Source: Actinotalea alkalitolerans (GTDB taxonomy: Bacteria > Actinomycetota > Actinomycetes > Actinomycetales > Cellulomonadaceae). Taken from it: a stretch of 64,000 bases of DNA. The translations under genes and the position numbers were made by a program. The DNA lies in contig NZ_JAMBPP010000006.1 in NCBI RefSeq assembly GCF_023369855.1, positions 1 to 64,000 on the forward strand, written 5' to 3'. Below are positions 1 through 64,000 of this stretch, in pieces. The notes under the pieces were generated by a model. The model saw nothing but the letters and a program-made list of their open reading frames with translations. It had not been told where the DNA came from and did not search any database. Each line of letters opens with the position of its first letter. Position 1 is the stretch's first letter.

Positions 1-74
1 TCCGGGTACTTCCTCGGTGCTGCCATGACTCTCATCCTCCGTGGATTGAGAGCCTCTACGGAACCCGGGGCGGT

Positions 75-242
75 TCACTCAAGGACCTCGGCAAGCGTCG
101 TGTCGGCGAAGCTCGGCAGTACGAGGGCAGCGGCGCCGACGCGTTCGGCGGGGCCGAGTCCGATGCTCATGCCCTCCTCGTCTGCGATCCGTTGCCAGGC
201 GAGGTAGTGGTAATCGGCGCTCCCGGTGGGCTGGGTGGGTGG
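75..242 (-). pseudogene. Remnant of beta-phosphoglucomutase (HAD family)
   Basis: Between two in-frame stops the minus strand encodes about 55 residues. They begin with the substrate-cap start of beta-phosphoglucomutases (residues SADYHYLAWQRIADEEG) and jump directly to the extreme C-terminus (SIGLGPAERVGAAALVLP then a SFADTTLAEVLE tail). In intact enzymes of about 220 residues these two pieces are some 150 residues apart, so the core with the cap domain and the later HAD motifs is missing. No clean FDLDG start motif is seen upstream in the same frame. It lies directly downstream of the GH32-like gene, where a sugar-phosphate mutase would make sense in a disaccharide operon. The family match is from memory of the conserved segments. 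Confidence 0.55.
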
Positions 243-245
243 TCA

Positions 246-488
246 ACGAGGCGTTGGCGCTGAACATGAGTCCGCCGAACCCGAACAGGACCGCCTGCCA
301 CGCGCCATGTTACGAGGCCGCGTGGATGCCGTCGTCCCCTTTCCTGCTGACGTCGGCCGGTCGCCGAGCGCTGCTCGTTGACGTGAACAGGGCATCGTCG
401 GCGAGCCCCGCCCGGGTGGTGATGATCGACTCCATGGCTGGGCCAAGGCCCGGCCATGCAGTCGCCGAGGTGGGCTCCAGGATCGGTG
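246..488. other. Region without a supported gene
   Basis: No frame here gives a recognisable protein. On the minus strand a short peptide with a HAD-start-like pattern (AVLFGFGGL, near 271-294) precedes the mutase remnant in another frame. It could be a decayed N-terminus of that gene, but the aspartates of the motif are absent, so this is only a suggestion. Confidence 0.3.
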
Positions 489-1430
489 TCAGAAGACCAG
501 AGGCACGAGGCGACCTGCGTCGAGCGTCACCAGGATCGGGTCGGCGATCTCACCGATGAAGCGGCTCCCTTCGAAGTTCCGGAACCCCAGGAGGTTCCAC
601 TGCCCGGCGCGATCCTGCACAAGTCTGGCGGCGTAGAGGCTCTCGTGGGGGAAAAGCTCTGCCTTGTCGATGTCGAAGGGGCCGGTGATGCTGGCTCCAG
701 TAGTCGACCAGACTCCGCCAGCGTGTCCTGCTCTACGGAGGTCGGCTGGGATCTCCGAGACGTCGCAGGAGAAGATCAGGACGTACGTTCCGTTGATCCG
801 GACAACCTGAGGGACTTCCAGGTGACCGAAGGACTCTGGCTCGGTCAGCGGAGGTTGGACCTCCCAGGTTCTCAGGTCCCTCGAGCGGGCGTGCCCGATC
901 ACACCCCTGCGATCAGGGCGGCCAAGGGTCGCTCGGGCTGTGAGGAACATGTGCCATCCGTCGCCGTCGGGATCCGCGGTGACGAAGGGGTCACGCCAGG
1001 CTTCGTCGGGCCACGCGGCCTGCTCCAACCGTTCGTACCAGCGTGCATCGGCTTCGATCACCGGCTCGTCGAGGCGGTGCCAGGTGACCAGGTCCGGCGA
1101 CGAGGCGACGCCGATGCGCTGGACGAGGCCGAGGTCCCGGTGCGAGACCCCGGTGTAGAACATCAGCCACGTCCCGTCGGGCGCCCGCACCACGGATCCG
1201 GTCCATGTGGACATGTCGTCCCAGCGTTGCGCGGGTGCCGGGCACAGCGCGTCGGGCAGCACGCGCCACTCCGTCAGGTCGCGGCTGACCGCGTGGCCGA
1301 CCGAGACGCTGAAGTGGCGCAGACGCTGGTCCTCGGGGGTGCGGGGTGCCTGAAGGTAGAACAGGTGAAAGAGGTCCCCGTCGTCGACCGACCACGAGTC
1401 CCACACCCATGCATCGTCGAATCTCAGCAC
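489..1430 (-). CDS. GH32-like five-bladed beta-propeller glycoside hydrolase
   Basis: A protein of 313 residues that looks like the catalytic propeller of GH32/GH43-type enzymes and lacks the C-terminal beta-sandwich of full-length GH32. Motifs in order: WVWDSW near residue 9, where GH32 invertases have WMNDPNG; WDDMSTWTGSVV near 70; WRDPFV (the RDP transition-state motif) near 140; and LEVPQV near 200, in place of the ECP acid/base motif. There is no signal peptide, so it is probably cytoplasmic. The GTG start follows an AAGGG ribosome site and lies 5 nt after the permease stop, making it the last intact gene of an ABC sugar operon. It probably cleaves the imported fructoside or related oligosaccharide. 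The exact substrate cannot be read from the sequence. Confidence 0.8.
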   Translation of the reverse strand: MLRFDDAWVWDSWSVDDGDLFHLFYLQAPRTPEDQRLRHFSVSVGHAVSRDLTEWRVLPDALCPAPAQRWDDMSTWTGSVVRAPDGTWLMFYTGVSHRDLGLVQRIGVASSPDLVTWHRLDEPVIEADARWYERLEQAAWPDEAWRDPFVTADPDGDGWHMFLTARATLGRPDRRGVIGHARSRDLRTWEVQPPLTEPESFGHLEVPQVVRINGTYVLIFSCDVSEIPADLRRAGHAGGVWSTTGASITGPFDIDKAELFPHESLYAARLVQDRAGQWNLLGFRNFEGSRFIGEIADPILVTLDAGRLVPLVF

Positions 1431-1435
1431 GCCGC

Positions 1436-2356
1436 TCAGCCCTTGACGCCGGCGGAGGCGATGCTGCTGACGAACGCACGCTGGAACACCAGGAAGAACA
1501 GTAGGACCGGGATGGTGATGAAGGACGTGTAGGCCATGACCTCGCCCCACGCCGTCTCCAGCTGGAAGAAGTACTGCACACCCACCTGGACCGGCCGCAG
1601 TGCCTCCTGCTGAACGACCATGATCGGCCAGAGGAAGGAGTTCCAGACCGGCAAGAAGGTGAGGATCGCGACGGTGGCGAAGGCCGGCCCTGATAGCGGG
1701 ACGATGATCTTCCGATAGATCGTGAACCAGCTCGCCCCGTCGACGCGAGCGGCCTCGTCCAGCTCCTTGGGGATCGACTTGAAGTACTGGGCGAAGAGGA
1801 AGATCGAGAACGCGTTGGCAATGAACGGGATGATCTGCACGCGGTAGGTATTCAGCCAGCCCGTCGTGAGGGTCGGGATGAAGTCCTGGAACTCGATCCA
1901 GGGGAGTTTTGCCACCCACCACACCATCGGGACCGCGATCGTCTCGAAGGGAACGATGAGCGTTGCCAAGATGATCGAGAGCGCGATCCCGCGGCCGCGC
2001 CACTGGAGGCGGGACAGCGCGAATCCCGCCATGGAGTTCACGATCAGGCCGAATCCGACGACCATGGCCACGACGAAGATGGTGTTCGCCATGAACCTCC
2101 ACGCCGGTACCCGGTCGAAGACCGCGGAGTAGTTGTCTGTTGAGAGTTCTCCCACCGGGAGGAAGGCTCTGAAAGACCTGACGTCCGCAAGGATCTGCGC
2201 ATCGGGCTTCAGGCTGGACATGAACATGAACAGCAGTGGGAAGATGAAGACGATCGCCACCCCGACCAGCGGGATGTAGCGGGGCCAGACGCGCGAGCGT
2301 CGCGACGGTCGGTGGGTGGGGTCCGAGATCTGCCGGGACGTAGGTGAGGTGGTCAT
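1436..2356 (-). CDS. CUT1 sugar ABC transporter permease, MalG type
   Basis: A 306-residue integral membrane protein with about six hydrophobic segments. The cytoplasmic EAA loop (ELDEAARVDGAS, then an IVPLSGP end), which docks the ATPase, is near residue 200. It ends in GVKG, typical of MalG-type subunits. The ATG start has a GGAGG site 6 nt upstream that lies inside the end of the previous permease gene, and the two coding regions are 1 nt apart, so translation is probably coupled. No ATPase gene is present in the operon, so a shared MsiK-like ATPase is expected elsewhere in the genome. Confidence 0.93.
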   Translation of the reverse strand: MTTSPTSRQISDPTHRPSRRSRVWPRYIPLVGVAIVFIFPLLFMFMSSLKPDAQILADVRSFRAFLPVGELSTDNYSAVFDRVPAWRFMANTIFVVAMVVGFGLIVNSMAGFALSRLQWRGRGIALSIILATLIVPFETIAVPMVWWVAKLPWIEFQDFIPTLTTGWLNTYRVQIIPFIANAFSIFLFAQYFKSIPKELDEAARVDGASWFTIYRKIIVPLSGPAFATVAILTFLPVWNSFLWPIMVVQQEALRPVQVGVQYFFQLETAWGEVMAYTSFITIPVLLFFLVFQRAFVSSIASAGVKG

Positions 2357-2357
2357 G

Positions 2358-3317
2358 TCAGTCCTCCTTGGTCAGGCGTCGCTGAATCAGCGAGACGACC
2401 AGCACGAGTAGGAAGAAGATCAGCGAGATGGCTGCCGCGTAGCCCGTCTGCTGCTTGCTGAAGCCGGTGTTGACCGCGTGAAGCACGATCGTGACGGTGG
2501 CGTTCAGTGGCCCGCCATTGGTCATCACCAGGGGCTGGATGAACAGCGAGAATGCCGCGATGGTGATGGTCACCAGGACGAAGACGAACGTTGGTCGCAG
2601 CCCGGGCCACGTGACGAAGGCGAATTTTTGCCACGGTGAGCAACCATCGAGGTCGGCCGCCTCGTAGAGGGACTCGGGGATGGTCTGCAGGCCAGACAGC
2701 CAGATCACCATGTGGAAACCAACCCCTGCCCAGGCCGACATCGCGATGATTGCGGGGAGCGCGGTACTGGTGTTGTTGAGCCAGTCGGTCCCGCTGAGAG
2801 CGCCGAACGTCACCGTGCTGATGAGTGAGTTGAGGAGGCCGTCTGCCTGGTAGATGAACTTCCAGAGCATGGATAGGACGACCATCGACGTCACGACGGG
2901 CACGAAGTAGATCGTTCGGAACGCGTTGATCCCTCGAATCTTCTGGTTGATCAGCAGCGCGAGCCCTAGTCCCAGACCTCCCTGCAACGGGACGATCACG
3001 ACGGCGAAGATCAGGGTGTTGCGCAGCGATGCCAGGAACGTCGGGTCTGCCGTGAAGGCGCGGACGAAGTTGTCGACGCCTTGGAACGAGGGCGGGTTCG
3101 GCGAGATGAGCCGGACGTTGGTGACCGACAGGATCAGGGTGAGGATCACGGGAGTGATGAGGAACAGGGCGAACAGGATGGCGGCCGGGGCCACCATCAC
3201 CCACCCGGTCCGTTCTTCGGTGCTTGCCGGTCTGTGAGGACGGATGGCCGTCAGCACTGACCTGGCTCCTGCGCGAGCAGCGACCTTCCTCGATGAAGGT
3301 GTGCCGGATGTGGACAT
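2358..3317 (-). CDS. CUT1 sugar ABC transporter permease, MalF type
   Basis: A 319-residue permease with six or so transmembrane segments and an EAA loop (SLYEAADLDGCSPWQKF) near residue 230. It pairs with the MalG-type subunit immediately downstream. I chose the internal ATG at 3317 because an AGGAGAG ribosome site lies 4 nt upstream of it; a start 12 codons earlier has no such site and would run into the stem-loop at 3337-3373. The cytoplasmic N-terminus of about 40 residues is basic and Ser/Ala rich. Confidence 0.92.
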   Translation of the reverse strand: MSTSGTPSSRKVAARAGARSVLTAIRPHRPASTEERTGWVMVAPAAILFALFLITPVILTLILSVTNVRLISPNPPSFQGVDNFVRAFTADPTFLASLRNTLIFAVVIVPLQGGLGLGLALLINQKIRGINAFRTIYFVPVVTSMVVLSMLWKFIYQADGLLNSLISTVTFGALSGTDWLNNTSTALPAIIAMSAWAGVGFHMVIWLSGLQTIPESLYEAADLDGCSPWQKFAFVTWPGLRPTFVFVLVTITIAAFSLFIQPLVMTNGGPLNATVTIVLHAVNTGFSKQQTGYAAAISLIFFLLVLVVSLIQRRLTKED

Positions 3318-3336
3318 GAGTCTCTCCTGGATCGGC

Positions 3337-3373
3337 GTGCTCGGGGCCGGCACGAGAGGCCGGCCCCGAGCAC
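3337..3373 (-). other. Intercistronic stem-loop between binding protein and permease
   Basis: A perfect 14-bp inverted repeat (GTGCTCGGGGCCGG and its complement) with a 9-nt loop lies between the binding-protein stop and the first permease. It has no T-run. In maltose-type operons such hairpins stabilise the binding-protein message and lower permease expression; that role is inferred here. Confidence 0.75.
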
Positions 3374-3440
3374 CGTGAGCGTGCGAGGTCCGACTGCGCG
3401 TGGTGCACGCGTTCGGCAGTCGGGCCCGTGGGAGGAGGAG

Positions 3441-4745
3441 CTAGTTGCCGTAACCGTCGTTCGCGGCGATGTCGGCATCGATCTCAGCGACTGCCTGGTC
3501 GAGTGTGGCCTTCACATCCGCACCGTTCTTGATGTCCTCGGCCGCCTTGGTGAACACGGACGAGATCACGGAGTACGCCGGTGTCGGCGGCCGGATCAGG
3601 GCGAAGCGCTCCGAGTACTCCTTGAACGGTTCCAGCGCGCCTCCGGGCTGGTAGTACTCGGTCATTGCGGCCGCAGCCTCGGTGGTCGGGATGAGGCCCA
3701 GTGCCGTGGTGAAGTCGGCGACGTACTCGTCCTTGAGCGAGAAGTTGATGTACGCGTTCGCGCCCTCCGGATGCTCGCAGGTGGCCGAGATGCCGAACAT
3801 CCAGGACTGCCCGCCGATGACCGGGCCCTCACCGAAGTCGGGCATCGGCAGGAAGAGCATGTCGTCCCCGAACTCCTCCAGCGCCTGGACTCCGCCCCAG
3901 TTGCCGTTGAGCTGCAGCGCGACCCTGCCCTCGAGGAACTCAGGGTTCCCGTCCTGCTCGGTGGTGCTGGCGTAGCCCTTCTCGAAGAGCCCCTGCCACC
4001 AGTTGCCCCACTCCAGGGCCTCTGGCCCGTTGAGCGCACCCTTGGCCGTGAGGTAGGTGTCGCGGTCGATCAGGTCGCCGCCGAAGCTCTGCAGCTGTGG
4101 GGAGAAGGCGTACGGATACCATTCGCTGACGTCGTTGACCCCCAGGTCGAGGGCGTAGTCGAACTCACCGCCTTCGGTGATCGTCTGCAGGATGGCCTCG
4201 AACTCCTCGCCGCTCCAGGGATCGTCGGAGGTCGGGATGCGGATGTCGTACGTGTCAAGGACCGACTGTCGGGCGTACATGCCGATGGCCGCGTCCCAGT
4301 AGCCGATCGCGTAGAGATCGTCCTGGTAGTAGCCCATCGCCGAGGGCAGCCAGGTGTCGAGGATCGCCTGGTCCACCTCGATGGGCTGGACGTACCCACC
4401 CCACGCCCAGTTCGGCACGATCGGGCCGTCCATGTCGAGCAGGCAGGGGAGGTCGCCGGCCACGGCGGCGGCGACCACCGAGTCGTTGTAGCTCGCCTGC
4501 GGGAAGGACTCCAGAACGACCTCGTAGTCCTCCTGAGAGGCGTTGAAGTCCGCGATCTGCTGCTCCACGACGGTCCGTTCGGCGTCATTGCCTGCCCCGT
4601 GGTACCACAGCTTCAAGGTGGACAGTCCGCCGTTACCGCCGGCCCCGCCGTCATCGGTGCTGCCGTCGCTGCTCCCGCAGCCCGCCAGCGTAAGGGTTAC
4701 TGCTCCGAGCCCGGCTACGATGCCGAGCCAGGGGTTGCGTCGCAT
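3441..4745 (-). CDS. Sugar ABC transporter substrate-binding lipoprotein (CUT1)
   Basis: A 434-residue extracytoplasmic binding protein. It starts with a basic n-region, a hydrophobic stretch and a lipobox (LTLAGC) near residue 22, followed by a Ser/Gly/Asp linker, so it is a lipid-anchored surface receptor. The fold is that of cluster B (MalE-like) proteins, with WNxx-type and GGQSWMFGISA segments. The ATG at 4745 is preceded by GGACAGGAG. It is the first gene of the transport operon and lies 79 nt after the LacI gene on the same strand. Substrate is unknown; the linked propeller hydrolase suggests a fructan or similar oligosaccharide. Confidence 0.93.
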   Translation of the reverse strand: MRRNPWLGIVAGLGAVTLTLAGCGSSDGSTDDGGAGGNGGLSTLKLWYHGAGNDAERTVVEQQIADFNASQEDYEVVLESFPQASYNDSVVAAAVAGDLPCLLDMDGPIVPNWAWGGYVQPIEVDQAILDTWLPSAMGYYQDDLYAIGYWDAAIGMYARQSVLDTYDIRIPTSDDPWSGEEFEAILQTITEGGEFDYALDLGVNDVSEWYPYAFSPQLQSFGGDLIDRDTYLTAKGALNGPEALEWGNWWQGLFEKGYASTTEQDGNPEFLEGRVALQLNGNWGGVQALEEFGDDMLFLPMPDFGEGPVIGGQSWMFGISATCEHPEGANAYINFSLKDEYVADFTTALGLIPTTEAAAAMTEYYQPGGALEPFKEYSERFALIRPPTPAYSVISSVFTKAAEDIKNGADVKATLDQAVAEIDADIAANDGYGN

Positions 4746-4815
4746 CGCTACTCCTGTCCCACCCCGGTGCAACGGGGTGTGTAGTTGGCCGCGTTGTGCG
4801 GCCGATTCTGGGGTT

Positions 4816-4851
4816 GGTCCACCGTCACGGTTCGTTTCGTGGCGGTGGACC
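4816..4851 (-). terminator. Stem-loop at the 3' end of the LacI gene
   Basis: An inverted repeat with arms GGTCCACCG and CGGTGGACC, extended inward with one mismatch, covers the stop codon and the last codons of the LacI gene. There is no T-run. A second small palindrome (GGCCGC, 5 nt, GCGGCC) lies at 4787-4803. They could attenuate read-through from lacI into the transport operon, or one could be an operator. Confidence 0.45.
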
Positions 4852-5868
4852 GACCGACCCCCGAACGACCAGCGGGCACGGCTCGAGATGCTTGCGCGGC
4901 TCGGTGTGCCCGTCGATGCTGGGGTCGGAGCTGTTGATCATCGCGATCAGGCGATTCGCGGCCCACTGGCCCATCGCGAGATGCGGCAGAGCCATGGTGG
5001 TCAGGCCGGGGTCGGTGTCAGACGCGACGAGTTCCTGGTCGTCGTAACCGACGATGCTGATGTCGTCCGGAACCGACAGACCGGCGCGGCGCGCGGCTCG
5101 GAAGACGCCTACCGCCATGCGGTCGTTGAACACGAAGATCGCGGTGGGGCGATGGCGTCGGGACAGCAGGGCGGCCGCAGCCCGCTCACCACCAGCGCTC
5201 AACGCGGCCTCCGCGATGACGAGGGTGGGATCGAAGGTGATGCCAGCCTCGGCGAGGGCACGACGGTATCCGGCCAGGCGGAGCTGGTTGGCGGGCACGT
5301 CGTGGGCATTAGCCAGGTAGGCGATCCTCGTGTGTCCGTGACGGAGCAGCTCCCTGGTCGCCTCGTACCCCCCACGCTCGTCGTCGGGCACGACGTGCGG
5401 CACTGACCCGTCGACCACATCAGCGTCCAGAACGACGGTCGAGCTGGTGGACAGGCCCGCAGGCAGCTCCAAGAGCTGGTGGTACATGGTCGCGTAGAGG
5501 AGCCCGTCCACCTGTCGAGCCTTGAGCTCCCGGATCGCCTCGGCCTCCATGCGCACGTCGCCGTCAGTGCTGACGAGCAGCAACAGGTAGCCGGCCTCCC
5601 AGGCTGCTTGTTGTGCGCCGAGGATCATCCGCCCGGCGTAGGGAGTCGTCACCACTTGATCGCTGAGCATCCCGATCGTGTGAGTGCGCTGGGTGCGCAG
5701 CCCGCGCGCCAGATGGTTCGGCGCGTACCCCAACTCGACGGCGGCAGCCTCGACGCGCTTGCGGGTACTTGCTGCCACTCGAGCGCCCTCGACGTCGTTG
5801 AGCACGACGGAGACAGTGAAAGTCGAGACACCCGCGAGAGCGGCGACATCCTTGATTCGAACCCTCAT
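4825..5868 (-). CDS. LacI-family transcriptional regulator
   Basis: A 347-residue repressor. The N-terminal helix-turn-helix (VRIKDVAALAGVSTFTVSVV) is followed by the hinge helix (NHLARGLRTQ) and a periplasmic-binding-type sugar sensor domain with the usual FNDRMAVGVFRAARRAG and SIVGYDD segments. The gene lies upstream of, and in the same direction as, the importer operon, which makes it the obvious local regulator. It resembles the LacI protein at 23279-24313 in the segment after the hinge (TPYAGRMILGAQQAA against TPHAGRIILGAQEAA), so the two may sense related sugars. A double palindrome just upstream of its start suggests autoregulation. Confidence 0.95.
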   Translation of the reverse strand: MRVRIKDVAALAGVSTFTVSVVLNDVEGARVAASTRKRVEAAAVELGYAPNHLARGLRTQRTHTIGMLSDQVVTTPYAGRMILGAQQAAWEAGYLLLLVSTDGDVRMEAEAIRELKARQVDGLLYATMYHQLLELPAGLSTSSTVVLDADVVDGSVPHVVPDDERGGYEATRELLRHGHTRIAYLANAHDVPANQLRLAGYRRALAEAGITFDPTLVIAEAALSAGGERAAAALLSRRHRPTAIFVFNDRMAVGVFRAARRAGLSVPDDISIVGYDDQELVASDTDPGLTTMALPHLAMGQWAANRLIAMINSSDPSIDGHTEPRKHLEPCPLVVRGSVGPPPRNEP

Positions 5869-5875
5869 GGTGGTT

Positions 5876-5905
5876 GCCTAACCGATTAGGCCTAATGGAT
5901 TAGGC
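5876..5905. promoter_or_regulatory. Tandem palindromic operator upstream of lacI
   Basis: Two perfect palindromes, GCCTAACCGATTAGGC at 5876-5891 and GCCTAATGGATTAGGC at 5890-5905, share two bases and have centres 14 bp apart. The arms are identical (GCCTAA/TTAGGC) and the spacers differ. The site starts 8 nt upstream of the LacI start codon, so a bound protein would block lacI transcription. The A/T-rich arms stand out in this GC-rich DNA. Confidence 0.75.
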
Positions 5906-5996
5906 AGAAGGTAGCGCGCATGGATCGCGCCGTCAAGAGGCGGTCACCCGCGCCGGTGCACCGCTTCATGGGTGGGCACGCCCGAGCGTCTTGAGC

Positions 5997-7121
5997 TCAG
6001 AAGGGTGGAGCCGTGCTCTGCCGGAGGACAAGGCGGGTCGGGACGACCGGGCGCGTCTCGGCTGACGTCCGCCCGTCGATCTGGTCGAGGAGCAGGCGGA
6101 TGCTCTGCTGGCCCACTTCGAAGAACTCCTGGCGCACGGTGGTGAGGGGCGGTTGCATGTAGGCGGCCTCGGGAAGGTCGTCGAACCCGACGACGCTGAC
6201 GTCCTCCGGGACGCGGCGTCCGCCCTCGTGCAGCGCGCGGAGCAGTCCGAGAGCCATGTCGTCGTTGGCGACGAAGACGGCGGTGGCCTCGGCGAGCCCG
6301 CTCAGGATGCGGCCGGCTTCGTACCCCGAAGTGTGCCCCCAGTCGCCGACGAGAAGCGGCGGCGGTTCGATCTCGGCTTCGGCAAGGGCCGAGCGCCAGC
6401 CCTCTTCGCGCCCGCGAGAGTCGAACCATCCCTGCGGGCCGGCAATATGCCACACGTTGCGGTGGCCGAGCCCGAGCAGGTGCTTGGTCGCCGCGCGCGA
6501 ACCGCCGACCTGATCGATCACGACGGCCGAGACGCGTGACCCTGGGGCTCCTTCGACAGCGACGACGGGCAGCGACGGTGGCAGCGGGAGGGCGTCGACG
6601 TCGATCGAGATGAGCGGGGCGATGAGGATGACGCCGTCGACCCGCTGGTCGACCAGGGCGTGGACTGCCTTGCGCATCGCCGCAAGTTGGGGAGCGCGGG
6701 TACCGGCAAAGGTGACGGTGTACCCAGCAGAGGCCGCTGCCGACTCGATTCCCTCGAGCGTGGACGGGGTTTCGTACGCGCTCGTCCCGAGGCTGAGGAC
6801 TCCAAGCACCTGAGTGCGGCCGGAGGCGAGGGCGCGGGCGGCACCGTTCGGGCGAAACCCAAGCTGCTCGATGGCAGCCAGCACGCGGAGACGGGTCTCG
6901 TCACGCACCTTTGGGCTGTCGTTGATCACGCGCGAGACCGTCTGGTAGGTGACCCCGCTGAGCCGCGCAACATCGCGCAGCGAGGGCGGACGGCCCGGGG
7001 AGGACGTTCGACCTGCAGGCGCGTCGATGTGACCGTGCGCATCTGTGGCTGCCCGTGTGGTGTCGCCGGTGGGTGCTTGGTTCGCCGGCGCCCCGGTTCC
7101 CTCTGGTGCGCTGCGCTTCAC
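5997..7121 (-). CDS. LacI-family transcriptional regulator
   Basis: A 374-residue repressor that carries an unusual Ala/Thr/Pro-rich N-terminal extension of about 45 residues before the helix-turn-helix (SLRDVARLSGVTYQTVSRVI). The hinge (NGAARALASGRTQ) and the sugar-binding domain with FVANDDMALGLLRAL and SVVGFDD follow. I chose the GTG at 7121 because AGGGAG lies 6 nt upstream; the open frame goes on further upstream but without a ribosome site and would cover the promoter region. It is divergent from the second sugar importer operon, which it most likely represses through the operator at 7229-7242. An even later start would remove the extension. Confidence 0.93.
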   Translation of the reverse strand: MKRSAPEGTGAPANQAPTGDTTRAATDAHGHIDAPAGRTSSPGRPPSLRDVARLSGVTYQTVSRVINDSPKVRDETRLRVLAAIEQLGFRPNGAARALASGRTQVLGVLSLGTSAYETPSTLEGIESAAASAGYTVTFAGTRAPQLAAMRKAVHALVDQRVDGVILIAPLISIDVDALPLPPSLPVVAVEGAPGSRVSAVVIDQVGGSRAATKHLLGLGHRNVWHIAGPQGWFDSRGREEGWRSALAEAEIEPPPLLVGDWGHTSGYEAGRILSGLAEATAVFVANDDMALGLLRALHEGGRRVPEDVSVVGFDDLPEAAYMQPPLTTVRQEFFEVGQQSIRLLLDQIDGRTSAETRPVVPTRLVLRQSTAPPF

Positions 7122-7228
7122 GCGGTTCTCCCTCGTTCGTAGTGGTTCCGAGAGTACGCGCTCGGCGCCATCACCGGAACTGGACGGGTGGGGGGATTGA
7201 CGTCCCGGTTGTGGAGGCCCTACGTTCA

Positions 7229-7242
7229 TGTGAACGGTCACA
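7229..7242. promoter_or_regulatory. LacI-type operator between lacI and importer
   Basis: The sequence TGTGAACGGTCACA is a 14-bp palindrome with a central CG and one mismatched pair, the classic shape of LacI/GalR-family operators. It lies 53 bp upstream of the binding-protein ATG, in the divergent promoter region. Confidence 0.65.
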
Positions 7243-7294
7243 CACTCGTCATCGGAGACGAAGCGGTCGGGCCGACGTCAAGGAGGACACACAG

Positions 7295-8584
7295 ATGCGC
7301 ACACGGACCACGGCACTGGCGGCGATCACCGCGCTCGCCCTGGCAGGTTGTTCCAGCGGTACCGGTGACTCGGCTACGTCGGCCCCCGACGATGCGGCCA
7401 CGACGGAGGTGGAGGCGCTGTCCGGGGCGCTGGAGTTCATGACCGGGACATCGATCGACTCCGAGCTCTACCTCGCCTACGAGGACATCACCGAGGCGTT
7501 CGAGAGCGCGAACCCTGACGTCTCGATCGAACTGGTGCCCTCGAGCACTGATCACGAGGGCGAGGTCAAGACGCGACTTGCCTCGGGAAACACTCCCGAC
7601 CTGTGGATGACCCACGGCTGGTCCTTGCTGCGCTACTCCGAGTTCCTCATGCCGCTCACTGATGAGCTCTGGGCCAAGGACGTCAACCCCGCGCTCGACC
7701 CGGCGATGCGCGACGGGGACGGCGCGATCTACGCCCTGCCGCTCGACGTGGACGTCGCCGGACTGCTGTACAACGCCGACGTCCTGGCGTCCGTGGGTGT
7801 CACGCCGGAGGACATCCGGACCTGGGAAGACTTCACTGCTGCCTGCGACGAGATCACGGCAGCCGGCAAGACCGCGATCTACACCGCCGGCAAGGATCGT
7901 TGGCCCACCGGTCTCTTCGTCGACTGGATCGCGCCGGGCGCCTACGACGAGGCCGCCTTGGGCACGCAGGCCGACGGGACGCTCGTCCCAGAGAGCTACC
8001 AGGTCGCGCTCGACAAGGTCGCCCAGTTCCGTGATTCCGGCTACTTCAACCCGGACTACACCTCGGCGACCAGCGACGACATCTCCCTTGCCCTCGCTCA
8101 GGGCGACACCGGCTTCAGCTTCCTGATGAACTTCGTCGCGGTCACCGCCTACACGTACAACCCCGATGCCAACGTCGGCTTCATGCCGATCCCTTCGGCA
8201 AGCGGCGGCGACCCGTACCTGGTCGTCGGTGAGAAGAACGCCATCGGTATCTCAAGCACCACCGAGAGCCCCGACGCAGCCAGGGCGTACCTCGCCTTCC
8301 TCGCGCAGCCTGACAACGGGTCGGTCCTGGCGAAGGCCTCCGGCAGCGCGCCCGGTCTCACCACGGCGACGTCCGACCTCGGTGCCCTGCAGGCGAGCCA
8401 TGACGCGTGGGTCGGGAAGGTCCCGTCCGTGCCGTACTTCGACCGCGTGTACATGCCGAACGGCGCTTGGGACACGATCGTCTCGACGACCGAGGGAGTG
8501 CTGACGAACCAGATGTCGGTGTCCGATGCGATGGCCAAGGTGGCCACCGACTTCGACTCCCTCACTGCGCAGGCCCAGTCCTGA
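7295..8584 (+). CDS. Sugar ABC transporter substrate-binding lipoprotein (CUT1)
   Basis: A 429-residue binding protein with a lipoprotein signal (hydrophobic stretch, then LALAGCSS near residue 19) and a short Ser/Thr/Asp linker. The body has the MalE-like features TRLASGNTPDLWM and YALPLDVDVAGLLYN. The ATG follows AAGGAGG at 7280-7286 by 8 nt, an optimal ribosome site. It is the first gene of a four-gene operon (binding protein, two permeases, glycosidase), divergent from its LacI regulator. The substrate is not identifiable; the linked TIM-barrel glycosidase suggests an alpha-linked oligosaccharide. Confidence 0.93.
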   Translation: MRTRTTALAAITALALAGCSSGTGDSATSAPDDAATTEVEALSGALEFMTGTSIDSELYLAYEDITEAFESANPDVSIELVPSSTDHEGEVKTRLASGNTPDLWMTHGWSLLRYSEFLMPLTDELWAKDVNPALDPAMRDGDGAIYALPLDVDVAGLLYNADVLASVGVTPEDIRTWEDFTAACDEITAAGKTAIYTAGKDRWPTGLFVDWIAPGAYDEAALGTQADGTLVPESYQVALDKVAQFRDSGYFNPDYTSATSDDISLALAQGDTGFSFLMNFVAVTAYTYNPDANVGFMPIPSASGGDPYLVVGEKNAIGISSTTESPDAARAYLAFLAQPDNGSVLAKASGSAPGLTTATSDLGALQASHDAWVGKVPSVPYFDRVYMPNGAWDTIVSTTEGVLTNQMSVSDAMAKVATDFDSLTAQAQS

Positions 8585-8610
8585 CCGTTCCACGCCGCCC
8601 GACGACCTGA

Positions 8611-8653
8611 TGCTGCACGCAACGGCGTGATCCCCACGTCGCTGCGTGCAGCA
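8611..8653 (+). other. Intercistronic stem-loop between binding protein and permease
   Basis: Perfect 11-bp arms (TGCTGCACGCA and its complement) separated by 21 nt lie between the binding-protein stop and the permease start, in the same position as the hairpins in two other importer operons of this window. There is no T-run, so partial read-through or message stabilisation is more likely than full termination. Confidence 0.65.
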
Positions 8654-8674
8654 CAGGCCAAGGAAGGACGCCGA

Positions 8675-9610
8675 GTGTCCACGCTCATCGCGCCCGCGCG
8701 CCTCGCCGCGCCGGTCCCCGCCAGTCCCCGCCGCACGCCACGTCGATGGCGCGGCATGTCGATCAACCTCTTCTACGTGCCGGCGCTGCTGGTCTTCGTC
8801 GCACTGACCGTGTACCCCCTGATCAGCGGCTTCCAGATGTCCTTCACCAACTGGGACGGGTACAGCGCCGCGCGCTCGTTCGTTGGGCTGGAGAACTACG
8901 CCCGGCTTCTCCAGGACACGACCTTCCGCCAGGTTCTGGCCAACACCGTGGTCTATGGCGTCGGCAGCACCCTGATCCAACAGGTGCTGGGGCTCGCCCT
9001 CGCCCTCGCGCTCGACCGGCCGATGCGGGGCCGGGGGGTGCTCCGCGCGATCGTGTACCTGCCGGTGCTCGTCTCGCCGGTGATCATGGGAACGATGTAC
9101 TACCTGCTCCTGCAGTACAACAACGGGGCACTCAACGACCTGGTCGGCCTCGTCGGTGCCGGCCCCTTCGCGTGGCTGAGCTCGGCGAACGGCTCGGTGG
9201 CAATCATCGTCCTGGTCAACTCCCTGCAGTTCGTCGGCTTGTCGATGATCATCTACCTGGCCGGACTGCAGTCGATCCCCGAGATGTACTACGAGGCCGC
9301 GAGCCTGGACGGGGCGCGAGGCCGCCAGCTCTTCGCACACATCACCTTGCCGCTGCTGCGCCCGGCGATAGCCACCAGCGTGATCCTCAACCTCATCGGC
9401 GGGCTCAAGCTCTTCGACATCATCAAGGTGCTGACCAACGGCGGGCCCGGCTACTCGACCAACTCTGTCTCGACCTTCATCGGAGTCACCTACTTCGACG
9501 CCCAGAGCGCAGGGTACGCCTCGGCGATGGGGATCGTCCTCTTCGTCATGATCATGGCGACGACGCTTGCGCTGAACGGGCTCCTCAACCGGCGGAGGCT
9601 CGACTCATGA
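8675..9610 (+). CDS. CUT1 sugar ABC transporter permease, MalF type
   Basis: A 311-residue membrane protein with six predicted transmembrane segments, beginning after a short basic tail (TPRRWRGMSINLF). The EAA loop (MYYEAASLDGARGRQLF, then ITLPLLRP) is near residue 210. I chose the GTG at 8675 because AAGGAAGGA lies 6 nt upstream; an ATG 16 codons earlier lies inside the stem-loop region. Its last codon overlaps the next permease start (ATGA), so the two are translationally coupled. Confidence 0.92.
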   Translation: MSTLIAPARLAAPVPASPRRTPRRWRGMSINLFYVPALLVFVALTVYPLISGFQMSFTNWDGYSAARSFVGLENYARLLQDTTFRQVLANTVVYGVGSTLIQQVLGLALALALDRPMRGRGVLRAIVYLPVLVSPVIMGTMYYLLLQYNNGALNDLVGLVGAGPFAWLSSANGSVAIIVLVNSLQFVGLSMIIYLAGLQSIPEMYYEAASLDGARGRQLFAHITLPLLRPAIATSVILNLIGGLKLFDIIKVLTNGGPGYSTNSVSTFIGVTYFDAQSAGYASAMGIVLFVMIMATTLALNGLLNRRRLDS

Positions 9611-10437
9611 CTCTCTCTCGTCGCGCATGGGGCGGCGTCGTCGGCGTCTTCCTCGTCGGCATGGCCGCCGTCCAGCTAGCACCATTCTACGTCGCCCTGA
9701 CTGTGTCGACCAAGCCGAGGACCGATCTCTCCTCCCGCTGGTTGCCGCCGATGGACGGCATCTACTGGGACAACTTCGCCCGGGCGATCGAGCGTGGCCA
9801 GATGCTCACGGCCGTGAAGAACAGCGTGATTGTCACGTTGCTGGCCACCATCCTGGTGGTGGTCCTCGGCGCGTTGGCGGCCTATCCGCTGGCGCGTCGC
9901 CGGACCCGCCTGAACAAGCTGGTGTTCCTGGCCTTCCTCGGGTCACTGATGATCCCGCCGCTGAGCGTCCTGGTGCCGATCTACACCTTGATGAACAGGA
10001 TCGACGGGGTCAACACCTACTGGGGAATCGTCGCGATCATGGTCAGCGGCCAGTTGCCCTTGGCGATCTTCCTCTACGCCTCGTTCATCCAGACCATCCC
10101 GATCTCGCTCGAGGAAGCGGCCCTCGTCGACGGCGCCAACCGCTTCCAGATCTTCTTCCGGATCGTCCTGCCACTGCTCAAGCCGGTGACCGCGACAGTC
10201 GTCATCCTGGCGGGAGTCTTCATCTGGAACGACTACCAGATGTCGCTCTACATGCTGACGACCTCGGACATGCGCACGATCGCCCCGGCCATCGGGGCGT
10301 TCTTCTCGCAGCAGAGCAGCAACCTCGGCGCCGCAGCTGCGGCGTCCTTGATCGGGCTTGCACCGATTCTCGTCGCCTACCTGTTCCTCCAGCGGTACTT
10401 CATGAAAGGAATGATCGCCGGTGCTGAGAAGGGCTGA
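9607..10437 (+). CDS. CUT1 sugar ABC transporter permease, MalG type
   Basis: A 276-residue permease with about six membrane spans. The EAA loop (SLEEAALVDGANRFQIF, then IVLPLLKP) is near residue 175. The start ATG overlaps the stop of the preceding permease by 4 nt, which fixes it. It forms the membrane channel with that protein. No ATPase gene follows; the next gene is a glycosidase 5 nt downstream. Confidence 0.93.
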   Translation: MTLSRRAWGGVVGVFLVGMAAVQLAPFYVALTVSTKPRTDLSSRWLPPMDGIYWDNFARAIERGQMLTAVKNSVIVTLLATILVVVLGALAAYPLARRRTRLNKLVFLAFLGSLMIPPLSVLVPIYTLMNRIDGVNTYWGIVAIMVSGQLPLAIFLYASFIQTIPISLEEAALVDGANRFQIFFRIVLPLLKPVTATVVILAGVFIWNDYQMSLYMLTTSDMRTIAPAIGAFFSQQSSNLGAAAAASLIGLAPILVAYLFLQRYFMKGMIAGAEKG

Positions 10438-10441
10438 AGCC

Positions 10442-12238
10442 GTGGTCCACCGGACCGCGCACTACGAGGTCGTCCTCGATCTGGGCCACGCGCGGCTCGA
10501 GGTCCGGACCTCCTCCGGGCTCCTCGTCCTGGACGTACCGCTCGACTCCGCCGTCGACGCGTGGGGCCACCCCGAGGCGGGCGGACAAGCCATGGGCGAG
10601 CTCGTCGAGACGTCGCGCGACGGGTCGACGGTCCTGATCCTCGAGGTCGGCTCTGACGTCTGGCGTCGCAAGGAGATCGAGGTGGAGCTCGGCGCGGACC
10701 ACGTCGTGTACCGGGTGCGGGTCGCCGGTGACGGTCAGCGGGTCCTGGATGCCGGGTACTTCGTCGACCGCGCCAGGCCTCCGGGTGTCACGGGGATGAC
10801 GTCCGTCTACGCCCCACGGTTCGACTGGTTCGACGCCGAGCCCCGGGTCGCACCCGACCGGGAGGAGAGCCTCGGTGTCCAGCAGTGGCTGAGCCCGCCG
10901 CCGCTGACCTACGTGCTCAGCGGCGACGAAGGGGAAGGTGTGGAGTCGGTCTGGTGCGCGGTGGTCCCCGAGCCTGGCGCCTACGACTTCCAGAGTTTCG
11001 ACTACACCGGCGGGCGTGGTCCGTCGTTCCGCCTCACCTACGAGGCCCACACGGTGGTCGACGGCGTCCTGGACCTGCCCGCGTTAGTCCTTGGCTTCGG
11101 TGCGGGGCCGGGAAACGACGCAGTCGGCGCTTCGGTGACCTGGGCCCGCGACCGCAGGTTCCTGCCTGCGATCTCTCGGTCCGAGGTGCCCGCATGGTGG
11201 AGCGAGCCGATCTTCTGCGGCTGGGGTCAGATGCGCTACGACTACCGCCGCGACCACCAAGGGCACGAGAACGGGAACTTCATCAACGTCACTTCGTACT
11301 GCACCGAGCTGCGCTACCGCAACTACCTGACGGCGCTCGAGGAGGCTGGCGTCAACCCCGGGACGATCGTCGTCGACATGGGGTGGGCGCGCGAGGCGGC
11401 CAGGGCCGCCCCCGACCCGGACCGCTGGGCTGACCTGCGGGGCTTCGTCAACGAGCAGCACGCACGCGGTCGCAAGGTGCTCCTGTGGTTTACGCCCTTC
11501 GTGGCTGAGGGGCTACCCGTCGAGGCGTGCATGACGCTCGGCGACGAGATCGTCGCTCCCGACCCGACCTCGCCCGTCTACGCGCAGATCCTGGCCGCAG
11601 AGCTCCACACGATGCTCTCGAGCGAGCCAGGGTGTCTCAACGCGGACGGCTTGAAGATCGACTTCACGCAGTGCGTGCCGTCTGAAGACGGCCGTTTCGT
11701 CAATCGGATGCAGCACTTTGGCGGTCTGATCAACGAGAGCGACGTGACGCTGATGTATCCCCGGCTCTCGACGGGCCGGACCTCCCTCGTGACGACGCAC
11801 GGATCTGCGTGGGGTATCGAGATCGTCCGCCGTGCGATGGAGCTGGTGCACCGGGGCGCCAAGAGCGCAAAGCCGGACGCCATGGTGATGGCGCACACCG
11901 CCAACCCGTACTTCGCCGACGTCGTCGACGTCCTCAGGCTCAACGACCTGGACGGCGACTGCCAGGACGTCCTGGGTGTCATGAGCAATCGCGCAGCGCT
12001 CGCCGCGATCTGTTCGCCGCAGTGGCTCATCGACACGGACGACGACCTCATGGTCGACCGAGATCGGTGGCTCGCTTACGCCGAGCTCCAGCCACACCTC
12101 GGCATCCCGGACACCTACTACGCGACAGGGATCGCGCAGTCGATGGAAGCGATAAGGCCAGAGGACTACGCGGACCTTCGCCGGATCTGGGCGGGGTACC
12201 GAGAGAGCCGCGCGGCGAGTCGTCGACAGCCGCAGTGA
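10442..12238 (+). CDS. TIM-barrel glycoside hydrolase, alpha-galactosidase-like (GH31/GH36-type)
   Basis: A 598-residue enzyme with an N-terminal beta-sandwich of about 230 residues and a (beta/alpha)8 barrel. Barrel motifs include GTIVVDMGWAREAA near 308, GRKVLLWFTPFVAEG near 343 and ADGLKIDF at 401-408. KID at 405-407 is where clan GH-D and GH31 retaining enzymes have their nucleophile, so Asp407 is the candidate. A later segment, MVMAHTANPYFADVVDVLRLND, is in the place of the acid/base strand. There is no signal peptide, so it acts on imported sugar. The GTG at 10442 has GAGAAGGG 8 nt upstream. The family assignment is by motif layout only, and the exact GH family and sugar are open. Confidence 0.7.
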   Translation: MVHRTAHYEVVLDLGHARLEVRTSSGLLVLDVPLDSAVDAWGHPEAGGQAMGELVETSRDGSTVLILEVGSDVWRRKEIEVELGADHVVYRVRVAGDGQRVLDAGYFVDRARPPGVTGMTSVYAPRFDWFDAEPRVAPDREESLGVQQWLSPPPLTYVLSGDEGEGVESVWCAVVPEPGAYDFQSFDYTGGRGPSFRLTYEAHTVVDGVLDLPALVLGFGAGPGNDAVGASVTWARDRRFLPAISRSEVPAWWSEPIFCGWGQMRYDYRRDHQGHENGNFINVTSYCTELRYRNYLTALEEAGVNPGTIVVDMGWAREAARAAPDPDRWADLRGFVNEQHARGRKVLLWFTPFVAEGLPVEACMTLGDEIVAPDPTSPVYAQILAAELHTMLSSEPGCLNADGLKIDFTQCVPSEDGRFVNRMQHFGGLINESDVTLMYPRLSTGRTSLVTTHGSAWGIEIVRRAMELVHRGAKSAKPDAMVMAHTANPYFADVVDVLRLNDLDGDCQDVLGVMSNRAALAAICSPQWLIDTDDDLMVDRDRWLAYAELQPHLGIPDTYYATGIAQSMEAIRPEDYADLRRIWAGYRESRAASRRQPQ

Positions 12239-12647
12239 GAGCGACCACTTGGGCACCTGGACGGAGCCTCGCCTGGCACCGGCCCTGAGGTTGATACAAC
12301 GAGGAGCCGACGCGGCGTCGGGAGTCTCGGCCGGGTCGCTCGTAGCAGCGCGGCGCCACGGTGACGGCGTGGCTTCGGGTCCGTATCGGGTCCGTGATCA
12401 TGGTTGACGCGAGCACCGCTTTCGAATCGAGAGCACGGTCAGCGCCGACGGCCGTGGGCTCACACCTCGCGCGCGTTCGCTCCGGCATGTGCTCGGCCAT
12501 GGCCGATGAGCGCGCAGCCGTGGGGGCAGCAACGACGGCTGGGAGCAGAGCCGGGTGTTGGGCCCCAGGGGACAGCCGTCGAGTGGACTCCATCCAGGTG
12601 CACGTCGTCCCCGCGCTGCTCGCCTACCGGGAACGCCGAAGCGACGG
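12239..12647. other. Intergenic region without a supported gene
   Basis: This convergent gap between the glycosidase and the reductase gene holds only short open frames with no recognisable product. A 15-bp inverted repeat (CCGACGC, G, GCGTCGG) at 12307-12321 is the only clear structure. It may belong to a terminator, but its loop is very short. Confidence 0.5.
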
Positions 12648-13859
12648 TCAGGAGCTGCGGACGGTGGTCGACCGGGCGAGCTCGACGGCCTCCTGCCAGC
12701 CCGCGTGCTGACCGATCATGAGCCGCAGGCGCAGGACGGCTCGGCGCTGGTTGACGCCCAGGGCGCCGGTCACCCGGTCGCCGGTGCGGTAGAGGGCTAG
12801 CAGGTCGCCGGTCTCGGCCGAGCCGGCGACGGTGACGACCTCGTCGCTCTCCGGTACCCCGACGAACTGGATGCGGTCGGTCACCCAGTCCGACCAGAAG
12901 TACGGGACGACGTCACAGGTCACCGGCTCACCCGTTCCGACGGCGTTGCGGCCGGCGACCGCGCCCTGCTCCGCCGCCGAGGTCCAGTGCTCCAGGCGCA
13001 TCGACCGGTCGAACGTCGGGTTGTGCCACCGGGCGACGTCCCCGGCCGCGTACACGCCGGGGGCGCCGGCGTTGAGCGTCGCGTCGCACACGACGCCATC
13101 CTCGATCGTCAGGCCTGAGCCGCGGAGCCACTCTGTCACGGGGGCAGCGCCGACCCCGACGAGCACGACGTCCGCCGGCAGCACCTGGCCGTCGGCCAGC
13201 CGTACCGCCTCGACGGTGTCCTCGCCCATCACCGCCTCGACGACAGCACCGCACCGCACGTCGATGCCGTGCCGGCCGCGCAGACCACCGAGCGCCTCGC
13301 CCATCGCGGGACCGACCGCCCGCACGAGGGGCACGTCGGCAGCCTCGAGCACGGTCACGTGCGCGCCGACGTGCAGCGCGGAGCAGGCGAACTCGGAGCC
13401 GATGAAGCCTGCGCCGATGACGACGACGCGACTCCCCGGGCGTACCGCCGAACGCAGGGCGAGCGCGTCAGCATGGCTGCGCAGCGTGTGCACGCCAGCT
13501 GGCCCGTGCATCCCCGGCAGCAGTCGCGCGGTCGAACCGGTGGCGATCACCAGCCCGGCGTACGGGAGCTCCTCCGCACCGACCGTCACGGTCCTCGTGG
13601 CCGGGTCCACCGCGGTGGCGGTCTCGCCGAGCCGGAGATCGACATCCAGCTCGCCGCGCAGGCTCTCCGCGGTGCGCAGGTACTTGAGGGCGGCACTCTC
13701 GGTCAGGAACGCCTTGGACAGCGGAGGACGGTCGTACGGCGCGTCGGTCTCGGTGCCCAGAAGGGTCACGGGCCCGGTGAAGCCGCTGCGTCGAGCGCCC
13801 TCGACAGCGCGCACCCCGGCCAGGCCGGCCCCGACGACCACCAGCCCGGCCGTGCTCAT
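12648..13859 (-). CDS. FAD-dependent ferredoxin reductase
   Basis: A 403-residue flavoprotein of the ferredoxin reductase type that serves Rieske oxygenases and P450s (like putidaredoxin or rhodocoxin reductase). The FAD-binding motif VVVGAGLAGVRA is at residue 6 onward, a second dinucleotide motif (VVVIGAGFIGSEFA, for NADH) is near 145, and the late FAD motif (GVYAAGDVARW) is near 265, followed by the C-terminal domain. The ATG overlaps the ferredoxin stop by 4 nt (ATGA), so the two are coupled. Electrons would flow from NADH through FAD to the adjacent [3Fe-4S] ferredoxin. No P450 gene is adjacent; the nearest is at 58758-59993. Confidence 0.93.
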   Translation of the reverse strand: MSTAGLVVVGAGLAGVRAVEGARRSGFTGPVTLLGTETDAPYDRPPLSKAFLTESAALKYLRTAESLRGELDVDLRLGETATAVDPATRTVTVGAEELPYAGLVIATGSTARLLPGMHGPAGVHTLRSHADALALRSAVRPGSRVVVIGAGFIGSEFACSALHVGAHVTVLEAADVPLVRAVGPAMGEALGGLRGRHGIDVRCGAVVEAVMGEDTVEAVRLADGQVLPADVVLVGVGAAPVTEWLRGSGLTIEDGVVCDATLNAGAPGVYAAGDVARWHNPTFDRSMRLEHWTSAAEQGAVAGRNAVGTGEPVTCDVVPYFWSDWVTDRIQFVGVPESDEVVTVAGSAETGDLLALYRTGDRVTGALGVNQRRAVLRLRLMIGQHAGWQEAVELARSTTVRSS

Positions 13860-14047
13860 CCGATCAGGCGCAGGGCTTGCTCCGGGCACTGGTTGACGGC
13901 GTTCTCGACGTCCACCCGGTCCGCTTCGTCGAGCGTCTGGGCGACGACCTGCGCCTTGCCCTCGTCATCGACCTCGAAGATGTGCGGAGCGAGAGCCTCG
14001 CACACCCCGTGCCCGGCACAGGCGGCGGTGTCGATCCGCACCTCCAT
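13856..14047 (-). CDS. [3Fe-4S]-type ferredoxin, P450 partner class
   Basis: A 63-residue ferredoxin. Cys10, Cys16 and Cys54 are placed as in single-cluster actinobacterial ferredoxins (CAGHGVC and CP), and His13 takes the position of the fourth cysteine, so a [3Fe-4S] cluster is expected. The start MEVRIDT was chosen because GAAGGAGGT lies 5 nt upstream; an ATG 26 codons earlier would add an Arg-rich tail. It is co-transcribed with the reductase and would pass electrons to a P450, possibly one encoded far away. Confidence 0.9.
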   Translation of the reverse strand: MEVRIDTAACAGHGVCEALAPHIFEVDDEGKAQVVAQTLDEADRVDVENAVNQCPEQALRLIG

Positions 14048-14408
14048 GGGAACCTCCTTCATGGCGAGCCGTGCGGCACGCTCGTCGAGCCGACGCCCCG
14101 GCATGCGTGACGACGGGCGCCGCACACACGGCGACGACTCTGCACGATAACCGAAAGGTCTCTCCGGGAGAGGCGGCGTTCAGAGTCCCTGCGACGCGCT
14201 GCAACGGGCGTGGCCACCACGCCATCCATGGCGATCGTGAGCTGGCCTCTCAAGGCCATCCGGAGACCGGCGAGCCGACGGACACCGCGGTGCGGATACG
14301 CGAGGCCGTCAGTCTGCCTCGGACGCCATGAACATCAGGGCCGCCGGTGGTGTGGCGGTCAGGATCGGAGCTGCGGTGCAGAGGGCGGGCGACGGTCCGT
14401 GGGCGTTG
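14048..14408. other. Intergenic region without a supported gene
   Basis: This gap precedes the ferredoxin start and follows the TetR stop. No open frame here resembles a known protein. It should contain the promoter of the ferredoxin/reductase pair, but I could not identify a convincing -10/-35 pair. An imperfect inverted repeat (CTCTCCGGGAGAG, 14161-14173) is the only notable element. Confidence 0.45.
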
Positions 14409-15083
14409 CTATGCGGGGGATCTCAGGGGCTCGAGGGCGGCGAGGACGAGGTCGAGGCCGAAGATGAACTCCTCTGCCGGGTCGTAGCCGGCAGCGACGA
14501 GCGCCGCGGCGGACTCGTTGAGGTAGGGGAACTCGTCAGGAGGAAGCTGGGGCAGGAAGACGTCCTCGATCATGTCCGCGAGCTCATCGGCGGTGTCGAA
14601 CGGCAGGCTGGCTTCCTGCAGGGCGTGTCCGTAGACGTAGCTGTCGAGCAACCAGTTGGCGTGGGTCGCCATCACGACCGAGAAGCCAGCCCTCCGCAGG
14701 CAGGCGGTGACCGCTTCGCTGTGGCGCAGGTTCGCCGGCCCCGGCGATGTCCGCGACTCCATCAGGCCGATCGCCCACGGGTGGCGTGCGAGAACGTGTC
14801 GGGCGGAGACCGCCCGCCGTCGCATCGCCGATTGCCAGTCGGTCCCTTCGGGCGGGAGCTCGATCTCCTCGAACACCACGTCGATCATGGCGTCCAGCAG
14901 CTCCTCCTTGCTCGCCACGTAGTGGTAGAGCGACATCGCTCCCGCGCCGAGCGCGCCAGCCAGACGGCGCATGCTCAGCCCGTCGACCCCCTCGCTGTCG
15001 GCGAGCCGGACCGCCTCGACCACCACTCGCTGCTTGCTCAGCCCAGCGTCTGACCCGACCTGGCCTTGTCTCCTCACGGACAC
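14409..15083 (-). CDS. TetR-family transcriptional regulator
   Basis: A 224-residue regulator. The helix-turn-helix (GVDGLSMRRLAGALGAGAMSLYHYV) is at about residues 32-56 and the C-terminal part matches the TetR_C ligand domain type (DLVLAALEPL end). The GTG at 15083 has GAGGAG 5 nt upstream; the open frame extends 69 codons further but would cross the divergent promoter. It is divergently transcribed from the oxidoreductase at 15198, and the palindromes between them are its likely binding sites. Confidence 0.92.
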   Translation of the reverse strand: MSVRRQGQVGSDAGLSKQRVVVEAVRLADSEGVDGLSMRRLAGALGAGAMSLYHYVASKEELLDAMIDVVFEEIELPPEGTDWQSAMRRRAVSARHVLARHPWAIGLMESRTSPGPANLRHSEAVTACLRRAGFSVVMATHANWLLDSYVYGHALQEASLPFDTADELADMIEDVFLPQLPPDEFPYLNESAAALVAAGYDPAEEFIFGLDLVLAALEPLRSPA

Positions 15084-15107
15084 AGGTCTCCTCTCTCCCT
15101 CGACGGC

Positions 15108-15159
15108 TTGACAATCGTACAGTGTACGCCCATAGTACGGCGTACGCGTACAGCGTACG
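15108..15159 (+). promoter_or_regulatory. Sigma-70-like promoter with GTAC operator cluster
   Basis: TTGACA at 15108-15113 and CATAGT at 15131-15136 are 17 bp apart and drive the oxidoreductase gene. A 13-bp perfect palindrome (CGTACAGTGTACG, 15116-15128) sits between them. GTACGGCGTAC (15135-15145) overlaps the end of the -10 box, and CGTACAGCGTACG (15147-15159) lies just downstream. A TetR dimer bound here would block the polymerase. Confidence 0.8.
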
Positions 15160-15197
15160 AGCCAGCGCTGGTCCACCTCGGACGTCAGGAGACTGCT

Positions 15198-16238
15198 GTG
15201 GGAGCCGAACACCGATCGAATGCCGGAGGCCGCCTGGTGCCGGGGGCGAGTCCGGCAGAGGCGGCGACGATGCGGGCCGCCGTCCAGCACCGCTACGGCC
15301 CGCCCTCAGTGCTCGAGTCGCGCGAGGTCGGGCGACCGCAGCCCGGTCGAGGCGATGTGCTCGTCCAGGTGGGCGCGGCCTCCGTCCATCCCGGCGACTA
15401 CTTCGTCATGACCGGCGAGCCGTACATGGTGCGCCTGGTGTTCGGGCTCCGCCGGCCGCGCCACGGCATCCCTGGCATGGACCTCGCTGGCGTGGTGGCC
15501 GCGGTCGGGAGGGATGTCACCGCTTTCCGCCCCGGCGACAAGGTGTTCGGCTGGAGCAGCGCGGGAGCGCTCGCGGAGTACGCCTGCGTCTCGGCGCGCA
15601 AGCTTGCGTCCCTGCCTGCCAACCTGTCGGTCGTGGACGCGGCAGCGGTCCCCACGTCGGCCATGACGGCGTTGCAGGCACTGCGCGACATCGCGAACGT
15701 CCGACGGGCCCAGACGGTGCTGGTCACGGGCGCGTCGGGCGGCGTGGGCTCCTTCGCCGTTCAGATCGCCAAGGCGTTCGGCGCCGAGGTGACGGGGGTG
15801 TGCAGCACCCGCAACGTCGACCTGGTCCGGTCGCTCGGTGCCGACCACGTCGTCGACTACACGAGGACCGACTTCACCCGCACCGGCACGCGTTACGACG
15901 TCATCCTCGACAACGTGGAAGCCCAGCCCCTGTCGGATGTGCGCCGAGCGCTGGCGCCCACCGGCACCCTCATCCCCAACAGCGGACGTGGTGGCCGCTG
16001 GCTCGGCCCCCTCGGTCGCATCGCCAGAGCGCGTGTGCTGTCCGGGTTCACCCGTCAGCAGCTCAAGCCCTTCACGTCGTTCGGGAAGCGCGAGGACCTG
16101 CTCACCCTGGCCGACCTGCTCGCGACCGGGCAGATCAGACCGGTCATCGACCGCACCTACCCCCTCGACGAAGCAGCCGACGCCCTGCGCTACGTCGGGG
16201 CCGGCCACACCCGCGGGAAGGTCGTCGTCACCGTCTGA
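15198..16238 (+). CDS. Zinc-independent MDR-family oxidoreductase (quinone reductase-like)
   Basis: A 346-residue medium-chain dehydrogenase/reductase. The GroES-like domain (about 25-150, with GMDLAGVVAAVG) lacks the zinc-ligand cysteines, and the Rossmann motif VTGASGGVGSFAVQIAKAFGA for NADPH is near 175. It probably reduces quinones or enones. The GTG at 15198 has AGGAG 6 nt upstream and lies about 55 nt after the predicted transcription start; an ATG at 15270 would give a tighter N-terminus but has only a weak ribosome site. It is divergent from, and probably repressed by, the TetR protein. Confidence 0.88.
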   Translation: MGAEHRSNAGGRLVPGASPAEAATMRAAVQHRYGPPSVLESREVGRPQPGRGDVLVQVGAASVHPGDYFVMTGEPYMVRLVFGLRRPRHGIPGMDLAGVVAAVGRDVTAFRPGDKVFGWSSAGALAEYACVSARKLASLPANLSVVDAAAVPTSAMTALQALRDIANVRRAQTVLVTGASGGVGSFAVQIAKAFGAEVTGVCSTRNVDLVRSLGADHVVDYTRTDFTRTGTRYDVILDNVEAQPLSDVRRALAPTGTLIPNSGRGGRWLGPLGRIARARVLSGFTRQQLKPFTSFGKREDLLTLADLLATGQIRPVIDRTYPLDEAADALRYVGAGHTRGKVVVTV

Positions 16239-16340
16239 CGACCGGACCGACGAGAACGACCCCACCCGGGCGTCGGCACGCCAGACCTGCCCCGAACCTG
16301 CTGGCTACCCGCCAACCCACCGAAGCGAAGGAGTGACGAC

Positions 16341-17714
16341 GTGAGAACCCAGACCGCAGAGCTCACCGCGCCAGAGCCGACCATCACCCCGTCCCCCGGC
16401 GCGCCGGCCGGACCGGTTGTGGCGGGTGTCTCACCGGGCCACGCGGCCCCGATCGCCGGATCAGAACGCTCCCTCGCCCCCGACATCGCCCGGGGCGCGA
16501 TGCTCCTCTTCATCGCGCTCGCCAACGTGCCGCTGTACCTGTGGAACCGGCCGCTGGACACGTACGGCCACATCGCCGACGGCACCGTCATCGACCGCGC
16601 CCTGCACGTCGCAGAGCAGCTGCTCGTTGCCGACCGCTCCCGGCCGATGTTCGCCATCTTGTACGGCTTCGGGATCGCGGTCATGGCCGACAACCTGGCA
16701 CGCCGGGGCGTGGCCCCAGCGGGCGTGCGCCGCGTACTCGCTCGCCGCAGCCTCGCCCTCATCGGCCTCGGCGTCCTGCACGCGCTGCTGCTGTTCTTCG
16801 GCGACATCCTGAGTGCTTACGGCGCCACCGGACTCGTCGCGCTCGCCCTGGTCCACCGATCGGACCGGGCGCTGCGCCGGTGGCTCTGGGTCACCGGCAT
16901 CTACGTGCTCCTGGTGCAGACCCCGGTGCTCGCCCTGCTCGTCTCCGGGGTCATCCCGTTCCCCGCCCCACCCCCCGGTGAGCCGCTCTACGGCGACACC
17001 TACCTGGAACACATGGTCATGGGCGCCACAGGCGCTACGGTCCAGATCGGCATGGCACTCCTGTTCCTGACGTTCGTCCCACTCGTCGTCGCCGGCATGC
17101 TCGTGCATCGCCTGGGCTGGTTGTCCCGACCTGCCGAGCACCTCCCCCGCCTGCGCCGCACGGTGGCGATCGCGATGACGGTCAACGTCCTCAGCGCGAC
17201 GCCCGTCGCGCTCCTCGCGCTGGGCGCGTGGCACCCTGACGCCCGCGGCTGGGCGGGGGCCGTCTACCTCACGGTCGCCGGCGGCATGGTCGGCGGGCTT
17301 GCCTACGTGTGCGGCTTCGCGCTGCTGGCGCACCGGTGGGCTGCGCGGGGTCGACGAGGCTTCCCAGGAGCCCTCGCGGCGCTCGGGGAGCGGTCGTTGA
17401 GCGGGTACCTCGCGCAGTCGTTCCTCATGGCGCCGCTGCTCGCCGCCTGGGGCCTCGGCCTCGGTGAGGGCTTGGGCTACGCCGGGGCCTTCGCGGTGGC
17501 GACGGCGGCCTGGGCCGTGACCCTGCTCGGGTCGGTCGCCCTGGATCGGGCCGGGCGGCGGGGGCCGTTCGACGCACTCCTCCGACGCGTCACGTATGGC
17601 CCGGGACACCGTGCCCCGTCCGGCGGCGGCACCCGGGAGGGTCCATCTCCGCTCCGGCATCCGTTGCCGCTCCGCCCGCACCCACCAGCCCGAGCGTGCC
17701 GTGACGCTCGCTAG
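16341..17714 (+). CDS. DUF418 domain-containing membrane protein
   Basis: A 457-residue protein with a Pro/Ala-rich N-terminus and about nine hydrophobic segments. Segments such as LAPDIARGAMLLFIALANVP near 45, RPMFAILYGFGIAV near 100 and GERSLSGYLAQSFLMAPLL near 350 are typical of the YeiB/DUF418 family. Its function is unknown; related proteins are thought to act in acyl or envelope modification. The GTG follows AAGGAG by 8 nt. It starts 102 nt after the oxidoreductase and may share its transcript. The last 50 residues are Arg/Pro-rich and probably disordered. Confidence 0.88.
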   Translation: MRTQTAELTAPEPTITPSPGAPAGPVVAGVSPGHAAPIAGSERSLAPDIARGAMLLFIALANVPLYLWNRPLDTYGHIADGTVIDRALHVAEQLLVADRSRPMFAILYGFGIAVMADNLARRGVAPAGVRRVLARRSLALIGLGVLHALLLFFGDILSAYGATGLVALALVHRSDRALRRWLWVTGIYVLLVQTPVLALLVSGVIPFPAPPPGEPLYGDTYLEHMVMGATGATVQIGMALLFLTFVPLVVAGMLVHRLGWLSRPAEHLPRLRRTVAIAMTVNVLSATPVALLALGAWHPDARGWAGAVYLTVAGGMVGGLAYVCGFALLAHRWAARGRRGFPGALAALGERSLSGYLAQSFLMAPLLAAWGLGLGEGLGYAGAFAVATAAWAVTLLGSVALDRAGRRGPFDALLRRVTYGPGHRAPSGGGTREGPSPLRHPLPLRPHPPARACRDAR

Positions 17715-17764
17715 CCGTGTCTCGCGGCTTCGCCGAACAGCGGATGCCACGCGAGGCTTGCAGT

Positions 17765-17796
17765 GCGGGCGCGCGGGCGCGCGGGCGCGCGGGCGC
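17765..17796. repeat. Four perfect copies of an 8-bp GC repeat
   Basis: GCGGGCGC is repeated four times without interruption directly upstream of the antitoxin operator. Pure GC tandem units like this can change copy number by slippage and would alter the distance to any upstream promoter element. Confidence 0.85.
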
Positions 17797-17807
17797 CACA
17801 ATTGTGG
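17796..17807. promoter_or_regulatory. Candidate autoregulatory operator of the toxin-antitoxin pair
   Basis: CCACAATTGTGG is a perfect 12-bp palindrome ending 2 nt before the antitoxin ATG. Phd/YefM proteins repress their own promoters by binding palindromes near the start, so this is a natural candidate. There is no ribosome site, which suggests a leaderless message. Confidence 0.6.
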
Positions 17808-17809
17808 TC

Positions 17810-18076
17810 ATGTGTGTCGAGCCGCTACGCAAGGTCCGCGACCACTTCAGCGACGTCGTCGACCGGGTCGAGCGGGAGCACGAGCGGGTGACCGTGACCT
17901 GCAACGGACGTGCCGCGGCGGTCATCGTGAGTCCGGAGGATCTCGCCGAGCTCGAGGAGACCCTCGCGGTCCTCAGCGACCCGGAAGCTCTGGCAGACAT
18001 CCGGGAGGCTGATCGCGCGTACTCCTCGGGCGATGTCGTGCGCGGCGTCGACGCCGTTCGTGCCTTGCGCCCGTGA
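17810..18076 (+). CDS. Antitoxin, Phd/YefM family
   Basis: An 88-residue protein with the Phd/YefM N-terminal DNA-binding fold (LRKVRDHFSDVVDRVEREHERVTVT, then GRAAAVIVSPEDLAELEETL) and an acidic C-terminal tail that would wrap the toxin. I chose the ATG at 17810, next to the palindrome; a longer frame begins at 17717 but its extra 31 residues come from the GC repeat and do not fit the family. It overlaps the toxin start by 4 nt. Confidence 0.9.
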   Translation: MCVEPLRKVRDHFSDVVDRVEREHERVTVTCNGRAAAVIVSPEDLAELEETLAVLSDPEALADIREADRAYSSGDVVRGVDAVRALRP

Positions 18077-18354
18077 CCGAGTCGGAACCCTACGAACTGG
18101 TCCTGACGCCGCCGGCGGTCCGCGCGATCCGCCCCCGGCTGCCCGAGCGTGTGGCAGTCGCGGTGATCGAGTTCCGGACCGGTGCCCTGGTCAGCAATCC
18201 CCGTCGCGTCGGCACACCACTGCGCGGCGATCTGGCGGGCATCCACTCAGCGCGGCGCGGGACCTACCGAGTCCTCTACCGGATCAACGACGACTCGCGA
18301 GAGGTCGTCGTCCTGCGGATCGAGCATCGCGCCGACGTCTATCGTCCGCACTGA
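18073..18354 (+). CDS. Toxin, RelE/ParE family
   Basis: A 93-residue basic protein with the RelE fold pattern: PYELVLTPPAVRAIRPRLP at the start, the central NPRRVGTPLRGDLAGIHSARRG, and the strand YRVLYRINDD followed by VLRIEHRADVY near the end. RelE enzymes cut ribosome-bound mRNA. Its GTG overlaps the antitoxin stop (GTGA), the usual arrangement for tight co-expression. The pair appears intact. Confidence 0.92.
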   Translation: MTESEPYELVLTPPAVRAIRPRLPERVAVAVIEFRTGALVSNPRRVGTPLRGDLAGIHSARRGTYRVLYRINDDSREVVVLRIEHRADVYRPH

Positions 18355-18473
18355 CCCGATCAGCCGCCGCACGGGCGCGCCGTCACCGTCCGGCCCGGCT
18401 GTCCGCGCGGGTGCCGAGGCACCATCGGGAGCCTTGCCGGGTCCGTGTCGGTTCCGGTCTCCCTGTCACTGGC

Positions 18474-19214
18474 TCAGGTAGCCCACACCGTCAGCGGCCC
18501 GAGCGGGCGCAGCCCGGCGTGGAGAGCGGCCGCGAGGTCCGCACCCATCTCGTAGCCCACCACCGGCTTGGCGGGGTGGTGCAGCGCCGTCCACCTGAGG
18601 ATGGCGTGCCAGGCCGTCTCCAGGGCGCCGCCCGTGTCGAAGACGTTCGAGACGCCGACCGCCGAGTCATCGCCCGTCAGGACGCAGCCGGCGGTGAACC
18701 CGCGTCCGCGCCTGGCTCCCAGGAGTGTGACGCCGACGGCTGCGAGGAGCTCGGGGCGGAAGCGCGGCTCTGGATCCGGCTGACCCGCCCACGCCGCTTG
18801 CCAGGCGCCGAGGTCCCCGGGGCCGATCGGTTGCCACGGCGTCGTGCCGGGCGGGGGTGGTGATGGTGTGCCGCTGCCCCCGATCCAGGTCGCGGAGAAC
18901 AGCTGCTGGAATCCGTGCGGGGAGAGGTCCAGGTCGGCGTAGCTGTCCTTGACCGAGCAGCCGGGGGCCGAGGTGTCGATGCGGGAGAGGAGCTCGGTGG
19001 CGCTGACTCCTGGGCGCAGCGTGACGGCATCGGGGTATCCGGGCGGGGTCCGGGTGGCGCTTGTCCACGCGTCCTCGTCGGTGGTTCCCGGCGCACCCCA
19101 GGTGGCGCTGACGAGGTGGCACCACCGTGCGTTGTCCAGGACCGCAAGGTCGAGGAGGCGGGTGCGTCGGTGGCGCACGCCGTCCTTCGTCTCGCGGGGG
19201 GGAACGGCGACCAT
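18474..19214 (-). CDS. Conserved hypothetical protein, possible GNAT-like C-terminus
   Basis: A 246-residue soluble protein that I cannot assign with confidence. The first half starts KDGVRHRRTRLLDLAVLDNA and contains several Trp residues; the last 70 residues (AVGVSNVFDTGG, then VVGYEMGADLAAALHAGLRP, ending GPLTVWAT) look like the final strands and helix of an acetyltransferase fold. The ATG at 19214 has GAGGA about 6 nt upstream. It is transcribed in the same direction as the tautomerase gene but is separated from it by a strong stem-loop. Confidence 0.7.
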   Translation of the reverse strand: MVAVPPRETKDGVRHRRTRLLDLAVLDNARWCHLVSATWGAPGTTDEDAWTSATRTPPGYPDAVTLRPGVSATELLSRIDTSAPGCSVKDSYADLDLSPHGFQQLFSATWIGGSGTPSPPPPGTTPWQPIGPGDLGAWQAAWAGQPDPEPRFRPELLAAVGVTLLGARRGRGFTAGCVLTGDDSAVGVSNVFDTGGALETAWHAILRWTALHHPAKPVVGYEMGADLAAALHAGLRPLGPLTVWAT

Positions 19215-19240
19215 GTGCTGTCCTCACTGCTCGGGGTGAA

Positions 19241-19279
19241 CCCGGGGGGGACCGGAGCGCTGCGCCGGTCCCCCCCGGG
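19241..19279 (-). terminator. Strong hairpin downstream of the tautomerase gene
   Basis: Perfect 15-bp GC arms (CCCGGGGGGGACCGG and its complement) with a 9-nt loop lie 4 nt past the tautomerase stop and before the next gene. There is no T-run, as is common for actinobacterial terminators. Confidence 0.75.
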
Positions 19280-19283
19280 GCGT

Positions 19284-19511
19284 TCATCGGGTGGTGGTGG
19301 CTCCGGCCATCTCGTGGATGGCGCCGGTGGTGAGCGACTGGCCGCCGATCGCCCAGTCCCCGCTCTTGACCTCCTCGACCACGACCCAGGTGACACCGCG
19401 CATGGCCTCTCCCTCGATCGAGACCATGGCCTCGGTGACCCGGTTCAGGATCTCCTGCTTCTGCTCGTCGGTGAAGACGTTCTCGATGACCTTGACGTTG
19501 ACGAACGGCAT
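19284..19511 (-). CDS. 4-oxalocrotonate tautomerase family protein
   Basis: A 75-residue protein with the family start MPFVNVKV. Removal of Met would expose Pro1, the catalytic base of this superfamily. The sequence GDWAIGGQSLTTG near 51 matches the conserved C-terminal beta-hairpin region. The ATG has GAGGAG about 8 nt upstream. It is a small hexameric or trimeric enzyme by family precedent; the substrate here is unknown. No aromatic meta-cleavage genes are nearby. Confidence 0.9.
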   Translation of the reverse strand: MPFVNVKVIENVFTDEQKQEILNRVTEAMVSIEGEAMRGVTWVVVEEVKSGDWAIGGQSLTTGAIHEMAGATTTR

Positions 19512-19605
19512 GACACCGGCTCCTCTCTGTGTTGTGTGTGCCGGTTCCGGCTCTTCGACCTTCGACCACGGCCGTGTGACCAGACGTGTGCGCGCAGCAG
19601 CGACC

Positions 19606-19929
19606 TCACGGCCAGATCGCGACGGCGCCGAGGACCAGCCACCACGCCGCGAGACCGGCCAGCAGCGCGGCGGGGAAGCGGCGCGTGGTCGACCAGACCG
19701 CGGCGCTCGCTCCCACGGCAGCCACGGCGGCGACGGCGTCGAGGACGGCGCCCGTCGTCCCGAGGGACAGCAGCGCAGGGAAGGCGATCGCCGCGAGGAC
19801 AGCGGGCGCGACGTAGGGGAGGACGGATGCGGTGCGACGGGGCAGGGCCGACGTGCCGCGGACCATGAACGCGGCGCGCAGCGCCAGGGTCCCCACACCG
19901 ACCGCGACGATGACGAGGAGGTCACGCAC
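19606..19929 (-). CDS. azlD: AzlD-type branched-chain amino acid exporter subunit
   Basis: A 107-residue membrane protein with four hydrophobic segments and the family pattern LALRAAFMVRG, then LPYVAPAVLAAIAFPALL. AzlD is the small partner of AzlC in branched-chain amino acid (or analogue) export. The GTG start lies inside the last codons of azlC (8-nt overlap), with GAGGAG from that gene as ribosome site. Confidence 0.92.
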   Translation of the reverse strand: MRDLLVIVAVGVGTLALRAAFMVRGTSALPRRTASVLPYVAPAVLAAIAFPALLSLGTTGAVLDAVAAVAAVGASAAVWSTTRRFPAALLAGLAAWWLVLGAVAIWP

Positions 19930-20665
19930 GGGCCGCCTCCTCTCCCTGCTCGCCGGTGGCCGGGTCGCTCGCCACGGGGTGCTGCGCCGAGGCCGCGAGC
20001 CGTCCGGCGGCGATCCCGACGGCGGCCCCGAGAAGCAGGCCCGTCCCCAGGGGCAGCCCGGAGGCCACGACCGCGGCGGTTCCCCCGACCAGCGCGGCGA
20101 CGCGGCTGGGTGTGCTGTCCATCGTGGGCAGGAGGAGCAGGAGGAACGTCAGCGGGGCGGCGACCTCCAGCCGCAGCCCCGGCGGCAGCGATCCTGCGAG
20201 CAGGACGCCGGTCCCGGTGAGCAGCAGCCACGCCGTCCAGCACGTCGCCGCCAGCGCGAAGTAGTAGTGCCGGCCGGCGCGGGCATCGGACCAGCCGCTG
20301 GAGCGGTACCGCGCATCCGCGACCGCGAAGACGGGGTCCGCCAGGAAGTACGCAGCGGCCCAGCGGTCGCGGCGTCGCCAGGTCCGGGTGTGGGGGATCA
20401 TCGACGCGCTGTAGAGCAGGTGCCGCGAGTTGATGACCAGCGCGGTCGCGACGACGACGAGACCTCCGGCGCCGGCACCGAGCATCTGCACCGACACGAG
20501 CTGCGCCGTGCCGGCGAAGACGAGCGGCGAGGTGAGCCACGCGGTCAGGGGCTTGACGCCGGCTGCGCCGAGCGCTGCCCCCAGCGCGATGGAGAACGGG
20601 ATGTAGCCGACGACGACAGAGAGCGCGTCGCGCAGTCCTTGTCGGGTGGCGGAGGACGTGACCAT
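19922..20665 (-). CDS. azlC: AzlC-type branched-chain amino acid exporter subunit
   Basis: A 247-residue membrane protein with about eight hydrophobic segments. It shows the AzlC features GYIPFSIALGAALGAAGV, FAGTAQLVSVQML and the conserved INSRHLLYSASM near residue 80. It acts with AzlD to export branched-chain amino acids or analogues. The ATG has GGAG 5 nt upstream. It is divergent from the BTAD-domain activator gene, which may control it. Confidence 0.93.
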   Translation of the reverse strand: MVTSSATRQGLRDALSVVVGYIPFSIALGAALGAAGVKPLTAWLTSPLVFAGTAQLVSVQMLGAGAGGLVVVATALVINSRHLLYSASMIPHTRTWRRRDRWAAAYFLADPVFAVADARYRSSGWSDARAGRHYYFALAATCWTAWLLLTGTGVLLAGSLPPGLRLEVAAPLTFLLLLLPTMDSTPSRVAALVGGTAAVVASGLPLGTGLLLGAAVGIAAGRLAASAQHPVASDPATGEQGEEAARA

Positions 20666-20788
20666 GGGTGCTCCAGGGGTGCAGACTCGAGGGCGGCGGA
20701 CGATGCCGCCTCAGGGCCGAGCCTCGTCGTCGGGCGTGTGCGTCGACGTGTGCGCTGCACAGCCGTGACTCCCTGGGAGGTGGACGTG

Positions 20789-22603
20789 GTGGCCATGATC
20801 TGCCTCCTCGGTCCACCCCGCATCGAACGTGGCGGGGAGCCGGTCACGGGTCCGCGCGGCAGCAAGGCGTGGGCGCTGCTGGCCTACCTGGCGCTGGCAC
20901 GGGGTCCCGTCCCGCGATCACGCATCGTCGACCTGATGTTCGACCAGGCGGACGACCCCGCGGCGGCGCTGCGGTGGACGCTGTCCCAGCTCCGCCGCGC
21001 GCTGGAGGGCGTCGCGGACGTCGGTGGCGACCCGCTCGCCCTGACGCCGGCACCGGACACCCTGATCGACGTCGAGGTGGTCGGTCACGGCCTGTGGGGG
21101 GAGGCGCTTCTCCTGCCGCAGCTCGGCGGTGCTCTCCTCGAGGGCGTGAACCCGCGTACGGGTCCGGCCTTCGACCTGTGGCTGTCCACCGAACGCCGGC
21201 GGGTCGCGGGCCAGACGGCGGCGGTGCTCCACGAGGCCGCACACGCCCGCCTGGCGCAGGGTGACGCGGCGTCCGCCGCGGACCTGGCCGCCCGGTTGGT
21301 CGCATCCGACCCGCTGGCGGAACGGAGCCACGAGCTCCTCGTCCGCGCGCTCGTGGCCCGCGGCGACCGGCGCGCCGCAGAGGCCCGGGTGGCGCAGTGC
21401 CGTTCGCTCTTCCGCAGGGAGCTCGGCACCGACCCTTCCCCGGCGGTGGCGGCTGCCCTCCGTCCGCAGCCGGCCCCGGCGGGCACCGCGAGCCTCGGGG
21501 CGATCGATGCCGCGCTGGAGGGCGGCGCCGGCGCCGCGCACGTGGGCGCGTACGACCACGCACTGCCACTGCTGAGGTCCGCGGTCCAGGGTGCCCGCCG
21601 GCACGGTGACCCGGGCCGGCTCGCTCGTGGTCTCGTCGACCTGGGCGCCGCCCTCGTCCAAGGGGTGCGTGGCAGCGACGAGGAGGCCGTCTCGGCACTG
21701 CACGAGGCCGTCCTGCTCGCCCGGTCCATCGCCGACGACGGAACCGCGGCGCACGCCGCGCTCGAGCTCGGTCATGTGGAGACCCTGCGGGCCCACCACG
21801 CGCGCGCCGGAGTCTGGTTCGAGGAGGCGCGGGGTCTGGCCGACGGCGACCCGGCCCTCCTCGCCTGGGTCGACCTGTTCGCCGGGATGGGAGCGACGGA
21901 CGTGGGCGACTACCCGGCCGCACGGACCGTGCTGGAGCGGGCGGCCGGGCTCGCGCGGGCCGCGGGGGACCAGCGGGCCGGGACGTACGTCGCCACGGCC
22001 CTCGGCCGGCTCCACCTGCTGCGAGGTGAGACCGCTGCGGCGCGGTCGGCGCTGGAGTCGGCGTGCGATGTCGCGGCCGGCATCGGGTGGTTGTCCTTCC
22101 TGCCGTTCCCGCGCGCGCTGCTGGCCGAGGTGCTGCTCCTGGACGGCGACCTCGGGGCGGCGGAGGCCGCCTTCGACCGTTCCTACGCCCTCGCCTGCCA
22201 GGTCGGGGACCCGTGCTGGGAGAGCTACTCCCTGCGCGGCCGCGGGCTTCTCGCCGCCGCACGAGGCGAGGACGCCCTGGCGCTGGATCTTCTCGTCGCG
22301 GCCCCGGCCGCGTGCCGACGCCTCCCGGACGCGCACGACTGGGTCGAGGGGCACTGCATGGAGGCCCTGTGCAGCTTCGGGGTGGCGCACGGCCTGAGCA
22401 CCGCACCCGGGTGGGTCCGCGACCTGGACGACTTCGCCTCCCGGCGGGGCCTGCGCGAGCTCGTCGCCCGAGCCGCCCTGCACCGCGCCGCCCTGGGCCA
22501 GCCGGGCGCTGTCGAGCTCGCCGCGGTCCTGGCGGCCGACATCGACAACCCCGTGCTGCAGGGCCTCGTCGGCCGGGCACGACCGCAGGAGATGCCCGCC
22601 TGA
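20789..22603 (+). CDS. BTAD-domain (SARP-like) transcriptional activator
   Basis: A protein of about 604 residues. The N-terminal winged helix (CLLGPPRIERGGEPV, then SKAWALLAYLALARGPVPR) and the bacterial transcriptional activation domain (TLSQLRRAL, later LAERSHELLVRALVARGDRRAA) cover the first 230 residues. The rest is made of TPR-like helical repeats, and no NB-ARC ATPase domain is seen. GGGAGG at 20775-20780 could serve GTG 20786, GTG 20789 or ATG 20795; I chose the middle one. It is divergent from azlCD, its most likely target. Confidence 0.87.
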   Translation: MAMICLLGPPRIERGGEPVTGPRGSKAWALLAYLALARGPVPRSRIVDLMFDQADDPAAALRWTLSQLRRALEGVADVGGDPLALTPAPDTLIDVEVVGHGLWGEALLLPQLGGALLEGVNPRTGPAFDLWLSTERRRVAGQTAAVLHEAAHARLAQGDAASAADLAARLVASDPLAERSHELLVRALVARGDRRAAEARVAQCRSLFRRELGTDPSPAVAAALRPQPAPAGTASLGAIDAALEGGAGAAHVGAYDHALPLLRSAVQGARRHGDPGRLARGLVDLGAALVQGVRGSDEEAVSALHEAVLLARSIADDGTAAHAALELGHVETLRAHHARAGVWFEEARGLADGDPALLAWVDLFAGMGATDVGDYPAARTVLERAAGLARAAGDQRAGTYVATALGRLHLLRGETAAARSALESACDVAAGIGWLSFLPFPRALLAEVLLLDGDLGAAEAAFDRSYALACQVGDPCWESYSLRGRGLLAAARGEDALALDLLVAAPAACRRLPDAHDWVEGHCMEALCSFGVAHGLSTAPGWVRDLDDFASRRGLRELVARAALHRAALGQPGAVELAAVLAADIDNPVLQGLVGRARPQEMPA

Positions 22604-22749
22604 GCGCTCCGGCTGGCGACGGTGTGCAGCGCGGTCAGCCCCCGGCGCCGTGGCTCCCCCCTGACCGCGGTCAGCAGCACGCTCAGGTACGCCCGCAGCT
22701 CGGCCGGACCTCGTACGGCGGTGGTCACGCGCACGAACGTACCGGTCCC

Positions 22750-22764
22750 TATGATCGGCGGGTG
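22750..22764 (+). promoter_or_regulatory. -10 element and leaderless start of the YbaK-type gene
   Basis: TATGAT at 22750-22755 is followed after 6 nt by the GTG start codon, so transcription would begin at or next to the start codon. No ribosome site is present and no clear -35 element is seen. Confidence 0.55.
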
Positions 22765-23226
22765 TCCTCGCCCGCTGCCGACGCCGTCGTCCGAGCCCTG
22801 TGTGCGGCCGGCGTCGTGAACGAGCCGCTGCGGTTCGCGTCGTCCGTCCCGACGGCCGCAGCGGCGGCCGCGGTGCTCGGCTGCGAGGTCGCAGCCATCG
22901 CCAACAGCCTCGTCTTCCGGGTCGGTGAGGCGCCGCTGCTCGTGGTCGCGAGCGGTGCGGCCCGGGTGGACACGGGGAAGGTCTCGGAGCTCGTCGGCGG
23001 CCGGGTCCGTCGGGCGTCGCCCGAGTTCGTCCTCGAGCACACCGGACAGGAGGTCGGCGGCGTAGCGCCCGTCGGGCACCCGCACCCCCTGCGGACCCTC
23101 GTCGACACGGATCTCGAGCAGCACGACGAGCTGTGGGCCGGCGCGGGTGACCACCTCTCGATGTTCCGCACCTCCTACCCCGAGCTGCTCCGCCTCACCG
23201 GAGGAACGCCCTCCGTCGTGCGATAG
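22762..23226 (+). CDS. YbaK/EbsC-type aminoacyl-tRNA deacylase domain protein
   Basis: A 154-residue stand-alone editing-domain protein. Features include TAAAAAAVLGCEVAAIANSLVFRV near 30, GEAPLLVVASGAARVDTGKVSELVGG near 55 and the GGVAPVGHP loop near 107, all typical of YbaK proteins that remove mischarged amino acids from tRNA. The GTG start is supported by a -10 box just upstream (leaderless). It converges with the LacI gene at 23279. Confidence 0.92.
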   Translation: MSSPAADAVVRALCAAGVVNEPLRFASSVPTAAAAAAVLGCEVAAIANSLVFRVGEAPLLVVASGAARVDTGKVSELVGGRVRRASPEFVLEHTGQEVGGVAPVGHPHPLRTLVDTDLEQHDELWAGAGDHLSMFRTSYPELLRLTGGTPSVVR

Positions 23227-23278
23227 GGAGGACCGCAGCCCGACGGTCGGTGCTCGCAGCCCTGGGCGGGCGGCGTGC

Positions 23279-24313
23279 TTAGCCGGAGGCGACCGGTGCG
23301 ACGGACGAACGGACGACGACGGGGCAGTCGAGCCTGAGCTCCTCGGGCGGGGTCGGCGCCTCGCCGTCGAGGTGCACGGCCAGGGTGTCCACGGCCCAGG
23401 CGCCCATCTCGTAGTGCGGAAGCCCGATGGTTGTCAGGCCGGGGAAGAGGCTGGCGGCGATCGGGTCCTGGTTGTCGAACCCCACGACGGAGACGTCCTC
23501 GGGGATGCGGAGTCCCAGCTCGGTGGCGGCCCGGTAGACGCCCATCGCCATCCGGTCGTTGTAGCAGAAGATCGCGGTGGGTCGGTCTGGGCGGGTGAGC
23601 AGCGTGTGGCCTGCTTCGTACCCGCCCCATGCCTCGGAGGCCCCGGCGGCGACGAGGTCCTCCTCGAGGGGGAGTCCGGCTTCGCGCAGGGCGCGGTCGT
23701 AGCCGCGGCGCCGTCCGCGGGTGGCCGGCACGTTCTCGACTCCTGCGGTGAACCCGATGCGACGGTGCCCGGCACCGAGGAGCGCGCCGACTGCCTTGAG
23801 GGCGCCACCCTCCTCGTCGGGTGTCACCGATGGCAGGCGGTGTGCGTCGTCGGTCGCGCCGATCAGGACGGCCGGGACGTTCGCGAGCTCGCGCGGGGGG
23901 TGGACGACGTCGTGGAAGACGGTGGCGTAGATGATGCCGTCGACCTGGCGGTCGAGCAGCGCTCGGACGTCGTCGCGGCGGGCGTCGGCGTCGGCGAGCA
24001 GGGGAGAGTTGATGATCACCAGGGTGAGGTTGTGGCGGCTGGCGGCTTCCTGGGCGCCGAGGATGATGCGGCCGGCGTGGGGTGTGGTGGCGATCTCCTC
24101 CGTGAGCAGGCCGATCATCCCGGACGTCTTGGTCCGCAGGCCCCGTGCCAGGCGGTTCGGTCGGTAGTTCAGCTCGGCTGCGACGGCCTTGACGCGGTCG
24201 CGCGTCTCGGCGTTGACCCTGGTGTGCGGGGTCTCGTTGAGCACGTGGGAGACGGTGGTGACCGAGACGCCGGCCGCGTGGGCGACGTCCCGGATGCCGA
24301 CGTGCTTGGTCAC
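23279..24313 (-). CDS. LacI-family regulator of the GH91/GH32 locus
   Basis: A 344-residue repressor with helix-turn-helix GIRDVAHAAGVSVTTVSHVL, hinge NRLARGLRTKT and a sugar-binding domain with IFCYNDRMAMGVYRA and SVVGFDNQDP. The GTG start follows GGGGGAG by about 6 nt. It lies 64 nt after the GH91 gene in the same direction, so it may be the last gene of the operon and be self-limiting. The three 13-bp CCAAAACGTTTGG-type sites in the promoter region near 29.1-29.3 kb are its best candidate operators. Confidence 0.95.
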   Translation of the reverse strand: MTKHVGIRDVAHAAGVSVTTVSHVLNETPHTRVNAETRDRVKAVAAELNYRPNRLARGLRTKTSGMIGLLTEEIATTPHAGRIILGAQEAASRHNLTLVIINSPLLADADARRDDVRALLDRQVDGIIYATVFHDVVHPPRELANVPAVLIGATDDAHRLPSVTPDEEGGALKAVGALLGAGHRRIGFTAGVENVPATRGRRRGYDRALREAGLPLEEDLVAAGASEAWGGYEAGHTLLTRPDRPTAIFCYNDRMAMGVYRAATELGLRIPEDVSVVGFDNQDPIAASLFPGLTTIGLPHYEMGAWAVDTLAVHLDGEAPTPPEELRLDCPVVVRSSVAPVASG

Positions 24314-24377
24314 CGGTGTCTCCCCCGTGAGCGTGAAGTGTGTGGACAGGCTAGCGACTCACCCGTCCCGAAGGAGA

Positions 24378-25763
24378 TCACCGCCCCGTCCCGAACAGGT
24401 CCGCGCCCCGCGGCGCCGCGGGGCCGGCCCCGATCGCCGGGGTCGGCCTGAAGGCATTGACGGCCCTGTCCATGACGACCTGGTGATCGGCTCCCGAGTC
24501 CAGGACGACGTTGTCGCGGGACTGGGCGTCGATCAGGACGGTGACCACGGCGAGCTCTCCCGACGCCTCGGTGGCCAGCAGGGCGTCCACCTGTGCGGCG
24601 AAGCAGGAGTCCCCTGTGGCGACGCGGACGTCCTTGGCCACCACATGGTTGTTGGCGACGTAGTTGCCGCTGCCCGAGACCACGTGCACGATCACCGGCG
24701 TCGCTCCCGACGGCCTGATCTTGCGGGCATCGACGACCTCCGAGAAGTGATTCCCGATGACCGAGTTCTGCCCCCCCTCGATGACGAGGATCCCGTAGGG
24801 GTCGTCCAGGCCGTTGTCCACGCCCACGAAGGGTGCCCACGGTTCGTCGTCGCGCAAGAGGTGGTTGGAGGTGATCAGGTTCTCCGAGGATCCCGCTCGG
24901 AGAACCACCATGCCGGGGTAGAACGAGTGCATGCGGTTGCCGGAGACGAGTGAGCGCGTGACACCGGCGAGCTCGATGCTGCTGGCTCCGCGGGGGAAGA
25001 TGTTGTTGGAGGCGATCAGCAGTCCGCCGTGGTTCTCTGCGAGCACCGCTGGCCCGTGGAAGCCCGCTCCGATCAGGTTGTCGGTGACCTTCGAGGCCTG
25101 CCCCCAGCCGCGCAGCTCGATGCAGCTGCCGCACTCGGCGACGAAGTTGTCGTGGACGGACAAGGCGTCGGCATGGTGGATCACCAGGCCGTGCTCCAGG
25201 TAGACGAGCCCCATGCCGGTGATGCGGAGCGAGTCGTTGGCGCTCGCCACGCGGATGCCGGTCTTCCCGTTCCGGTAGGTGTTCGCGGCGGGCATGCCAG
25301 AGCCGTCTTCGCAGAAGCGGAGCCCGTCGATGCAGAAGTTGGCGAACTCGACCGAGCTGACTCGAGGGCTCCCGGGGCGCTCGACCAGGAACGCGGCTCC
25401 CGAGGTGTCCCCTGCGTCGTCCTGCGGTGCGAGGTCGACCAGCACCCGGCTCCCGCCCGGCCACAGCTCCTGCAGGTGCCGCCACTCGTCCTGGGGCACG
25501 TTGAAGCGGATGCTCGACGAGGTGAAGCCGTGCCCGGAACCCTCGATCCTGAGGTAGCTGATGTCGATCAGCACCTGCGTCCGCAGGCGGTAGTCCCCGG
25601 GCGGGATGTAGATCACCGCGCCTGGTCTGCCGCCGTCGCGCACGTCAGTGGCCGTCTGCCGGCTCTTGATGTCGGCGATGATGCTGTTGATCACCTCGCC
25701 GATGTCCTCGAGGGGGTCGCCGGTCGGCCACGTCGTGACGTCGTAGCAGTTGGTGCTGGCCAA
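24378..25763 (-). CDS. GH91 enzyme: difructose-anhydride hydrolase or inulin fructotransferase, cytoplasmic
   Basis: A 461-residue right-handed beta-helix protein. Segments such as CYDVTTWPTGDPLEDIGEVI, AVIYIPPGDYRLRTQVLIDI, GSGHGFTSSSIRFNVP, ECGSCIELRGWGQASK and GNHFSEVVDA match the GH91 family closely, as I remember it. Asp205 and Glu216 have the 11-residue spacing of the catalytic pair reported for GH91 enzymes. The TTG at 25763 is chosen because purine-rich AGGAAGGGCAGG lies just upstream; upstream in-frame starts would add a Cys/Arg-rich tail, not a signal peptide. GH91 includes secreted fructotransferases that make difructose anhydrides from inulin and intracellular hydrolases that open DFA III to inulobiose. 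The missing signal peptide and the linked importer favour the second role. Confidence 0.88.
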   Translation of the reverse strand: MASTNCYDVTTWPTGDPLEDIGEVINSIIADIKSRQTATDVRDGGRPGAVIYIPPGDYRLRTQVLIDISYLRIEGSGHGFTSSSIRFNVPQDEWRHLQELWPGGSRVLVDLAPQDDAGDTSGAAFLVERPGSPRVSSVEFANFCIDGLRFCEDGSGMPAANTYRNGKTGIRVASANDSLRITGMGLVYLEHGLVIHHADALSVHDNFVAECGSCIELRGWGQASKVTDNLIGAGFHGPAVLAENHGGLLIASNNIFPRGASSIELAGVTRSLVSGNRMHSFYPGMVVLRAGSSENLITSNHLLRDDEPWAPFVGVDNGLDDPYGILVIEGGQNSVIGNHFSEVVDARKIRPSGATPVIVHVVSGSGNYVANNHVVAKDVRVATGDSCFAAQVDALLATEASGELAVVTVLIDAQSRDNVVLDSGADHQVVMDRAVNAFRPTPAIGAGPAAPRGADLFGTGR

Positions 25764-25863
25764 TGTCCTGCCCTTCCTGGGGAGATCGCTCGCACATGCG
25801 CAGGCGTGGTGCTCGGGGTTTCCCGGACGGCGACGCCCGGTGTCGACTGACCCCCGGACTCGC

Positions 25864-26703
25864 TCAGCCCTTGACCGCGCCAAGGGTGAGGCCGGCGACG
25901 ATGTGCCGCTGGAGGACGAGGGTCAGAAGGATCACGGGAACGGAGTAGAGAGTCGCGAGGGCGGTCATCGGGCCCCAGTCGAGACCGAACTGGGTCTGGA
26001 AGTTCGCGATGACGATCGGGGTGGTCTGCGCCCTGACCGCGGTCAGGAGAAGAGCGAAGAGGAACTCGTTCCAGGAGGCCAGGAAGGCGAAGATCGCGGT
26101 CACCGCCATGCCACCGGAGACCACCGGCAGGATCACGCGCCACAGGGCGGTCAGCCGGGAGCAGCCATCCACTCGTGCAGCCTCGTCGAGCTCGGAGGGG
26201 ACAGCCTCGAAGAAGCTCGCCATCAGCCAGATCGACAAGGGCAGCGAGATGGTCGTGTGGGCGATCGCGAGGCCGGTCGGGGTGTCGGTCAGGCCGAGGT
26301 AGGCGATGGTCGACATCAGCGGGACGCCGACCGCGACGGGCGGGACCATGCGGGTGACGAGCGCGGCCATGATGAAGACGCGGCCGACCCGGGTGCGGAA
26401 CCGTGTGATCCCGTAGGCGGCGGGCACGCCCAGAGCCAGGCTGAGCACGGTGCTGATCGTCGCGGTCGAGACGGAGTTGATGAACGACGCGATGACCCCG
26501 GAGCGCTGCAGGGCGGCGCCGTAGTTCTCGAACGTCCACACGGGCGGAAGGATCGTCGGAGGCACGGCGTTCGTCGCCAGCGGGGTCTTGAACGACGTCA
26601 GCAGCAGGTAGATGAACGGGAGGCCGTACAGCACCACGACCGCGGTCAGCAGCGCCCAGAGCAGCGCGCGGGTCACCGGTCGGCGGGTCTCCAGGCCGTT
26701 CAC
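25864..26703 (-). CDS. CUT1 sugar ABC transporter permease, MalG type
   Basis: A 279-residue permease with six predicted spans, EAA loop ELDEAARVDGCSRLTALW near 178 and the typical GAVKG end. The GTG start overlaps the stop of the MalF-type gene (GTGA). It is followed by the GH91 gene 100 nt downstream on the same strand. It forms the channel of the proposed difructose-anhydride or inulin-oligosaccharide importer. Confidence 0.93.
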   Translation of the reverse strand: MNGLETRRPVTRALLWALLTAVVVLYGLPFIYLLLTSFKTPLATNAVPPTILPPVWTFENYGAALQRSGVIASFINSVSTATISTVLSLALGVPAAYGITRFRTRVGRVFIMAALVTRMVPPVAVGVPLMSTIAYLGLTDTPTGLAIAHTTISLPLSIWLMASFFEAVPSELDEAARVDGCSRLTALWRVILPVVSGGMAVTAIFAFLASWNEFLFALLLTAVRAQTTPIVIANFQTQFGLDWGPMTALATLYSVPVILLTLVLQRHIVAGLTLGAVKG

Positions 26704-27587
26704 AGGTCCGCTCCCGGCCGCCAGATGAACCAGACCGCCGCAGTCGCGACCGCCAGCATGGCCAGCAGGTACAGGGTGCCCATCGCACTGGCCAGGCCGG
26801 GCTCACCGAACCGGATCATCGTCTGGTAGATGAGCAGGCTGAGGGTCTGCGAGGCGTTCTGCGGACCACCGCCGGTCTGGATCAGGATGATGTCGAACGC
26901 CTTGGCCGCGTCGATGCCGCGGACGATGAGGGCGACCGCGATGACCGGGCGCAGCAGGGGCACGATGATCCGGACCAGCATCGTCCAGGCTCTCGCCCCG
27001 TCCAGTCGCGCCGCCTCGAGCAGGTCGCCCGGGATGTTCTGCAGCCCGGCGAACAGGACGAGCGTCATGAACGACGTGGTCAGCCAGATGTCCGGGATGG
27101 CCACCGCCCACAGGACGATGTCGGGGTCGGAGAGCCAGCCGATCTGCGTCGGTGAGTCGAGCAGGCCTGCCCGGAAGAGCAGGTGGTTGACGATCCCCGA
27201 GTTGTCGATGAGCAGGAACCGCCACAGCAGACCGGCGACCACGGGGGCGATCATCAGCGGGTAGAGGAAGGCCGTGCGCAGCACGGAGGATCGCCGACCC
27301 AGCGCACTGAACAGCAGGGCCGTGGCCAGGCCGAGGACGAACTCGGCCGTCACGACGATCGCGGTGTATCCCAGGGTGCGTCGGGCCGCACCGAGGAACG
27401 ACTCGCTGGTCAGGATCTGGGCGTAGTTGGCCAGCCCGACGAAGTCGCGCGGTCCACCCCTGATGGGCGAGATGTCGAAGAAGCTGTCGGCGACGAGCCG
27501 TCCGAGGGGCCAGGCGACGAAGGCGGCGAGGAACAGCGCGGCCGGCGCCATGAGCAACGCGGCGAATCGTTTGTCCGAGAGGTGCAC
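26700..27587 (-). CDS. CUT1 sugar ABC transporter permease, MalF type
   Basis: A 295-residue permease with six predicted spans. The EAA loop (DLLEAARLDGARAWTML, then IIVPLLRP) is near 200. The GTG at 27587 has GGAAGGG 6 nt upstream; an in-frame start 72 codons earlier would overlap the binding-protein gene and add an Arg-rich tail. It overlaps the next permease by 4 nt. Confidence 0.92.
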   Translation of the reverse strand: MHLSDKRFAALLMAPAALFLAAFVAWPLGRLVADSFFDISPIRGGPRDFVGLANYAQILTSESFLGAARRTLGYTAIVVTAEFVLGLATALLFSALGRRSSVLRTAFLYPLMIAPVVAGLLWRFLLIDNSGIVNHLLFRAGLLDSPTQIGWLSDPDIVLWAVAIPDIWLTTSFMTLVLFAGLQNIPGDLLEAARLDGARAWTMLVRIIVPLLRPVIAVALIVRGIDAAKAFDIILIQTGGGPQNASQTLSLLIYQTMIRFGEPGLASAMGTLYLLAMLAVATAAVWFIWRPGADL

Positions 27588-27682
27588 GTCGAACCCTTCC
27601 CGCTCCGGTGCGGTGGTCGTGGGTGTGTGGGTGGCTGCTGGCGGCCGGCCGGTGTCGGGGGACCGACCGGCCGCCGGTCCCG

Positions 27683-29041
27683 TCAGCCGAGGATCGCTTC
27701 GACCTGCGCCTTGGCGTCGTCGAGCAGCTGCTGGTTGTCGGCGCCACCGGCGACGGCGGCCTGGAGCATCGGGATCAGGACGGTGTCGACGATCTGCTGC
27801 CACTTGTCGGTGGCCGGTCGGGGCATGGTCCCGTCGGCCTCGAGCGTCTCGATGAGCGGGGCGAGGTTCTCGTGACCCTCCACGCCGACGAGCGACTGGA
27901 GGGCGGACTTCGTGGCGGCCAGGCCCAGCGCGGTGTCCAGGCCGAGCGCGTTGTTGTCGAACGCGAACTGGATGAACTCCTTGGCGAGCTCGGTGTTCTT
28001 GGTCGCCGTCGGGACCGAGAGGTACCAGGCGCCGGGCACGCCGGCGAGCCCGCCGGGCCCGGCCGGCATGGGAGCGACGCCGACCTTGCCGAAGACCTCA
28101 GAGTCCTCGGGTGTCTGGGTGTAGGCGTGGGCCCAGAAGCGCATCATGGCCGTCTGGCCCTGGTAGAACAGGTTCTGCGCCGCGGCCCAGTCGATCTGTG
28201 CGGCCCCCTGCGGGGCGGACCCGTCCTCGAGCAGGGGAGCGACGTAGAAGTCGAGGGCGGCCTTGTGGGCGGCATCGTTGATGATGACGTTGCCGTCGGC
28301 GTCCAGGACCATGCCGTCAGCGCCGGCCTGCAGCACGCTCGCCAGCCACTCGGTCTCCACGGCGCCCTTGACGTCGGTGCCGTACAGATCGGTGGCACCG
28401 TCCCCGTCGGTGTCACGGGTGAAGAACGTGGCGACGTCGCGGTACTCCTCCCACGTGGTGGGCGCCGCGAGCGGGTAGCCGTACTCGGCCTCGAAGGCGG
28501 TCTGCTCGGCCGGGTCCTCCAGCAGGTCAGCCCGGTAGAACAGGACCTGCGCGTTGGTCCACACCGGCATCCCGATGTACCGGCCATCGACGCTGGCCTC
28601 CTCGAGGAGCGCGGGGAACAGGTCAGCGGTGACGTCGTCGGTGAACATCTCGTCCAGGGACTCGACCCCGTCGGCGAACGCCGGGAGCCAGATCGCGTCC
28701 AGCGCCGCCACGTCGAAGGAGACACTGCCCGAGGCCAGCTCGGTGGACAGTCGGTCGTACAGGCCACCGTAGGGAAGCTCGACGAACGTGACCTCGTTGC
28801 CGGTCTCGGACTTCCAGGCGTCGGCCACGGGCTGCAGCTCAGCCAGGCCACCGCCCTCGACGAGGACGGTGATCGCACCGCTCGCGGCAGCGCCTTCGGC
28901 GCCGTCGTCCGAGGTGTCGTCGTCGGCGCCGCCTGCGCCGCAGGCGGTCAGGGCTAGGGCGGCGCTCAGGGTGAGGGCCATCGCGCCGGACGTCGCGCGT
29001 CGGCGCGACGGACGGGCGGCGGGAAGACTGCACAGCTTCAT
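27683..29041 (-). CDS. Sugar ABC transporter substrate-binding lipoprotein (CUT1)
   Basis: A 452-residue binding protein with a twin-Arg-like basic n-region (ARPSRRRA), a hydrophobic stretch and a lipobox (ALTAC) near residue 33, then an Asp/Gly linker. The body has the cluster B signature (VTFVELPYGGLYDRL; FDVAALDAIWLPAF). The ATG has AAGGAG 8 nt upstream. It is the first gene of the importer/GH91/LacI operon, and the operator pair lies 50-76 nt upstream. A fructan-derived ligand is inferred from the linked GH91 and GH32 genes. Confidence 0.93.
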   Translation of the reverse strand: MKLCSLPAARPSRRRATSGAMALTLSAALALTACGAGGADDDTSDDGAEGAAASGAITVLVEGGGLAELQPVADAWKSETGNEVTFVELPYGGLYDRLSTELASGSVSFDVAALDAIWLPAFADGVESLDEMFTDDVTADLFPALLEEASVDGRYIGMPVWTNAQVLFYRADLLEDPAEQTAFEAEYGYPLAAPTTWEEYRDVATFFTRDTDGDGATDLYGTDVKGAVETEWLASVLQAGADGMVLDADGNVIINDAAHKAALDFYVAPLLEDGSAPQGAAQIDWAAAQNLFYQGQTAMMRFWAHAYTQTPEDSEVFGKVGVAPMPAGPGGLAGVPGAWYLSVPTATKNTELAKEFIQFAFDNNALGLDTALGLAATKSALQSLVGVEGHENLAPLIETLEADGTMPRPATDKWQQIVDTVLIPMLQAAVAGGADNQQLLDDAKAQVEAILG

Positions 29042-29090
29042 TGCGTGAGCTCCTTGTCGGCAGTGGGTGGCGGACCGGCTTGCGCCGGAG

Positions 29091-29117
29091 CCAAAACGTT
29101 CTGCCCAAACGTTTTGG
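29091..29117. promoter_or_regulatory. Pair of LacI-type operators before the importer operon
   Basis: CCAAAACGTTCTG on the plus strand (29091-29103) and CCAAAACGTTTGG on the minus strand (29117-29105) share their first ten bases; the second has perfect 5-bp arms around CGT on the plus strand. They lie just upstream of the binding-protein start. AAGTTAACAT follows at 29120-29129 and may hold part of the promoter. Confidence 0.75.
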
Positions 29118-29315
29118 CGAAGTTAACATCGGCCGGTCGAGAGGGTCAAGAGGGTGGTTCGCGCCGTGACCACATCGTGACCCACCGTCGCCCCGGTGTC
29201 CCGGCGATGCCGAGACGTCGGCCACCAGCCGCGCCGAGCGAGCAGCCGGATCGAGCGCGGCGCCTCGCTGCGCGCGTGACTTGACGGGCCTCCCCTCGGT
29301 GCCCCACGCTGGAGC

Positions 29316-29329
29316 GCAAACGATTTGGC
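29316..29329. promoter_or_regulatory. LacI-type operator before the GH32 gene
   Basis: On the minus strand CCAAATCGTTTGC (29328-29316) matches the 13-bp motif of the importer operators at 11 of 13 positions (differing from the 29117-29105 site at two). It lies 68 nt upstream of the GH32 start, so the divergent gene is probably under the same repressor. Confidence 0.65.
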
Positions 29330-29396
29330 ACGCCTCAGTGCCGATCCGTCACCGCCCGCGTGGACGAGGGCCCACAGCTTCGAAGGGAACGACGAG

Positions 29397-30683
29397 GTGG
29401 ACATCGACGTCACCCGGCCACGACTGCACTTCACCGCGCACGAGGGCTGGATCAACGACCCGCTGGGGTTGACCTTCCACGGCGGGCGCTACCACCTGTT
29501 CTTCCAGTACGTCCCGGGCCAGACGCAGTGGGGCCCGGACCAGTGCTGGGGGCACGCGACCAGCGACGACCTCCTGCACTGGACCGAGCAACCCGTCGCA
29601 CTGCAGCCCGGTGACGGCGACGACGGGGTGTGGTCCGGCTCCATCGCCGTCCCGGACGTCGGCCCGGCCGCGCTGTTCTACACGACGGTGAACCTGGACG
29701 ACGTCCAGGTCGGCAAGGCGCGCCTGGCCCGCCCGACGGACGAGACCTGGACCTCCTGGGTGAAGCAGGACGTGGTCGCCGAGCTGCCGACCGGCCTGGA
29801 CGTGGTCGCCTACCGCGATCCCTACGTCTTCCACGACGGGACCGTGTGGCGCATGCTCATGGGTGCCGGCCTGGCCGACGGCACCGCGACCGCACTGACC
29901 TACCGCTCCACCGACCTGGAGCGATGGGACTACGACGGCCTGCTCGCCAGCCGCCATCGCACGGAGACCGAGCCGCTGTGGATGGGGGCCGTGTGGGAGT
30001 GCCCCCAGCTGTTCCGCCTCGGTGACACGTGGGTCCTGACGTGCTCGGTGTGGGAGCCGAACGTCCCGCACTACGAGGCCTACGCCATCGGTGACCTGGT
30101 GGACGGACGCTTCACCGCGCAGTCCTGGGGTCGGCTGAGCTATGGCCCGTCGTACTACGCCGCCTCGGTGTTCGCCGACCACGACGCACACCGCGGCCTC
30201 ATCTACTGGCTGCGCGATGTCGACGACCCGGCCGGGCGATGGGCCAGCGCGCACTCCGTGCCCCACCGGCTGAGCCTCGCCGGGGATCGAGTCGTCGCAG
30301 AACCGCACCCGGCACTGGTCGCCGCGCGGGTGGGCGAGCCCGTCGAGTCTTCCGGCGGGACTCTCGAGATCGGCTGGGTCAGCGACCTCGAGTGGCGACT
30401 CACAGGGCCCAGCGTGCAGGCGGTGCTCGTGGTCACTGGCGCCGAGTCAGGCCGCGAGGAGCTCCGTCTCACCGTCTCGGACGGTGAGCTGACAGCCACC
30501 GTCGCTGCGAACAGCTGGACCATGCCGCTGACCGACCGGGACGTCCGCGTCCTCGTCGACGGGCCGGTCGTCGAGATCTTCGCCACCACGGGGGTGATGG
30601 CGCTCCCCGTCCCCAGTGAAGGACGCCTGCGGGTGGTCACGCTGACCGGGGAGTCCCACCTCACCGCCCACGCACTGGCCTGA
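29397..30683 (+). CDS. GH32 beta-fructosidase, cytoplasmic
   Basis: A 428-residue GH32 enzyme with complete catalytic motifs: WINDPLG at 18-24 (nucleophile Asp21), YRDPYV with Asp141, and WECPQL with the acid/base Glu201. The five-bladed propeller covers about 1-300 and a short beta-sandwich the rest. No signal peptide is present, so it acts on imported fructosides. The GTG at 29397 follows GAAGGGAA; the frame is open 24 codons upstream, but those residues do not fit the family. It is divergent from the importer/GH91 operon and shares its operator motif. In the proposed pathway it splits inulobiose to fructose. Confidence 0.95.
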   Translation: MDIDVTRPRLHFTAHEGWINDPLGLTFHGGRYHLFFQYVPGQTQWGPDQCWGHATSDDLLHWTEQPVALQPGDGDDGVWSGSIAVPDVGPAALFYTTVNLDDVQVGKARLARPTDETWTSWVKQDVVAELPTGLDVVAYRDPYVFHDGTVWRMLMGAGLADGTATALTYRSTDLERWDYDGLLASRHRTETEPLWMGAVWECPQLFRLGDTWVLTCSVWEPNVPHYEAYAIGDLVDGRFTAQSWGRLSYGPSYYAASVFADHDAHRGLIYWLRDVDDPAGRWASAHSVPHRLSLAGDRVVAEPHPALVAARVGEPVESSGGTLEIGWVSDLEWRLTGPSVQAVLVVTGAESGREELRLTVSDGELTATVAANSWTMPLTDRDVRVLVDGPVVEIFATTGVMALPVPSEGRLRVVTLTGESHLTAHALA

Positions 30684-30832
30684 GAACGACGAGTCGGAGG
30701 GCACGCTGTCGCCGACCTCCGTCACGACGACGGCGTGCGCTCATCGTCCAGGCGCGCCTGTCTCATCGCCACCGAGGGCAAGGGTGGACCTTCGTCCCTG
30801 GCGCCGATCGTCGTGCGTGTCAGTTTGGGAGG

Positions 30833-31291
30833 ATGAGCATCGATGCGGTGCAGGTGTCCTCCCCACGCGCGGCACGGATCACGACGCTCGCGCTCCAGGC
30901 GCTGACGGCCGTGGGCGCCGCGGCCGGGGTGCAGGGTTTCGTCGTCGGGTCCTTCGATCCGCTGGTGGCCCAGCTCCACGACGCGTGGCCGATCGTGGAG
31001 GGCCGCATCATGCCGGCGCTCGCCCTGGGCGCGACAGTCGCACTACCTCAGGCCGGCGCCTTCGTCCTCGGCCTGCGCCGCCACCGGTGGGCCCCTGACG
31101 CCGGCCTGGCCGTGGGTGCGGCGCTGGTCGCGTGGGTGACGCTCCAGCTGCCGCTCATCGGCTGGACCTCGCCGGTCCAGTGGGCGTTCGTCGGGATTGG
31201 CGTCATGGAGGTGGTGGCCGCCGTCGTCTGGCGCCGCCAGGAAGGGCGATCCACGACCTCGGACCTCGGTCGTGCCGCGCTGTCGGCGTGA
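30833..31291 (+). CDS. Small membrane protein of unknown function
   Basis: A 152-residue protein with four hydrophobic segments, separated by the loops FDPLVAQLHDAW and RRHRWAPDAG and ending in a polar tail. I do not recognise the family. The ATG directly abuts GGGAGG, which is too close for normal ribosome binding, so the message may be leaderless or the start may differ. It is followed 57 nt later by the membrane-anchored hydrolase. Confidence 0.75.
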   Translation: MSIDAVQVSSPRAARITTLALQALTAVGAAAGVQGFVVGSFDPLVAQLHDAWPIVEGRIMPALALGATVALPQAGAFVLGLRRHRWAPDAGLAVGAALVAWVTLQLPLIGWTSPVQWAFVGIGVMEVVAAVVWRRQEGRSTTSDLGRAALSA

Positions 31292-31348
31292 GCGGAGGCG
31301 AGGGATCGGCGGCTGTGCCGAGCCGGCGGTCGGCGTCGCGGGGCTGAC

Positions 31349-32620
31349 GTGACTGCCCGCGACCCCGAGTCGGAGCGGGCCGGCCGGGCCCGGGCACCAG
31401 CGTCGCGGAGCGGACCGACGCGGGCCGCGCTCGGCACGGTCCTCGGGGTGGCCGTCGGGTGGTTGGTCCTGCTGCGCCCCTCGGCGACGCTCGGCACGCG
31501 CCTGCTGGCGTGCCTGACGGTGACGGTGGTCGTCAGCGCGACGCTGCTCCTCACGGCGCATCTCGGCATGCGCAGGGCGGGAGCCTGGGTGGCGGTCCTC
31601 GTCGGGCTGGTCGGTGGGGTCGGCACGGGCGTGCTGCTCGGCGACGCCGTCGTGCGAGGGGGTTCAGCGGCTGAGGTGGTGGCCGGCGCGGCCGGGCTGG
31701 TGGCTGGGGCGGTCCTGGTGGGGTCGGGTGCCGCGGCGCTGCTCGGACCGATGCGTGCTCGTCGGCGGTGGGTGGTCGTGCCCGTCGGCCTGGTGCTGCT
31801 GCAGCTCGTCGTCCAACCGGTGCTGGCTGGAGTCCTGGCCTCCGCGAGGCAGCCGATCCCCGCCACCGCCCTCACGCCGGCCGACGTCGGCCTGGAGTAT
31901 GAGGACCTGCGCCTCGTGACCGCCGACCAGGTCGAGCTCGCCGCCTGGGATCTCCCGTCCAGCAACGGCGCGGCCGTCGTCCTGCTGCACGGTGCCGGCT
32001 CCACACGCGCAGCGACGCTGCCGCACGCCGAGGTGCTGAGCCGCTGCGGGTACGGGGTGCTGATGCTCGACGCGCGTGGTCACGGTGACAGCGCCGGCCT
32101 GCCGATGGAGCTGGGGTGGTTCGGCTCCGCTGACGTGCGGGCAGCCGTCGACGCACTGGCAGCACGGCCGGAGGTCGACGCGATCGGCCTGGTGGGGTTG
32201 TCGATGGGCGGGGAGCAGGCCCTCACCGCGGCCGCCGAGGACCACAGGGTGCGTGTCGTGGTGGCAGAGGGAGTCGGACGCCGATCAGCCGCGGACGCCC
32301 AGGCGGCCGGCACGAGCTGGCACGGCAGGCTCGAGCGGACGGTCACCGCCTTGGGGATGGGGATCGCAGACGTCCTGTCGAGCGCGCACCCTCCGCTGCC
32401 GCTCCGCGAGGCCGTCCGCGAGATCGCACCGCGGCCGATGCTCCTCATCGCGGGCGCCGGTGAGGACGAACAGGTCCGCTGGTACCGCGAGGCTGCGCCG
32501 GGCGCCGTGGACGTCATCTCCTTGCCCGGTACGGCCCATGTCGGGGCGCTCGCCGAGGACGAGGAGTGGTGGCGGACGACGGTCTGCGGTCGGCTGGACG
32601 TCGCGCTCGCCGAACCCTGA
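31349..32620 (+). CDS. Membrane-anchored alpha/beta hydrolase
   Basis: A 423-residue protein. The first 165 residues hold four or five hydrophobic segments. The remaining part is an alpha/beta hydrolase with the oxyanion HGAGSTR near 214, a LDARGHGDSAG strand near 240 and the nucleophile elbow GLSMGGEQ with Ser285; the late GTAHVGAL supplies the likely catalytic His. The combination resembles membrane-bound dienelactone-hydrolase-like proteins of actinobacteria. Substrate unknown. The GTG start has no strong ribosome site. Confidence 0.85.
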   Translation: MTARDPESERAGRARAPASRSGPTRAALGTVLGVAVGWLVLLRPSATLGTRLLACLTVTVVVSATLLLTAHLGMRRAGAWVAVLVGLVGGVGTGVLLGDAVVRGGSAAEVVAGAAGLVAGAVLVGSGAAALLGPMRARRRWVVVPVGLVLLQLVVQPVLAGVLASARQPIPATALTPADVGLEYEDLRLVTADQVELAAWDLPSSNGAAVVLLHGAGSTRAATLPHAEVLSRCGYGVLMLDARGHGDSAGLPMELGWFGSADVRAAVDALAARPEVDAIGLVGLSMGGEQALTAAAEDHRVRVVVAEGVGRRSAADAQAAGTSWHGRLERTVTALGMGIADVLSSAHPPLPLREAVREIAPRPMLLIAGAGEDEQVRWYREAAPGAVDVISLPGTAHVGALAEDEEWWRTTVCGRLDVALAEP

Positions 32621-32674
32621 CCTTCGACCATGACGAGCGAGAAGCGGAACACCCAGTGACCCAGGAGGTGTGCG

Positions 32675-33334
32675 ATGTACCCCACGTGGCGGGTTGTCGT
32701 CGGTGTGGCAGCGGTCGCGGCGACTGTCGAGATCGGCCTCATCCATCTCGGCCTCACGTACGGATCGAGCGGGGAGGAACGGCGCAGGCGACTTCCCGGT
32801 GACGACCTCATCCCTGATGCGGGCGTTCAGACCGACCACGCCATCACCATCGACGCACCACCGTCTGCTGTGTGGCCCTGGCTGGTACAGATGGGCTGGG
32901 GCCGCGGTGCCTGGTACACCGCTCGATGGGTCGACCGGCTGCTCTTCCCGGCCAACGGGCCGAGTGCGGAACGCATCGTGCCGGAGCTCCAGGACATCTC
33001 CGTCGGTAGGTTCATCCCCGACGGCAAGCCGGAGACGGAGACAGGCCTCTATGTCGTGGCGCTGCAGCCCGAACGAGCGCTGGTCCTCCGGTCCAACAGC
33101 CACCTGCCCATGAGCTGGCGCGAGAGGGCGATGGTCGACTGGACGTGGACCTTCGTGCTGACCCCCGTCGATGGCGGGCGCACCCGCTACCACTTCCGTT
33201 CGCGGTGGGTCACCGCGCCCTGGTGGCTCACGCTCGGCAGCTGGCTGGGCATCGTGCCGGCGGACTTCGTGATGGCACGTGACCACCTCAGGGGAGTGAA
33301 GGAACGCGCCGAGAGGCTTGCTCTGGCTGCGTAG
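32675..33334 (+). CDS. SRPBCC (START-like) family protein with N-terminal membrane anchor
   Basis: A 219-residue protein. One hydrophobic segment (about 6-25) is followed by an SRPBCC domain with the typical start (QTDHAITIDAPPSAVWPWLVQMG) and end (WVTAPWWLTLGSWLGIVPADFVM). Such domains bind small hydrophobic ligands. The ATG is preceded by AGGAGG with 6 nt spacing. It converges with the phosphatase gene, leaving only 10 nt between stops. Confidence 0.88.
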   Translation: MYPTWRVVVGVAAVAATVEIGLIHLGLTYGSSGEERRRRLPGDDLIPDAGVQTDHAITIDAPPSAVWPWLVQMGWGRGAWYTARWVDRLLFPANGPSAERIVPELQDISVGRFIPDGKPETETGLYVVALQPERALVLRSNSHLPMSWRERAMVDWTWTFVLTPVDGGRTRYHFRSRWVTAPWWLTLGSWLGIVPADFVMARDHLRGVKERAERLALAA

Positions 33335-33344
33335 CGGTCGACGG

Positions 33345-34526
33345 TCAGTTCACCGCGACCGTGACGACGGCGATGTCGTCGCGTGCGTTGTCGGACTGGT
33401 ACGCCATGACGTCGGCGAGGATCGCGCCGGTCACGTCCGCAGCGGTCCCGCGGTGCTCGTCGATGACGGCGACCAGGCGTGCGTTGCCGTAGAAGTGGCC
33501 ACGGCGTCGACCCTCGGTGACGCCGTCGGTGAAGAGGACGAGCGCGTCGCCGGGCCCGAGCGTGACCTCGGTGTCGGTGAACCTGACGCCGGGCAGGGCG
33601 CCGAGGAGCGGACCGTACTCGCCCACGGTGACAGGCTTGCGTCCCGGTCGGCGCAGCAGTGGGAGCGGGTGGCCGCCGCAGGCGACCGTCGCCGACCACG
33701 TCTCCGCGGTGCGGCGTAGTCGCACGAGCACCGCGGTGCAGAAGCGGTCGGTCTCAGCGTGGTGGAGCACCGTGTCGAGGGTGTGCAGGACGTCACTGGG
33801 GGAGTCGTGGTCGACCGATGCGGCACGCACCGTGTAGCGCGCGAGCGCGGTGACGACGGCGGCCGCGGCGCCCTTGCCCTGAACGTCGCCGAGCGCGATG
33901 ACCCAGTCGTCGGTCGAGATCTGGAAGACGTCGTAGAAGTCGCCGCCGACCAGGCGCCCATCGCCCGCGGGCCGGTACGCGGCGGCGACGTCCAGGCCGG
34001 GGATGTGCGGCGGCGCCGGTGGGATCAGGGTCTGCTGGAGGGTCTGTGCGAGCTGGAGCGCACGCGCCTCGGACTCCTCGGCGCGGCGCTTGGCCGCGAG
34101 CACCTCCTGCTCGTAGCGACGTCGCTCGGTCGCATCGAGGACCGCCGTCCTGATGCCGCGAGGGGTGCCGTCGACGTCGCGGTCGAGCACCGAGTTCACG
34201 AGCACGGGCAGTCGTCGGCCGTCGGGGCACACGATCTCGAGCGCGATCTCCCGGGCAGTGCCCTGCAGGCGCAGGGTGGGTGCGTAGTGGGTCTCGTGGT
34301 AGATCCGGCCGCCGACGGTCAGCAGCTCGATGAACCGGCGCCGGCCGACGAGGTGCTCGCGTCGGTGCCCGGTCCACGAGAGGAACGTCTCGTTGACCCG
34401 CACGATCAGACCGTCGGGCGTGGTCGAGAGGTAGGCGAACGGTGCGTGGTCGTACAAGAGCGCCAGGTCCTGGAGGAGGGCCTCCTGGAGGGCGGCGTCA
34501 GAGCCCTCGCCCGGTGGGGTGGACAC
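33345..34526 (-). CDS. rsbP: PAS-PP2C phosphatase, RsbP-like
   Basis: A 393-residue protein. A PAS domain covers about 20-130 (FAYLSTTPDGLIVRVNETFL; later GIRTAVLDATERRR), a coiled coil about 130-170 (EQEVLAAKRRAEESEARAL), and a SpoIIE/PP2C phosphatase domain about 175-393 with metal-binding motifs GGDFYDVF, LGDVQGKG, LFTDGVTE and the closing DNARDDIAVV. This is the layout of RsbP, which dephosphorylates an anti-anti-sigma factor during energy stress in Bacillus. The RsbQ-like gene lies 8 nt upstream on the same strand. The GTG at 34526 has no good ribosome site, so translation may depend on the upstream gene. Confidence 0.88.
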   Translation of the reverse strand: MSTPPGEGSDAALQEALLQDLALLYDHAPFAYLSTTPDGLIVRVNETFLSWTGHRREHLVGRRRFIELLTVGGRIYHETHYAPTLRLQGTAREIALEIVCPDGRRLPVLVNSVLDRDVDGTPRGIRTAVLDATERRRYEQEVLAAKRRAEESEARALQLAQTLQQTLIPPAPPHIPGLDVAAAYRPAGDGRLVGGDFYDVFQISTDDWVIALGDVQGKGAAAAVVTALARYTVRAASVDHDSPSDVLHTLDTVLHHAETDRFCTAVLVRLRRTAETWSATVACGGHPLPLLRRPGRKPVTVGEYGPLLGALPGVRFTDTEVTLGPGDALVLFTDGVTEGRRRGHFYGNARLVAVIDEHRGTAADVTGAILADVMAYQSDNARDDIAVVTVAVN

Positions 34527-34534
34527 GGGCCGGC

Positions 34535-35331
34535 TCAGCCGCGGACGAAGGCGGAGATCGCGGCCGTCGTCGCCTCGGGTGCGCTGAGGTTGGGGCAGTG
34601 GCCGGTCGCGTCGAGCAGCACGAGCTGGGCACCGGGGATCGCGTCGCGGACGTACTCGCCGACGGCGACAGGGGCGATGGCGTCGTCGGTGCACTGCAGG
34701 ACGAGCGTCGGCACCGTGACGCCGGCCAGGTCGGCGCGGTTGTCGGACAGGAACGTCACGTGCGCGAACCGGCGTGCGATCTCAGGGTCGGCTCGGCAGA
34801 AGCTCGCGGTCAGCTCGGCACCCAGCGCCGGGCGGTCGGGGTTGCCCATGATCACCGGGGCGATCGCGCTGGACCAACCCAGGTAGTTGCTGTCCAGCGA
34901 CTCGAGCAGCTCGGCGATGTCCGCCTCGGTGAAGCCCCCGGTGTAGCCGTCGTCGTCGGTGTACCGCGGTGAGGGACCCACCAGGACGAGCTTGTCGAAG
35001 CGGTCGGGCTCGGCGGTGGCGGCGAGCACCGCGATCATCGCCGAGACCGAGTGACCCACCAGGACGACGTGCTCGAGGTCGAGCTCGTGGACGATCGCCA
35101 GGACGTCCTGGGCGTAGCCGTGCAACGACCCGTGCCGCACCGGGTCGTACGCCGCGAGGTCGGAGCCGCCCGCGCCGACGTGGTCGAACGTGATGACGGT
35201 GAACGCATCCTCGAACTGCGGGGCGACGTGCCGCCACATGTTCTGGTCGCACCCGAACCGTGGGCGAAGACGATGGGCTGAGCCCCGGGCACCCCCGTGA
35301 TGCTGACGTTGTGTCGATCGACCATGCCCAT
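34535..35331 (-). pseudogene. rsbQ: RsbQ-like alpha/beta hydrolase, frameshifted
   Basis: The protein would be about 265 residues, close to Bacillus RsbQ, with matching segments FGCDQNMW, VGHSVSAMIAVLA (nucleophile Ser), LVGPSPRY, GGFTEADI, LQCTDDAIAPV and ATGHCPN (catalytic His). The start MGMVDRHNVSITGVPGAQP is in another frame: after the codon for His in IVFAHG (35260-35262) only two bases (35258-35259) remain for Gly before TTC GGG. A single missing base therefore breaks the frame. With one base restored the oxyanion region reads FAHGFGCDQ as in the family. RsbQ is needed for RsbP activity, probably by processing a small hydrophobic activator. A sequencing error cannot be excluded. Confidence 0.85.
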
Positions 35332-35391
35332 GCGCTGAGGCTAGCCGCTCGAGTACCAGGGCCATCGGCACCTTGCTGGCACGCTGGGTGG

Positions 35392-36876
35392 GTGATCTCC
35401 ACCGCGCAGGTGACGAGTCAAGACCGTCACTCGGTCTTGAGCAGGCGACGTGGCGCCCTGAGCGTGCGCCGCACGGTGACGGGTTGGGCTCTCGCGCTGG
35501 CTGGTCCTCCTGCGTTGACCGCGGTGCTGCTGCAAGAGCGAGACGTCCTCGGTCTGGCGAGCGACCTGATGATGTTCTTCACCCTCGTGGTGACGACGGC
35601 GCTCATCGGAGGGCTGGCGCCGTCCCTGTCCTGCGCGCTGCTGGCGGCCTGGCTGCTCAACTACTTCTTCACCGAGCCCACCGGTGGGTTGACGATCGCC
35701 GACCCGGAGAACGCCCTCGCCCTCGTGGTGTTCGCGTTGGTCGCGACCGCCGTGGCGTCCGTCGTCGGTCTGGCTGAGCGGCGCCGGGCCGATGCCGGGG
35801 AGGCACGGGCGGAGGCCGCCGCCCTTGCCGATCTCTCCCGCGCTGTGCTGGCTGGCCGGGACACCCCCGAGGGGATCGTCGAGGAGCTGGTGAAGCGGTT
35901 CGACGCCGGCACCGGTCTCGTGCTGCACCGCGACGCCGCCGGTCCGTCGGGCTGGACCACGGTCGCCTCCTACCCTTCGGGGGCACCCGCCACTCCTGAG
36001 GTGTCGTTGGGGGACGTCGTCCCGAACCGCGTGGCGGGTGACGTCGCGCTGGCTCTGCCGGGACACCGGCTCACCGCGGCCGACGGGCGGGTGTTCACCG
36101 CGTTCGCCGAGCAGGCCGCCGTGGTCCTGGACCGGGCGCGCCTTCGCCGGGAAGCCGACCGGGCGCGAGAGCTGGAGCACCTGAACGCCGCTCGAACCGC
36201 CATCCTGACCGCCGCGTCCCACGACCTCCGGACGCCGCTGGCGGCGGTCCGTGCTGCTGTGGACGGTCTCGGCGCGCACGGGCCTGCGCTCGACGAGGAG
36301 GACCGGGCTTCGCTCCTCGACGCGGTCGAGGTCGGTACTGCACGGCTCGAGCGGCTGACCGACAACCTGCTGGACCTGTCCCGACTGCAGATGGGAGCTG
36401 TGCACCCCCAGACCAGCGCCGTCAGCCTCGAGGAGGTCGTCCCGCTCGCTCTGGAGGGGCTCAGCCCGGACGCCATCGTGCTGGACCTGCTGGACGACCT
36501 CCCGCTGGTCCTGACCGATGCCGGGCTCCTGGAGCGGATCGTCGCCAACCTCGCCGCGAACGCGGTCCTGCACGGCCCGTCGGGCTCGCCGGCCCGCGTG
36601 ACCGCGAGAGTTCGTGGTGATCGCATGGTCATCGCGGTCTCCGACTTCGGCCCGGGGATGCCTCACGGTGAGGTTCAGGGCGCCTTCGCGGCCTTCGAGC
36701 GCCTCGGCTCGCACGAGCGACGACGACCGTCCGGTGGCCTCGGCCTCGGGCTGGCGGTCGTCCGTGGCCTCGCGGACGCGCTCGGCGTCGAGGTCGAGGC
36801 GCGTCAGACACCCGGCGGAGGGCTGACGATGGAGGTCTCCGTCCCGCTCGCAGGCACCGGGGAGGGCGCGCCATGA
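35392..36876 (+). CDS. Sensor histidine kinase, short KdpD-like
   Basis: A 494-residue kinase. Two to four hydrophobic segments in about 30-130 form a DUF4118 membrane module (ending LLNYFFTEPTGGLTIADPEN), a GAF-like part follows to about 250, then HisKA with phospho-accepting His277 (ASHDLRTPLAAVRAA) and an HATPase domain (NLAANAVLHG; FGPGMP; GGLGLGLAVVRGLAD). It lacks the N-terminal KdpD and universal-stress domains of full-length KdpD of about 900 residues. The GTG has no clear ribosome site. It overlaps the response regulator gene (ATGA), and a potassium channel gene follows. Confidence 0.9.
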   Translation: MISTAQVTSQDRHSVLSRRRGALSVRRTVTGWALALAGPPALTAVLLQERDVLGLASDLMMFFTLVVTTALIGGLAPSLSCALLAAWLLNYFFTEPTGGLTIADPENALALVVFALVATAVASVVGLAERRRADAGEARAEAAALADLSRAVLAGRDTPEGIVEELVKRFDAGTGLVLHRDAAGPSGWTTVASYPSGAPATPEVSLGDVVPNRVAGDVALALPGHRLTAADGRVFTAFAEQAAVVLDRARLRREADRARELEHLNAARTAILTAASHDLRTPLAAVRAAVDGLGAHGPALDEEDRASLLDAVEVGTARLERLTDNLLDLSRLQMGAVHPQTSAVSLEEVVPLALEGLSPDAIVLDLLDDLPLVLTDAGLLERIVANLAANAVLHGPSGSPARVTARVRGDRMVIAVSDFGPGMPHGEVQGAFAAFERLGSHERRRPSGGLGLGLAVVRGLADALGVEVEARQTPGGGLTMEVSVPLAGTGEGAP

Positions 36877-37559
36877 CCGGACCCGTGGTGCTCGTGGTCG
36901 ACGATGACGCTGCTCTGCGGCGCGTGCTGGGGATCCAGCTGCGCGCCCACGGCTGGTCGCCGGTCCTGGCCCGGGACGGTGACGAGGCCGTCGAGCTGGC
37001 CAACCGCGTCGGGCCCGACGTCATCGTCCTCGACCTCGGGCTGCCCGACCTCGACGGGGTGGACGTCATCCGGCGGCTCCGGGAGACCATGATCACACCC
37101 ATCGTGGTGCTGTCGGCGCGCCAGGGGGGTGGCGACAAGGTGCTCGCGCTGGACGCCGGGGCCGATGACTACGTCACCAAGCCGTTCGGGGTCGAGGAGC
37201 TCTTGGCGCGCCTGCGGGCGGCGGTGCGCCGAGCAACCCCGGCCGACGACCGGGAGGGTGCGGTCGTCCGAGCCGGGGCTCTGGCGATCGACCTGGCCGC
37301 CAAGCGAGTCCACCGCGGTGCCGTCGAGGTCAAGCTCACACCCACCGAGTGGTCGATGCTCGAGGTCCTGGTGCGTCACCGGGGCGAGGTGGTCTCCGGC
37401 CCGGACCTGCTCCGAGAGGTCTGGGGACCGTCCTACCGGACGGAGAGCAACTACCTGCGCGTCTACGCCGCCCAGCTGCGCCGCAAGCTCGAGGAGGACC
37501 CGGCCCACCCGGTCCACCTGGTCACGCGGCCAGGCCGTGGGTACTTGTTCGAGGCGTAG
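36873..37559 (+). CDS. OmpR/KdpE-type response regulator
   Basis: A 228-residue regulator. The receiver domain has the acidic pair Asp10/Asp11, phospho-accepting Asp54 and Lys103, and the winged-helix output domain (LTPTEWSMLEVLVRHRGEVV, later NYLRVYAAQLRRKLE and RPGRGYLFEA) resembles KdpE. It is translationally coupled to the kinase. The potassium channel gene starts 129 nt downstream and is the natural target. Confidence 0.94.
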   Translation: MTGPVVLVVDDDAALRRVLGIQLRAHGWSPVLARDGDEAVELANRVGPDVIVLDLGLPDLDGVDVIRRLRETMITPIVVLSARQGGGDKVLALDAGADDYVTKPFGVEELLARLRAAVRRATPADDREGAVVRAGALAIDLAAKRVHRGAVEVKLTPTEWSMLEVLVRHRGEVVSGPDLLREVWGPSYRTESNYLRVYAAQLRRKLEEDPAHPVHLVTRPGRGYLFEA

Positions 37560-37688
37560 GCGTTAGGGAAACGTCAAGATCCGGGCCCACCCCCGCGCAG
37601 GCTGCGCTCAGGCCACGCCGGTGCCGGTCACAGTGAGAGGTCAGCCGTCCATGAGTGGTCGGCGCCTGCACCGTGGAGCCGCGCCCAG

Positions 37689-39113
37689 ATGTCCCGTCCT
37701 TTCGCTGCTTCAGCCGCGCCCAGTGAATCGTCATGGCTGACGCGGACCGTCACAGGCCGGCTCCCGGACCTCCAGGGCCGCCCTGACCGCGGCTTCGCGC
37801 GCCGCCCCGGCCTGGTGATCGTCGCCGGCTTCGCGGGTGCCGTCCTCGTCGCGACACTGCTGCTGCTCCTCCCGGCCGCGTCGGCCGAGCGGCCCGCCAC
37901 CGTCCTCGAGGCGCTCTTCACCGCGACCTCGGCGGTGTGCGTCACGGGCCTGGTCGTCGTGGACACCGCGACGCACTGGACGGGGGTCGGGCAGGCCCTC
38001 ATCCTGCTGTTCATCCAGGTCGGCGGGCTGGGGATCATGACCCTGGCGACCCTGCTGGGCCTGCTCATCTCCCGGCGCCTTGGCCTGCAGTCCCGGCGCG
38101 TGGCGGCAGCGTCCACCCGCAGCGTCGGCATGGGAGACGTCCGCACGGTCCTCTTCGGCGTCGCCCGCGCCACTCTCATCGTCGAGGGCGCCACCGCGCT
38201 CGTGCTCACGATGCGCTTCGCCGCCGGCTACGACATGCCCATGGGCAGAGCCCTGTGGCACGGCGTGTTCCACTCGGTCTCAGCGTTCAACAACGCCGGC
38301 TTCGCCCTGTACAGCGACAGTCTCATCCCGTTCGCGACCGACCCGTGGGTGTCCCTCCCCATCGCGATCGCTGTCATCCTCGGCGGGCTCGGCTTCCCCG
38401 TGCTGCTCGAGCTGCACCGGCAGCACCGCAGGCCCAAGCGCTGGAGCATCCACACCAAGATCACCGTTCTGATGACGCTGATCCTGCTGGTCGGCGGTTG
38501 GGTGTTCATGCTCGCCACCGAGTGGAACAACCCCTCGACACTCGGTGCGCTGGACACGCCTGGCAAGCTCCTCGCCGGCTTCTTCCAGGGCGTCATGCCC
38601 CGCACCGCGGGCTTCAACAGCCTCGACACAGCCGCCATGAGTGACGGCACCCTGCTCGGAACCGTCGTGCTCATGTTCATCGGCGGTGCGCCCGCCGGCA
38701 CCGCGGGCGGCATCAAGGTCACCACCTTCGCCGTCCTGCTCGTCGTCATCTGGTCCGAGCTCCGCGGTGACCCCGACGCGACGATCTTCGACCGCCGGAT
38801 GACCCCCGCCATCCAGCGTCAAGCCCTGTCGGTCGCCCTCCTGAGTGTTGCCACGGTCATCGTCGCGACGATGGTCATCACCACCACCTCGGAGTTCGGC
38901 GTCAACGAGACCCTCTTCGAGGTCGTCTCCGCGTTCGCCACCGTCGGGCTCTCCACCGGCATCACCGACGACCTCGCCCCCCCACATCAGCTTCTGCTCG
39001 TCATCCTCATGTTCATCGGGCGCCTGGGACCGGTGACCCTCGGAGCCGCCCTCGCCGTCCGCGAGCGGCAGCGCCTCTTCCGCATGCCCGAGGGGGCGCC
39101 GATCGTGGGCTGA
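37689..39113 (+). CDS. Potassium uptake channel subunit, TrkH/KtrB family
   Basis: A 474-residue membrane protein with the four-fold pore repeats of the TrkH/Ktr superfamily: ATSAVCVTGL near 78, SAFNNAGFALY near 198, MPRTAGFN near 305 and SAFATVGLSTG near 415, each with the selectivity-filter glycine. The length and lack of extra N-terminal helices favour KtrB. No TrkA/KtrA gate gene lies next to it. It probably imports K+ under control of the KdpDE-like pair upstream. Confidence 0.92.
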   Translation: MSRPFAASAAPSESSWLTRTVTGRLPDLQGRPDRGFARRPGLVIVAGFAGAVLVATLLLLLPAASAERPATVLEALFTATSAVCVTGLVVVDTATHWTGVGQALILLFIQVGGLGIMTLATLLGLLISRRLGLQSRRVAAASTRSVGMGDVRTVLFGVARATLIVEGATALVLTMRFAAGYDMPMGRALWHGVFHSVSAFNNAGFALYSDSLIPFATDPWVSLPIAIAVILGGLGFPVLLELHRQHRRPKRWSIHTKITVLMTLILLVGGWVFMLATEWNNPSTLGALDTPGKLLAGFFQGVMPRTAGFNSLDTAAMSDGTLLGTVVLMFIGGAPAGTAGGIKVTTFAVLLVVIWSELRGDPDATIFDRRMTPAIQRQALSVALLSVATVIVATMVITTTSEFGVNETLFEVVSAFATVGLSTGITDDLAPPHQLLLVILMFIGRLGPVTLGAALAVRERQRLFRMPEGAPIVG

Positions 39114-39185
39114 GGACCGCCGTGACCACCGCTGAGCCCAAGGCCTCCGCTGGGTCCGCCGGCCGTCCGGGCGTCATCGGACGAG

Positions 39186-39329
39186 TCAGTCTGTGGCGCA
39201 GGCGCGGTCGGCGGATGCTTCGAACGTCGGGACCGGGCGCGCCCCCGCCTCCTCGGGCGTCGTCGCCAACCCGTTGCGGTCGATGTCCTGGATCAGCCAG
39301 TCCATCTCGGCGAGCCAGGAGGAGGCCAT
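39186..39329 (-). CDS. Possible 47-residue small protein
   Basis: A short minus-strand frame with strongly actinobacterial codon use (nearly every third base G or C). It begins MASSWLAEMDWLIQDIDRN and continues GLATTPEEAGARPVPTF. I do not recognise it, and it has no ribosome site. It may be a small gene or the remnant of a larger one. The rest of 39114-39382 holds only the ArsR-type inverted repeat near its end. Confidence 0.3.
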   Translation of the reverse strand: MASSWLAEMDWLIQDIDRNGLATTPEEAGARPVPTFEASADRACATD

Positions 39330-39351
39330 GGAGGAGCTGCGTGACCTGATA

Positions 39352-39375
39352 TTGCGTACTCGCGCAAGTATGCAA
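39352..39375. promoter_or_regulatory. Inverted repeat before the MFS/ArsR operon
   Basis: Arms TTGCGTAC and GTATGCAA (one mismatch) are separated by 8 bp and end 7 bp before the GTG of the MFS gene. The position and AT content suit an ArsR-family operator, so the downstream metal-type repressor probably binds here. The message would be nearly leaderless. Confidence 0.55.
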
Positions 39376-39382
39376 GACTGCT

Positions 39383-40615
39383 GTGGTGCTCAGACTGCCG
39401 ACCGATCGGAACTACCGGCGGTTGTTCGCCGCGCAGGCGATCTCCCTTGCCGGTACGGGCCTGGCCACCGTGGCGCTGGGTCTGCTGGCCTACGCCATCG
39501 CGGGCAAGGGCGCGGGCCTGGTGCTGGGGACGGTCTTCGCGATCAAGATGGCCGCGTACGTCGCTGTCGCACCCGTCGCTGCGGCGCTCGTGCACGCCGC
39601 GCCCCCGCGTCTGGTGCTCGTCCTGGCCGACCTCGCGCGGGTGGTGGTCGTCCTCGGCCTTCCCTTCGTGACGTCGGTGTCGCAGGTCTACGTGCTGGTG
39701 CTCGTCCTCCAGGCGGCGTCGGCCGTGCACACCCCGACCTACCAGGCCCTGCTGCCACGCGTGCTGCCCGACGTGCCCCGCTACACCCAGGCACTGTCGC
39801 TCTCCAGGCTCGCGGAAGACCTGGAGATGCTGCTGTCCCCGCTGCTCGCCGCAGCTCTGCTCCTCGTGGTGCCGAGCTCGGGACTGTTCGTCGGAACCGC
39901 AGCGGGCTTCGCGATCTCGGCCGTCCTCGTGATGCGCAGCACACTCGGCCGTGCCCCCGCCGCTGCCCGGTCACAGCCCTTCGGGCGACGGGCCCTGCGT
40001 GGGGTGGAGCTGATGGTCCGCACCCCCGCACTGCGGGCCGTGCTGGTTCTCAACGTCGCGGTCGCGGCCGGCGGCGCCTACGCGCTCGTGCAGTACGTGG
40101 TCATCGCCCGCGCTGTCTTCGACCGTGGAGACGGCACCGCCGCCCTGCTGCTGGCGGCCCTGGGTGCCGGGTCCATCGCCGTGGCGGTGCTTCTCCCACG
40201 GGCGCTCGAGTCCATCCCTGAGCGGACGCTGATGCTCGGCGGCGCTGGACTGGTCACCGTGGCAACTGCGGCCATCGGTGCGGCGCTCGCGGTGCCCGGG
40301 CTCGCAGGTCTCCTCCTCGTCGGTGCCCTGTTCGCTGTGGTCGGCGGCGGATGGGCGGCCGCCGAGACTCCGATGGGGCGGATCATCACCCGGTGCGTCC
40401 CCGACCACGACCAGCCGGCTGTCTTCGCCGCGCAGTTCTCCCTCTCCCACGCCTGCTGGCTCATCACCTACCCGGTCGCCGGGTGGCTCGGGACGGTCAA
40501 CCTCCTTGCAGCCGCAGCAGGCCTCGCGGTCGTGGCGGGCCTCGCGGTGGCCGGCACCGCGACCCTCTGGCCGCGCCGCACCGGCCCGCGGCGCGTGCAT
40601 GCCGTGGCAGGGTGA
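39383..40615 (+). CDS. MFS transporter
   Basis: A 410-residue transporter with about twelve hydrophobic segments. It starts LRLPTDRNYRRLFAAQAISLAGTG, typical of 12-helix drug or metal efflux members, and has the loop DLARVVVVLGLPF after helix 3. The ArsR-family gene starts 4 nt after its stop, so the substrate is probably a metal ion or other toxic compound sensed by that repressor. The GTG lacks a ribosome site, and the inverted repeat lies just upstream. Confidence 0.87.
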   Translation: MVLRLPTDRNYRRLFAAQAISLAGTGLATVALGLLAYAIAGKGAGLVLGTVFAIKMAAYVAVAPVAAALVHAAPPRLVLVLADLARVVVVLGLPFVTSVSQVYVLVLVLQAASAVHTPTYQALLPRVLPDVPRYTQALSLSRLAEDLEMLLSPLLAAALLLVVPSSGLFVGTAAGFAISAVLVMRSTLGRAPAAARSQPFGRRALRGVELMVRTPALRAVLVLNVAVAAGGAYALVQYVVIARAVFDRGDGTAALLLAALGAGSIAVAVLLPRALESIPERTLMLGGAGLVTVATAAIGAALAVPGLAGLLLVGALFAVVGGGWAAAETPMGRIITRCVPDHDQPAVFAAQFSLSHACWLITYPVAGWLGTVNLLAAAAGLAVVAGLAVAGTATLWPRRTGPRRVHAVAG

Positions 40616-40619
40616 CGTC

Positions 40620-40955
40620 GTGAGCGTCTCGGAGCCGGAGCCCGTCGTCCCACCTGACCTCGACACCGCCGTCGACGTGCTGCGGCTGCTCGCCGACCAG
40701 ACCCGGCTGTCCATCCTGCACCTGCTCCACGATCGCGAGCTGTCGGTCGGCGCCATCGCGGACGAGCTCGACCGGCCCGTGCCGGCGGTCTCCCAACACC
40801 TGGCGCGGCTGCGCGCCGGTCGGCTGGTCCTCACCCGACGTGACGGCGCCACGGTGTACTACCGGCACGCCAACGAGCACGTCGACGCCCTCGTACGCAA
40901 CGTCCTCCACCAGGCCGAGCACCTCCACTACGACCACCCGCCGCACCACCGGTAG
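40620..40955 (+). CDS. ArsR/SmtB-family metal-responsive repressor
   Basis: A 111-residue winged-helix protein with the recognition region VGAIADELDRPVPAVSQHLARLR. The final helix and tail (NEHVDALVRNVLHQAEHLHYDHPPHHR, split here by function) are rich in His and Asp, matching an alpha-5 metal-sensing site; there is no Cys-x-Cys site in alpha-3. The GTG has AGGG 7 nt upstream. It is coupled to the MFS exporter gene and probably represses it until metal binds. Confidence 0.9.
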   Translation: MSVSEPEPVVPPDLDTAVDVLRLLADQTRLSILHLLHDRELSVGAIADELDRPVPAVSQHLARLRAGRLVLTRRDGATVYYRHANEHVDALVRNVLHQAEHLHYDHPPHHR

Positions 40956-40996
40956 GCGTCGTGGCTCACGGCGGTGTCCGGGAGGAGGATGAGGGC

Positions 40997-41395
40997 ATGA
41001 GCATCGTGAAGATCAACGCGATCACCGTCCCCGAGGACAGCGGTGACGAGCTCGCGCGCCGGTTCGCCGCCCGCGCGGGGGCCGTCGACGGGCAGGACGG
41101 TTTCGAGGGCTTCGAGCTCCTCGCGCCGACGGACGGCCGGACCACCTGGCTGGTCGTGACCCGCTGGCGGGACGAGGAGGCGTTCGGGGCGTGGATGTCG
41201 TCCCCGGCGTTCGGCCACGGGCACAGAAGGGCAGGAGCCGGTGGTGAGGGCGCGGCGCGTACGTCTGGGGGAGAAGGGGTGGCGCAGGGGGCCGGCGAGC
41301 AGCGCCCCGTCGGCATGAGCAGCGAGCTGTGGTCCTACCGGGTGGCCGGCGGCTCGGACGGGGGCGCCGAGGGCGACGGCGGCAGCGAGGGCTGA
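40997..41395 (+). CDS. Antibiotic biosynthesis monooxygenase (ABM)-domain protein
   Basis: A 132-residue protein. The first 75 residues have the ABM ferredoxin-like fold (IVKINAITVPEDSGDEL, later GFEGFELLAP and WLVVTRWRDEEAFGAWMSS), as in heme-degrading or cofactor-free monooxygenases. The remaining part is a Gly/Ala/Glu-rich tail. GGAGGATGAGG precedes the ATG. Its stop is 9 nt from the converging TetR gene. Confidence 0.82.
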   Translation: MSIVKINAITVPEDSGDELARRFAARAGAVDGQDGFEGFELLAPTDGRTTWLVVTRWRDEEAFGAWMSSPAFGHGHRRAGAGGEGAARTSGGEGVAQGAGEQRPVGMSSELWSYRVAGGSDGGAEGDGGSEG

Positions 41396-41404
41396 GTCCC
41401 CGGA

Positions 41405-42070
41405 TCAGGCTCGGGGTGCGGCCGAGGCCCTGGCTGAGCCCAGGTCGAGGGGCAGCTCCTGCGGGGAGAGCGCCCGGGCAGCGATGGCCTCGATGGCGAA
41501 GGCGCTCGCCTCGGCCAGCTGGACGTCGTCAGGGGTGAGGAGCCACTGGACCTGGAGGCCGTCCATGACAGCGAGGATGCTTGCGGCGGCCAGGCCGAGG
41601 GTGTGCGGAGTGGTGAGGCCTCGCTCGACGCAGATGGAGGTGAAGGCGTCGACGATCTCCTGGCGCAGCGTCCGGTAGCGCTCTTCGAAGTAGGGGCGGC
41701 CCGGGTGGTCGTCCGTCACGGACTCCGCGGAGAGGACGGCGTACGCCTGGACGATGCCGGGACGCGCCTCGTTGGCGAAGGCCGTGCGGACCAGGTGGCG
41801 GAAGAGCTCGACGCCCTCGGGGATGTGTGCACCCTCGAGGTCGGCGACGTCCTCGGCGTCCCGGAGCTTCAGGACCTCGAGGAGCAGCTGATCCTTCGAG
41901 CCGAAGTGGTGCAGGATCCCGGCGTGCGTCATGCCGACCTGCTCCGCGATCTCGGTCAGCGGCCCGTTCTTGAAGCCCTTGGCCCCGAACGTGGTTGTGG
42001 CCGCGTGCAGGATCTCGGTGCGCTTGACGAGGGTCGTGGCTCGGGCGCGGGGAGCGCGCCGTTCGGTCAT
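41405..42070 (-). CDS. TetR-family regulator of the GH3 importer locus
   Basis: A 221-residue regulator with helix-turn-helix GFKNGPLTEIAEQVGMTHAGILHHF and a TetR_C ligand domain. The ATG at 42070 follows GGAGGGCGAGG; a frame 23 codons longer has no better start. It is divergent from the binding-protein gene of the peptide-type importer. A 24-bp palindrome that overlaps the importer promoter is its likely operator. A TetR protein, rather than a LacI one, controlling glycoside uptake is a little unusual. Confidence 0.92.
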   Translation of the reverse strand: MTERRAPRARATTLVKRTEILHAATTTFGAKGFKNGPLTEIAEQVGMTHAGILHHFGSKDQLLLEVLKLRDAEDVADLEGAHIPEGVELFRHLVRTAFANEARPGIVQAYAVLSAESVTDDHPGRPYFEERYRTLRQEIVDAFTSICVERGLTTPHTLGLAAASILAVMDGLQVQWLLTPDDVQLAEASAFAIEAIAARALSPQELPLDLGSARASAAPRA

Positions 42071-42269
42071 CGCGTCCTCGCCCTCCCTCTGGGTGTCCGT
42101 GCCACGGCTCGCAGGTGCGTGCCGTGGCCCGTCCTGCACGATCGAGTGTAGGCCGCCCGCACGGCCGTCGAGACGGGCTTCGGCACGAGCCGGCCACGGC
42201 CCTGACCTCCCTCTCCGCGCGTCCCAAGGTCACGGTTCAGCATCAACGTGATCCCCTGGCCGGCCGGTG

Positions 42270-42298
42270 TTTACAACTTACTGACAAGTCGGTAAGTT
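42270..42298 (+). promoter_or_regulatory. Promoter overlapped by a 24-bp palindromic operator
   Basis: TTTACA (42270-42275) and TAAGTT (42293-42298) are 17 bp apart. The palindrome at 42275-42298 has arms AACTTACTGAC and GTCGGTAAGTT around AA, with a single mismatch, and covers the spacer and the -10 box. A TetR dimer bound here would block transcription. The rest of 42071-42372 shows no other feature. Confidence 0.78.
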
Positions 42299-42372
42299 CT
42301 GGCTCGCGCCTCATCGTGGAGAGCGCCAGGGGCCGCGGCAGCACCGCATCCCCGCACATCGAAGGAGAAGCA

Positions 42373-44037
42373 ATGAGGCTACGGACCTCCCTCGTCCCCC
42401 TGAGCGTCGCGACAGCGCTCCTGCTCGCCGCCTGCTCGTCGGGCGGGAGCGGCACACCCGACCCAGACGCCCCTCGATCGGGCGCCGCCCTGACGATCGC
42501 CAAGCCGGACGGCGCGATCACCACCGAGTCCCACAACCCCTACCTGGGCGACTCGTCCGCCTCGAAGTACGGGTACGCCAAGGTGATCTTCGAGCCGCTC
42601 GCACTCGTGAACCCCACGGGCGACCTTGGCACCACCCCGTGGCTCGCCGAGTCGGTGGAGTGGAACGACGACTACACCGAGGTCACGGTCGTCCCGCGCA
42701 GCGGTGTGACGTGGAGCGACGGCACCGACTTCACCGGTGACGACATCGTCTTCACCTTCGACCAGTACCTCGACGGCACGCTCACCGACACCTCGGGGCT
42801 GGGCTACCAGGGCGCGACGGTCGACGGCCAGGCCATCACCCTGGAGTTCGAGGAGTCGATGTACACCGCGCAGTCGCGGGTGCTGCACACCCCGATCGTG
42901 CCCCAGCACATCTGGGAGAACATCGCCGACCCCAACACCGACCCGCTCACCGAGGACGGCCTGGCCGTCGGCACCGGCCCGTACGTGCTCGACTCCTGGT
43001 CGACCGAGTCCGTGACCCTCACCGCGAACCCTGACTACTGGGGCGGCGAGCTGGCGGTGCCCCAGCTGCACTACGTCTCCTACGGCGACAACGCCGCCCT
43101 CACCACCGCGCTCGTCTCGGGCGAGGCCGACTGGGCGCAGGCGTTCATCCCGCAGATCCAGGACAGCTACCTGGCCGCCGACGAGGACAACCACTTCCTC
43201 GTCTCACCCACCGCAGGTGCCGGCACGCTGTTCATGAACCTGCAGACCAAGCCGTTCAACGACGTGGCGCTGCGCGAGGCGCTCGCGTGGACCATCGACC
43301 GTCAGGCCTACGTCGACGTCGCCCGTGAGGGCGCGAGCGAGGCCGTCTGGCACGCCACCGGGCTGGGCGCCGTGCTGGAGGACGAGATCATCCCCGAGCT
43401 CGAAGGCGCGTCGTACTCGGTCGACATCGACAAGGCCCGGCAGATCCTCACCGACGCCGGCTACACCTGGCAGGGCGAGGCCCTGACGGACCCCGACGGA
43501 GAGCGGGTCTCGTTCTCGATCTCCGTGCCCGCCGGGTGGAGCGACTGGAACACCGAGCAGGCGCTGATCGCCGAGGAGCTCAACGAGGCGTTGGGCATCG
43601 AGGTCATCGTCGACCAGCCCGACTGGGGCGGCTGGGACGCCGCCCGCCAGGAGGGCACCTTCCAGGCGATCATCCACTGGCTCGAGGACACCGGGAACGC
43701 GTACGGGATGTACACCTCGACGATGGACCCCAAGTGGATCGTCGACGACCGGGCGCAGTTCAACTTCGGTCGCTTCGAGGACCCCGCGGTCACCGCCGCG
43801 CTCGACACCTACGCCACCGCGTCCTCCGACGACGAGCGGGCGGCCGCCTCGGCCGTGCTGCAGAAGGCGTTCGTCGAGAACGTGCCGGCCATCCCGCTCG
43901 GCTCGCACCCGCTGCTCGGCGAGTACAACACCCGCAACTACGTCGGGTGGCCGACCGAGGAGGACCAGTACGCCTCCGCCGACCCGACCCAGCCGGCGAT
44001 CGTCCAGGTCCTGGTGAACCTGGAGCCCGCCAAGTAG
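42373..44037 (+). CDS. Oligopeptide-type ABC transporter substrate-binding lipoprotein
   Basis: A 554-residue cluster C binding protein with a lipobox (LLLAACSS) near residue 21. The family pattern includes LAESVEWNDDYTEVTVVPRSGVTWSDG near 90, YVLDSW, and NPDYWGG near 220. Similar proteins bind peptides or, in plant-cell-wall degraders, cello- and xylo-oligosaccharides. AAGGAGAAG precedes the ATG. The linked GH3 gene points to beta-linked glucosides. Confidence 0.93.
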   Translation: MRLRTSLVPLSVATALLLAACSSGGSGTPDPDAPRSGAALTIAKPDGAITTESHNPYLGDSSASKYGYAKVIFEPLALVNPTGDLGTTPWLAESVEWNDDYTEVTVVPRSGVTWSDGTDFTGDDIVFTFDQYLDGTLTDTSGLGYQGATVDGQAITLEFEESMYTAQSRVLHTPIVPQHIWENIADPNTDPLTEDGLAVGTGPYVLDSWSTESVTLTANPDYWGGELAVPQLHYVSYGDNAALTTALVSGEADWAQAFIPQIQDSYLAADEDNHFLVSPTAGAGTLFMNLQTKPFNDVALREALAWTIDRQAYVDVAREGASEAVWHATGLGAVLEDEIIPELEGASYSVDIDKARQILTDAGYTWQGEALTDPDGERVSFSISVPAGWSDWNTEQALIAEELNEALGIEVIVDQPDWGGWDAARQEGTFQAIIHWLEDTGNAYGMYTSTMDPKWIVDDRAQFNFGRFEDPAVTAALDTYATASSDDERAAASAVLQKAFVENVPAIPLGSHPLLGEYNTRNYVGWPTEEDQYASADPTQPAIVQVLVNLEPAK

Positions 44038-44048
44038 TCCGGGTCCAT

Positions 44049-44081
44049 GACGGGGCGGGTGCCGCGCGCACCCGCCCCGTC
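44049..44081 (+). other. Intercistronic stem-loop after the binding-protein gene
   Basis: Perfect 13-bp arms (GACGGGGCGGGTG and its complement) with a 7-nt loop lie 11 nt past the binding-protein stop. It is the third hairpin of this window in that position. No T-run follows, so it probably limits rather than stops transcription into the ATPase genes. Confidence 0.75.
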
Positions 44082-44113
44082 GTTGCCGACAACCACGAAA
44101 GCGAGCCGCACCG

Positions 44114-44938
44114 ATGCGTGATTCGTTGCTGACCGTCCGCGACTTCTCGGTCGTGTACGACGTCGACCCTCCCGTCGAGGCCGTGAAGAACGTCACCCTC
44201 GAGCTGCACCGCGGTGAGATCCTCGGGCTCGCCGGTGAGAGCGGCTGCGGCAAGACCACCCTGGCCTACGGGGTGCAGCGCCTGCTCAAGGCACCCGCCG
44301 TGATCACGAGCGGCTCGGTCGTGTTCCACGACAGCTCGGGCGAGGACATCGAGGTCGACCGCCTCGACGCCGAGCAGATGCGCCAGTTCCGCTGGGACAA
44401 GATCTCCATGGTCTTCCAGGGAGCGATGAATGCGCTGAACCCCGTGGCCACCATCGGGTCGCAGCTCGAGGACGTCTTCGAGGTGCACCGCCCCACGATG
44501 TCCCGGGCGGAGCGACGCGAGGCCGTGGTCGAGCTGCTCGAGATCGTCAAGGTGGGCCGGCAGCGTCGGCGCTCGTTCCCGCACGAGCTGTCGGGGGGCA
44601 TGCGGCAACGCGTGATGATCGCGATGGCGCTCGCCCTGCGCCCGCAGCTCATGATCATGGACGAGCCGACGACCGCGCTCGACGTCCTCGTCCAGCGCGA
44701 GATCCTCCAGCAGATCTCCCAGCTGCGCCACGAGTTCGGCTTCACCGTCGTGTTCATCACGCACGACCTGCCGCTGCTGCTCGAGATCAGCGACCGCATC
44801 GCGATCATGCGCGAGGGCGAGATCGTCGAGCTCGACACCGCCGAGCGCATCTGGACGAGCCCTCGCGACGACTACACCAAGACGCTGCTGTCGTCCTTCC
44901 CCCGTCTGACCGGAGAAAGAGGAGTGGTCGTGCGATGA
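44114..44938 (+). CDS. Oligopeptide-type ABC transporter ATPase, DppD/OppD-like
   Basis: A 274-residue ATPase with Walker A GESGCGKTT near 41, signature LSGGMRQR near 160, Walker B LMIMDEP near 178 and the switch His in ITHDL near 215. The C-terminal Cys-rich element of some OppD proteins is absent and the protein ends soon after WTSPRDDYTKTLL. It overlaps the next ATPase gene by 4 nt. Confidence 0.95.
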   Translation: MRDSLLTVRDFSVVYDVDPPVEAVKNVTLELHRGEILGLAGESGCGKTTLAYGVQRLLKAPAVITSGSVVFHDSSGEDIEVDRLDAEQMRQFRWDKISMVFQGAMNALNPVATIGSQLEDVFEVHRPTMSRAERREAVVELLEIVKVGRQRRRSFPHELSGGMRQRVMIAMALALRPQLMIMDEPTTALDVLVQREILQQISQLRHEFGFTVVFITHDLPLLLEISDRIAIMREGEIVELDTAERIWTSPRDDYTKTLLSSFPRLTGERGVVVR

Positions 44939-45744
44939 CCGTCCTGGAGTTCGACCGCGTCACGAAGATCTACTCGGTCCGCGGCGCGGGTCAGATCAAG
45001 GCGCTCGACGACGTGAGCTTCACCCTGACGTCCGGCCAGACGATCGGGCTCGTCGGCCAGTCCGGCAGCGGCAAGTCGACGATCGCGAAGATCCTCACCC
45101 AGCTCGAGACGCCCACGAGCGGGCAGGTGCGCCTCGACGGGGAACCCATCCCGCGCCGCGGCGCGGGACTGCGGGCCTACCGGCAGAAGCTGCGCATGGT
45201 CTTCCAGGACCCGTTCGCGTCGCTCAACCCGTACCACTCGGTCCGCTACCACCTCGAGCGTCCGCTGCGCCTCGACGCCGTGGTCCCCAAGGCTGCGCTG
45301 GAGGACGAGGTGCGGCGGCTGCTGGAACGGGTACGCCTCGAGCCCGAGACGGTGATCGACCGTCGCCCGCACGAGCTGTCGGGCGGTCAGCGGCAACGGG
45401 TCGCGATCGCCCGGGCGCTGGCCTCCCGACCTCTCCTCCTCGTGGCCGACGAGCCGGTCTCGATGCTCGACGTCTCCATCCGTCTCGGGGTGCTCAACCT
45501 GCTCGCCGACCTGCGACGCGAGGAGGGCCTCGGCGTGCTCTACATCACCCACGACCTGGCGACCGCCCGCCACTTCAGCGACGAGATCATGGTGCTCAAC
45601 CAGGGACGGGTCGTCGAGAGCGGCCCGGCCGACGACGTCATCCTCCGCCCGCAGGATCCCTACACGCGCGAGCTGCGCGCGGCGTCCCCCGACCCCGAGA
45701 AGCACTTCGCCTCGGTGTCCGGCCAGCACGGAGGTGTGCTGTGA
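44935..45744 (+). CDS. Oligopeptide-type ABC transporter ATPase, DppF/OppF-like
   Basis: A 269-residue ATPase with Walker A GQSGSGKST near 40, the Q-loop FQDPFASLNP typical of OppF/DppF, signature LSGGQRQR near 150, Walker B LLVADEP near 170 and switch His in ITHDL. The ATG overlaps the first ATPase stop, and its own stop overlaps the permease GTG, so the operon is tightly coupled. Confidence 0.95.
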   Translation: MTVLEFDRVTKIYSVRGAGQIKALDDVSFTLTSGQTIGLVGQSGSGKSTIAKILTQLETPTSGQVRLDGEPIPRRGAGLRAYRQKLRMVFQDPFASLNPYHSVRYHLERPLRLDAVVPKAALEDEVRRLLERVRLEPETVIDRRPHELSGGQRQRVAIARALASRPLLLVADEPVSMLDVSIRLGVLNLLADLRREEGLGVLYITHDLATARHFSDEIMVLNQGRVVESGPADDVILRPQDPYTRELRAASPDPEKHFASVSGQHGGVL

Positions 45745-46814
45745 CCGCCGTCCAGCCCCAGATGCCCACCCAGGACGCCCTCGAGGTCGGGACCACGGCG
45801 ACCACCGCCGTCAAGGGCCGCTCGCGCATCCCGTGGCGGTTCCTCGCCGGACGCGCCGCGTTCTACCTGTTCACCCTCTGGGCCGCGATCACCATCAACT
45901 TCTTCCTGCCTCGCATGATGAAGGGCGACGCGGTCAGCCAGTACCTGTCCCGCAACCGCAACGTCAGCCCCGAGGCGGCCGACGCGCTGCGGTCGCTGCT
46001 GGGCCTGGACACCGACAAGGCCCTGCTGCACCAGTACGTCGACTACTGGGGCCTGCTGCTGCGGGGCGACCTCGGTGTCTCGCTGCTGCACGGCCTGCGC
46101 CCGGTCACCGAGGTGATCAGCCAGGCGCTGCCGTGGACGGTCGGGCTCGTGGGTTTCGCAACCCTCGTCTCGTTCGCGATCGGGACGATCGGCGGCGGGA
46201 TCGTCGGCTGGCGCCGGGGCAGCCGCCTCGACGGGCTCATCCCCGTCACCACGTTCCTCGCCACGATCCCCTACTTCTGGCTGGGGCTCCTGGCGATCGC
46301 GGTGTTCTCGGTGAACCTCGGCTGGTTCCCCATCGGCAAGGCCTACGGCGTGGGGATGCGGCCGGAGTGGACGGCGGAGTTCATCGGCCAGGTGATCCAC
46401 CACGGCACGCTGCCCGCGGTGACGATCGTCATCGCCTCGCTCGGCGGCTGGATGCTCGGCATGCGCAACATGATGCTCACGGTGCTCGACGAGGACTACG
46501 TCATGGTGGCGCAGGCCAAGGGCCTGCCGAACAAGCGGGTGCTGTGGCGCTACGCCGCGCGCAACGCGGTGCTCCCGCAGATCCAGAGCTTCGCGCTGTC
46601 GATCGGGTTCATCGTCGGCGGCACCATCGTCATGGAGATGGTCTTCAGCTACCCCGGCGTCGGGAAGCTGCTCCTGGACGCCACCAACGCCAAGGACTAC
46701 GCCCTGATGCAGGGCGTGTTCCTGGTGATCACGCTGTCGGTGCTCGTCGCCAACATCCTGGCCGACATCGCCTACGCGTTCCTCGACCCGCGCACCCGCC
46801 AGACGGAGGCCTGA
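45741..46814 (+). CDS. Oligopeptide-type ABC transporter permease, DppB-like
   Basis: A 357-residue permease. A long polar N-terminus of about 30 residues precedes the first span (FYLFTLWAAITINFFLPRMM), and five more spans follow. The permease signature DEDYVMVAQAKGLPNKRVLWRYAARNA is split between residues near 248 and 275. The GTG overlaps the ATPase stop by 4 nt. Confidence 0.94.
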   Translation: MTAVQPQMPTQDALEVGTTATTAVKGRSRIPWRFLAGRAAFYLFTLWAAITINFFLPRMMKGDAVSQYLSRNRNVSPEAADALRSLLGLDTDKALLHQYVDYWGLLLRGDLGVSLLHGLRPVTEVISQALPWTVGLVGFATLVSFAIGTIGGGIVGWRRGSRLDGLIPVTTFLATIPYFWLGLLAIAVFSVNLGWFPIGKAYGVGMRPEWTAEFIGQVIHHGTLPAVTIVIASLGGWMLGMRNMMLTVLDEDYVMVAQAKGLPNKRVLWRYAARNAVLPQIQSFALSIGFIVGGTIVMEMVFSYPGVGKLLLDATNAKDYALMQGVFLVITLSVLVANILADIAYAFLDPRTRQTEA

Positions 46815-46817
46815 ACC

Positions 46818-47834
46818 ATGACCACCGACCTTCGCACGGAGCGGGCAGCAGACCTCCCCACGGTGCGGCCACCGCGCCCGAGGGCGACGTTCCGCGCTCG
46901 CCTGGGCTCCTCGTTCGCGATGTTCCGCAACCGCAAGTCGATCACCGGCCTGGCGATCCTCGGGTTCTTCGTCCTCGTCGCGATCCTCGCCGACGTCCTC
47001 GCGCCGTACTCACCCACCAAGGTCGACAGCGCCGCGCGCCTCCAGCCGCCGTCGGTCGAGCACTGGCTCGGCACCACCCACCTCGGCGAGGACGTGCTCA
47101 GCCAGGTCATCTACGGCACGCGCGGCGTGATCGTCGTCGGCTTCCTCGCCGCGATCATGGCGACGATCATCGCGGTCGTCGTCGGGGTCGTCGCGGGCTA
47201 CCTTCGCGGCTGGCGCAGCGAGAGCCTCTCGGCGCTGACGAACGTCTTCCTCGTCATCCCCGGGCTGCCGCTCATCATCATCGTCGCCTCGATGTTCGAC
47301 AACCCCCCGCTGGTGGTGATCGCCGCGGTGCTGGGCCTCACCGGCTGGGCCTGGGGCGCCCGGGTGCTGCGCGCCCAGACGATGTCGCTGCGCAACCGCG
47401 ACTTCATCCAGGCCGCCCGCGCGAACGGCGAACCGCTGCACCGCATCATCGGCAAGGAGATGCTGCCCAACCTCATGGCGCTCATCGCGGCGAGCTTCGT
47501 CGGCACGGTGACCGCCGCCATCCTCGGTCTGACGACGCTGTCGTACATCGGGGTGATCCCGGTGAACACCTACAACTGGGGGACGATCCTGAACTGGGCG
47601 AGTGCCCAGGGGGCGTTCCGGCAGAACCAGTGGTGGTGGTTCATGCCCCCGGGGCTGTGCATCGCAGCCATCGGCGTGGCGTTGTCGCTCATCAACTTCG
47701 GCATCGACGAGTACGTCAACCCACGACTGCGGTCCGCCGGTGAACGCGCCCGCGCGATGCGCAAGCGGGGCCTGGACGTCAACGACCCCGTGACCGCCGT
47801 GCGCCCGGCGACCTCCGCCCAGGAACGCGCATGA
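46818..47834 (+). CDS. Oligopeptide-type ABC transporter permease, DppC-like
   Basis: A 338-residue permease with six spans and the DppC N-terminal module (FAMFRNRKSITGLAILGFFV, then HWLGTTHLGEDVLSQVIYG). The coupling loop RDFIQAARANGEPLHRIIG lies near 195. It starts 3 nt after the DppB-like gene and is followed by the GH3 gene 28 nt later. The last 25 residues are polar. Confidence 0.94.
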   Translation: MTTDLRTERAADLPTVRPPRPRATFRARLGSSFAMFRNRKSITGLAILGFFVLVAILADVLAPYSPTKVDSAARLQPPSVEHWLGTTHLGEDVLSQVIYGTRGVIVVGFLAAIMATIIAVVVGVVAGYLRGWRSESLSALTNVFLVIPGLPLIIIVASMFDNPPLVVIAAVLGLTGWAWGARVLRAQTMSLRNRDFIQAARANGEPLHRIIGKEMLPNLMALIAASFVGTVTAAILGLTTLSYIGVIPVNTYNWGTILNWASAQGAFRQNQWWWFMPPGLCIAAIGVALSLINFGIDEYVNPRLRSAGERARAMRKRGLDVNDPVTAVRPATSAQERA

Positions 47835-47862
47835 CCGCCGCCACCACCACCGAAGGACCTCG

Positions 47863-50157
47863 ATGACCGTCACGACGATCGCGCCGTACCAGGACCCGAC
47901 CCTCGGCGTCGCCGAGCGGGTCGAGGACCTGCTGGGGCGGATGACGTTGGCCGAGAAGATCGGCCAGATGCTCCAGCTCGACGCACGCGACGACCTCGAC
48001 GACCACGTGCTGCGGCGGCACGTGGGCTCGGTGCTGCACGCGTCCCCCGAGCGCGTTCTGCGCGCGCACGAGCTCACCGCACGGACGCGCCTGGGCATCC
48101 CGCTGCTCATCGCGGAGGACTGCATCCACGGCCACTCGTTCTTCGAGGGCGCCACGATCTTCCCCACGCAGCTGGGCATGGCCGCGACCTGGGACCCCGC
48201 GCTGCTCGAGCGGGTCGCGCGGACCACCGCCGTCGAGGTCGCCGCGACCGGCATCCACTGGACCTTCTCGCCCGTGCTCTGCGTCACCCGCGACCTGCGC
48301 TGGGGGCGTGTCAACGAGACGTTCGGCGAGGACCCGCACCTGATCGGCGAGCTCGCCTCGGCCATGGTGCGCGGCTACCAGGGTGACGGGCTCGCCGACC
48401 CGACGGCCGTGCTGGCGAGCGCCAAGCACTTCGCGGGGTACTCCGAGACGCAGGGTGGGCGCGACGCCTCGGAGGCCGACCTGAGCCGCCGCAAGCTGCG
48501 CGCGTGGTTCCTCCCGCCGTTCGAGCGCGTCGCGCGTGAGGGCTGCCGCACGTTCATGCTCGGCTACCAGTCGATGGACGGCGTCCCGATCACCGTCAAC
48601 GACTGGCTGCTCAACGACGTGCTGCGCGGCGAGTGGGGCTACACCGGCACCCTCATCACCGACTGGGACAACGTGGGCCGCATGGTCTGGGAGCAGCGCG
48701 TGCAGCCCGACTACGCGCACGCGGCGGCCGCAGCCGTCCGCGCCGGCAACGACATGATCATGACCACCCCGGGCTTCTTCGAGGGCGCGCTCGAGGCCGT
48801 CGAGCGAGGCATGCTCACCGAGCACGTGTTCGACGAGGCCGTGCGGCGGATCCTGACGCTGAAGGTCGAGCTCCGGCTGTTCGAGGACCCGCGCCGGCCG
48901 TCCGCCGAGCGCATCGAGGCGGTGCTCGGGAAGCACGGCGACCTCAACCTCGAGGTCGCGCGCCGCTCCGTGGTGCTGCTCCAGAACGACGGTGTGCTCC
49001 CGTGGGCGGGAGGGCTCACCGCGGGCGCCGACGGGCGTGCCGTCGAGGGGCCCGGGGCCCGGCCCGCCCGGGTCGCCGTCGTCGGTCCGCTCGCCGACGA
49101 CGCGCAGAACCAGCTCGGGGACTGGGCCGGCAGCTCGGGCCAGGCCGGGTGGATCCCCGACGGGCACCCGCGCTCGATGATCACGACCGTGCTCGACGGC
49201 TTCCGCGCGCACGTGCCGGCGGACTGGACCGTCACGTACGAGCAGGGCGCCGAGATCCTGACCCTCGAGCCGCACCACGAGGGCGAGCGGTTCCCCGACG
49301 GGCAGCCGCGTCCGCCCGTCGTGCTCCCGGCACCCGTGGACCACGCCGCGATCGCCCGGGCCGTCGCCGCGGCACGCGAGGCCGACTACGTGGTCGCCGT
49401 GGTGGGCGACCGGATCGAGCTCGTGGGAGAGGGCCGCTCGACGGCGACCCTGGAGCTGATGGGCGGCCAGGTCGCGCTGCTCGAGGCGCTCGCGGCGACG
49501 GGCACGCCCGTGGTCGTGGTGCTGCTCGCGTCCAAACCCCTGGTGCTGCCCGCAGCCGCCCTCGACGCGTCCGCCCTGCTGTGGGTGGCGAACCCGGGGA
49601 TGGCAGGAGGACGGGCGATCGCCGAGGTGGTCCTCGGGCTCGTCGAGCCCTCGGGTCGGCTGCCGCTCTCGTTCGCGCGGCACGTCGGTCAGCAGCCCAC
49701 CTACTACAACCAGGTGCGTGGGCAGCACGGCGACCGCTACGCCGACCTGACCCAGCGCCCGGCCTTCGTCTTCGGCGAGGGACGGTCCTACACGGCCGTC
49801 GAGTACCGGGACCTGCGCGTCCTGGAGCCCACCCTGGGGTCGACAGACCTGCTGGAGGCCGAGGTGACCGTCCTCAACACGGGCTCTCGCCCCACCCGCG
49901 AGACCGTGCAGGTCTACGTGAGCGACAGCGTCACGTCGGTGAGCTGGGCGGACCAGGAGCTCAAGTTGTTCCTCCAGGTCGAGCTGGCGCCGGGGGAGGA
50001 GCGCCGGGTGCGGATCCAGCTCCCGGTCACGGAGTGCACCATCGTCGACGCCTCCGGTGCGCGCGTGGTCGAGCCCGGGGACTTCGAGCTGCGGGTCGGT
50101 GCGTCCTCCCGGGCGCAGGACCAGCTGCGGGCCGGGTTCGTGGTGGTCGGCGCCTGA
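47863..50157 (+). CDS. GH3 beta-glucosidase (or beta-xylosidase), cytoplasmic
   Basis: A 764-residue GH3 enzyme. The N-terminal TIM barrel holds KHFAGY near 188 and the nucleophile Asp267 in LITDWDNV; the alpha/beta sandwich follows (VVLLQNDGVLPW near 375) and a C-terminal FnIII-like domain ends the protein (VQVYVSD; LKLFLQVELAPGE). No signal peptide, so it hydrolyses imported oligosaccharides. The likely product is glucose from beta-glucosides, but GH3 also includes xylosidases. The ATG follows GAAGGACCTCG. It is the last gene of the importer operon, and its 3' end overlaps the converging ABM-domain gene. Confidence 0.94.
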   Translation: MTVTTIAPYQDPTLGVAERVEDLLGRMTLAEKIGQMLQLDARDDLDDHVLRRHVGSVLHASPERVLRAHELTARTRLGIPLLIAEDCIHGHSFFEGATIFPTQLGMAATWDPALLERVARTTAVEVAATGIHWTFSPVLCVTRDLRWGRVNETFGEDPHLIGELASAMVRGYQGDGLADPTAVLASAKHFAGYSETQGGRDASEADLSRRKLRAWFLPPFERVAREGCRTFMLGYQSMDGVPITVNDWLLNDVLRGEWGYTGTLITDWDNVGRMVWEQRVQPDYAHAAAAAVRAGNDMIMTTPGFFEGALEAVERGMLTEHVFDEAVRRILTLKVELRLFEDPRRPSAERIEAVLGKHGDLNLEVARRSVVLLQNDGVLPWAGGLTAGADGRAVEGPGARPARVAVVGPLADDAQNQLGDWAGSSGQAGWIPDGHPRSMITTVLDGFRAHVPADWTVTYEQGAEILTLEPHHEGERFPDGQPRPPVVLPAPVDHAAIARAVAAAREADYVVAVVGDRIELVGEGRSTATLELMGGQVALLEALAATGTPVVVVLLASKPLVLPAAALDASALLWVANPGMAGGRAIAEVVLGLVEPSGRLPLSFARHVGQQPTYYNQVRGQHGDRYADLTQRPAFVFGEGRSYTAVEYRDLRVLEPTLGSTDLLEAEVTVLNTGSRPTRETVQVYVSDSVTSVSWADQELKLFLQVELAPGEERRVRIQLPVTECTIVDASGARVVEPGDFELRVGASSRAQDQLRAGFVVVGA

Positions 50158-50552
50158 GCGGCAGACGACCCACGGTTTCCGTCGGACCGGCCTCCGGTCC
50201 TCGCCCGGCTCAGCCGGGGTCGTCTGCGCGGACTCGGCCGGGGGCCTGCGACGCCGGTCGCGGTCACGACGTGCAGGCGCTGGACCTCGAGGCTCGTGAC
50301 GTACTCGTCGAGCGAGTCGAGGAAGCGCCTGGTCGTGGGCTGTGACTCGTGCTCGTCCAGGGCCTCCTGGCTCGCGTAGAGCTCGTAGAAGACACGGACG
50401 TCGGGTTCGCCCTCGAGAGCGTGCACGGCGTAGACCACGGTGCGGGGCTCGTGCGCGGCGATGCCCGCGACCGTCTCGCGCATCAGCGCGTCGAACGCCT
50501 CGGCTCGTCCGGGCCTGAGCGCGAACCGGACCACCAGACCGAGCTGGGACAT
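49914..50552 (-). CDS. ABM-domain monooxygenase-like protein with antisense C-terminal extension
   Basis: The first 100 or so residues form a normal ABM-type domain (LGLVVRFALRPGRAEAFDAL; HALEGEPDVRVFYELYAS; SLEVQRLHVVTATG). No stop follows, and the frame runs on for about 110 residues that are Arg/Ser/Thr-rich and lie antisense to the last 244 bp of the GH3 gene. Family members usually end at about 100 residues, so a stop codon may have been lost or a frameshift occurred near 50250. The ATG has no strong ribosome site. Confidence 0.65.
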   Translation of the reverse strand: MSQLGLVVRFALRPGRAEAFDALMRETVAGIAAHEPRTVVYAVHALEGEPDVRVFYELYASQEALDEHESQPTTRRFLDSLDEYVTSLEVQRLHVVTATGVAGPRPSPRRRPRLSRARTGGRSDGNRGSSAAQAPTTTNPARSWSCAREDAPTRSSKSPGSTTRAPEASTMVHSVTGSWIRTRRSSPGASSTWRNNLSSWSAQLTDVTLSLT

Positions 50553-50654
50553 CTGAGACTCCTAGTGCGGTCCGACCCTGCCACTGGTCCGACCTGCCAC
50601 TGGTCCGACCCTCCCACGCGTGGCCCGGCGCCGGCGGGTCGACGGGTGGCCGGC

Positions 50655-51125
50655 TCAGCCGATGGCGGCCTCGTCGATCGGCCAGGGGGTCATCCGGTCG
50701 ACGCACATCCAGGCGATGTCGACGTCCGTGAGCTGACCGGTGCGCAGGTGCGAGACGAACTCCCCGAGCGTCATCGTCGCGACCTCGGAGAACTCGTCCT
50801 GGTCGAGGCGCTGCTCACCCACCCGTCGGCATCCTGTTGCCAGGACGGCGTAGCGCCGGTGCGTGGCGTAGCTGGCGAGCCACGTCTGGCCGACCAGCCT
50901 CAGGTCGGCCGCTGCGAACCCCGTCTCCTCCGAGAGCTCCCGGGCAGCGGCCTCGAGGATGCCTTCGTGCTCCTCGACCATCCCGCCGGGAGGCTCCAGC
51001 AGGAGAAGCAAGCCGGACCAGGGCGTTGCCCGAGCAACCGCCACGGTTCCATCCCGCGACCGTATCGGATCGATCGCGCACGGTCGGCTCCTTCGGGCGG
51101 ATCGCTTGTCGGCATCACCGAGCAT
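50655..51125 (-). CDS. Nudix hydrolase, ADP-ribose pyrophosphatase-like
   Basis: A 156-residue protein with a complete Nudix box (G-x5-E-x7-REL-x-EE-x-GF; seen as GGMVEEHEG then REL and EETGF at about 48-70). These enzymes cleave nucleoside diphosphates linked to another moiety. The N-terminal part before the box is shorter than usual and ends LLLLLEPPGG in place of an ELPGG motif. The start ATG is weakly supported. Confidence 0.85.
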   Translation of the reverse strand: MLGDADKRSARRSRPCAIDPIRSRDGTVAVARATPWSGLLLLLEPPGGMVEEHEGILEAAARELSEETGFAAADLRLVGQTWLASYATHRRYAVLATGCRRVGEQRLDQDEFSEVATMTLGEFVSHLRTGQLTDVDIAWMCVDRMTPWPIDEAAIG

Positions 51126-51174
51126 GGGATTGACCGCTCCGCGGCGGGTGCTGCCTCGCGCCGTCGGCGTCGCG

Positions 51175-51822
51175 CTATCCGCGCACGAGCTCAGAGGTTC
51201 TGGGCAGCCACGAGACGTCGCCCCGGACGAAGACGAAGGGCAGCCCTCGCGCCCGGGGCCAGTCCATCGTGTCGCTCACCTGCAGGTGGAGGTGGGGCTC
51301 GGTGCTGTTGCCCGAGTTCCCGCACCGCGCCACAGGGGCACCGAGGACGACCTCCTCGCCGGGCTGCACGCGCACGCTGCCGTGCTGGAGATGCGCCAGC
51401 AGCACGAACGGACCGCCGGGACCGATCGCCAGCACGACGTGGTTCCCGGCGAGACCGGGCGCCCCGAGGGCGGCCCGTCCTCGTTGTCCCCACAGGTAGG
51501 GCAGCAGGGCGACCTGGGATCGGCGCCCAGCGTGATCGGGCTCGCCGTCGTGGACGTGTGCCACGACTCCGGTGACGGGAGCCTGGATCGGGCGGCCGAA
51601 CCCGACGAAGATCTCGGGCGGCTCTGGGGCGACGAGCCCTCGCCAGGTGCGTGGCGCCGAGCGTCCCCGCTCGTCCACCGGGACGAGGTCGATCGCGAAG
51701 GCGGACCCGAACGCGTCGGTGCCGTGGCTCGGGACCCGGTTCGCCGGACTGTTCTGCACGCGGCAGGACCCTCGGAACGGAAGCGCCAAGGGGACGAGAT
51801 CTCCGGTCAGTCGGGCGGCCAT
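51175..51822 (-). CDS. M23-family peptidase-like protein
   Basis: A 215-residue protein with the LytM/M23 pattern: HGTDAFGSAFAIDLVP near 33, FGRPIQAPVTGVVAHVHDG near 75, LLAHLQHGSVRVQPGEEV near 140 and the metal-binding end NSTEPHLHLQV near 172. The zinc ligands His33, Asp45 and the HLH histidine are present. There is no signal peptide, unlike secreted cell-wall endopeptidases, so it may have another role. The start is uncertain. Confidence 0.82.
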   Translation of the reverse strand: MAARLTGDLVPLALPFRGSCRVQNSPANRVPSHGTDAFGSAFAIDLVPVDERGRSAPRTWRGLVAPEPPEIFVGFGRPIQAPVTGVVAHVHDGEPDHAGRRSQVALLPYLWGQRGRAALGAPGLAGNHVVLAIGPGGPFVLLAHLQHGSVRVQPGEEVVLGAPVARCGNSGNSTEPHLHLQVSDTMDWPRARGLPFVFVRGDVSWLPRTSELVRG

Positions 51823-51867
51823 CTCGTCAGCCTCCCAGGTCGCGCGAGCCCCGCACCCTGCCCGTGC

Positions 51868-52374
51868 TCAGCCGAACCAGCGGACGGCGAAGTGACTGAA
51901 GAACCCGAACAGGACGCCCCAGGCGATGATCGAGATCCCCATCCAGACGTACACGCTGCGTGCCGAGGCACCGATCGCGACCATCGTGGGACCGGTGAAC
52001 TGACTGGGGAGGGCCAGCGGACCGAGCAGCGAGACGCCGGGGACCCCGAACCGGTCCATGTACTTCGCGACCTTCTGCCGGCGCTTGGACGGTGCCGCCG
52101 CGTCGGCGCTCGCGCGCCCGCTCATCACGGCAGAGCGGGCGCGAGCAGCGCCGGCGATCAGCAGGAAGGTCGAGATCGCGTTGCCGACGGAGGCGACGGC
52201 GACAGCGACGATGGGCGCGATCCCGACCAGGATGCCCATGAAGCTGCCCAGGTAGGACTCGATGAAGGGGATGGCGCTGACCAGGAGGAGCGCGCCGATC
52301 TGCTGCCAGGACTCGAGGTCGCCCACGAACGTGAGCAGCTGGACGAAGAAGTCGCCGATACCATCGAAGAGCAC
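51868..52374 (-). CDS. Small multidrug export-family (COG2426) membrane protein
   Basis: A 168-residue protein with four hydrophobic segments and the family core SAIPFIESYLGSFMGILVGI, then GNAISTFLL and GVPGVSLLGPLALPSQFTGP. The substrate of this family is not established. The GTG has GAGGAT 5 nt upstream. It is divergent from the DesK-like kinase gene, with 217 nt between them. Confidence 0.85.
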   Translation of the reverse strand: MLFDGIGDFFVQLLTFVGDLESWQQIGALLLVSAIPFIESYLGSFMGILVGIAPIVAVAVASVGNAISTFLLIAGAARARSAVMSGRASADAAAPSKRRQKVAKYMDRFGVPGVSLLGPLALPSQFTGPTMVAIGASARSVYVWMGISIIAWGVLFGFFSHFAVRWFG

Positions 52375-52591
52375 GTGTGATCCTCACACTCGAAGAGAAG
52401 CCCGCTGTCCCGTCGGTCGAGGGCGTCGCGGAGCTGGACGGCATCAGCCTTCCTCGGTGCGCTCTTCCGCTGACGTGTCGCCGAGTCACCATCCGGGCAT
52501 GACACGGTGTCACTGGTGCCCGTGCGGCGCGCAGGCGAGGATGCATGCGCGGCCCGATCGCAGGCCGCCTCGAGAGGAGCCCGAGAACCCC

Positions 52592-53683
52592 ATGACCGCC
52601 ACGGAGGTGCGCCCGCTCACGCGGATGCGCAGCATCACCACCGCGGTCATGCTGGGGACCGTCATCCTCGTGGGTGGGCTCGGGCTCATCCTCTCGGCCG
52701 GGCCGTGGTGGCACCCCGTCCTCGTGGCGCCCAGCCTCATCACGGCCGTGTGGGTCGCGAGCAGGTGGCACGACCCTCCACGCTTGTCGGTGCTGATCGC
52801 CGCCCTGGCGCTGGCACAGGTCACCTGGGCGGTCGCCGTGCTCTGGGGGGTCGACGTCCCGGCGGTCGCCCCGGTCGCCATCGTCGGGGCCGTCCTGGTC
52901 GCGACACGGTCCCGTGCGCGTGGCCTCTCGGCGCTCGCACTGCTCGTCATGATCGGCGCAACGGCCCTGCTGAGCCTCGTGAACACTCCGGGCTCGACCC
53001 TGGGCTACGTGGTCGGAGCGCTCTTCTACGCCGTCGTCTTCGTCACCACGTTCTGGCTCAACGAGATCGCGTGGCGGCTGTTCACCGAGCTCGACGCGAT
53101 GCGCGCCACCGCGGCCGAGCTCGCGGTGGTCAAGGAACGGATGCGGTTCGCCGCCGACCTGCACGACATCCAGGGCCACACGCTCCACGTCATCAAGCTC
53201 AAGGCGGCCGTCGCGGCGCGCCTCCAGCACATCGACCCCGAGCGAGTGGCGACCGAGCTCGGCGAGATCGAACGACTCACCGGCGAGACCATCGATCAGG
53301 CTCAGCACCTGGTCAACTCGACCCGCCGACTGGCCTTCACGTCCGAGCTGGCCAACGCGACGGCGCTCCTGACCGCGGCCGGCATCGGGGTGGACGTGCG
53401 GGGTGGCGACCCGCACCGCACGTCCGACGAGGAGATCTTCGCGCTCGTGCTGCGCGAGGCGACCACCAACATCCTGCGCCACCCCGCGGCACGGACGGTC
53501 ACCATCGCGATCGGGGACGACGCACTCACGATCAGCAACGACGGTGCCACCGGCACCACCCGGCGCGAGCGGGGCCTGGCGGTCCTGCGCGAGCGGGTCG
53601 CACGGTCCGGCGGCGTGCTGGACGTGTCCCACGAGGACGACTCGTTCACGCTCAGCCTCGAGGTGCGCGGGGCGGCAGCATGA
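52592..53683 (+). CDS. Sensor histidine kinase, DesK/NarL-system type
   Basis: A 363-residue kinase. Four to five hydrophobic segments fill residues 15-160, then comes a HisKA_3 dimerisation domain with His191 (FAADLHDIQGHTLHVIKLK) and a short HATPase domain (LREATTNILRHP; RRERGLAVLRERVARSGG). In DesK the membrane part senses bilayer state. The ATG has GAGGAG about 12 nt upstream. It overlaps the response regulator gene by 4 nt. Confidence 0.92.
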   Translation: MTATEVRPLTRMRSITTAVMLGTVILVGGLGLILSAGPWWHPVLVAPSLITAVWVASRWHDPPRLSVLIAALALAQVTWAVAVLWGVDVPAVAPVAIVGAVLVATRSRARGLSALALLVMIGATALLSLVNTPGSTLGYVVGALFYAVVFVTTFWLNEIAWRLFTELDAMRATAAELAVVKERMRFAADLHDIQGHTLHVIKLKAAVAARLQHIDPERVATELGEIERLTGETIDQAQHLVNSTRRLAFTSELANATALLTAAGIGVDVRGGDPHRTSDEEIFALVLREATTNILRHPAARTVTIAIGDDALTISNDGATGTTRRERGLAVLRERVARSGGVLDVSHEDDSFTLSLEVRGAAA

Positions 53684-54285
53684 CGATCAGAGTCGTGCTG
53701 GCCGACGACGAGGGCCTGATCCGCACCGCACTGGCCACCCTGCTCCCACTCGAGGGCGACATCACGGTGGTCGCCGAGGCGTCAGACGGGCACGAGGCGC
53801 TCGCCGCCTTCGCGGAGCACGAGCCCGACGTGCTCGTGCTCGATCTCGAGATGCCCGGTCTGGACGGGCTCGACGTCGCCGGCGCCGTGCTTGCCGAGCA
53901 TCCCGACCAGTCGATCCTCATGCTCACCCGGCACGCTCGCCCCGGCATGCTGCGCAGCGCGTTGCGGCTGGGCGTGCGCGGGTTCCTCGGCAAGCAGTCC
54001 TCACCCGACACCATCGCGCAGGCGATCGCCCACGTCGCCGCGGGCGGGCGCCACGTGGACCCGACCGTCTCGGCACAGGCCCTCATCGACGACTGCCCGC
54101 TCACCGAGCGCGAGAAGGACGTGCTGCGTGTCGCGAGCGACGGCTACTCGGCCTCCGACATCTCTCGCATCCTCCACCTGGCTCCCGGCACCGTCCGCAA
54201 CTACCTCTCGAGCGCGATCGGCAAGACCCACACCACCACCCGTCACGACGCCGCGCGCTACGCGCGGGAGCAGGGGTGGATCTGA
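53680..54285 (+). CDS. NarL/LuxR-type response regulator, DesR-like
   Basis: A 201-residue regulator with receiver Asp55 and Lys105 and a LuxR-type helix-turn-helix (LTEREKDVLRVASDGYSASD, then GTVRNYLSSAIGK). The ATG overlaps the kinase stop. A target inside the window is not clear; the decayed GH10 gene follows and the small multidrug export gene is upstream. Confidence 0.93.
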   Translation: MTIRVVLADDEGLIRTALATLLPLEGDITVVAEASDGHEALAAFAEHEPDVLVLDLEMPGLDGLDVAGAVLAEHPDQSILMLTRHARPGMLRSALRLGVRGFLGKQSSPDTIAQAIAHVAAGGRHVDPTVSAQALIDDCPLTEREKDVLRVASDGYSASDISRILHLAPGTVRNYLSSAIGKTHTTTRHDAARYAREQGWI

Positions 54286-54420
54286 GAGGTCGTCGATGTC
54301 CTCGGGCCAGACCGGCCCGATCATCCCGCTCCACCGGTTGCGACATCGTGACCTTGCTCGAGCCCGGACCAGTCCGGCGGGCGCTCGCACCCGTCGGGCC
54401 CCGAACGGAGAGGAACAACG

Positions 54421-55120
54421 ATGCCCATCCAGCAACCCTGAGGCGGGTGGTCGCCGTCGCCGCGTCGGTGGTCACCGCCGTCGCACTGGCAGTGCCCGCA
54501 GCCCATGCAGCCAAGCCCGAGCCGACATGGCCTTCGCCAGGACCAACCGCCACGAGGTCCGCGGTCACACCTTCCGGTGGGCGCACGAGGCCGACCCCCG
54601 CGCGGTGCTCTTCCTCAACGACTGCAACGCCGAGGGCATCAACGAGACCGACGCCTACGACGACCTGGCCACCCAGCTGCTCGCCGACGGCGCGCCGCTG
54701 CACGGCTTCGGCGCCCAGGGCCACCTGAGCCTGCAGTACGGCTTCGACGAGTCGATCCAGGCGAACTTCGAACGGTTCGCGGCCCTCGGGCTCAAGGTGG
54801 CCGTCACCGAGGCCGACGTCCGCATGCCGCTCGGGGAGGACGGTCAGCCGACCGCCGAGCAGATCGCCCTCCAGGCCGAGCGGTACGACAAGATGCTCGA
54901 GGCGTGCCTGAACGTCGCCGCCTGCACCAGCTACACCGTCTGGGGCTTCGACGACGGGCGCTCGTGGGTCCCCGACGTCTTTCCCGAGGGCTACGCGACG
55001 ATCATGACCGAGGACTACGTCAGGAAGCCCGCGTACTACGCGCTGCTCGAGAGCCTCACCGAGGCCACCCCGGGCAAGTCGCCGCGCACGCCGCCGGGTC
55101 TCAACCGCCTGAAGAGCTAG
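54421..55120 (+). pseudogene. Decayed secreted GH10 xylanase
   Basis: Three pieces of a GH10 endo-1,4-beta-xylanase remain. A signal peptide (RRVVAVAASVVTAVALAVP, then AHA) lies around 54438-54510 in one frame, next to an ATG in another frame. From 54527 a different frame gives a short strand (FARTNRHEVRGHTFRW) that normally carries the conserved His, joined directly to the second half of the barrel (PRAVLFLNDCNAEGIN; GFGAQGHLSLQYG; VTEADVR with the nucleophile Glu; YTVWGFDDGRSWVPD). The segments before the His strand and between it and the Asn-rich strand, including the acid/base DVVNE strand, are missing. At least two deletions and a frameshift explain this. Confidence 0.85.
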
Positions 55121-55143
55121 CACCCGACGACGTCAGCTGCGGT

Positions 55144-55172
55144 GGTGCGCGGTCCGTCCGGGCCCGCGCACC
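55144..55172. terminator. Bidirectional hairpin between GH10 remnant and MATE gene
   Basis: Perfect 9-bp arms (GGTGCGCGG and its complement) with an 11-nt loop lie between two converging genes, 23 nt past the GH10 stop and 14 nt past the MATE stop. Confidence 0.6.
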
Positions 55173-55186
55173 CCCGCCGTGGCCGG

Positions 55187-56581
55187 TCAGGGCTGCGGCG
55201 CGACCAGGTCCTCGGCGGCGCCGTGGGTCGCGACGGCGACCTCCACGGGCTCGTCGCGCTCGAGCCTGCGCCGGGCGCGCGCGTAGGCGGGCACGAGCAC
55301 GGTCATCGCCGCAACCCAGGCGAGGGGGTTCCCCCACACCACACCGTTGAAGCCCCACACCGCTCCCAGCACCACGGCGGCACCGATGCGGCAGACCAGC
55401 TCGAGCACCCCGGTGACGGTCGGCACCGCGGTGTAGCCCAGACCCTGGAGCGCACCGCGCAGCACGAACAGCGTGCCGAGCACGACGTACAGCGCGCCGT
55501 TGACCAGCAGGAAGTACGCGGCCATGGTGACGACGTCCTCCTCCCCGGGCCCGACGAACAGGCGCACCAGCGAGGACCCCGACAGGGCGACGACGGCGCC
55601 GACGACGGCTGCCCCGGCCACGGTCATCCACAGCGCCTGCGTGACACCCGTGCGGATGCGGTCCGGCCGACGCGCGCCGAGGTTCTGCGCCGCGTACATC
55701 GACACAGCGATGCCGAGCGAGTTGAACAGGGCCATCGCGAACTGGTCGACACGAACTGCCGTGGTGAACGCGGCGACGGCGTCGGCTCCCAGGGAGTTGA
55801 GGCGCACCTGCACGGCGATCATGCCGAGGGCGATGATCGACGCCTGGAAGCCCATCGGCACACCGAGGTGCAGGTGGCGGCGCAGGTCGACCGAGGTGAC
55901 GTCCCAGTCCTCGCGGCGCACGCGCAGCTCGGGCACGCGGCGGCGGATGTGGTTCAGGCACAGGGCCACCGAGGCGGCCTGGGCCACGACGGTCGCGAGG
56001 GCCGCCCCGCCCACGCCGAGCCCGGCGACCATCACGGCAACCAGCACGAGCACGATGTTGAGGGTGCACGCGATGACCAGGAAGACCAACGGCGTGCGGG
56101 AGTCACCGATGGCGCGCAGGACGGCCGAGAGGTAGTTGAAGAACATCGTCGCGCCGGTGCCCAGGAACGTGATGAGGGCGAAGGTCGTCGCCTGGGGGAC
56201 CAGCTCCTCGGGGGTGCGCAGCAGGCGCAGCGCCGGCTCGGTGAGCAGCGGGGCGGCGACCGTGACGAGCAGGCTGACCGCGGCGGTGAGGATGGACCCC
56301 GCGGCGACGGACCGGCGCACCGCGCGCGCGTCGCCGGCGCCGAACGCCTGCGCGGTGGGGATCGCGAAGCCTGAGGTCATGCCCCACGCGAAGCCGACGA
56401 GCAGGAAGACGAAGCTGCCGGTCGCCCCGACGGCGGCCAGCGCCTGCACGCCGAGCACGCGCCCGACGACCATGGCGTCGGTCAGGTGGTAGAGCTGCTG
56501 GACGACGTTGCCGATGAACAGCGGCACGACGAACACGAGCAGGACGCGCCAGGGGGCGCCGGTGGTGAGGTCCTTGGACAT
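55187..56581 (-). CDS. MATE-family efflux transporter
   Basis: A 464-residue transporter with twelve predicted spans. Features of the DinF/NorM type include LFIGNVVQQLYHLTDAMVVG near 22, AIPTAQAFGAGD near 75, and LGVPMGFQASIIALG near 240, which begins the second half. Such proteins export cationic drugs or metabolites using H+ or Na+. The ATG has only a weak ribosome site. Its 207-bp upstream region contains a CG-centred palindrome. Confidence 0.93.
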   Translation of the reverse strand: MSKDLTTGAPWRVLLVFVVPLFIGNVVQQLYHLTDAMVVGRVLGVQALAAVGATGSFVFLLVGFAWGMTSGFAIPTAQAFGAGDARAVRRSVAAGSILTAAVSLLVTVAAPLLTEPALRLLRTPEELVPQATTFALITFLGTGATMFFNYLSAVLRAIGDSRTPLVFLVIACTLNIVLVLVAVMVAGLGVGGAALATVVAQAASVALCLNHIRRRVPELRVRREDWDVTSVDLRRHLHLGVPMGFQASIIALGMIAVQVRLNSLGADAVAAFTTAVRVDQFAMALFNSLGIAVSMYAAQNLGARRPDRIRTGVTQALWMTVAGAAVVGAVVALSGSSLVRLFVGPGEEDVVTMAAYFLLVNGALYVVLGTLFVLRGALQGLGYTAVPTVTGVLELVCRIGAAVVLGAVWGFNGVVWGNPLAWVAAMTVLVPAYARARRRLERDEPVEVAVATHGAAEDLVAPQP

Positions 56582-56664
56582 TCCGGTTCTTCGCTACGGG
56601 ACGGGACGGGACTGGGCGGGACGGACACCTCGGAGGGTCGACAGCGCCGCGAGGCCAAGGGTAG

Positions 56665-56678
56665 TCGAATCGTTTCGA
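56665..56678. promoter_or_regulatory. CG-centred palindrome upstream of the MATE gene
   Basis: TCGAATCGTTTCGA has 5-bp outer arms and a central CG with one mismatched pair, similar in shape to LacI-family operators. It lies 84 bp upstream of the MATE start. No LacI gene is adjacent. The flanking DNA (56582-56788) also holds short GGGAC repeats but no gene. Confidence 0.35.
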
Positions 56679-56788
56679 ACGCGAGTGGCTCTTGGCGTTC
56701 TGCCCGAGAGGGGCGGTGGAACATCGTTCCCGGCGGACCCTCACCGAGCTCGCCGACCCGCACTGCTCAGTCGGCAGGCCAGCACTGC

Positions 56789-57682
56789 TCAGGGGATCGG
56801 CAGGCCCACGGCGCGCGAGCACTGCTGGAGCTCGTCGGCCCCCAGGATGAGGTCCGCGGCGGCGGCGGAGTCGGTGATGGACGCTGCGCGACGGGCGCCG
56901 GGGATCGCGATCAGCGCGTCGCTCAGGGACAGCTCCCAGGCCAGGACGACCTGCTGCGGGCTCACTGCGTGCCGGTCGCCGATCTCGCGGAAGACCGAGA
57001 ACCGCTCGCCGACGTCTCGGGCGCCGCCTCCGGTGCCGCCCAGGGGGCTCCACGGCAGGAAGGTGATCCCGTGCTGCTCGCAGTGCAGCAGCTCGTCGTA
57101 GCTGCCCGGGTGGCGCGGGGAGAACTCGTTCTGCACGCTGACCAGGCCGTGGTCGCCCAGCACCTCACGGGCGATCTCGATCTCCTCGACGTTCGCGTTG
57201 GAGATGCCGACCTCGCGGATCTTGCCGGACTGCTTGAGCTCGGCGAGGTTCTCCATGACCTGGCTGTAGACCATCGTCCGGTCCGGGCGGTGGTACTGGT
57301 ACAGGTCGATCGTCTCGAGCTGCAGGGCACGCAGGGAGCTCTCGACGGCGCTCCGCAGGTGGTTCAGGGAACCGTCCCGGCCCCATGTCTCCCCCTCGCC
57401 GCGGGTGATGCCGCCCTTCGTGGTGATCACGACCTGGGAGGAGTCGCCCTTCCAGGTCCGCAGGGCCTGGCCGACCAGCCGCTCGTTGTGGCCCACCTGG
57501 TCCCAGGACGGCGCGTAGATGTCAGCGGTGTCGATCAGCGTGACACCCGCGTCCAGGGCGGCGTGGATCGTGGCGATCGCGTCGGACGGCTCCGGGTACA
57601 CCTTGTCGTTGTTCATCGACAACGGCATCGCGCCCAGGCCGATCGCGGACACGGTGTACGGGCCGAGCGTGCGCTGCTGCAC
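56789..57682 (-). CDS. Aldo/keto reductase
   Basis: A 297-residue NADPH-dependent oxidoreductase with the AKR barrel pattern: GLGAMPLS near 16, DTADIYAP with catalytic Asp/Tyr near 48, the catalytic Lys in ITTKGG near 82, QYHRPD (His) near 123 and IPGARR in the cofactor site near 268. The GTG at 57682 has GGAGG 7 nt upstream; the open frame further upstream has no such site. Substrate unknown. Confidence 0.93.
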   Translation of the reverse strand: MQQRTLGPYTVSAIGLGAMPLSMNNDKVYPEPSDAIATIHAALDAGVTLIDTADIYAPSWDQVGHNERLVGQALRTWKGDSSQVVITTKGGITRGEGETWGRDGSLNHLRSAVESSLRALQLETIDLYQYHRPDRTMVYSQVMENLAELKQSGKIREVGISNANVEEIEIAREVLGDHGLVSVQNEFSPRHPGSYDELLHCEQHGITFLPWSPLGGTGGGARDVGERFSVFREIGDRHAVSPQQVVLAWELSLSDALIAIPGARRAASITDSAAAADLILGADELQQCSRAVGLPIP

Positions 57683-57809
57683 GGTGGAACCTCCGGGTAG
57701 GGGTGGGTCGTCATCAGGCACGGGGGGCTGACGTCGACCAGGATCGCACCCTCGGTGGTGGCCGACCTCCCGAGTCAGCGGCGCAGGCGCCACCCCGACG
57801 CGACCCGGC

Positions 57810-58268
57810 TCAGCGGCGCAGGCGCATCGGCAGGTGCGGGATGCCGTCCTCGTCGAAACCGTCACCGGCGACCTCGAAGCCGAACCGCGCGTACCACTCG
57901 ACCAGGTGGGCCTGCGCGTCCAGGAGCACCGGCGCGGAGGCGTCCAACGCGTCGCAGCGGTCGAGGGCCTCGCGCATCAGTCTCGACGCGACGCCACGTG
58001 ACCGGGCCGCCCGACCGGTCGCGACCCGGCCCACCCGCAACGCGCCGTCGGCCTCGTGGAGCACCCGCAGGGTGGCGAGCACGTCCGACCCGTCGGTGGC
58101 CCAGTGCAGCTCAGCCCCGGGCTCGACGTCACGTCCGTCGACGTCCGGGTAGGGGCACGCCTGCTCGACGATGAAGACGTCGACCCGCAGGCGCAGGATC
58201 GCGTACAGCGTGAGGGGATCGATCGCACGGGTCTCGGAGCGGTGGAAGGCGACGGGCACCCACGCCAC
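57810..58268 (-). CDS. GNAT acetyltransferase, ElaA type
   Basis: A 152-residue protein with ElaA-like segments LYAILRLRVDVFIVEQACPYPDVDGRD (split around residues 22-48), LRVGRVATGRAARSRGVASRLM for acetyl-CoA binding near 80, and AQAHLVEWYARFGFEVAGDGF near 120. The GTG at 58268 is chosen by family length; no strong ribosome site is seen. It is divergent from the cupin gene. Confidence 0.88.
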   Translation of the reverse strand: MAWVPVAFHRSETRAIDPLTLYAILRLRVDVFIVEQACPYPDVDGRDVEPGAELHWATDGSDVLATLRVLHEADGALRVGRVATGRAARSRGVASRLMREALDRCDALDASAPVLLDAQAHLVEWYARFGFEVAGDGFDEDGIPHLPMRLRR

Positions 58269-58352
58269 GCTAGCCGCCGCCACGCCCCGGCAGGGGCACG
58301 TGGTCGGCGACAATGGCCTCCTGGTCCAGCGTGGACCGACGAAGGGAACCCC

Positions 58353-58694
58353 ATGACCGACCTGGTGGACGTCGCCGCAGAGCACCTCGCCGCAGCACGC
58401 GCGTCCAAGAACGGACGCAGCGCGCAGCTCCTGCTGCACGACGGGGTTCTGCGGCAGACCGTGATCGCCCTGGTCGCCGGCACCGAGCTCGCCGAGCACA
58501 ACTCACCCCACGCGGCGAGCCTGCAGGTGCTCAGCGGGAGGGTGCGGGTGACCGGGGTGGACGAGGCCGAGGTGCCCGCCGGTCGTCTGGTCCTGCTCAC
58601 CCACCAGCGGCACGCGGTGGCTGCGCTGGAGGACTCGGTGTTCCTGCTCACCACCGTGACAGGTCTGGACGAGGAGCAGGTCGCACCTCGATGA
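58353..58694 (+). CDS. Small cupin-domain protein
   Basis: A 113-residue single cupin with LLLHDGVLRQTVIALVAG, then EHNSPHAASLQVLSGRVRV and VPAGRLVLLTHQRHAVAALEDS. It has the general cupin spacing but a reduced metal site (His near 49 and 53, His near 89). It may bind a small ligand or be a non-enzymatic sensor. GAAGGG precedes the ATG by 6 nt. The P450 gene follows 63 nt later. Confidence 0.85.
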   Translation: MTDLVDVAAEHLAAARASKNGRSAQLLLHDGVLRQTVIALVAGTELAEHNSPHAASLQVLSGRVRVTGVDEAEVPAGRLVLLTHQRHAVAALEDSVFLLTTVTGLDEEQVAPR

Positions 58695-58757
58695 CCAGGG
58701 CGCGACGAGCGCCCAGCAGGAGACCGCGGCGATGGGCGACTGGGACATGATGAGGTC

Positions 58758-59993
58758 GTGACCGACCACCTGCCGACCGACGAGGTCGCACCAGCGGTGG
58801 TGCGGGCTGTCGATGTCGCGTCGTCGTCACAGGACGGTCGAGCCGGGCCTCCGGCGGACTGGAACCCCCGTGGTCCTCGGGTCCGCCGCGATGCGGTCGC
58901 CGCCTATGACGAGATGCGGTCGCGCTGCCCCGTGGCGCGGGGGCCGGATGGAACCTGGACGCTGTTCTCGCACGCCGACGTCGTGAGAACCGCGATGGAC
59001 CCGGTGTCGTTCTCGAACGCTGTCTCGCGTCACCTCCAGATACCCAACGGTCTCGACGGGACGACCCACACCGCGTACCGCGCCGTCGTGGACCGCTACT
59101 TCACACCTGAGCGCATGGCTGACCTCGAGCCGGCGATCCACGACGTGGCGCGGCGCCTGGTCGAAGGGCTCGACGTCCCCGGGCCGATCGACGCCGTCCA
59201 CCTCGGTGCTCGGTTCGCCGTGCAGGCGCAGAGCACCTGGCTGGGGTGGCCGGCCGAGCTCGAGCCGCACCTGCTGCGCTGGGTGCACGACAACCAGGCG
59301 GCCACGCGTTCTCGGGAGCCGTCGCGCACCGCCGAGGTCGCCGAGCGGTTCACCGCCATCGTCCGGTCGCTGACCGACGCCCGCCGAGAGGCGGGGGAGG
59401 ACGGACCCGCCGACGTCACCGCCGAGCTCGTCCGTGACCGCGTCGATGGCCGCCCGCTGACCGACGAGGAGATCGTCTCGATCCTGCGGAACTGGACGGG
59501 CGGGGACCTGGGGTCGATGGCTCTGTGCGCGGGTGTCGTGCTCACCTACCTCGCGGACCATCACGACCTGCAGGCGCGAGTGCGCTCCGGAGTGTCCGAC
59601 CACGAGCTCGACGCCGTCCTCGACGAGATCCTGCGGATCGACGACCCGTTCGTCGCGAACCGGCGCGTCACCACGCGCGCCGTGACGCTCGGTGGTCGGC
59701 AGGTCCTCGCGGGCGAGCAGGTCGTCCTGAACTGGACGGCCGCCAACCGCGACCCGCAGACATTCGGAGACCCGGACGAGTTCGATCCCGTGACGCACGC
59801 GTCCGACAACCTGGTCTGGGGGACCGGGGCGCACGTGTGTCCTGGTCGGCCGCTCGCGACCATGGAGCTGCGGGCCCTGACCCGCGCCGTCCTCGATGCG
59901 ACCACAGCGATCGGGCCGGACCTGTGTCGTCCGCGCGAGCGCGCCCTCCCTCCCAGCGGGGGTTTCACCGTGGCACCTCTCCTCCTGCGGTGA
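58758..59993 (+). CDS. Cytochrome P450
   Basis: A 411-residue P450. The heme loop WGTGAHVCPGRPLA has the proximal ligand Cys361, and the ExxR motif is Glu290-Arg293 (EILR). In the I-helix the usual AGxxT oxygen-activation motif is replaced by TGGDLGS at about 247-253, so the threonine is missing, as in some atypical bacterial P450s. It needs external ferredoxin and reductase; the pair at 12648-14047 is the only candidate in the window. The GTG has no strong ribosome site. Substrate unknown. Confidence 0.93.
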   Translation: MTDHLPTDEVAPAVVRAVDVASSSQDGRAGPPADWNPRGPRVRRDAVAAYDEMRSRCPVARGPDGTWTLFSHADVVRTAMDPVSFSNAVSRHLQIPNGLDGTTHTAYRAVVDRYFTPERMADLEPAIHDVARRLVEGLDVPGPIDAVHLGARFAVQAQSTWLGWPAELEPHLLRWVHDNQAATRSREPSRTAEVAERFTAIVRSLTDARREAGEDGPADVTAELVRDRVDGRPLTDEEIVSILRNWTGGDLGSMALCAGVVLTYLADHHDLQARVRSGVSDHELDAVLDEILRIDDPFVANRRVTTRAVTLGGRQVLAGEQVVLNWTAANRDPQTFGDPDEFDPVTHASDNLVWGTGAHVCPGRPLATMELRALTRAVLDATTAIGPDLCRPRERALPPSGGFTVAPLLLR

Positions 59994-60139
59994 CCTGCGC
60001 GCCGCGACGGGGTGCAGGTCCCGGCGAACGGGCGACGCCTGAGGTGACTGAGGAGACTGAGGCGTCGAGGAGGCTCGACGTCGCACGAGCCTCGGGCGAG
60101 GGGTGTCGATCCTCGCGGTCCGTGTCCTAGATTCGCCCC

Positions 60140-61153
60140 ATGGCACCCGACGTCGTGCCCGAGGCGACACCCGACCCGGCGCCCACCCCAGAGCTGCTGG
60201 CCTGGTTGCTGGACAGCGACCCGGCGCTGCGCTGGCAGGTCGAGCGCGACCTGGTCGGCGCACCGCCGGAGGTGTGGGAGGCCACTCGCGCGCGCGTCGC
60301 GACGGAAGGGTACGGCGCGCGGCTGCTGGCCCACCAGGACCCGGACGGTCAGTGGGCCGGGGGCGCGTACTTCCCCGGCGACTTCGACCCGCGCGGACCC
60401 GAGGGGGCCGCCGACGCCGGCCAGCCATGGACGGCGACGACGTGGAGCATGACAGCCCTGCGTGAGTGGGGGCTCGACGCGTCCGCCCTGGCGGGGACCG
60501 CGGAGCGGCTCGCGGTGAGCAGCCGGTGGGAGTACGACGACCTCCCGTACTGGGCGGGGGAGGTCGACGCCTGCATCAACGCCTGGACCCTCGCCAACGG
60601 CGCGTGGCTCGGGGCCGACGTCTCCGACCTCGCGCAGTGGTTCGTGGACCACCGGCTCGCGGACGGCGGGTGGAACTGCCAGTGGGTGGCGGGCTCCGAG
60701 CGCTCCTCGTTCCACTCGACCCTCAACGCGGTCAAGGGGATCCTCGCGTACGAGGTGGTCACCGGGCGCGGCGGGGACCTCCGCGACGCGCGCCACGCGG
60801 GCGAGGAGTACCTCCTCGAGCGGAGGCTCCTGCACCGGAGGTCCACCGGCGAGCTCGTCGGGCCGTGGGCCACCCGCCTCGGCTACCCGTACCGCTGGGT
60901 CTACAGCGTGATCAACGCGCTCGACCACTTCCGTGCCGCGGCGCTGCACGACGGCCTCGCCCCGGACCCTCGGCTGGCCGACGCGATCCAGGTGCTGCGG
61001 TCGCGCCGGAGACCCGACGGTACGTGGCTGCAGGAGCGCCGCCACCCCGGCCGGGTCTGGTTCGAGGTCGACGCGCCGGAGGGCGAGCCGTCGAAGTGGC
61101 TCACGTTCCACGGCGCGCGGATCCTGGCGTGGTGGGACGGTGCGACCGACTGA
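60140..61153 (+). CDS. Prenyltransferase/squalene-cyclase-like alpha-barrel protein
   Basis: A 337-residue soluble protein with repeats typical of the alpha/alpha-barrel of squalene oxidase-cyclase repeats: HQDPDGQWAGG near 64, ADGGWNCQWVAG near 173 and RRRPDGTWLQERR near 290. The DxDD catalytic motif of class II cyclases is absent. Proteins of this group are often annotated as squalene-cyclase-like with no known reaction. It is a single gene; its ATG lacks a clear ribosome site. Confidence 0.82.
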   Translation: MAPDVVPEATPDPAPTPELLAWLLDSDPALRWQVERDLVGAPPEVWEATRARVATEGYGARLLAHQDPDGQWAGGAYFPGDFDPRGPEGAADAGQPWTATTWSMTALREWGLDASALAGTAERLAVSSRWEYDDLPYWAGEVDACINAWTLANGAWLGADVSDLAQWFVDHRLADGGWNCQWVAGSERSSFHSTLNAVKGILAYEVVTGRGGDLRDARHAGEEYLLERRLLHRRSTGELVGPWATRLGYPYRWVYSVINALDHFRAAALHDGLAPDPRLADAIQVLRSRRRPDGTWLQERRHPGRVWFEVDAPEGEPSKWLTFHGARILAWWDGATD

Positions 61154-61222
61154 GGCACGGCTCACGTGCCCGTGCTGCTCACACGGTCTCCGACCCCGCC
61201 TCGAGGAGCCAGTGCCGGCCAC

Positions 61223-61241
61223 GGCCCCATCCCAGGGGGCC
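61223..61241. terminator. GC-rich hairpin between converging genes
   Basis: GGCCCC and GGGGCC arms with a 7-nt loop lie in the 179-bp gap between the cyclase-like gene and the next minus-strand gene. No T-run. Confidence 0.45.
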
Positions 61242-61332
61242 GGGCGTGTCCCCGGGCGGGCGAGGTCGTCGAGCTGGACGCACGAGCAGTGCCCGTGATC
61301 ACGACCTCTGCCGCCGGCCGTGCGGCACCTCG

Positions 61333-62619
61333 TCACATCGGCGAACGATCGCGGTGCCACCGCTCCATGTGCTGGGCGTGCGTGCGCAGGTAGGTGCCCG
61401 CCTGGTAGTTGGCGTCGTAGAAGTCCCTGTCGAGGTGCACTGCCTGGACGTACCCGGAGAGCACCATCGTCGTGAAGGTGTTGGGGAACTTCCCATACCT
61501 GTCGTAGATGTACTGAGCGGCGACGCCGAGACAGTCGACGAACTCCTCGGAGTACGGCGTGACGCCCTGCTTGACGGCCCTGGCGTCCCTCCAGGCGCCG
61601 GGTGTGCTCGGGTCGTAGGCGCCTGCGGGACCAAACTTCCGGTCCACGAAGGTCTTCACCGCCTCGCGCATGTCCGAGACGTACGGGGGGCAGAGGCACT
61701 CGATGCGCCCGTCGAGCCCGACGGGGTTGGGCAGGGGCCAACGATCGTCCTGGACGAAGCGGAACCCGAGCCCCTTGACACCCTTCTCGGCGAAGGCTCC
61801 CAAGACGCTCCACCGGTTCAGCCCGTTGAAGTACAGACCACCCAGCCCCATCGCCTGCATGGTGAGCACCATGTTGTGCCCCATGAACGCCAGCTCGGAC
61901 ACATTGGCCTCGTAGGCCATCTGCTGCAGGACCGTCATCGGGACCCGCTTGTCCTCCTGCAGGAGGCCACTACGGACGAACGGCGACAGGTCACCGGCAG
62001 GGCGACCGGCGACGTCGTCGAACAGGACGTTCCCGTTCGCCACGGCCATGGCCATCAGGCCCAGTACCTGTTCGCTGGCATCGGCGACCGGCATGAAGAG
62101 GGTCGAGCCCGGCGTGTTGGCCATCCAGAGATTGGGCTCGAGCATGTGGGGTGGCGACGCGGGGAGATCCAGCCGATGGTCCGACAGCTGTTCCGTGTGC
62201 GTTCGGACGACCTCGACCATGGTGTCGAGTGCGTCGTCGCGACTTCCCCCCGTCGGGAGTGGACGCGACGGCAGGAGGTCGCGGGTGTTGGTCAGGTACG
62301 TGCCAGAGTCGTCCGTCGCGAAGAGCAGCGGCGTCCCGATCCCCGCGGCGGTCGGCGCCGTTCGTCCCGTGAACCGCTGCGTGTAGTGCGCGTGTTCGTC
62401 GGGACGATCGGGGCCGAACGGCACACCAAGGCTCCAGCCGGTCACCCCGGTCGCGGCCGCGACAAGGACCGACCGCTCGACCTCGGACAATCCGAAGGGT
62501 TCCGAGCGGGACGTGTGCGCGAGGGGCCCGGACGGCAGCTCCATCCCGAGGCCGAACCGTCTCGAGCGCCGCCCGGCGATGGCGTCGAAGAGGGGGAACT
62601 CCGTGAAGCCGGTGTCCAT
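61333..62619 (-). CDS. Conserved protein of unknown function
   Basis: A 428-residue soluble protein. It begins with FPLFDAIAGRRSRRFGLGME and GPLAHTSRSEPFGLSEVERSVL, which faintly recalls the RRSxR start of nitroreductase-fold proteins. Later conserved-looking parts are MLEPNLWMANTPGSTLF, YEANVSELAFMGHNMVLTMQ and YSEEFVDCLGVAAQYIYDRYG. I do not recognise a named family. The ATG has GGGAGG 4 nt upstream. Nothing adjacent suggests a pathway. Confidence 0.75.
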   Translation of the reverse strand: MDTGFTEFPLFDAIAGRRSRRFGLGMELPSGPLAHTSRSEPFGLSEVERSVLVAAATGVTGWSLGVPFGPDRPDEHAHYTQRFTGRTAPTAAGIGTPLLFATDDSGTYLTNTRDLLPSRPLPTGGSRDDALDTMVEVVRTHTEQLSDHRLDLPASPPHMLEPNLWMANTPGSTLFMPVADASEQVLGLMAMAVANGNVLFDDVAGRPAGDLSPFVRSGLLQEDKRVPMTVLQQMAYEANVSELAFMGHNMVLTMQAMGLGGLYFNGLNRWSVLGAFAEKGVKGLGFRFVQDDRWPLPNPVGLDGRIECLCPPYVSDMREAVKTFVDRKFGPAGAYDPSTPGAWRDARAVKQGVTPYSEEFVDCLGVAAQYIYDRYGKFPNTFTTMVLSGYVQAVHLDRDFYDANYQAGTYLRTHAQHMERWHRDRSPM

Positions 62620-62856
62620 GGGCGCCTCCCGCCCGGCTCGCTTCCAGGATGCGGATCACCTCGACCGTACGCGTGGATCACGGAGGGGTACAGCCCTTCC
62701 TGCAGCTGCCGGACGACGGCGTCCTGTGCGGATCGGCACGATGGCGATCGCCGCGGCGGTACGCCGTCGATGCGGTCCGGGTCGTCGAACAGGACCCCGC
62801 CGATGCTGGCGGGGCCGCCCTCAGCGTTCGTGGCCGCTCCGTGGCAGCGGGGAACA

Positions 62857-63462
62857 TCACAGCCACCCCCGGTCCCGCGCCTGCCGGGCCGCGGCGACCC
62901 GGTTGGAGGCACCGAGCTTGCTCATCGCCTCCGACAGGTAGTTGCGCACGGTGCCCTCGGACAGGTGCAGCTGTCCGGCGATCTCGCCGTTGGTCAGCCC
63001 GTCCCCGGCCAGGCGCAGGACCTGGCGCTCGCGGCCGGTCAGTGGGTCCGGCTCACCCCACGCGTCGGCGGCGAGCTGGGGGTCGATGGCGCGACCTCCG
63101 GCATGCACGTCGCGGACGGCCTGGGCCAGGGTGCTGGCGGGCGCGTCCTTGAGCAGGTAGCCGACGGCCCCGGCGTCCAGGGCCCGCCGAAGGTAGCCGC
63201 TGCGGGCGAAGGTGGTCAGGATGACCACCCGGGTCGGCAGGCCCCGTCGTCGGACCTCGGCGGCCACCTCGAGACCGGTCATCGTGGGCATCTCGATGTC
63301 GGTCAGCAGCACATCAGGTCGCAGCTCCTGGACCAGGCGCACGGCCTCCTCCCCGTCGCGGGCGGTTCCCGACACGGCGATGTCGGCCTCGAGCCCCAGG
63401 AGGGTGCTGAGGGCACCGAGGACCATGAGCTGGTCCTCGGCCAGGACCACGGTGATCGTCAT
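62857..63462 (-). CDS. NarL/LuxR-type response regulator
   Basis: A 201-residue regulator with receiver Asp55 and Lys105 and a LuxR helix-turn-helix (LTGRERQVLRLAGDGLTNGE, then GTVRNYLSEAMSKLGA). The ATG at 63462 overlaps the kinase stop. It closely resembles DesR-type regulators and the one at 53680-54285. The preceding 62620-62856 gap holds no recognisable gene. Confidence 0.93.
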   Translation of the reverse strand: MTITVVLAEDQLMVLGALSTLLGLEADIAVSGTARDGEEAVRLVQELRPDVLLTDIEMPTMTGLEVAAEVRRRGLPTRVVILTTFARSGYLRRALDAGAVGYLLKDAPASTLAQAVRDVHAGGRAIDPQLAADAWGEPDPLTGRERQVLRLAGDGLTNGEIAGQLHLSEGTVRNYLSEAMSKLGASNRVAAARQARDRGWL

Positions 63463-64000
63463 CGCCCACCCCACTCCTTCGCACGGTGCCCGTCGTCTGC
63501 CGTCCCCGTCAGGGGCACTGTCACCTCGACGAGGGTCCCGTGCCGGTCGTCGTGGCCCTTCGGGTCGCTCACCTCGACCAGGCCACCGAGGGCCGCGATG
63601 CGCTCGCGCATGCCGGTGATCCCCGATCCCGCCGGCCCCACGACGCCGTGGCCGTCGTCGCTCACCTCGAGCCGGACCTCGGCCCCGGCCGTGGTGATGC
63701 TGATGGTGACGCGCCGGGCACCGGCGTGACGCACCACGTTGGTCACGGCCTCGCGCAGTGCCATCGCCAGGGCGGACTCCTGCTCGGGGCGCAGGTCGAC
63801 AGGGTCGGCGTGCACCTCGACCTCGACACCCGCCGCCTCCAGCGCCACCCGTGCCCCGTCGAGCTCGGCGCCGAGACCACGGGCCCGGTACCCGGTGACC
63901 GCGGCGCGCACCTCGTCCAGGGCCTCGCGGCCGATCTGCTCGATGTCGTTGACCTCGGCCGTCGCCCGGTCGGGGTCTGCGCGCACCAGTCGTGCGGCCA
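63459..64000 (-). CDS. Sensor histidine kinase, NarL-system type (partial, runs off the window)
   Basis: Only the C-terminal 180 residues are in the window. They contain the end of the HisKA_3 helices (IEQIGREALDEVRAAVTGYR) and the HATPase domain (ALREAVTNVVRHAG; SDDGHGV; GITGMRERIAALGGLVEV). The start and any sensor domain lie beyond position 64000. It is coupled to the response regulator by a 4-nt overlap. Confidence 0.93.
   Translation of the reverse strand, partial: AARLVRADPDRATAEVNDIEQIGREALDEVRAAVTGYRARGLGAELDGARVALEAAGVEVEVHADPVDLRPEQESALAMALREAVTNVVRHAGARRVTISITTAGAEVRLEVSDDGHGVVGPAGSGITGMRERIAALGGLVEVSDPKGHDDRHGTLVEVTVPLTGTADDGHRAKEWGGR

Follow-up and report, generated by a model that had tools for sequence, protein, structure and literature searches.

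A difructose anhydride III uptake and degradation locus predicted in Actinotalea alkalitolerans, and its apparent difructose anhydride I counterpart

Positions 23279-30683 of the window, a 64,000-nucleotide stretch of an Actinotalea alkalitolerans contig (NZ_JAMBPP010000006.1, positions 1 to 64,000), very probably hold a locus for the uptake and degradation of difructose anhydride III (DFA III). Judged from sequence, a solute-binding lipoprotein and two permeases, energized by an ATPase from elsewhere, would import DFA III. A lidded cytoplasmic GH91 enzyme would open it reversibly to inulobiose, and a cytoplasmic GH32 enzyme would cleave inulobiose to two fructoses, drawing the unfavourable equilibrium forward. 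A LacI-family regulator would keep the operon, and the GH32 gene that diverges from it, repressed through CCAAAACGTTTTGG-like operators until an inducer (DFA III or a product) appears. The importer substrate, the direction of flux, the binding of LacI to these sites, the inducer and the ATPase are predicted parts of this scheme. Since the GH91 reaction is reversible, flux could also run towards DFA III.

Open reading frames and a Pfam profile search of the window recovered all six predicted genes of this interval. The minus strand carries, in order, the solute-binding protein, the two permeases, GH91 and LacI, while GH32 lies divergently on the plus strand. The sequence-only reading had described GH91 in one operon with a CUT1 importer, a LacI gene after it and a cytoplasmic GH32 divergent from it; every gene and their order were seen. 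Its pathway of DFA uptake, opening to inulobiose and hydrolysis by GH32 to fructose gains support from the GH91 tree, the lid and the lack of a visible signal peptide described below.

The GH91 gene (24378..25763, minus strand, TTG start) encodes a predicted DFA III hydrolase of 461 aa that matches Beta_helix_2 ('Beta helix repeat of Inulin fructotransferase', E 1.9e-12). Over 443 columns it is 70.4% identical to AcDFA-IIIase of Arthrobacter chlorophenolicus, known from a crystal structure (5zks), but only 47.6% (9j4i), 46.9% (2inu) and 43.1% (8hsn) identical to solved fructotransferases. A phylogeny, which had been proposed as a check on the pathway, included these four proteins as references (one hydrolase and three fructotransferases). 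The window protein fell with 5zks in a clade of 35 rows (support 100/100), and the three fructotransferases lay outside. By sequence, it is closer to the characterized hydrolase than to the fructotransferases. Placement is unsure for the GH91 proteins of L087 and L088, which have long branches, and 8hsn joined L085/L086 weakly (88/40). The frameshifted L026 was dropped from both the GH91 and GH32 trees, and L096, which matches L009 in length (324,254 bases each) and is apparently one contig with it, was omitted from trees and counts. The second GH91 of L007 is a remnant and entered no tree, while that of L027 was retained despite truncation.

DFA-IIIase has a lid over its active site, as described in an excerpt of PMC11538131. 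Aligned with 5zks and the locus rows, residues 377-406 of the window protein (30 aa; 24546..24635, minus strand) would form this lid, a placement deduced from the shortened chain 5zky. The segment is 30 aa long in 34/34 locus rows of the hydrolase clade and 29 in 5zks, and only 4 aa stand at this position in the 14 other locus rows and all three fructotransferase references. The catalytic residues, Asp199 (25167-25169) and Glu210 (25134-25136), which span 25134..25169 on the minus strand, were assigned by alignment and are kept in 52/52 GH91 rows. The spacing of 11 residues is the same as that of D207 and E218, for which PMC4640833 reports inactive mutants.

GH91 could start in frame at TTG 25883, which falls within the permease gene ahead of it, or at TTG 25763, which follows AGGAAGG. 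By hydropathy, neither gives a hydrophobic, signal-like N-terminus. The absence of a signal peptide claimed in the sequence-only reading is borne out for the window protein, although in GH91 it is weak evidence for function when taken alone. Our calls rest on hydropathy, and absence by itself is no proof of location. Several lidless GH91 genes of the related loci likewise lack a signal peptide, as does a DFA-I-forming fructotransferase obtained from culture supernatant (PMC5448860); we therefore dropped the missing signal as proof of a hydrolase. The same supernatant enzyme, the presence of fructotransferases in the GH91 family and the sharing of the catalytic Asp and Glu by all 52 rows would fit an inulin fructotransferase in the window, which makes DFA from inulin or fructo-oligosaccharides after leaking out or by acting on imported oligomers. 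However, this is very unlikely given the identity of only 43-48% to solved fructotransferases, its grouping with the hydrolase in the tree and the presence of a 30-aa lid segment, which is missing from the three fructotransferase references; a secreted form is further disfavoured by the lack of a visible signal peptide.

The proposed DFA III importer has the make-up of a CUT1 system, with a solute-binding lipoprotein and two MalFG/UgpAE-type permeases. The 452-aa binding protein (27683..29041, minus strand; SBP_bac_1, E 3e-33), in which the lipobox LTAC was spotted by eye, is predicted to bind DFA III from its gene neighbourhood; among solved structures, maltose-type binding proteins come nearest to it (best E 7.5e-29). 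The permeases, both on the minus strand and assigned by BPD_transp_1 and NCBIfam matches and homologues, are MalF/UgpA-like (26700..27587, 295 aa) and MalG-like (25864..26703, 279 aa), and their genes overlap by 4 bases. The Pfam search found no ATPase gene within the importer operon. Two OB_MalK-type ATPases are encoded on other contigs of the genome, and an ATPase encoded elsewhere would energize the importer.

The gene set recurs in 27 related loci from named genomes, all collected via GH91. Homologues of the binding protein (51-68% identical) and of both permeases (mostly 68-84%) occur in 26 of them, beside GH91, with the MalF/UgpA-like permease 68-79% identical. The MalG-like permease and LacI have homologues in all 27, and a GH32 match is found in 25. 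L022, a 4.5-kb contig, is limited to LacI and a single permease; no GH32 match occurs in L012, those of L003 and L024 are weak (61-62 bits), and the locus genes of L026 are frameshifted. In 8/8 further loci (L090-L095, L097 and L104) the importer, LacI and mostly GH32 adjoin GH91, with no GH32 match in the L091 stretch. A further link of the cluster to DFA III comes from L012, L014 and L094, where it includes an additional GH91, which bears a Tat-like signal and falls with the DFA-III-forming references in the tree (100/99).

Fructo-oligosaccharide loci commonly include GH32 enzymes and CUT1 importers, both of which occur in the window. It might be supposed that the locus imports short fructo-oligosaccharides or sucrose, with GH32 as the main enzyme and GH91 as an accessory clearing dianhydride by-products; the collection of the related loci via GH91 leaves room for such a reading. 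We give it a small chance, the largest among the alternatives weighed here, because this importer stands beside GH91 in 26/27 loci, Tat-type DFA-III-forming enzymes occur in three clusters, and the GH32 subfamily changes in most Arthrobacter-type loci while importer and GH91 stay. Most of these loci have another GH32 subfamily (29-36% identical matches) beside the same importer and GH91, L095 being an exception (54% identical). This variation indicates that GH91 and the importer are the more constant core.

The GH32 gene of the window (29397..30683, plus strand) encodes a predicted cytoplasmic beta-fructofuranosidase of about 428 aa (Glyco_hydro_32N, E 1.3e-61), whose best solved relative is the beta-fructosidase 1uyp (E 8.9e-46). 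Its listed start, TTG 29325, falls inside a predicted operator, and we prefer GTG 29397. By hydropathy, neither start yields a signal-like N-terminus.

The LacI-family regulator (23279..24313, minus strand; 344 aa, Pfam LacI and Peripla_BP_3) probably binds candidate operator sites in the window. Two of these (29091..29117) are 14-mers that precede the binding-protein gene, with their starts 13 bases apart; they have 2 and 1 mismatches to CCAAAACGTTTTGG, and the third, just upstream of GH32 (29315..29328), has 3. These three candidates compare with a shuffle mean of 0.24 and a largest shuffled count of 2. Operator-like sites also lie upstream of the binding-protein gene in 26/26 scannable related loci (shuffle mean 0.72, maximum 4) and in 8/8 further loci (shuffle mean 0.115, maximum 2). 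A palindrome scan looser than the later CCAAAACGTTTTGG motif gave many chance matches and was set aside.

The pathway of import, opening and GH32 cleavage is itself already published for Arthrobacter and Blautia (PMC11538131). The window enzyme belongs to the same GH91 family as the DFA III hydrolases AcDFA-IIIase (5zks), AaDFA IIIase (PMC4640833) and BpDFA-IIIase (PMC11538131). The sequence comparison covered 5zks, which has the lid segment and both catalytic residues in common with the window enzyme. According to PMC4640833, AaDFA IIIase also lacks a signal peptide. The Blautia cluster of PMC11538131 combines genes for a GH91 hydrolase, GH32 and an ABC sugar importer, a content present in the window; some clusters add a sugar kinase or GH39 gene. 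The Blautia GH91 and GH32 enzymes turned DFA III into fructose, and DFA III:inulobiose reached 59.3:40.7. Unlike that cluster, the window locus is an actinobacterial version that lacks an ATPase gene: its operon ends with LacI, its GH32 points the other way, and its operator-like sites are conserved. Excerpts of PMC8605356 and PMC11538131 describe older work on a three-stage Arthrobacter inulin pathway via DFA III, whose intracellular GH91 and GH32 steps match those predicted here. L014 (Pseudarthrobacter) and L094 hold the Tat-like-signal GH91 beside the cluster, whereas no GH91 besides the window copy, hence none of the fructotransferase type, was found in the window genome. There is thus no sign that this genome makes DFA III, and the first stage of the pathway appears to be missing.

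The genome seems to carry a second, parallel gene set for the isomer DFA I. Another contig (C22) holds a locus in the order LacI, binding protein, permeases, GH172 and GH32. Its GH172 is closest to the DFA I synthase/hydrolase alphaFFase1 (7v1v, E 3e-163) and lies beside GH32, and so resembles the DFA I route of alphaFFase1 and Streptomyces davawensis genes (PMC8605356); by contrast with that route, no GH91 fructotransferase was found in the window genome. The GH32 copies of C22 and the window are paralogues with 71% identity, while the permeases of the two loci are only about 29% identical, and the importers of the GH172 loci differ from those of the GH91 loci. A scan of nine GH172 stretches found no operator match near the importer match, and L088 had a single 3-mismatch match elsewhere. 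As this genome apparently deals with at least two dianhydrides, the main substrate of the window GH91 might be one other than DFA III, for instance DFA I. This is the least probable of the alternatives: the enzyme is 70% identical to one that the PDB lists as DFA-IIIase, the genome also encodes a separate GH172 that is nearest to the DFA I synthase/hydrolase, and the GH172 loci have different importers without an operator near them.

The DFA III and DFA I routes probably converge on inulobiose. The GH32 enzymes did not sort by module: the five GH172-linked rows were not one clade against the 11 DFA III-linked rows (fewest changes 4; AU p 3e-68), in groups named after a first tree had already been seen. 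To an earlier 16-row clade, less one identical row, this 19-row tree added two outgroup rows and two new ones; the count left out L001 and the outgroup, and GH32 rows came only from these loci. Five close rows form one unresolved fork, which does not separate the window copy from the C22 copy in nearness to the other close rows. In a Cellulomonas MAG, GH91 and GH172 share a locus and flank a single GH32 of the window and C22 type, and the DFA III and DFA I modules are neighbours on some Rhizobium phaseoli plasmids.

Taken together, we somewhat favour the view that the organism is a specialized difructose dianhydride scavenger, in which two import-and-open modules with unrelated ring-openers (GH91 for DFA III and GH172 for DFA I), each with its own copy of one GH32 subfamily, meet at inulobiose without a GH91 fructotransferase. 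The new element seems to be these parallel modules in one genome. In 50 of the 60 plasmid records listed, mostly from Rhizobium, the annotation of GH91 goes no further than a NosD-domain protein, so that the trait has probably been overlooked there. The characterized DFA III pathway is extended to a further actinobacterial genome with a candidate regulon of operator sites and LacI. The paired modules predict that inulobiose is cleaved by the GH32 subfamily linked to these loci and that dianhydrides made by others sustain some bacteria of soil and roots. As the pairing recurs in actinobacteria and some Rhizobium phaseoli plasmids, the use, in soil and on roots, of mixed dianhydrides from other producers may be a distinct and so far undescribed niche.

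The six genes that the sequence-only reading placed at 23279-30683 are all present. The minus strand carries the genes of a lipoprotein solute-binding protein (SBP; 29041-27683), two permeases (27587-26700 and 26703-25864), a GH91 enzyme (25763-24378) and a LacI regulator (24313-23279), and a divergent GH32 gene on the plus strand ends at 30683. For GH32, the GTG at 29397 is the preferred start because the longer TTG start at 29325 falls within a predicted operator. No signal-like N-terminus was seen by hydropathy in GH91 from either in-frame start. At the window edge (489-7241) lies a further sugar locus with a distant GH32/GH43-like enzyme, a permease, an SBP and two LacI regulators.

The best solved relative of the GH91 protein is the DFA III hydrolase 5zks (E 1.4e-211; 70.4% identity), whose source we take to be Arthrobacter chlorophenolicus; the fructotransferases 9j4i, 2inu and 8hsn match at E 5.8e-114, 2.4e-109 and 3.1e-80 (47.6%, 46.9% and 43.1% identity). 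The phylogenetic placement proposed earlier as a check used 52 rows, 48 of them window or locus proteins and 4 references; the protein falls into a 35-row clade with 5zks (support 100/100), and its neighbor is a protein of Cellulomonas sp. 73-145 (99/98). A 30-residue segment (residues 377-406) is present in all 34 window and locus rows of this clade and has 29 residues in 5zks, and it is shrunk to 4 residues in the 14 other locus rows and all three fructotransferase references. Since the shortened hydrolase chain 5zky lacks its equivalent, the segment was taken for the DFA III hydrolase lid mentioned in PMC11538131, which also names A. chlorophenolicus. Asp199 and Glu210 are conserved in 52/52 rows with the spacing of D207 and E218 in the A. 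aurescens DFA III hydrolase, both mutants of which are inactive according to PMC4640833.

The window locus is a further case of an already known kind of locus. The importer would bring DFA III into the cell, GH91 would open one of its linkages to yield inulobiose, and GH32 would then split the inulobiose; this route of import, opening and cleavage is the one previously suggested, and we judge it right on the basis of sequence. Opening is a reversible reaction that favors DFA III, with 59.3:40.7 reported for the Blautia enzyme (PMC11538131), and a co-regulated GH32 makes sense for this reason. The importer ATPase is probably shared, and the genome has two OB_MalK-type candidates (contigs C5 and C33).

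When named genomes were scanned once with the window GH91 protein as query, 27 related loci came up, in which the SBP and both permeases (26/27), LacI (27/27) and a GH32 match (25/27) recur; the exceptions are a short contig (L022) and a locus with no GH32 match (L012). L026 is frameshifted, and the GH32 matches of L003 and L024 are weak (61-62 bits). In most Arthrobacter-type loci the GH32 belongs to a different subfamily (29-36% identical matches; separate clade), L095 with its 54% identical GH32 being an exception.

The palindrome CCAAAACGTTTTGG, a LacI-type operator candidate built from the window's own sites and matched with up to 3 mismatches, has three matches in the 64-kb window: those at 29091 and 29104 lie upstream of the importer, and the one at 29315 immediately precedes GH32. 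In 100 shuffles the mean was 0.24 matches and none had three. It was found near the SBP gene in all 26 related loci having one, in an interval from 400 bases upstream of the start of the SBP match to 30 bases beyond it (200 shuffles: mean 0.72, maximum 4), and upstream of the SBP gene in 8/8 DFA III loci of a second set (L090-L095, L097 and L104; shuffle mean 0.115, maximum 2). Paired matches with starts 13 bases apart are seen in the window (29091-29117) and in 10 of these 26 and 5 of these 8 importer promoters. Of nine GH172 stretches, eight are free of it from end to end, and the ninth, L088, contains one match with 3 mismatches that is not at its importer match.

Some related loci have a second GH91. 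Those of L012, L014 and L094 bear a Tat-like signal, as judged by eye, and group with DFA-III-forming references (100/99). Lidless proteins of about 400 aa with no visible signal peptide are encoded in L015 (4903-6105), L020 (4992-6236), L025 (2117-3196), L095 (6540-7730) and L097 (15666-16871), where the gene diverges from that of the SBP and takes the place occupied in L014 and L094 by the GH91 with the Tat-like signal; another is placed elsewhere in L019 (11486-12679), as is a truncated lidless copy in L027 (11411-12391). These lidless copies may be non-classically exported fructotransferases or second intracellular enzymes.

No further GH91 was found in the window genome, where the protein search matched only itself; because in other genomes searches of this kind pick up GH91 of the fructotransferase type (42-46% identity), such an enzyme would probably have been detected. 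The genome has six GH32 matches, and the copy on contig C22 (71% identical to the window GH32) ends a second locus of LacI, SBP, two permeases, GH172 and GH32 (L036, 8571-15638). Its GH172 has its best match in the DFA I synthase/hydrolase 7v1v (E 3e-163), that to the exo-alpha-D-arabinofuranosidase 8ic8 being far weaker (E 2.4e-30), and the locus is likely a DFA I utilization module. The permease pairs of the two loci are only about 29% identical, and their SBPs do not match at E 1e-3. According to PMC8605356, the GH172 family was shown to hydrolyze DFA I in Bifidobacterium dentium, and Streptomyces davawensis was suggested to have a route for DFA I via GH91, GH172 and GH32.

Among 396 genomes of the order, GH172 (E 1e-20) was found in 70 and GH91 (E 1e-20) in 14: nine at at least 63% identity, including the window genome, four at 42-46% and one fragment. 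All four genomes of the 42-46% type have GH172 within about 5 kb. Three of these loci (L085-L087), which look like DFA I systems having their own GH91, also encode LacI, a pair of permeases and a GH32 at 44-47%; an SBP match, a weak one, was obtained in L085 only. In L088 there are LacI, a single permease and matches to GH172 (50%) and GH32 (31%) that are more distant. The four GH91 proteins (L085 6735-7868, L086 6681-7856, L087 7461-8525, L088 7109-8113) are of 392-403 aa with no visible signal peptide, and that of L086 is closest to 8hsn. They are perhaps DFA-I-forming, like the 392-aa enzyme of A. globiformis S14-3 (PMC5448860).

Among the nine genomes carrying the close GH91 type, a GH172 match occurs in the window genome alone. 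Within the genus (19 genomes), GH91 occurs in 2 and GH172 in 4, and the DFA I-like type of GH172 is confined to the window genome and to G411, whose protein is 86% identical; those of G404 and G402 are 41% and 29% identical. In the Cellulomonas sp. 73-145 MAG, GH172 (85%), GH32 (64%), SBP, two permeases, GH91 and LacI stand in one row (L001, 3594-12518), with a second, distant GH32 match further on; this is a merged DFA I and DFA III locus. GH32 enzymes of both module types are mixed within one clade, which fits an enzyme tracking the common product inulobiose. A single grouping of the GH172-linked GH32 was rejected in a 19-row tree of rows from these loci, with L001 and the outgroup left uncounted and the groups defined once an earlier tree was known.

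Other phyla have GH91 as well. The protein matched 85 of 72,556 plasmid records, with 84 of these matches covering 80% or more of it, and 70 of these records carry the name Rhizobium. On R. phaseoli pRphaR744b (L108, 3517-19338), the annotated LacI, SBP, two permeases, ATPase and GH91, the last merely as a NosD domain-containing protein, are followed by LacI, two permeases, SBP, GH172, ATPase and a GH32 gene; the DFA III and DFA I modules are adjacent, each with its own ATPase gene. Pairing was counted among the best 60 of 85 GH91 and best 60 of 66 GH172 records. Among the matches listed, 12 records have GH172 at at least 59% identity, and 7, all R. phaseoli, have GH91 about 5 kb away; the records of Rhizobium sp. 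T136, T1470 and T1473 share a strain name with a GH91-bearing record, those of Arthrobacter sp. NicSoilB4 and Chimaeribacter do not, and no GH172 is listed for other GH91-bearing R. phaseoli plasmids. In R. lentis, GH32 directly follows GH91, with no GH172 among the annotations of the stretch examined. In Rahnella, GH91 lies with MFS transporter genes in a stretch with no ABC importer.

The open-licence literature searched covers a Blautia cluster (PMC11538131) and Arthrobacter enzymes; we found in it no description of paired GH91 (DFA III) and GH172 (DFA I) modules or of dianhydride use by Rhizobium. Within the literature covered, the pairing of DFA III and DFA I modules, as predicted from sequence, would be the part that goes beyond published work.
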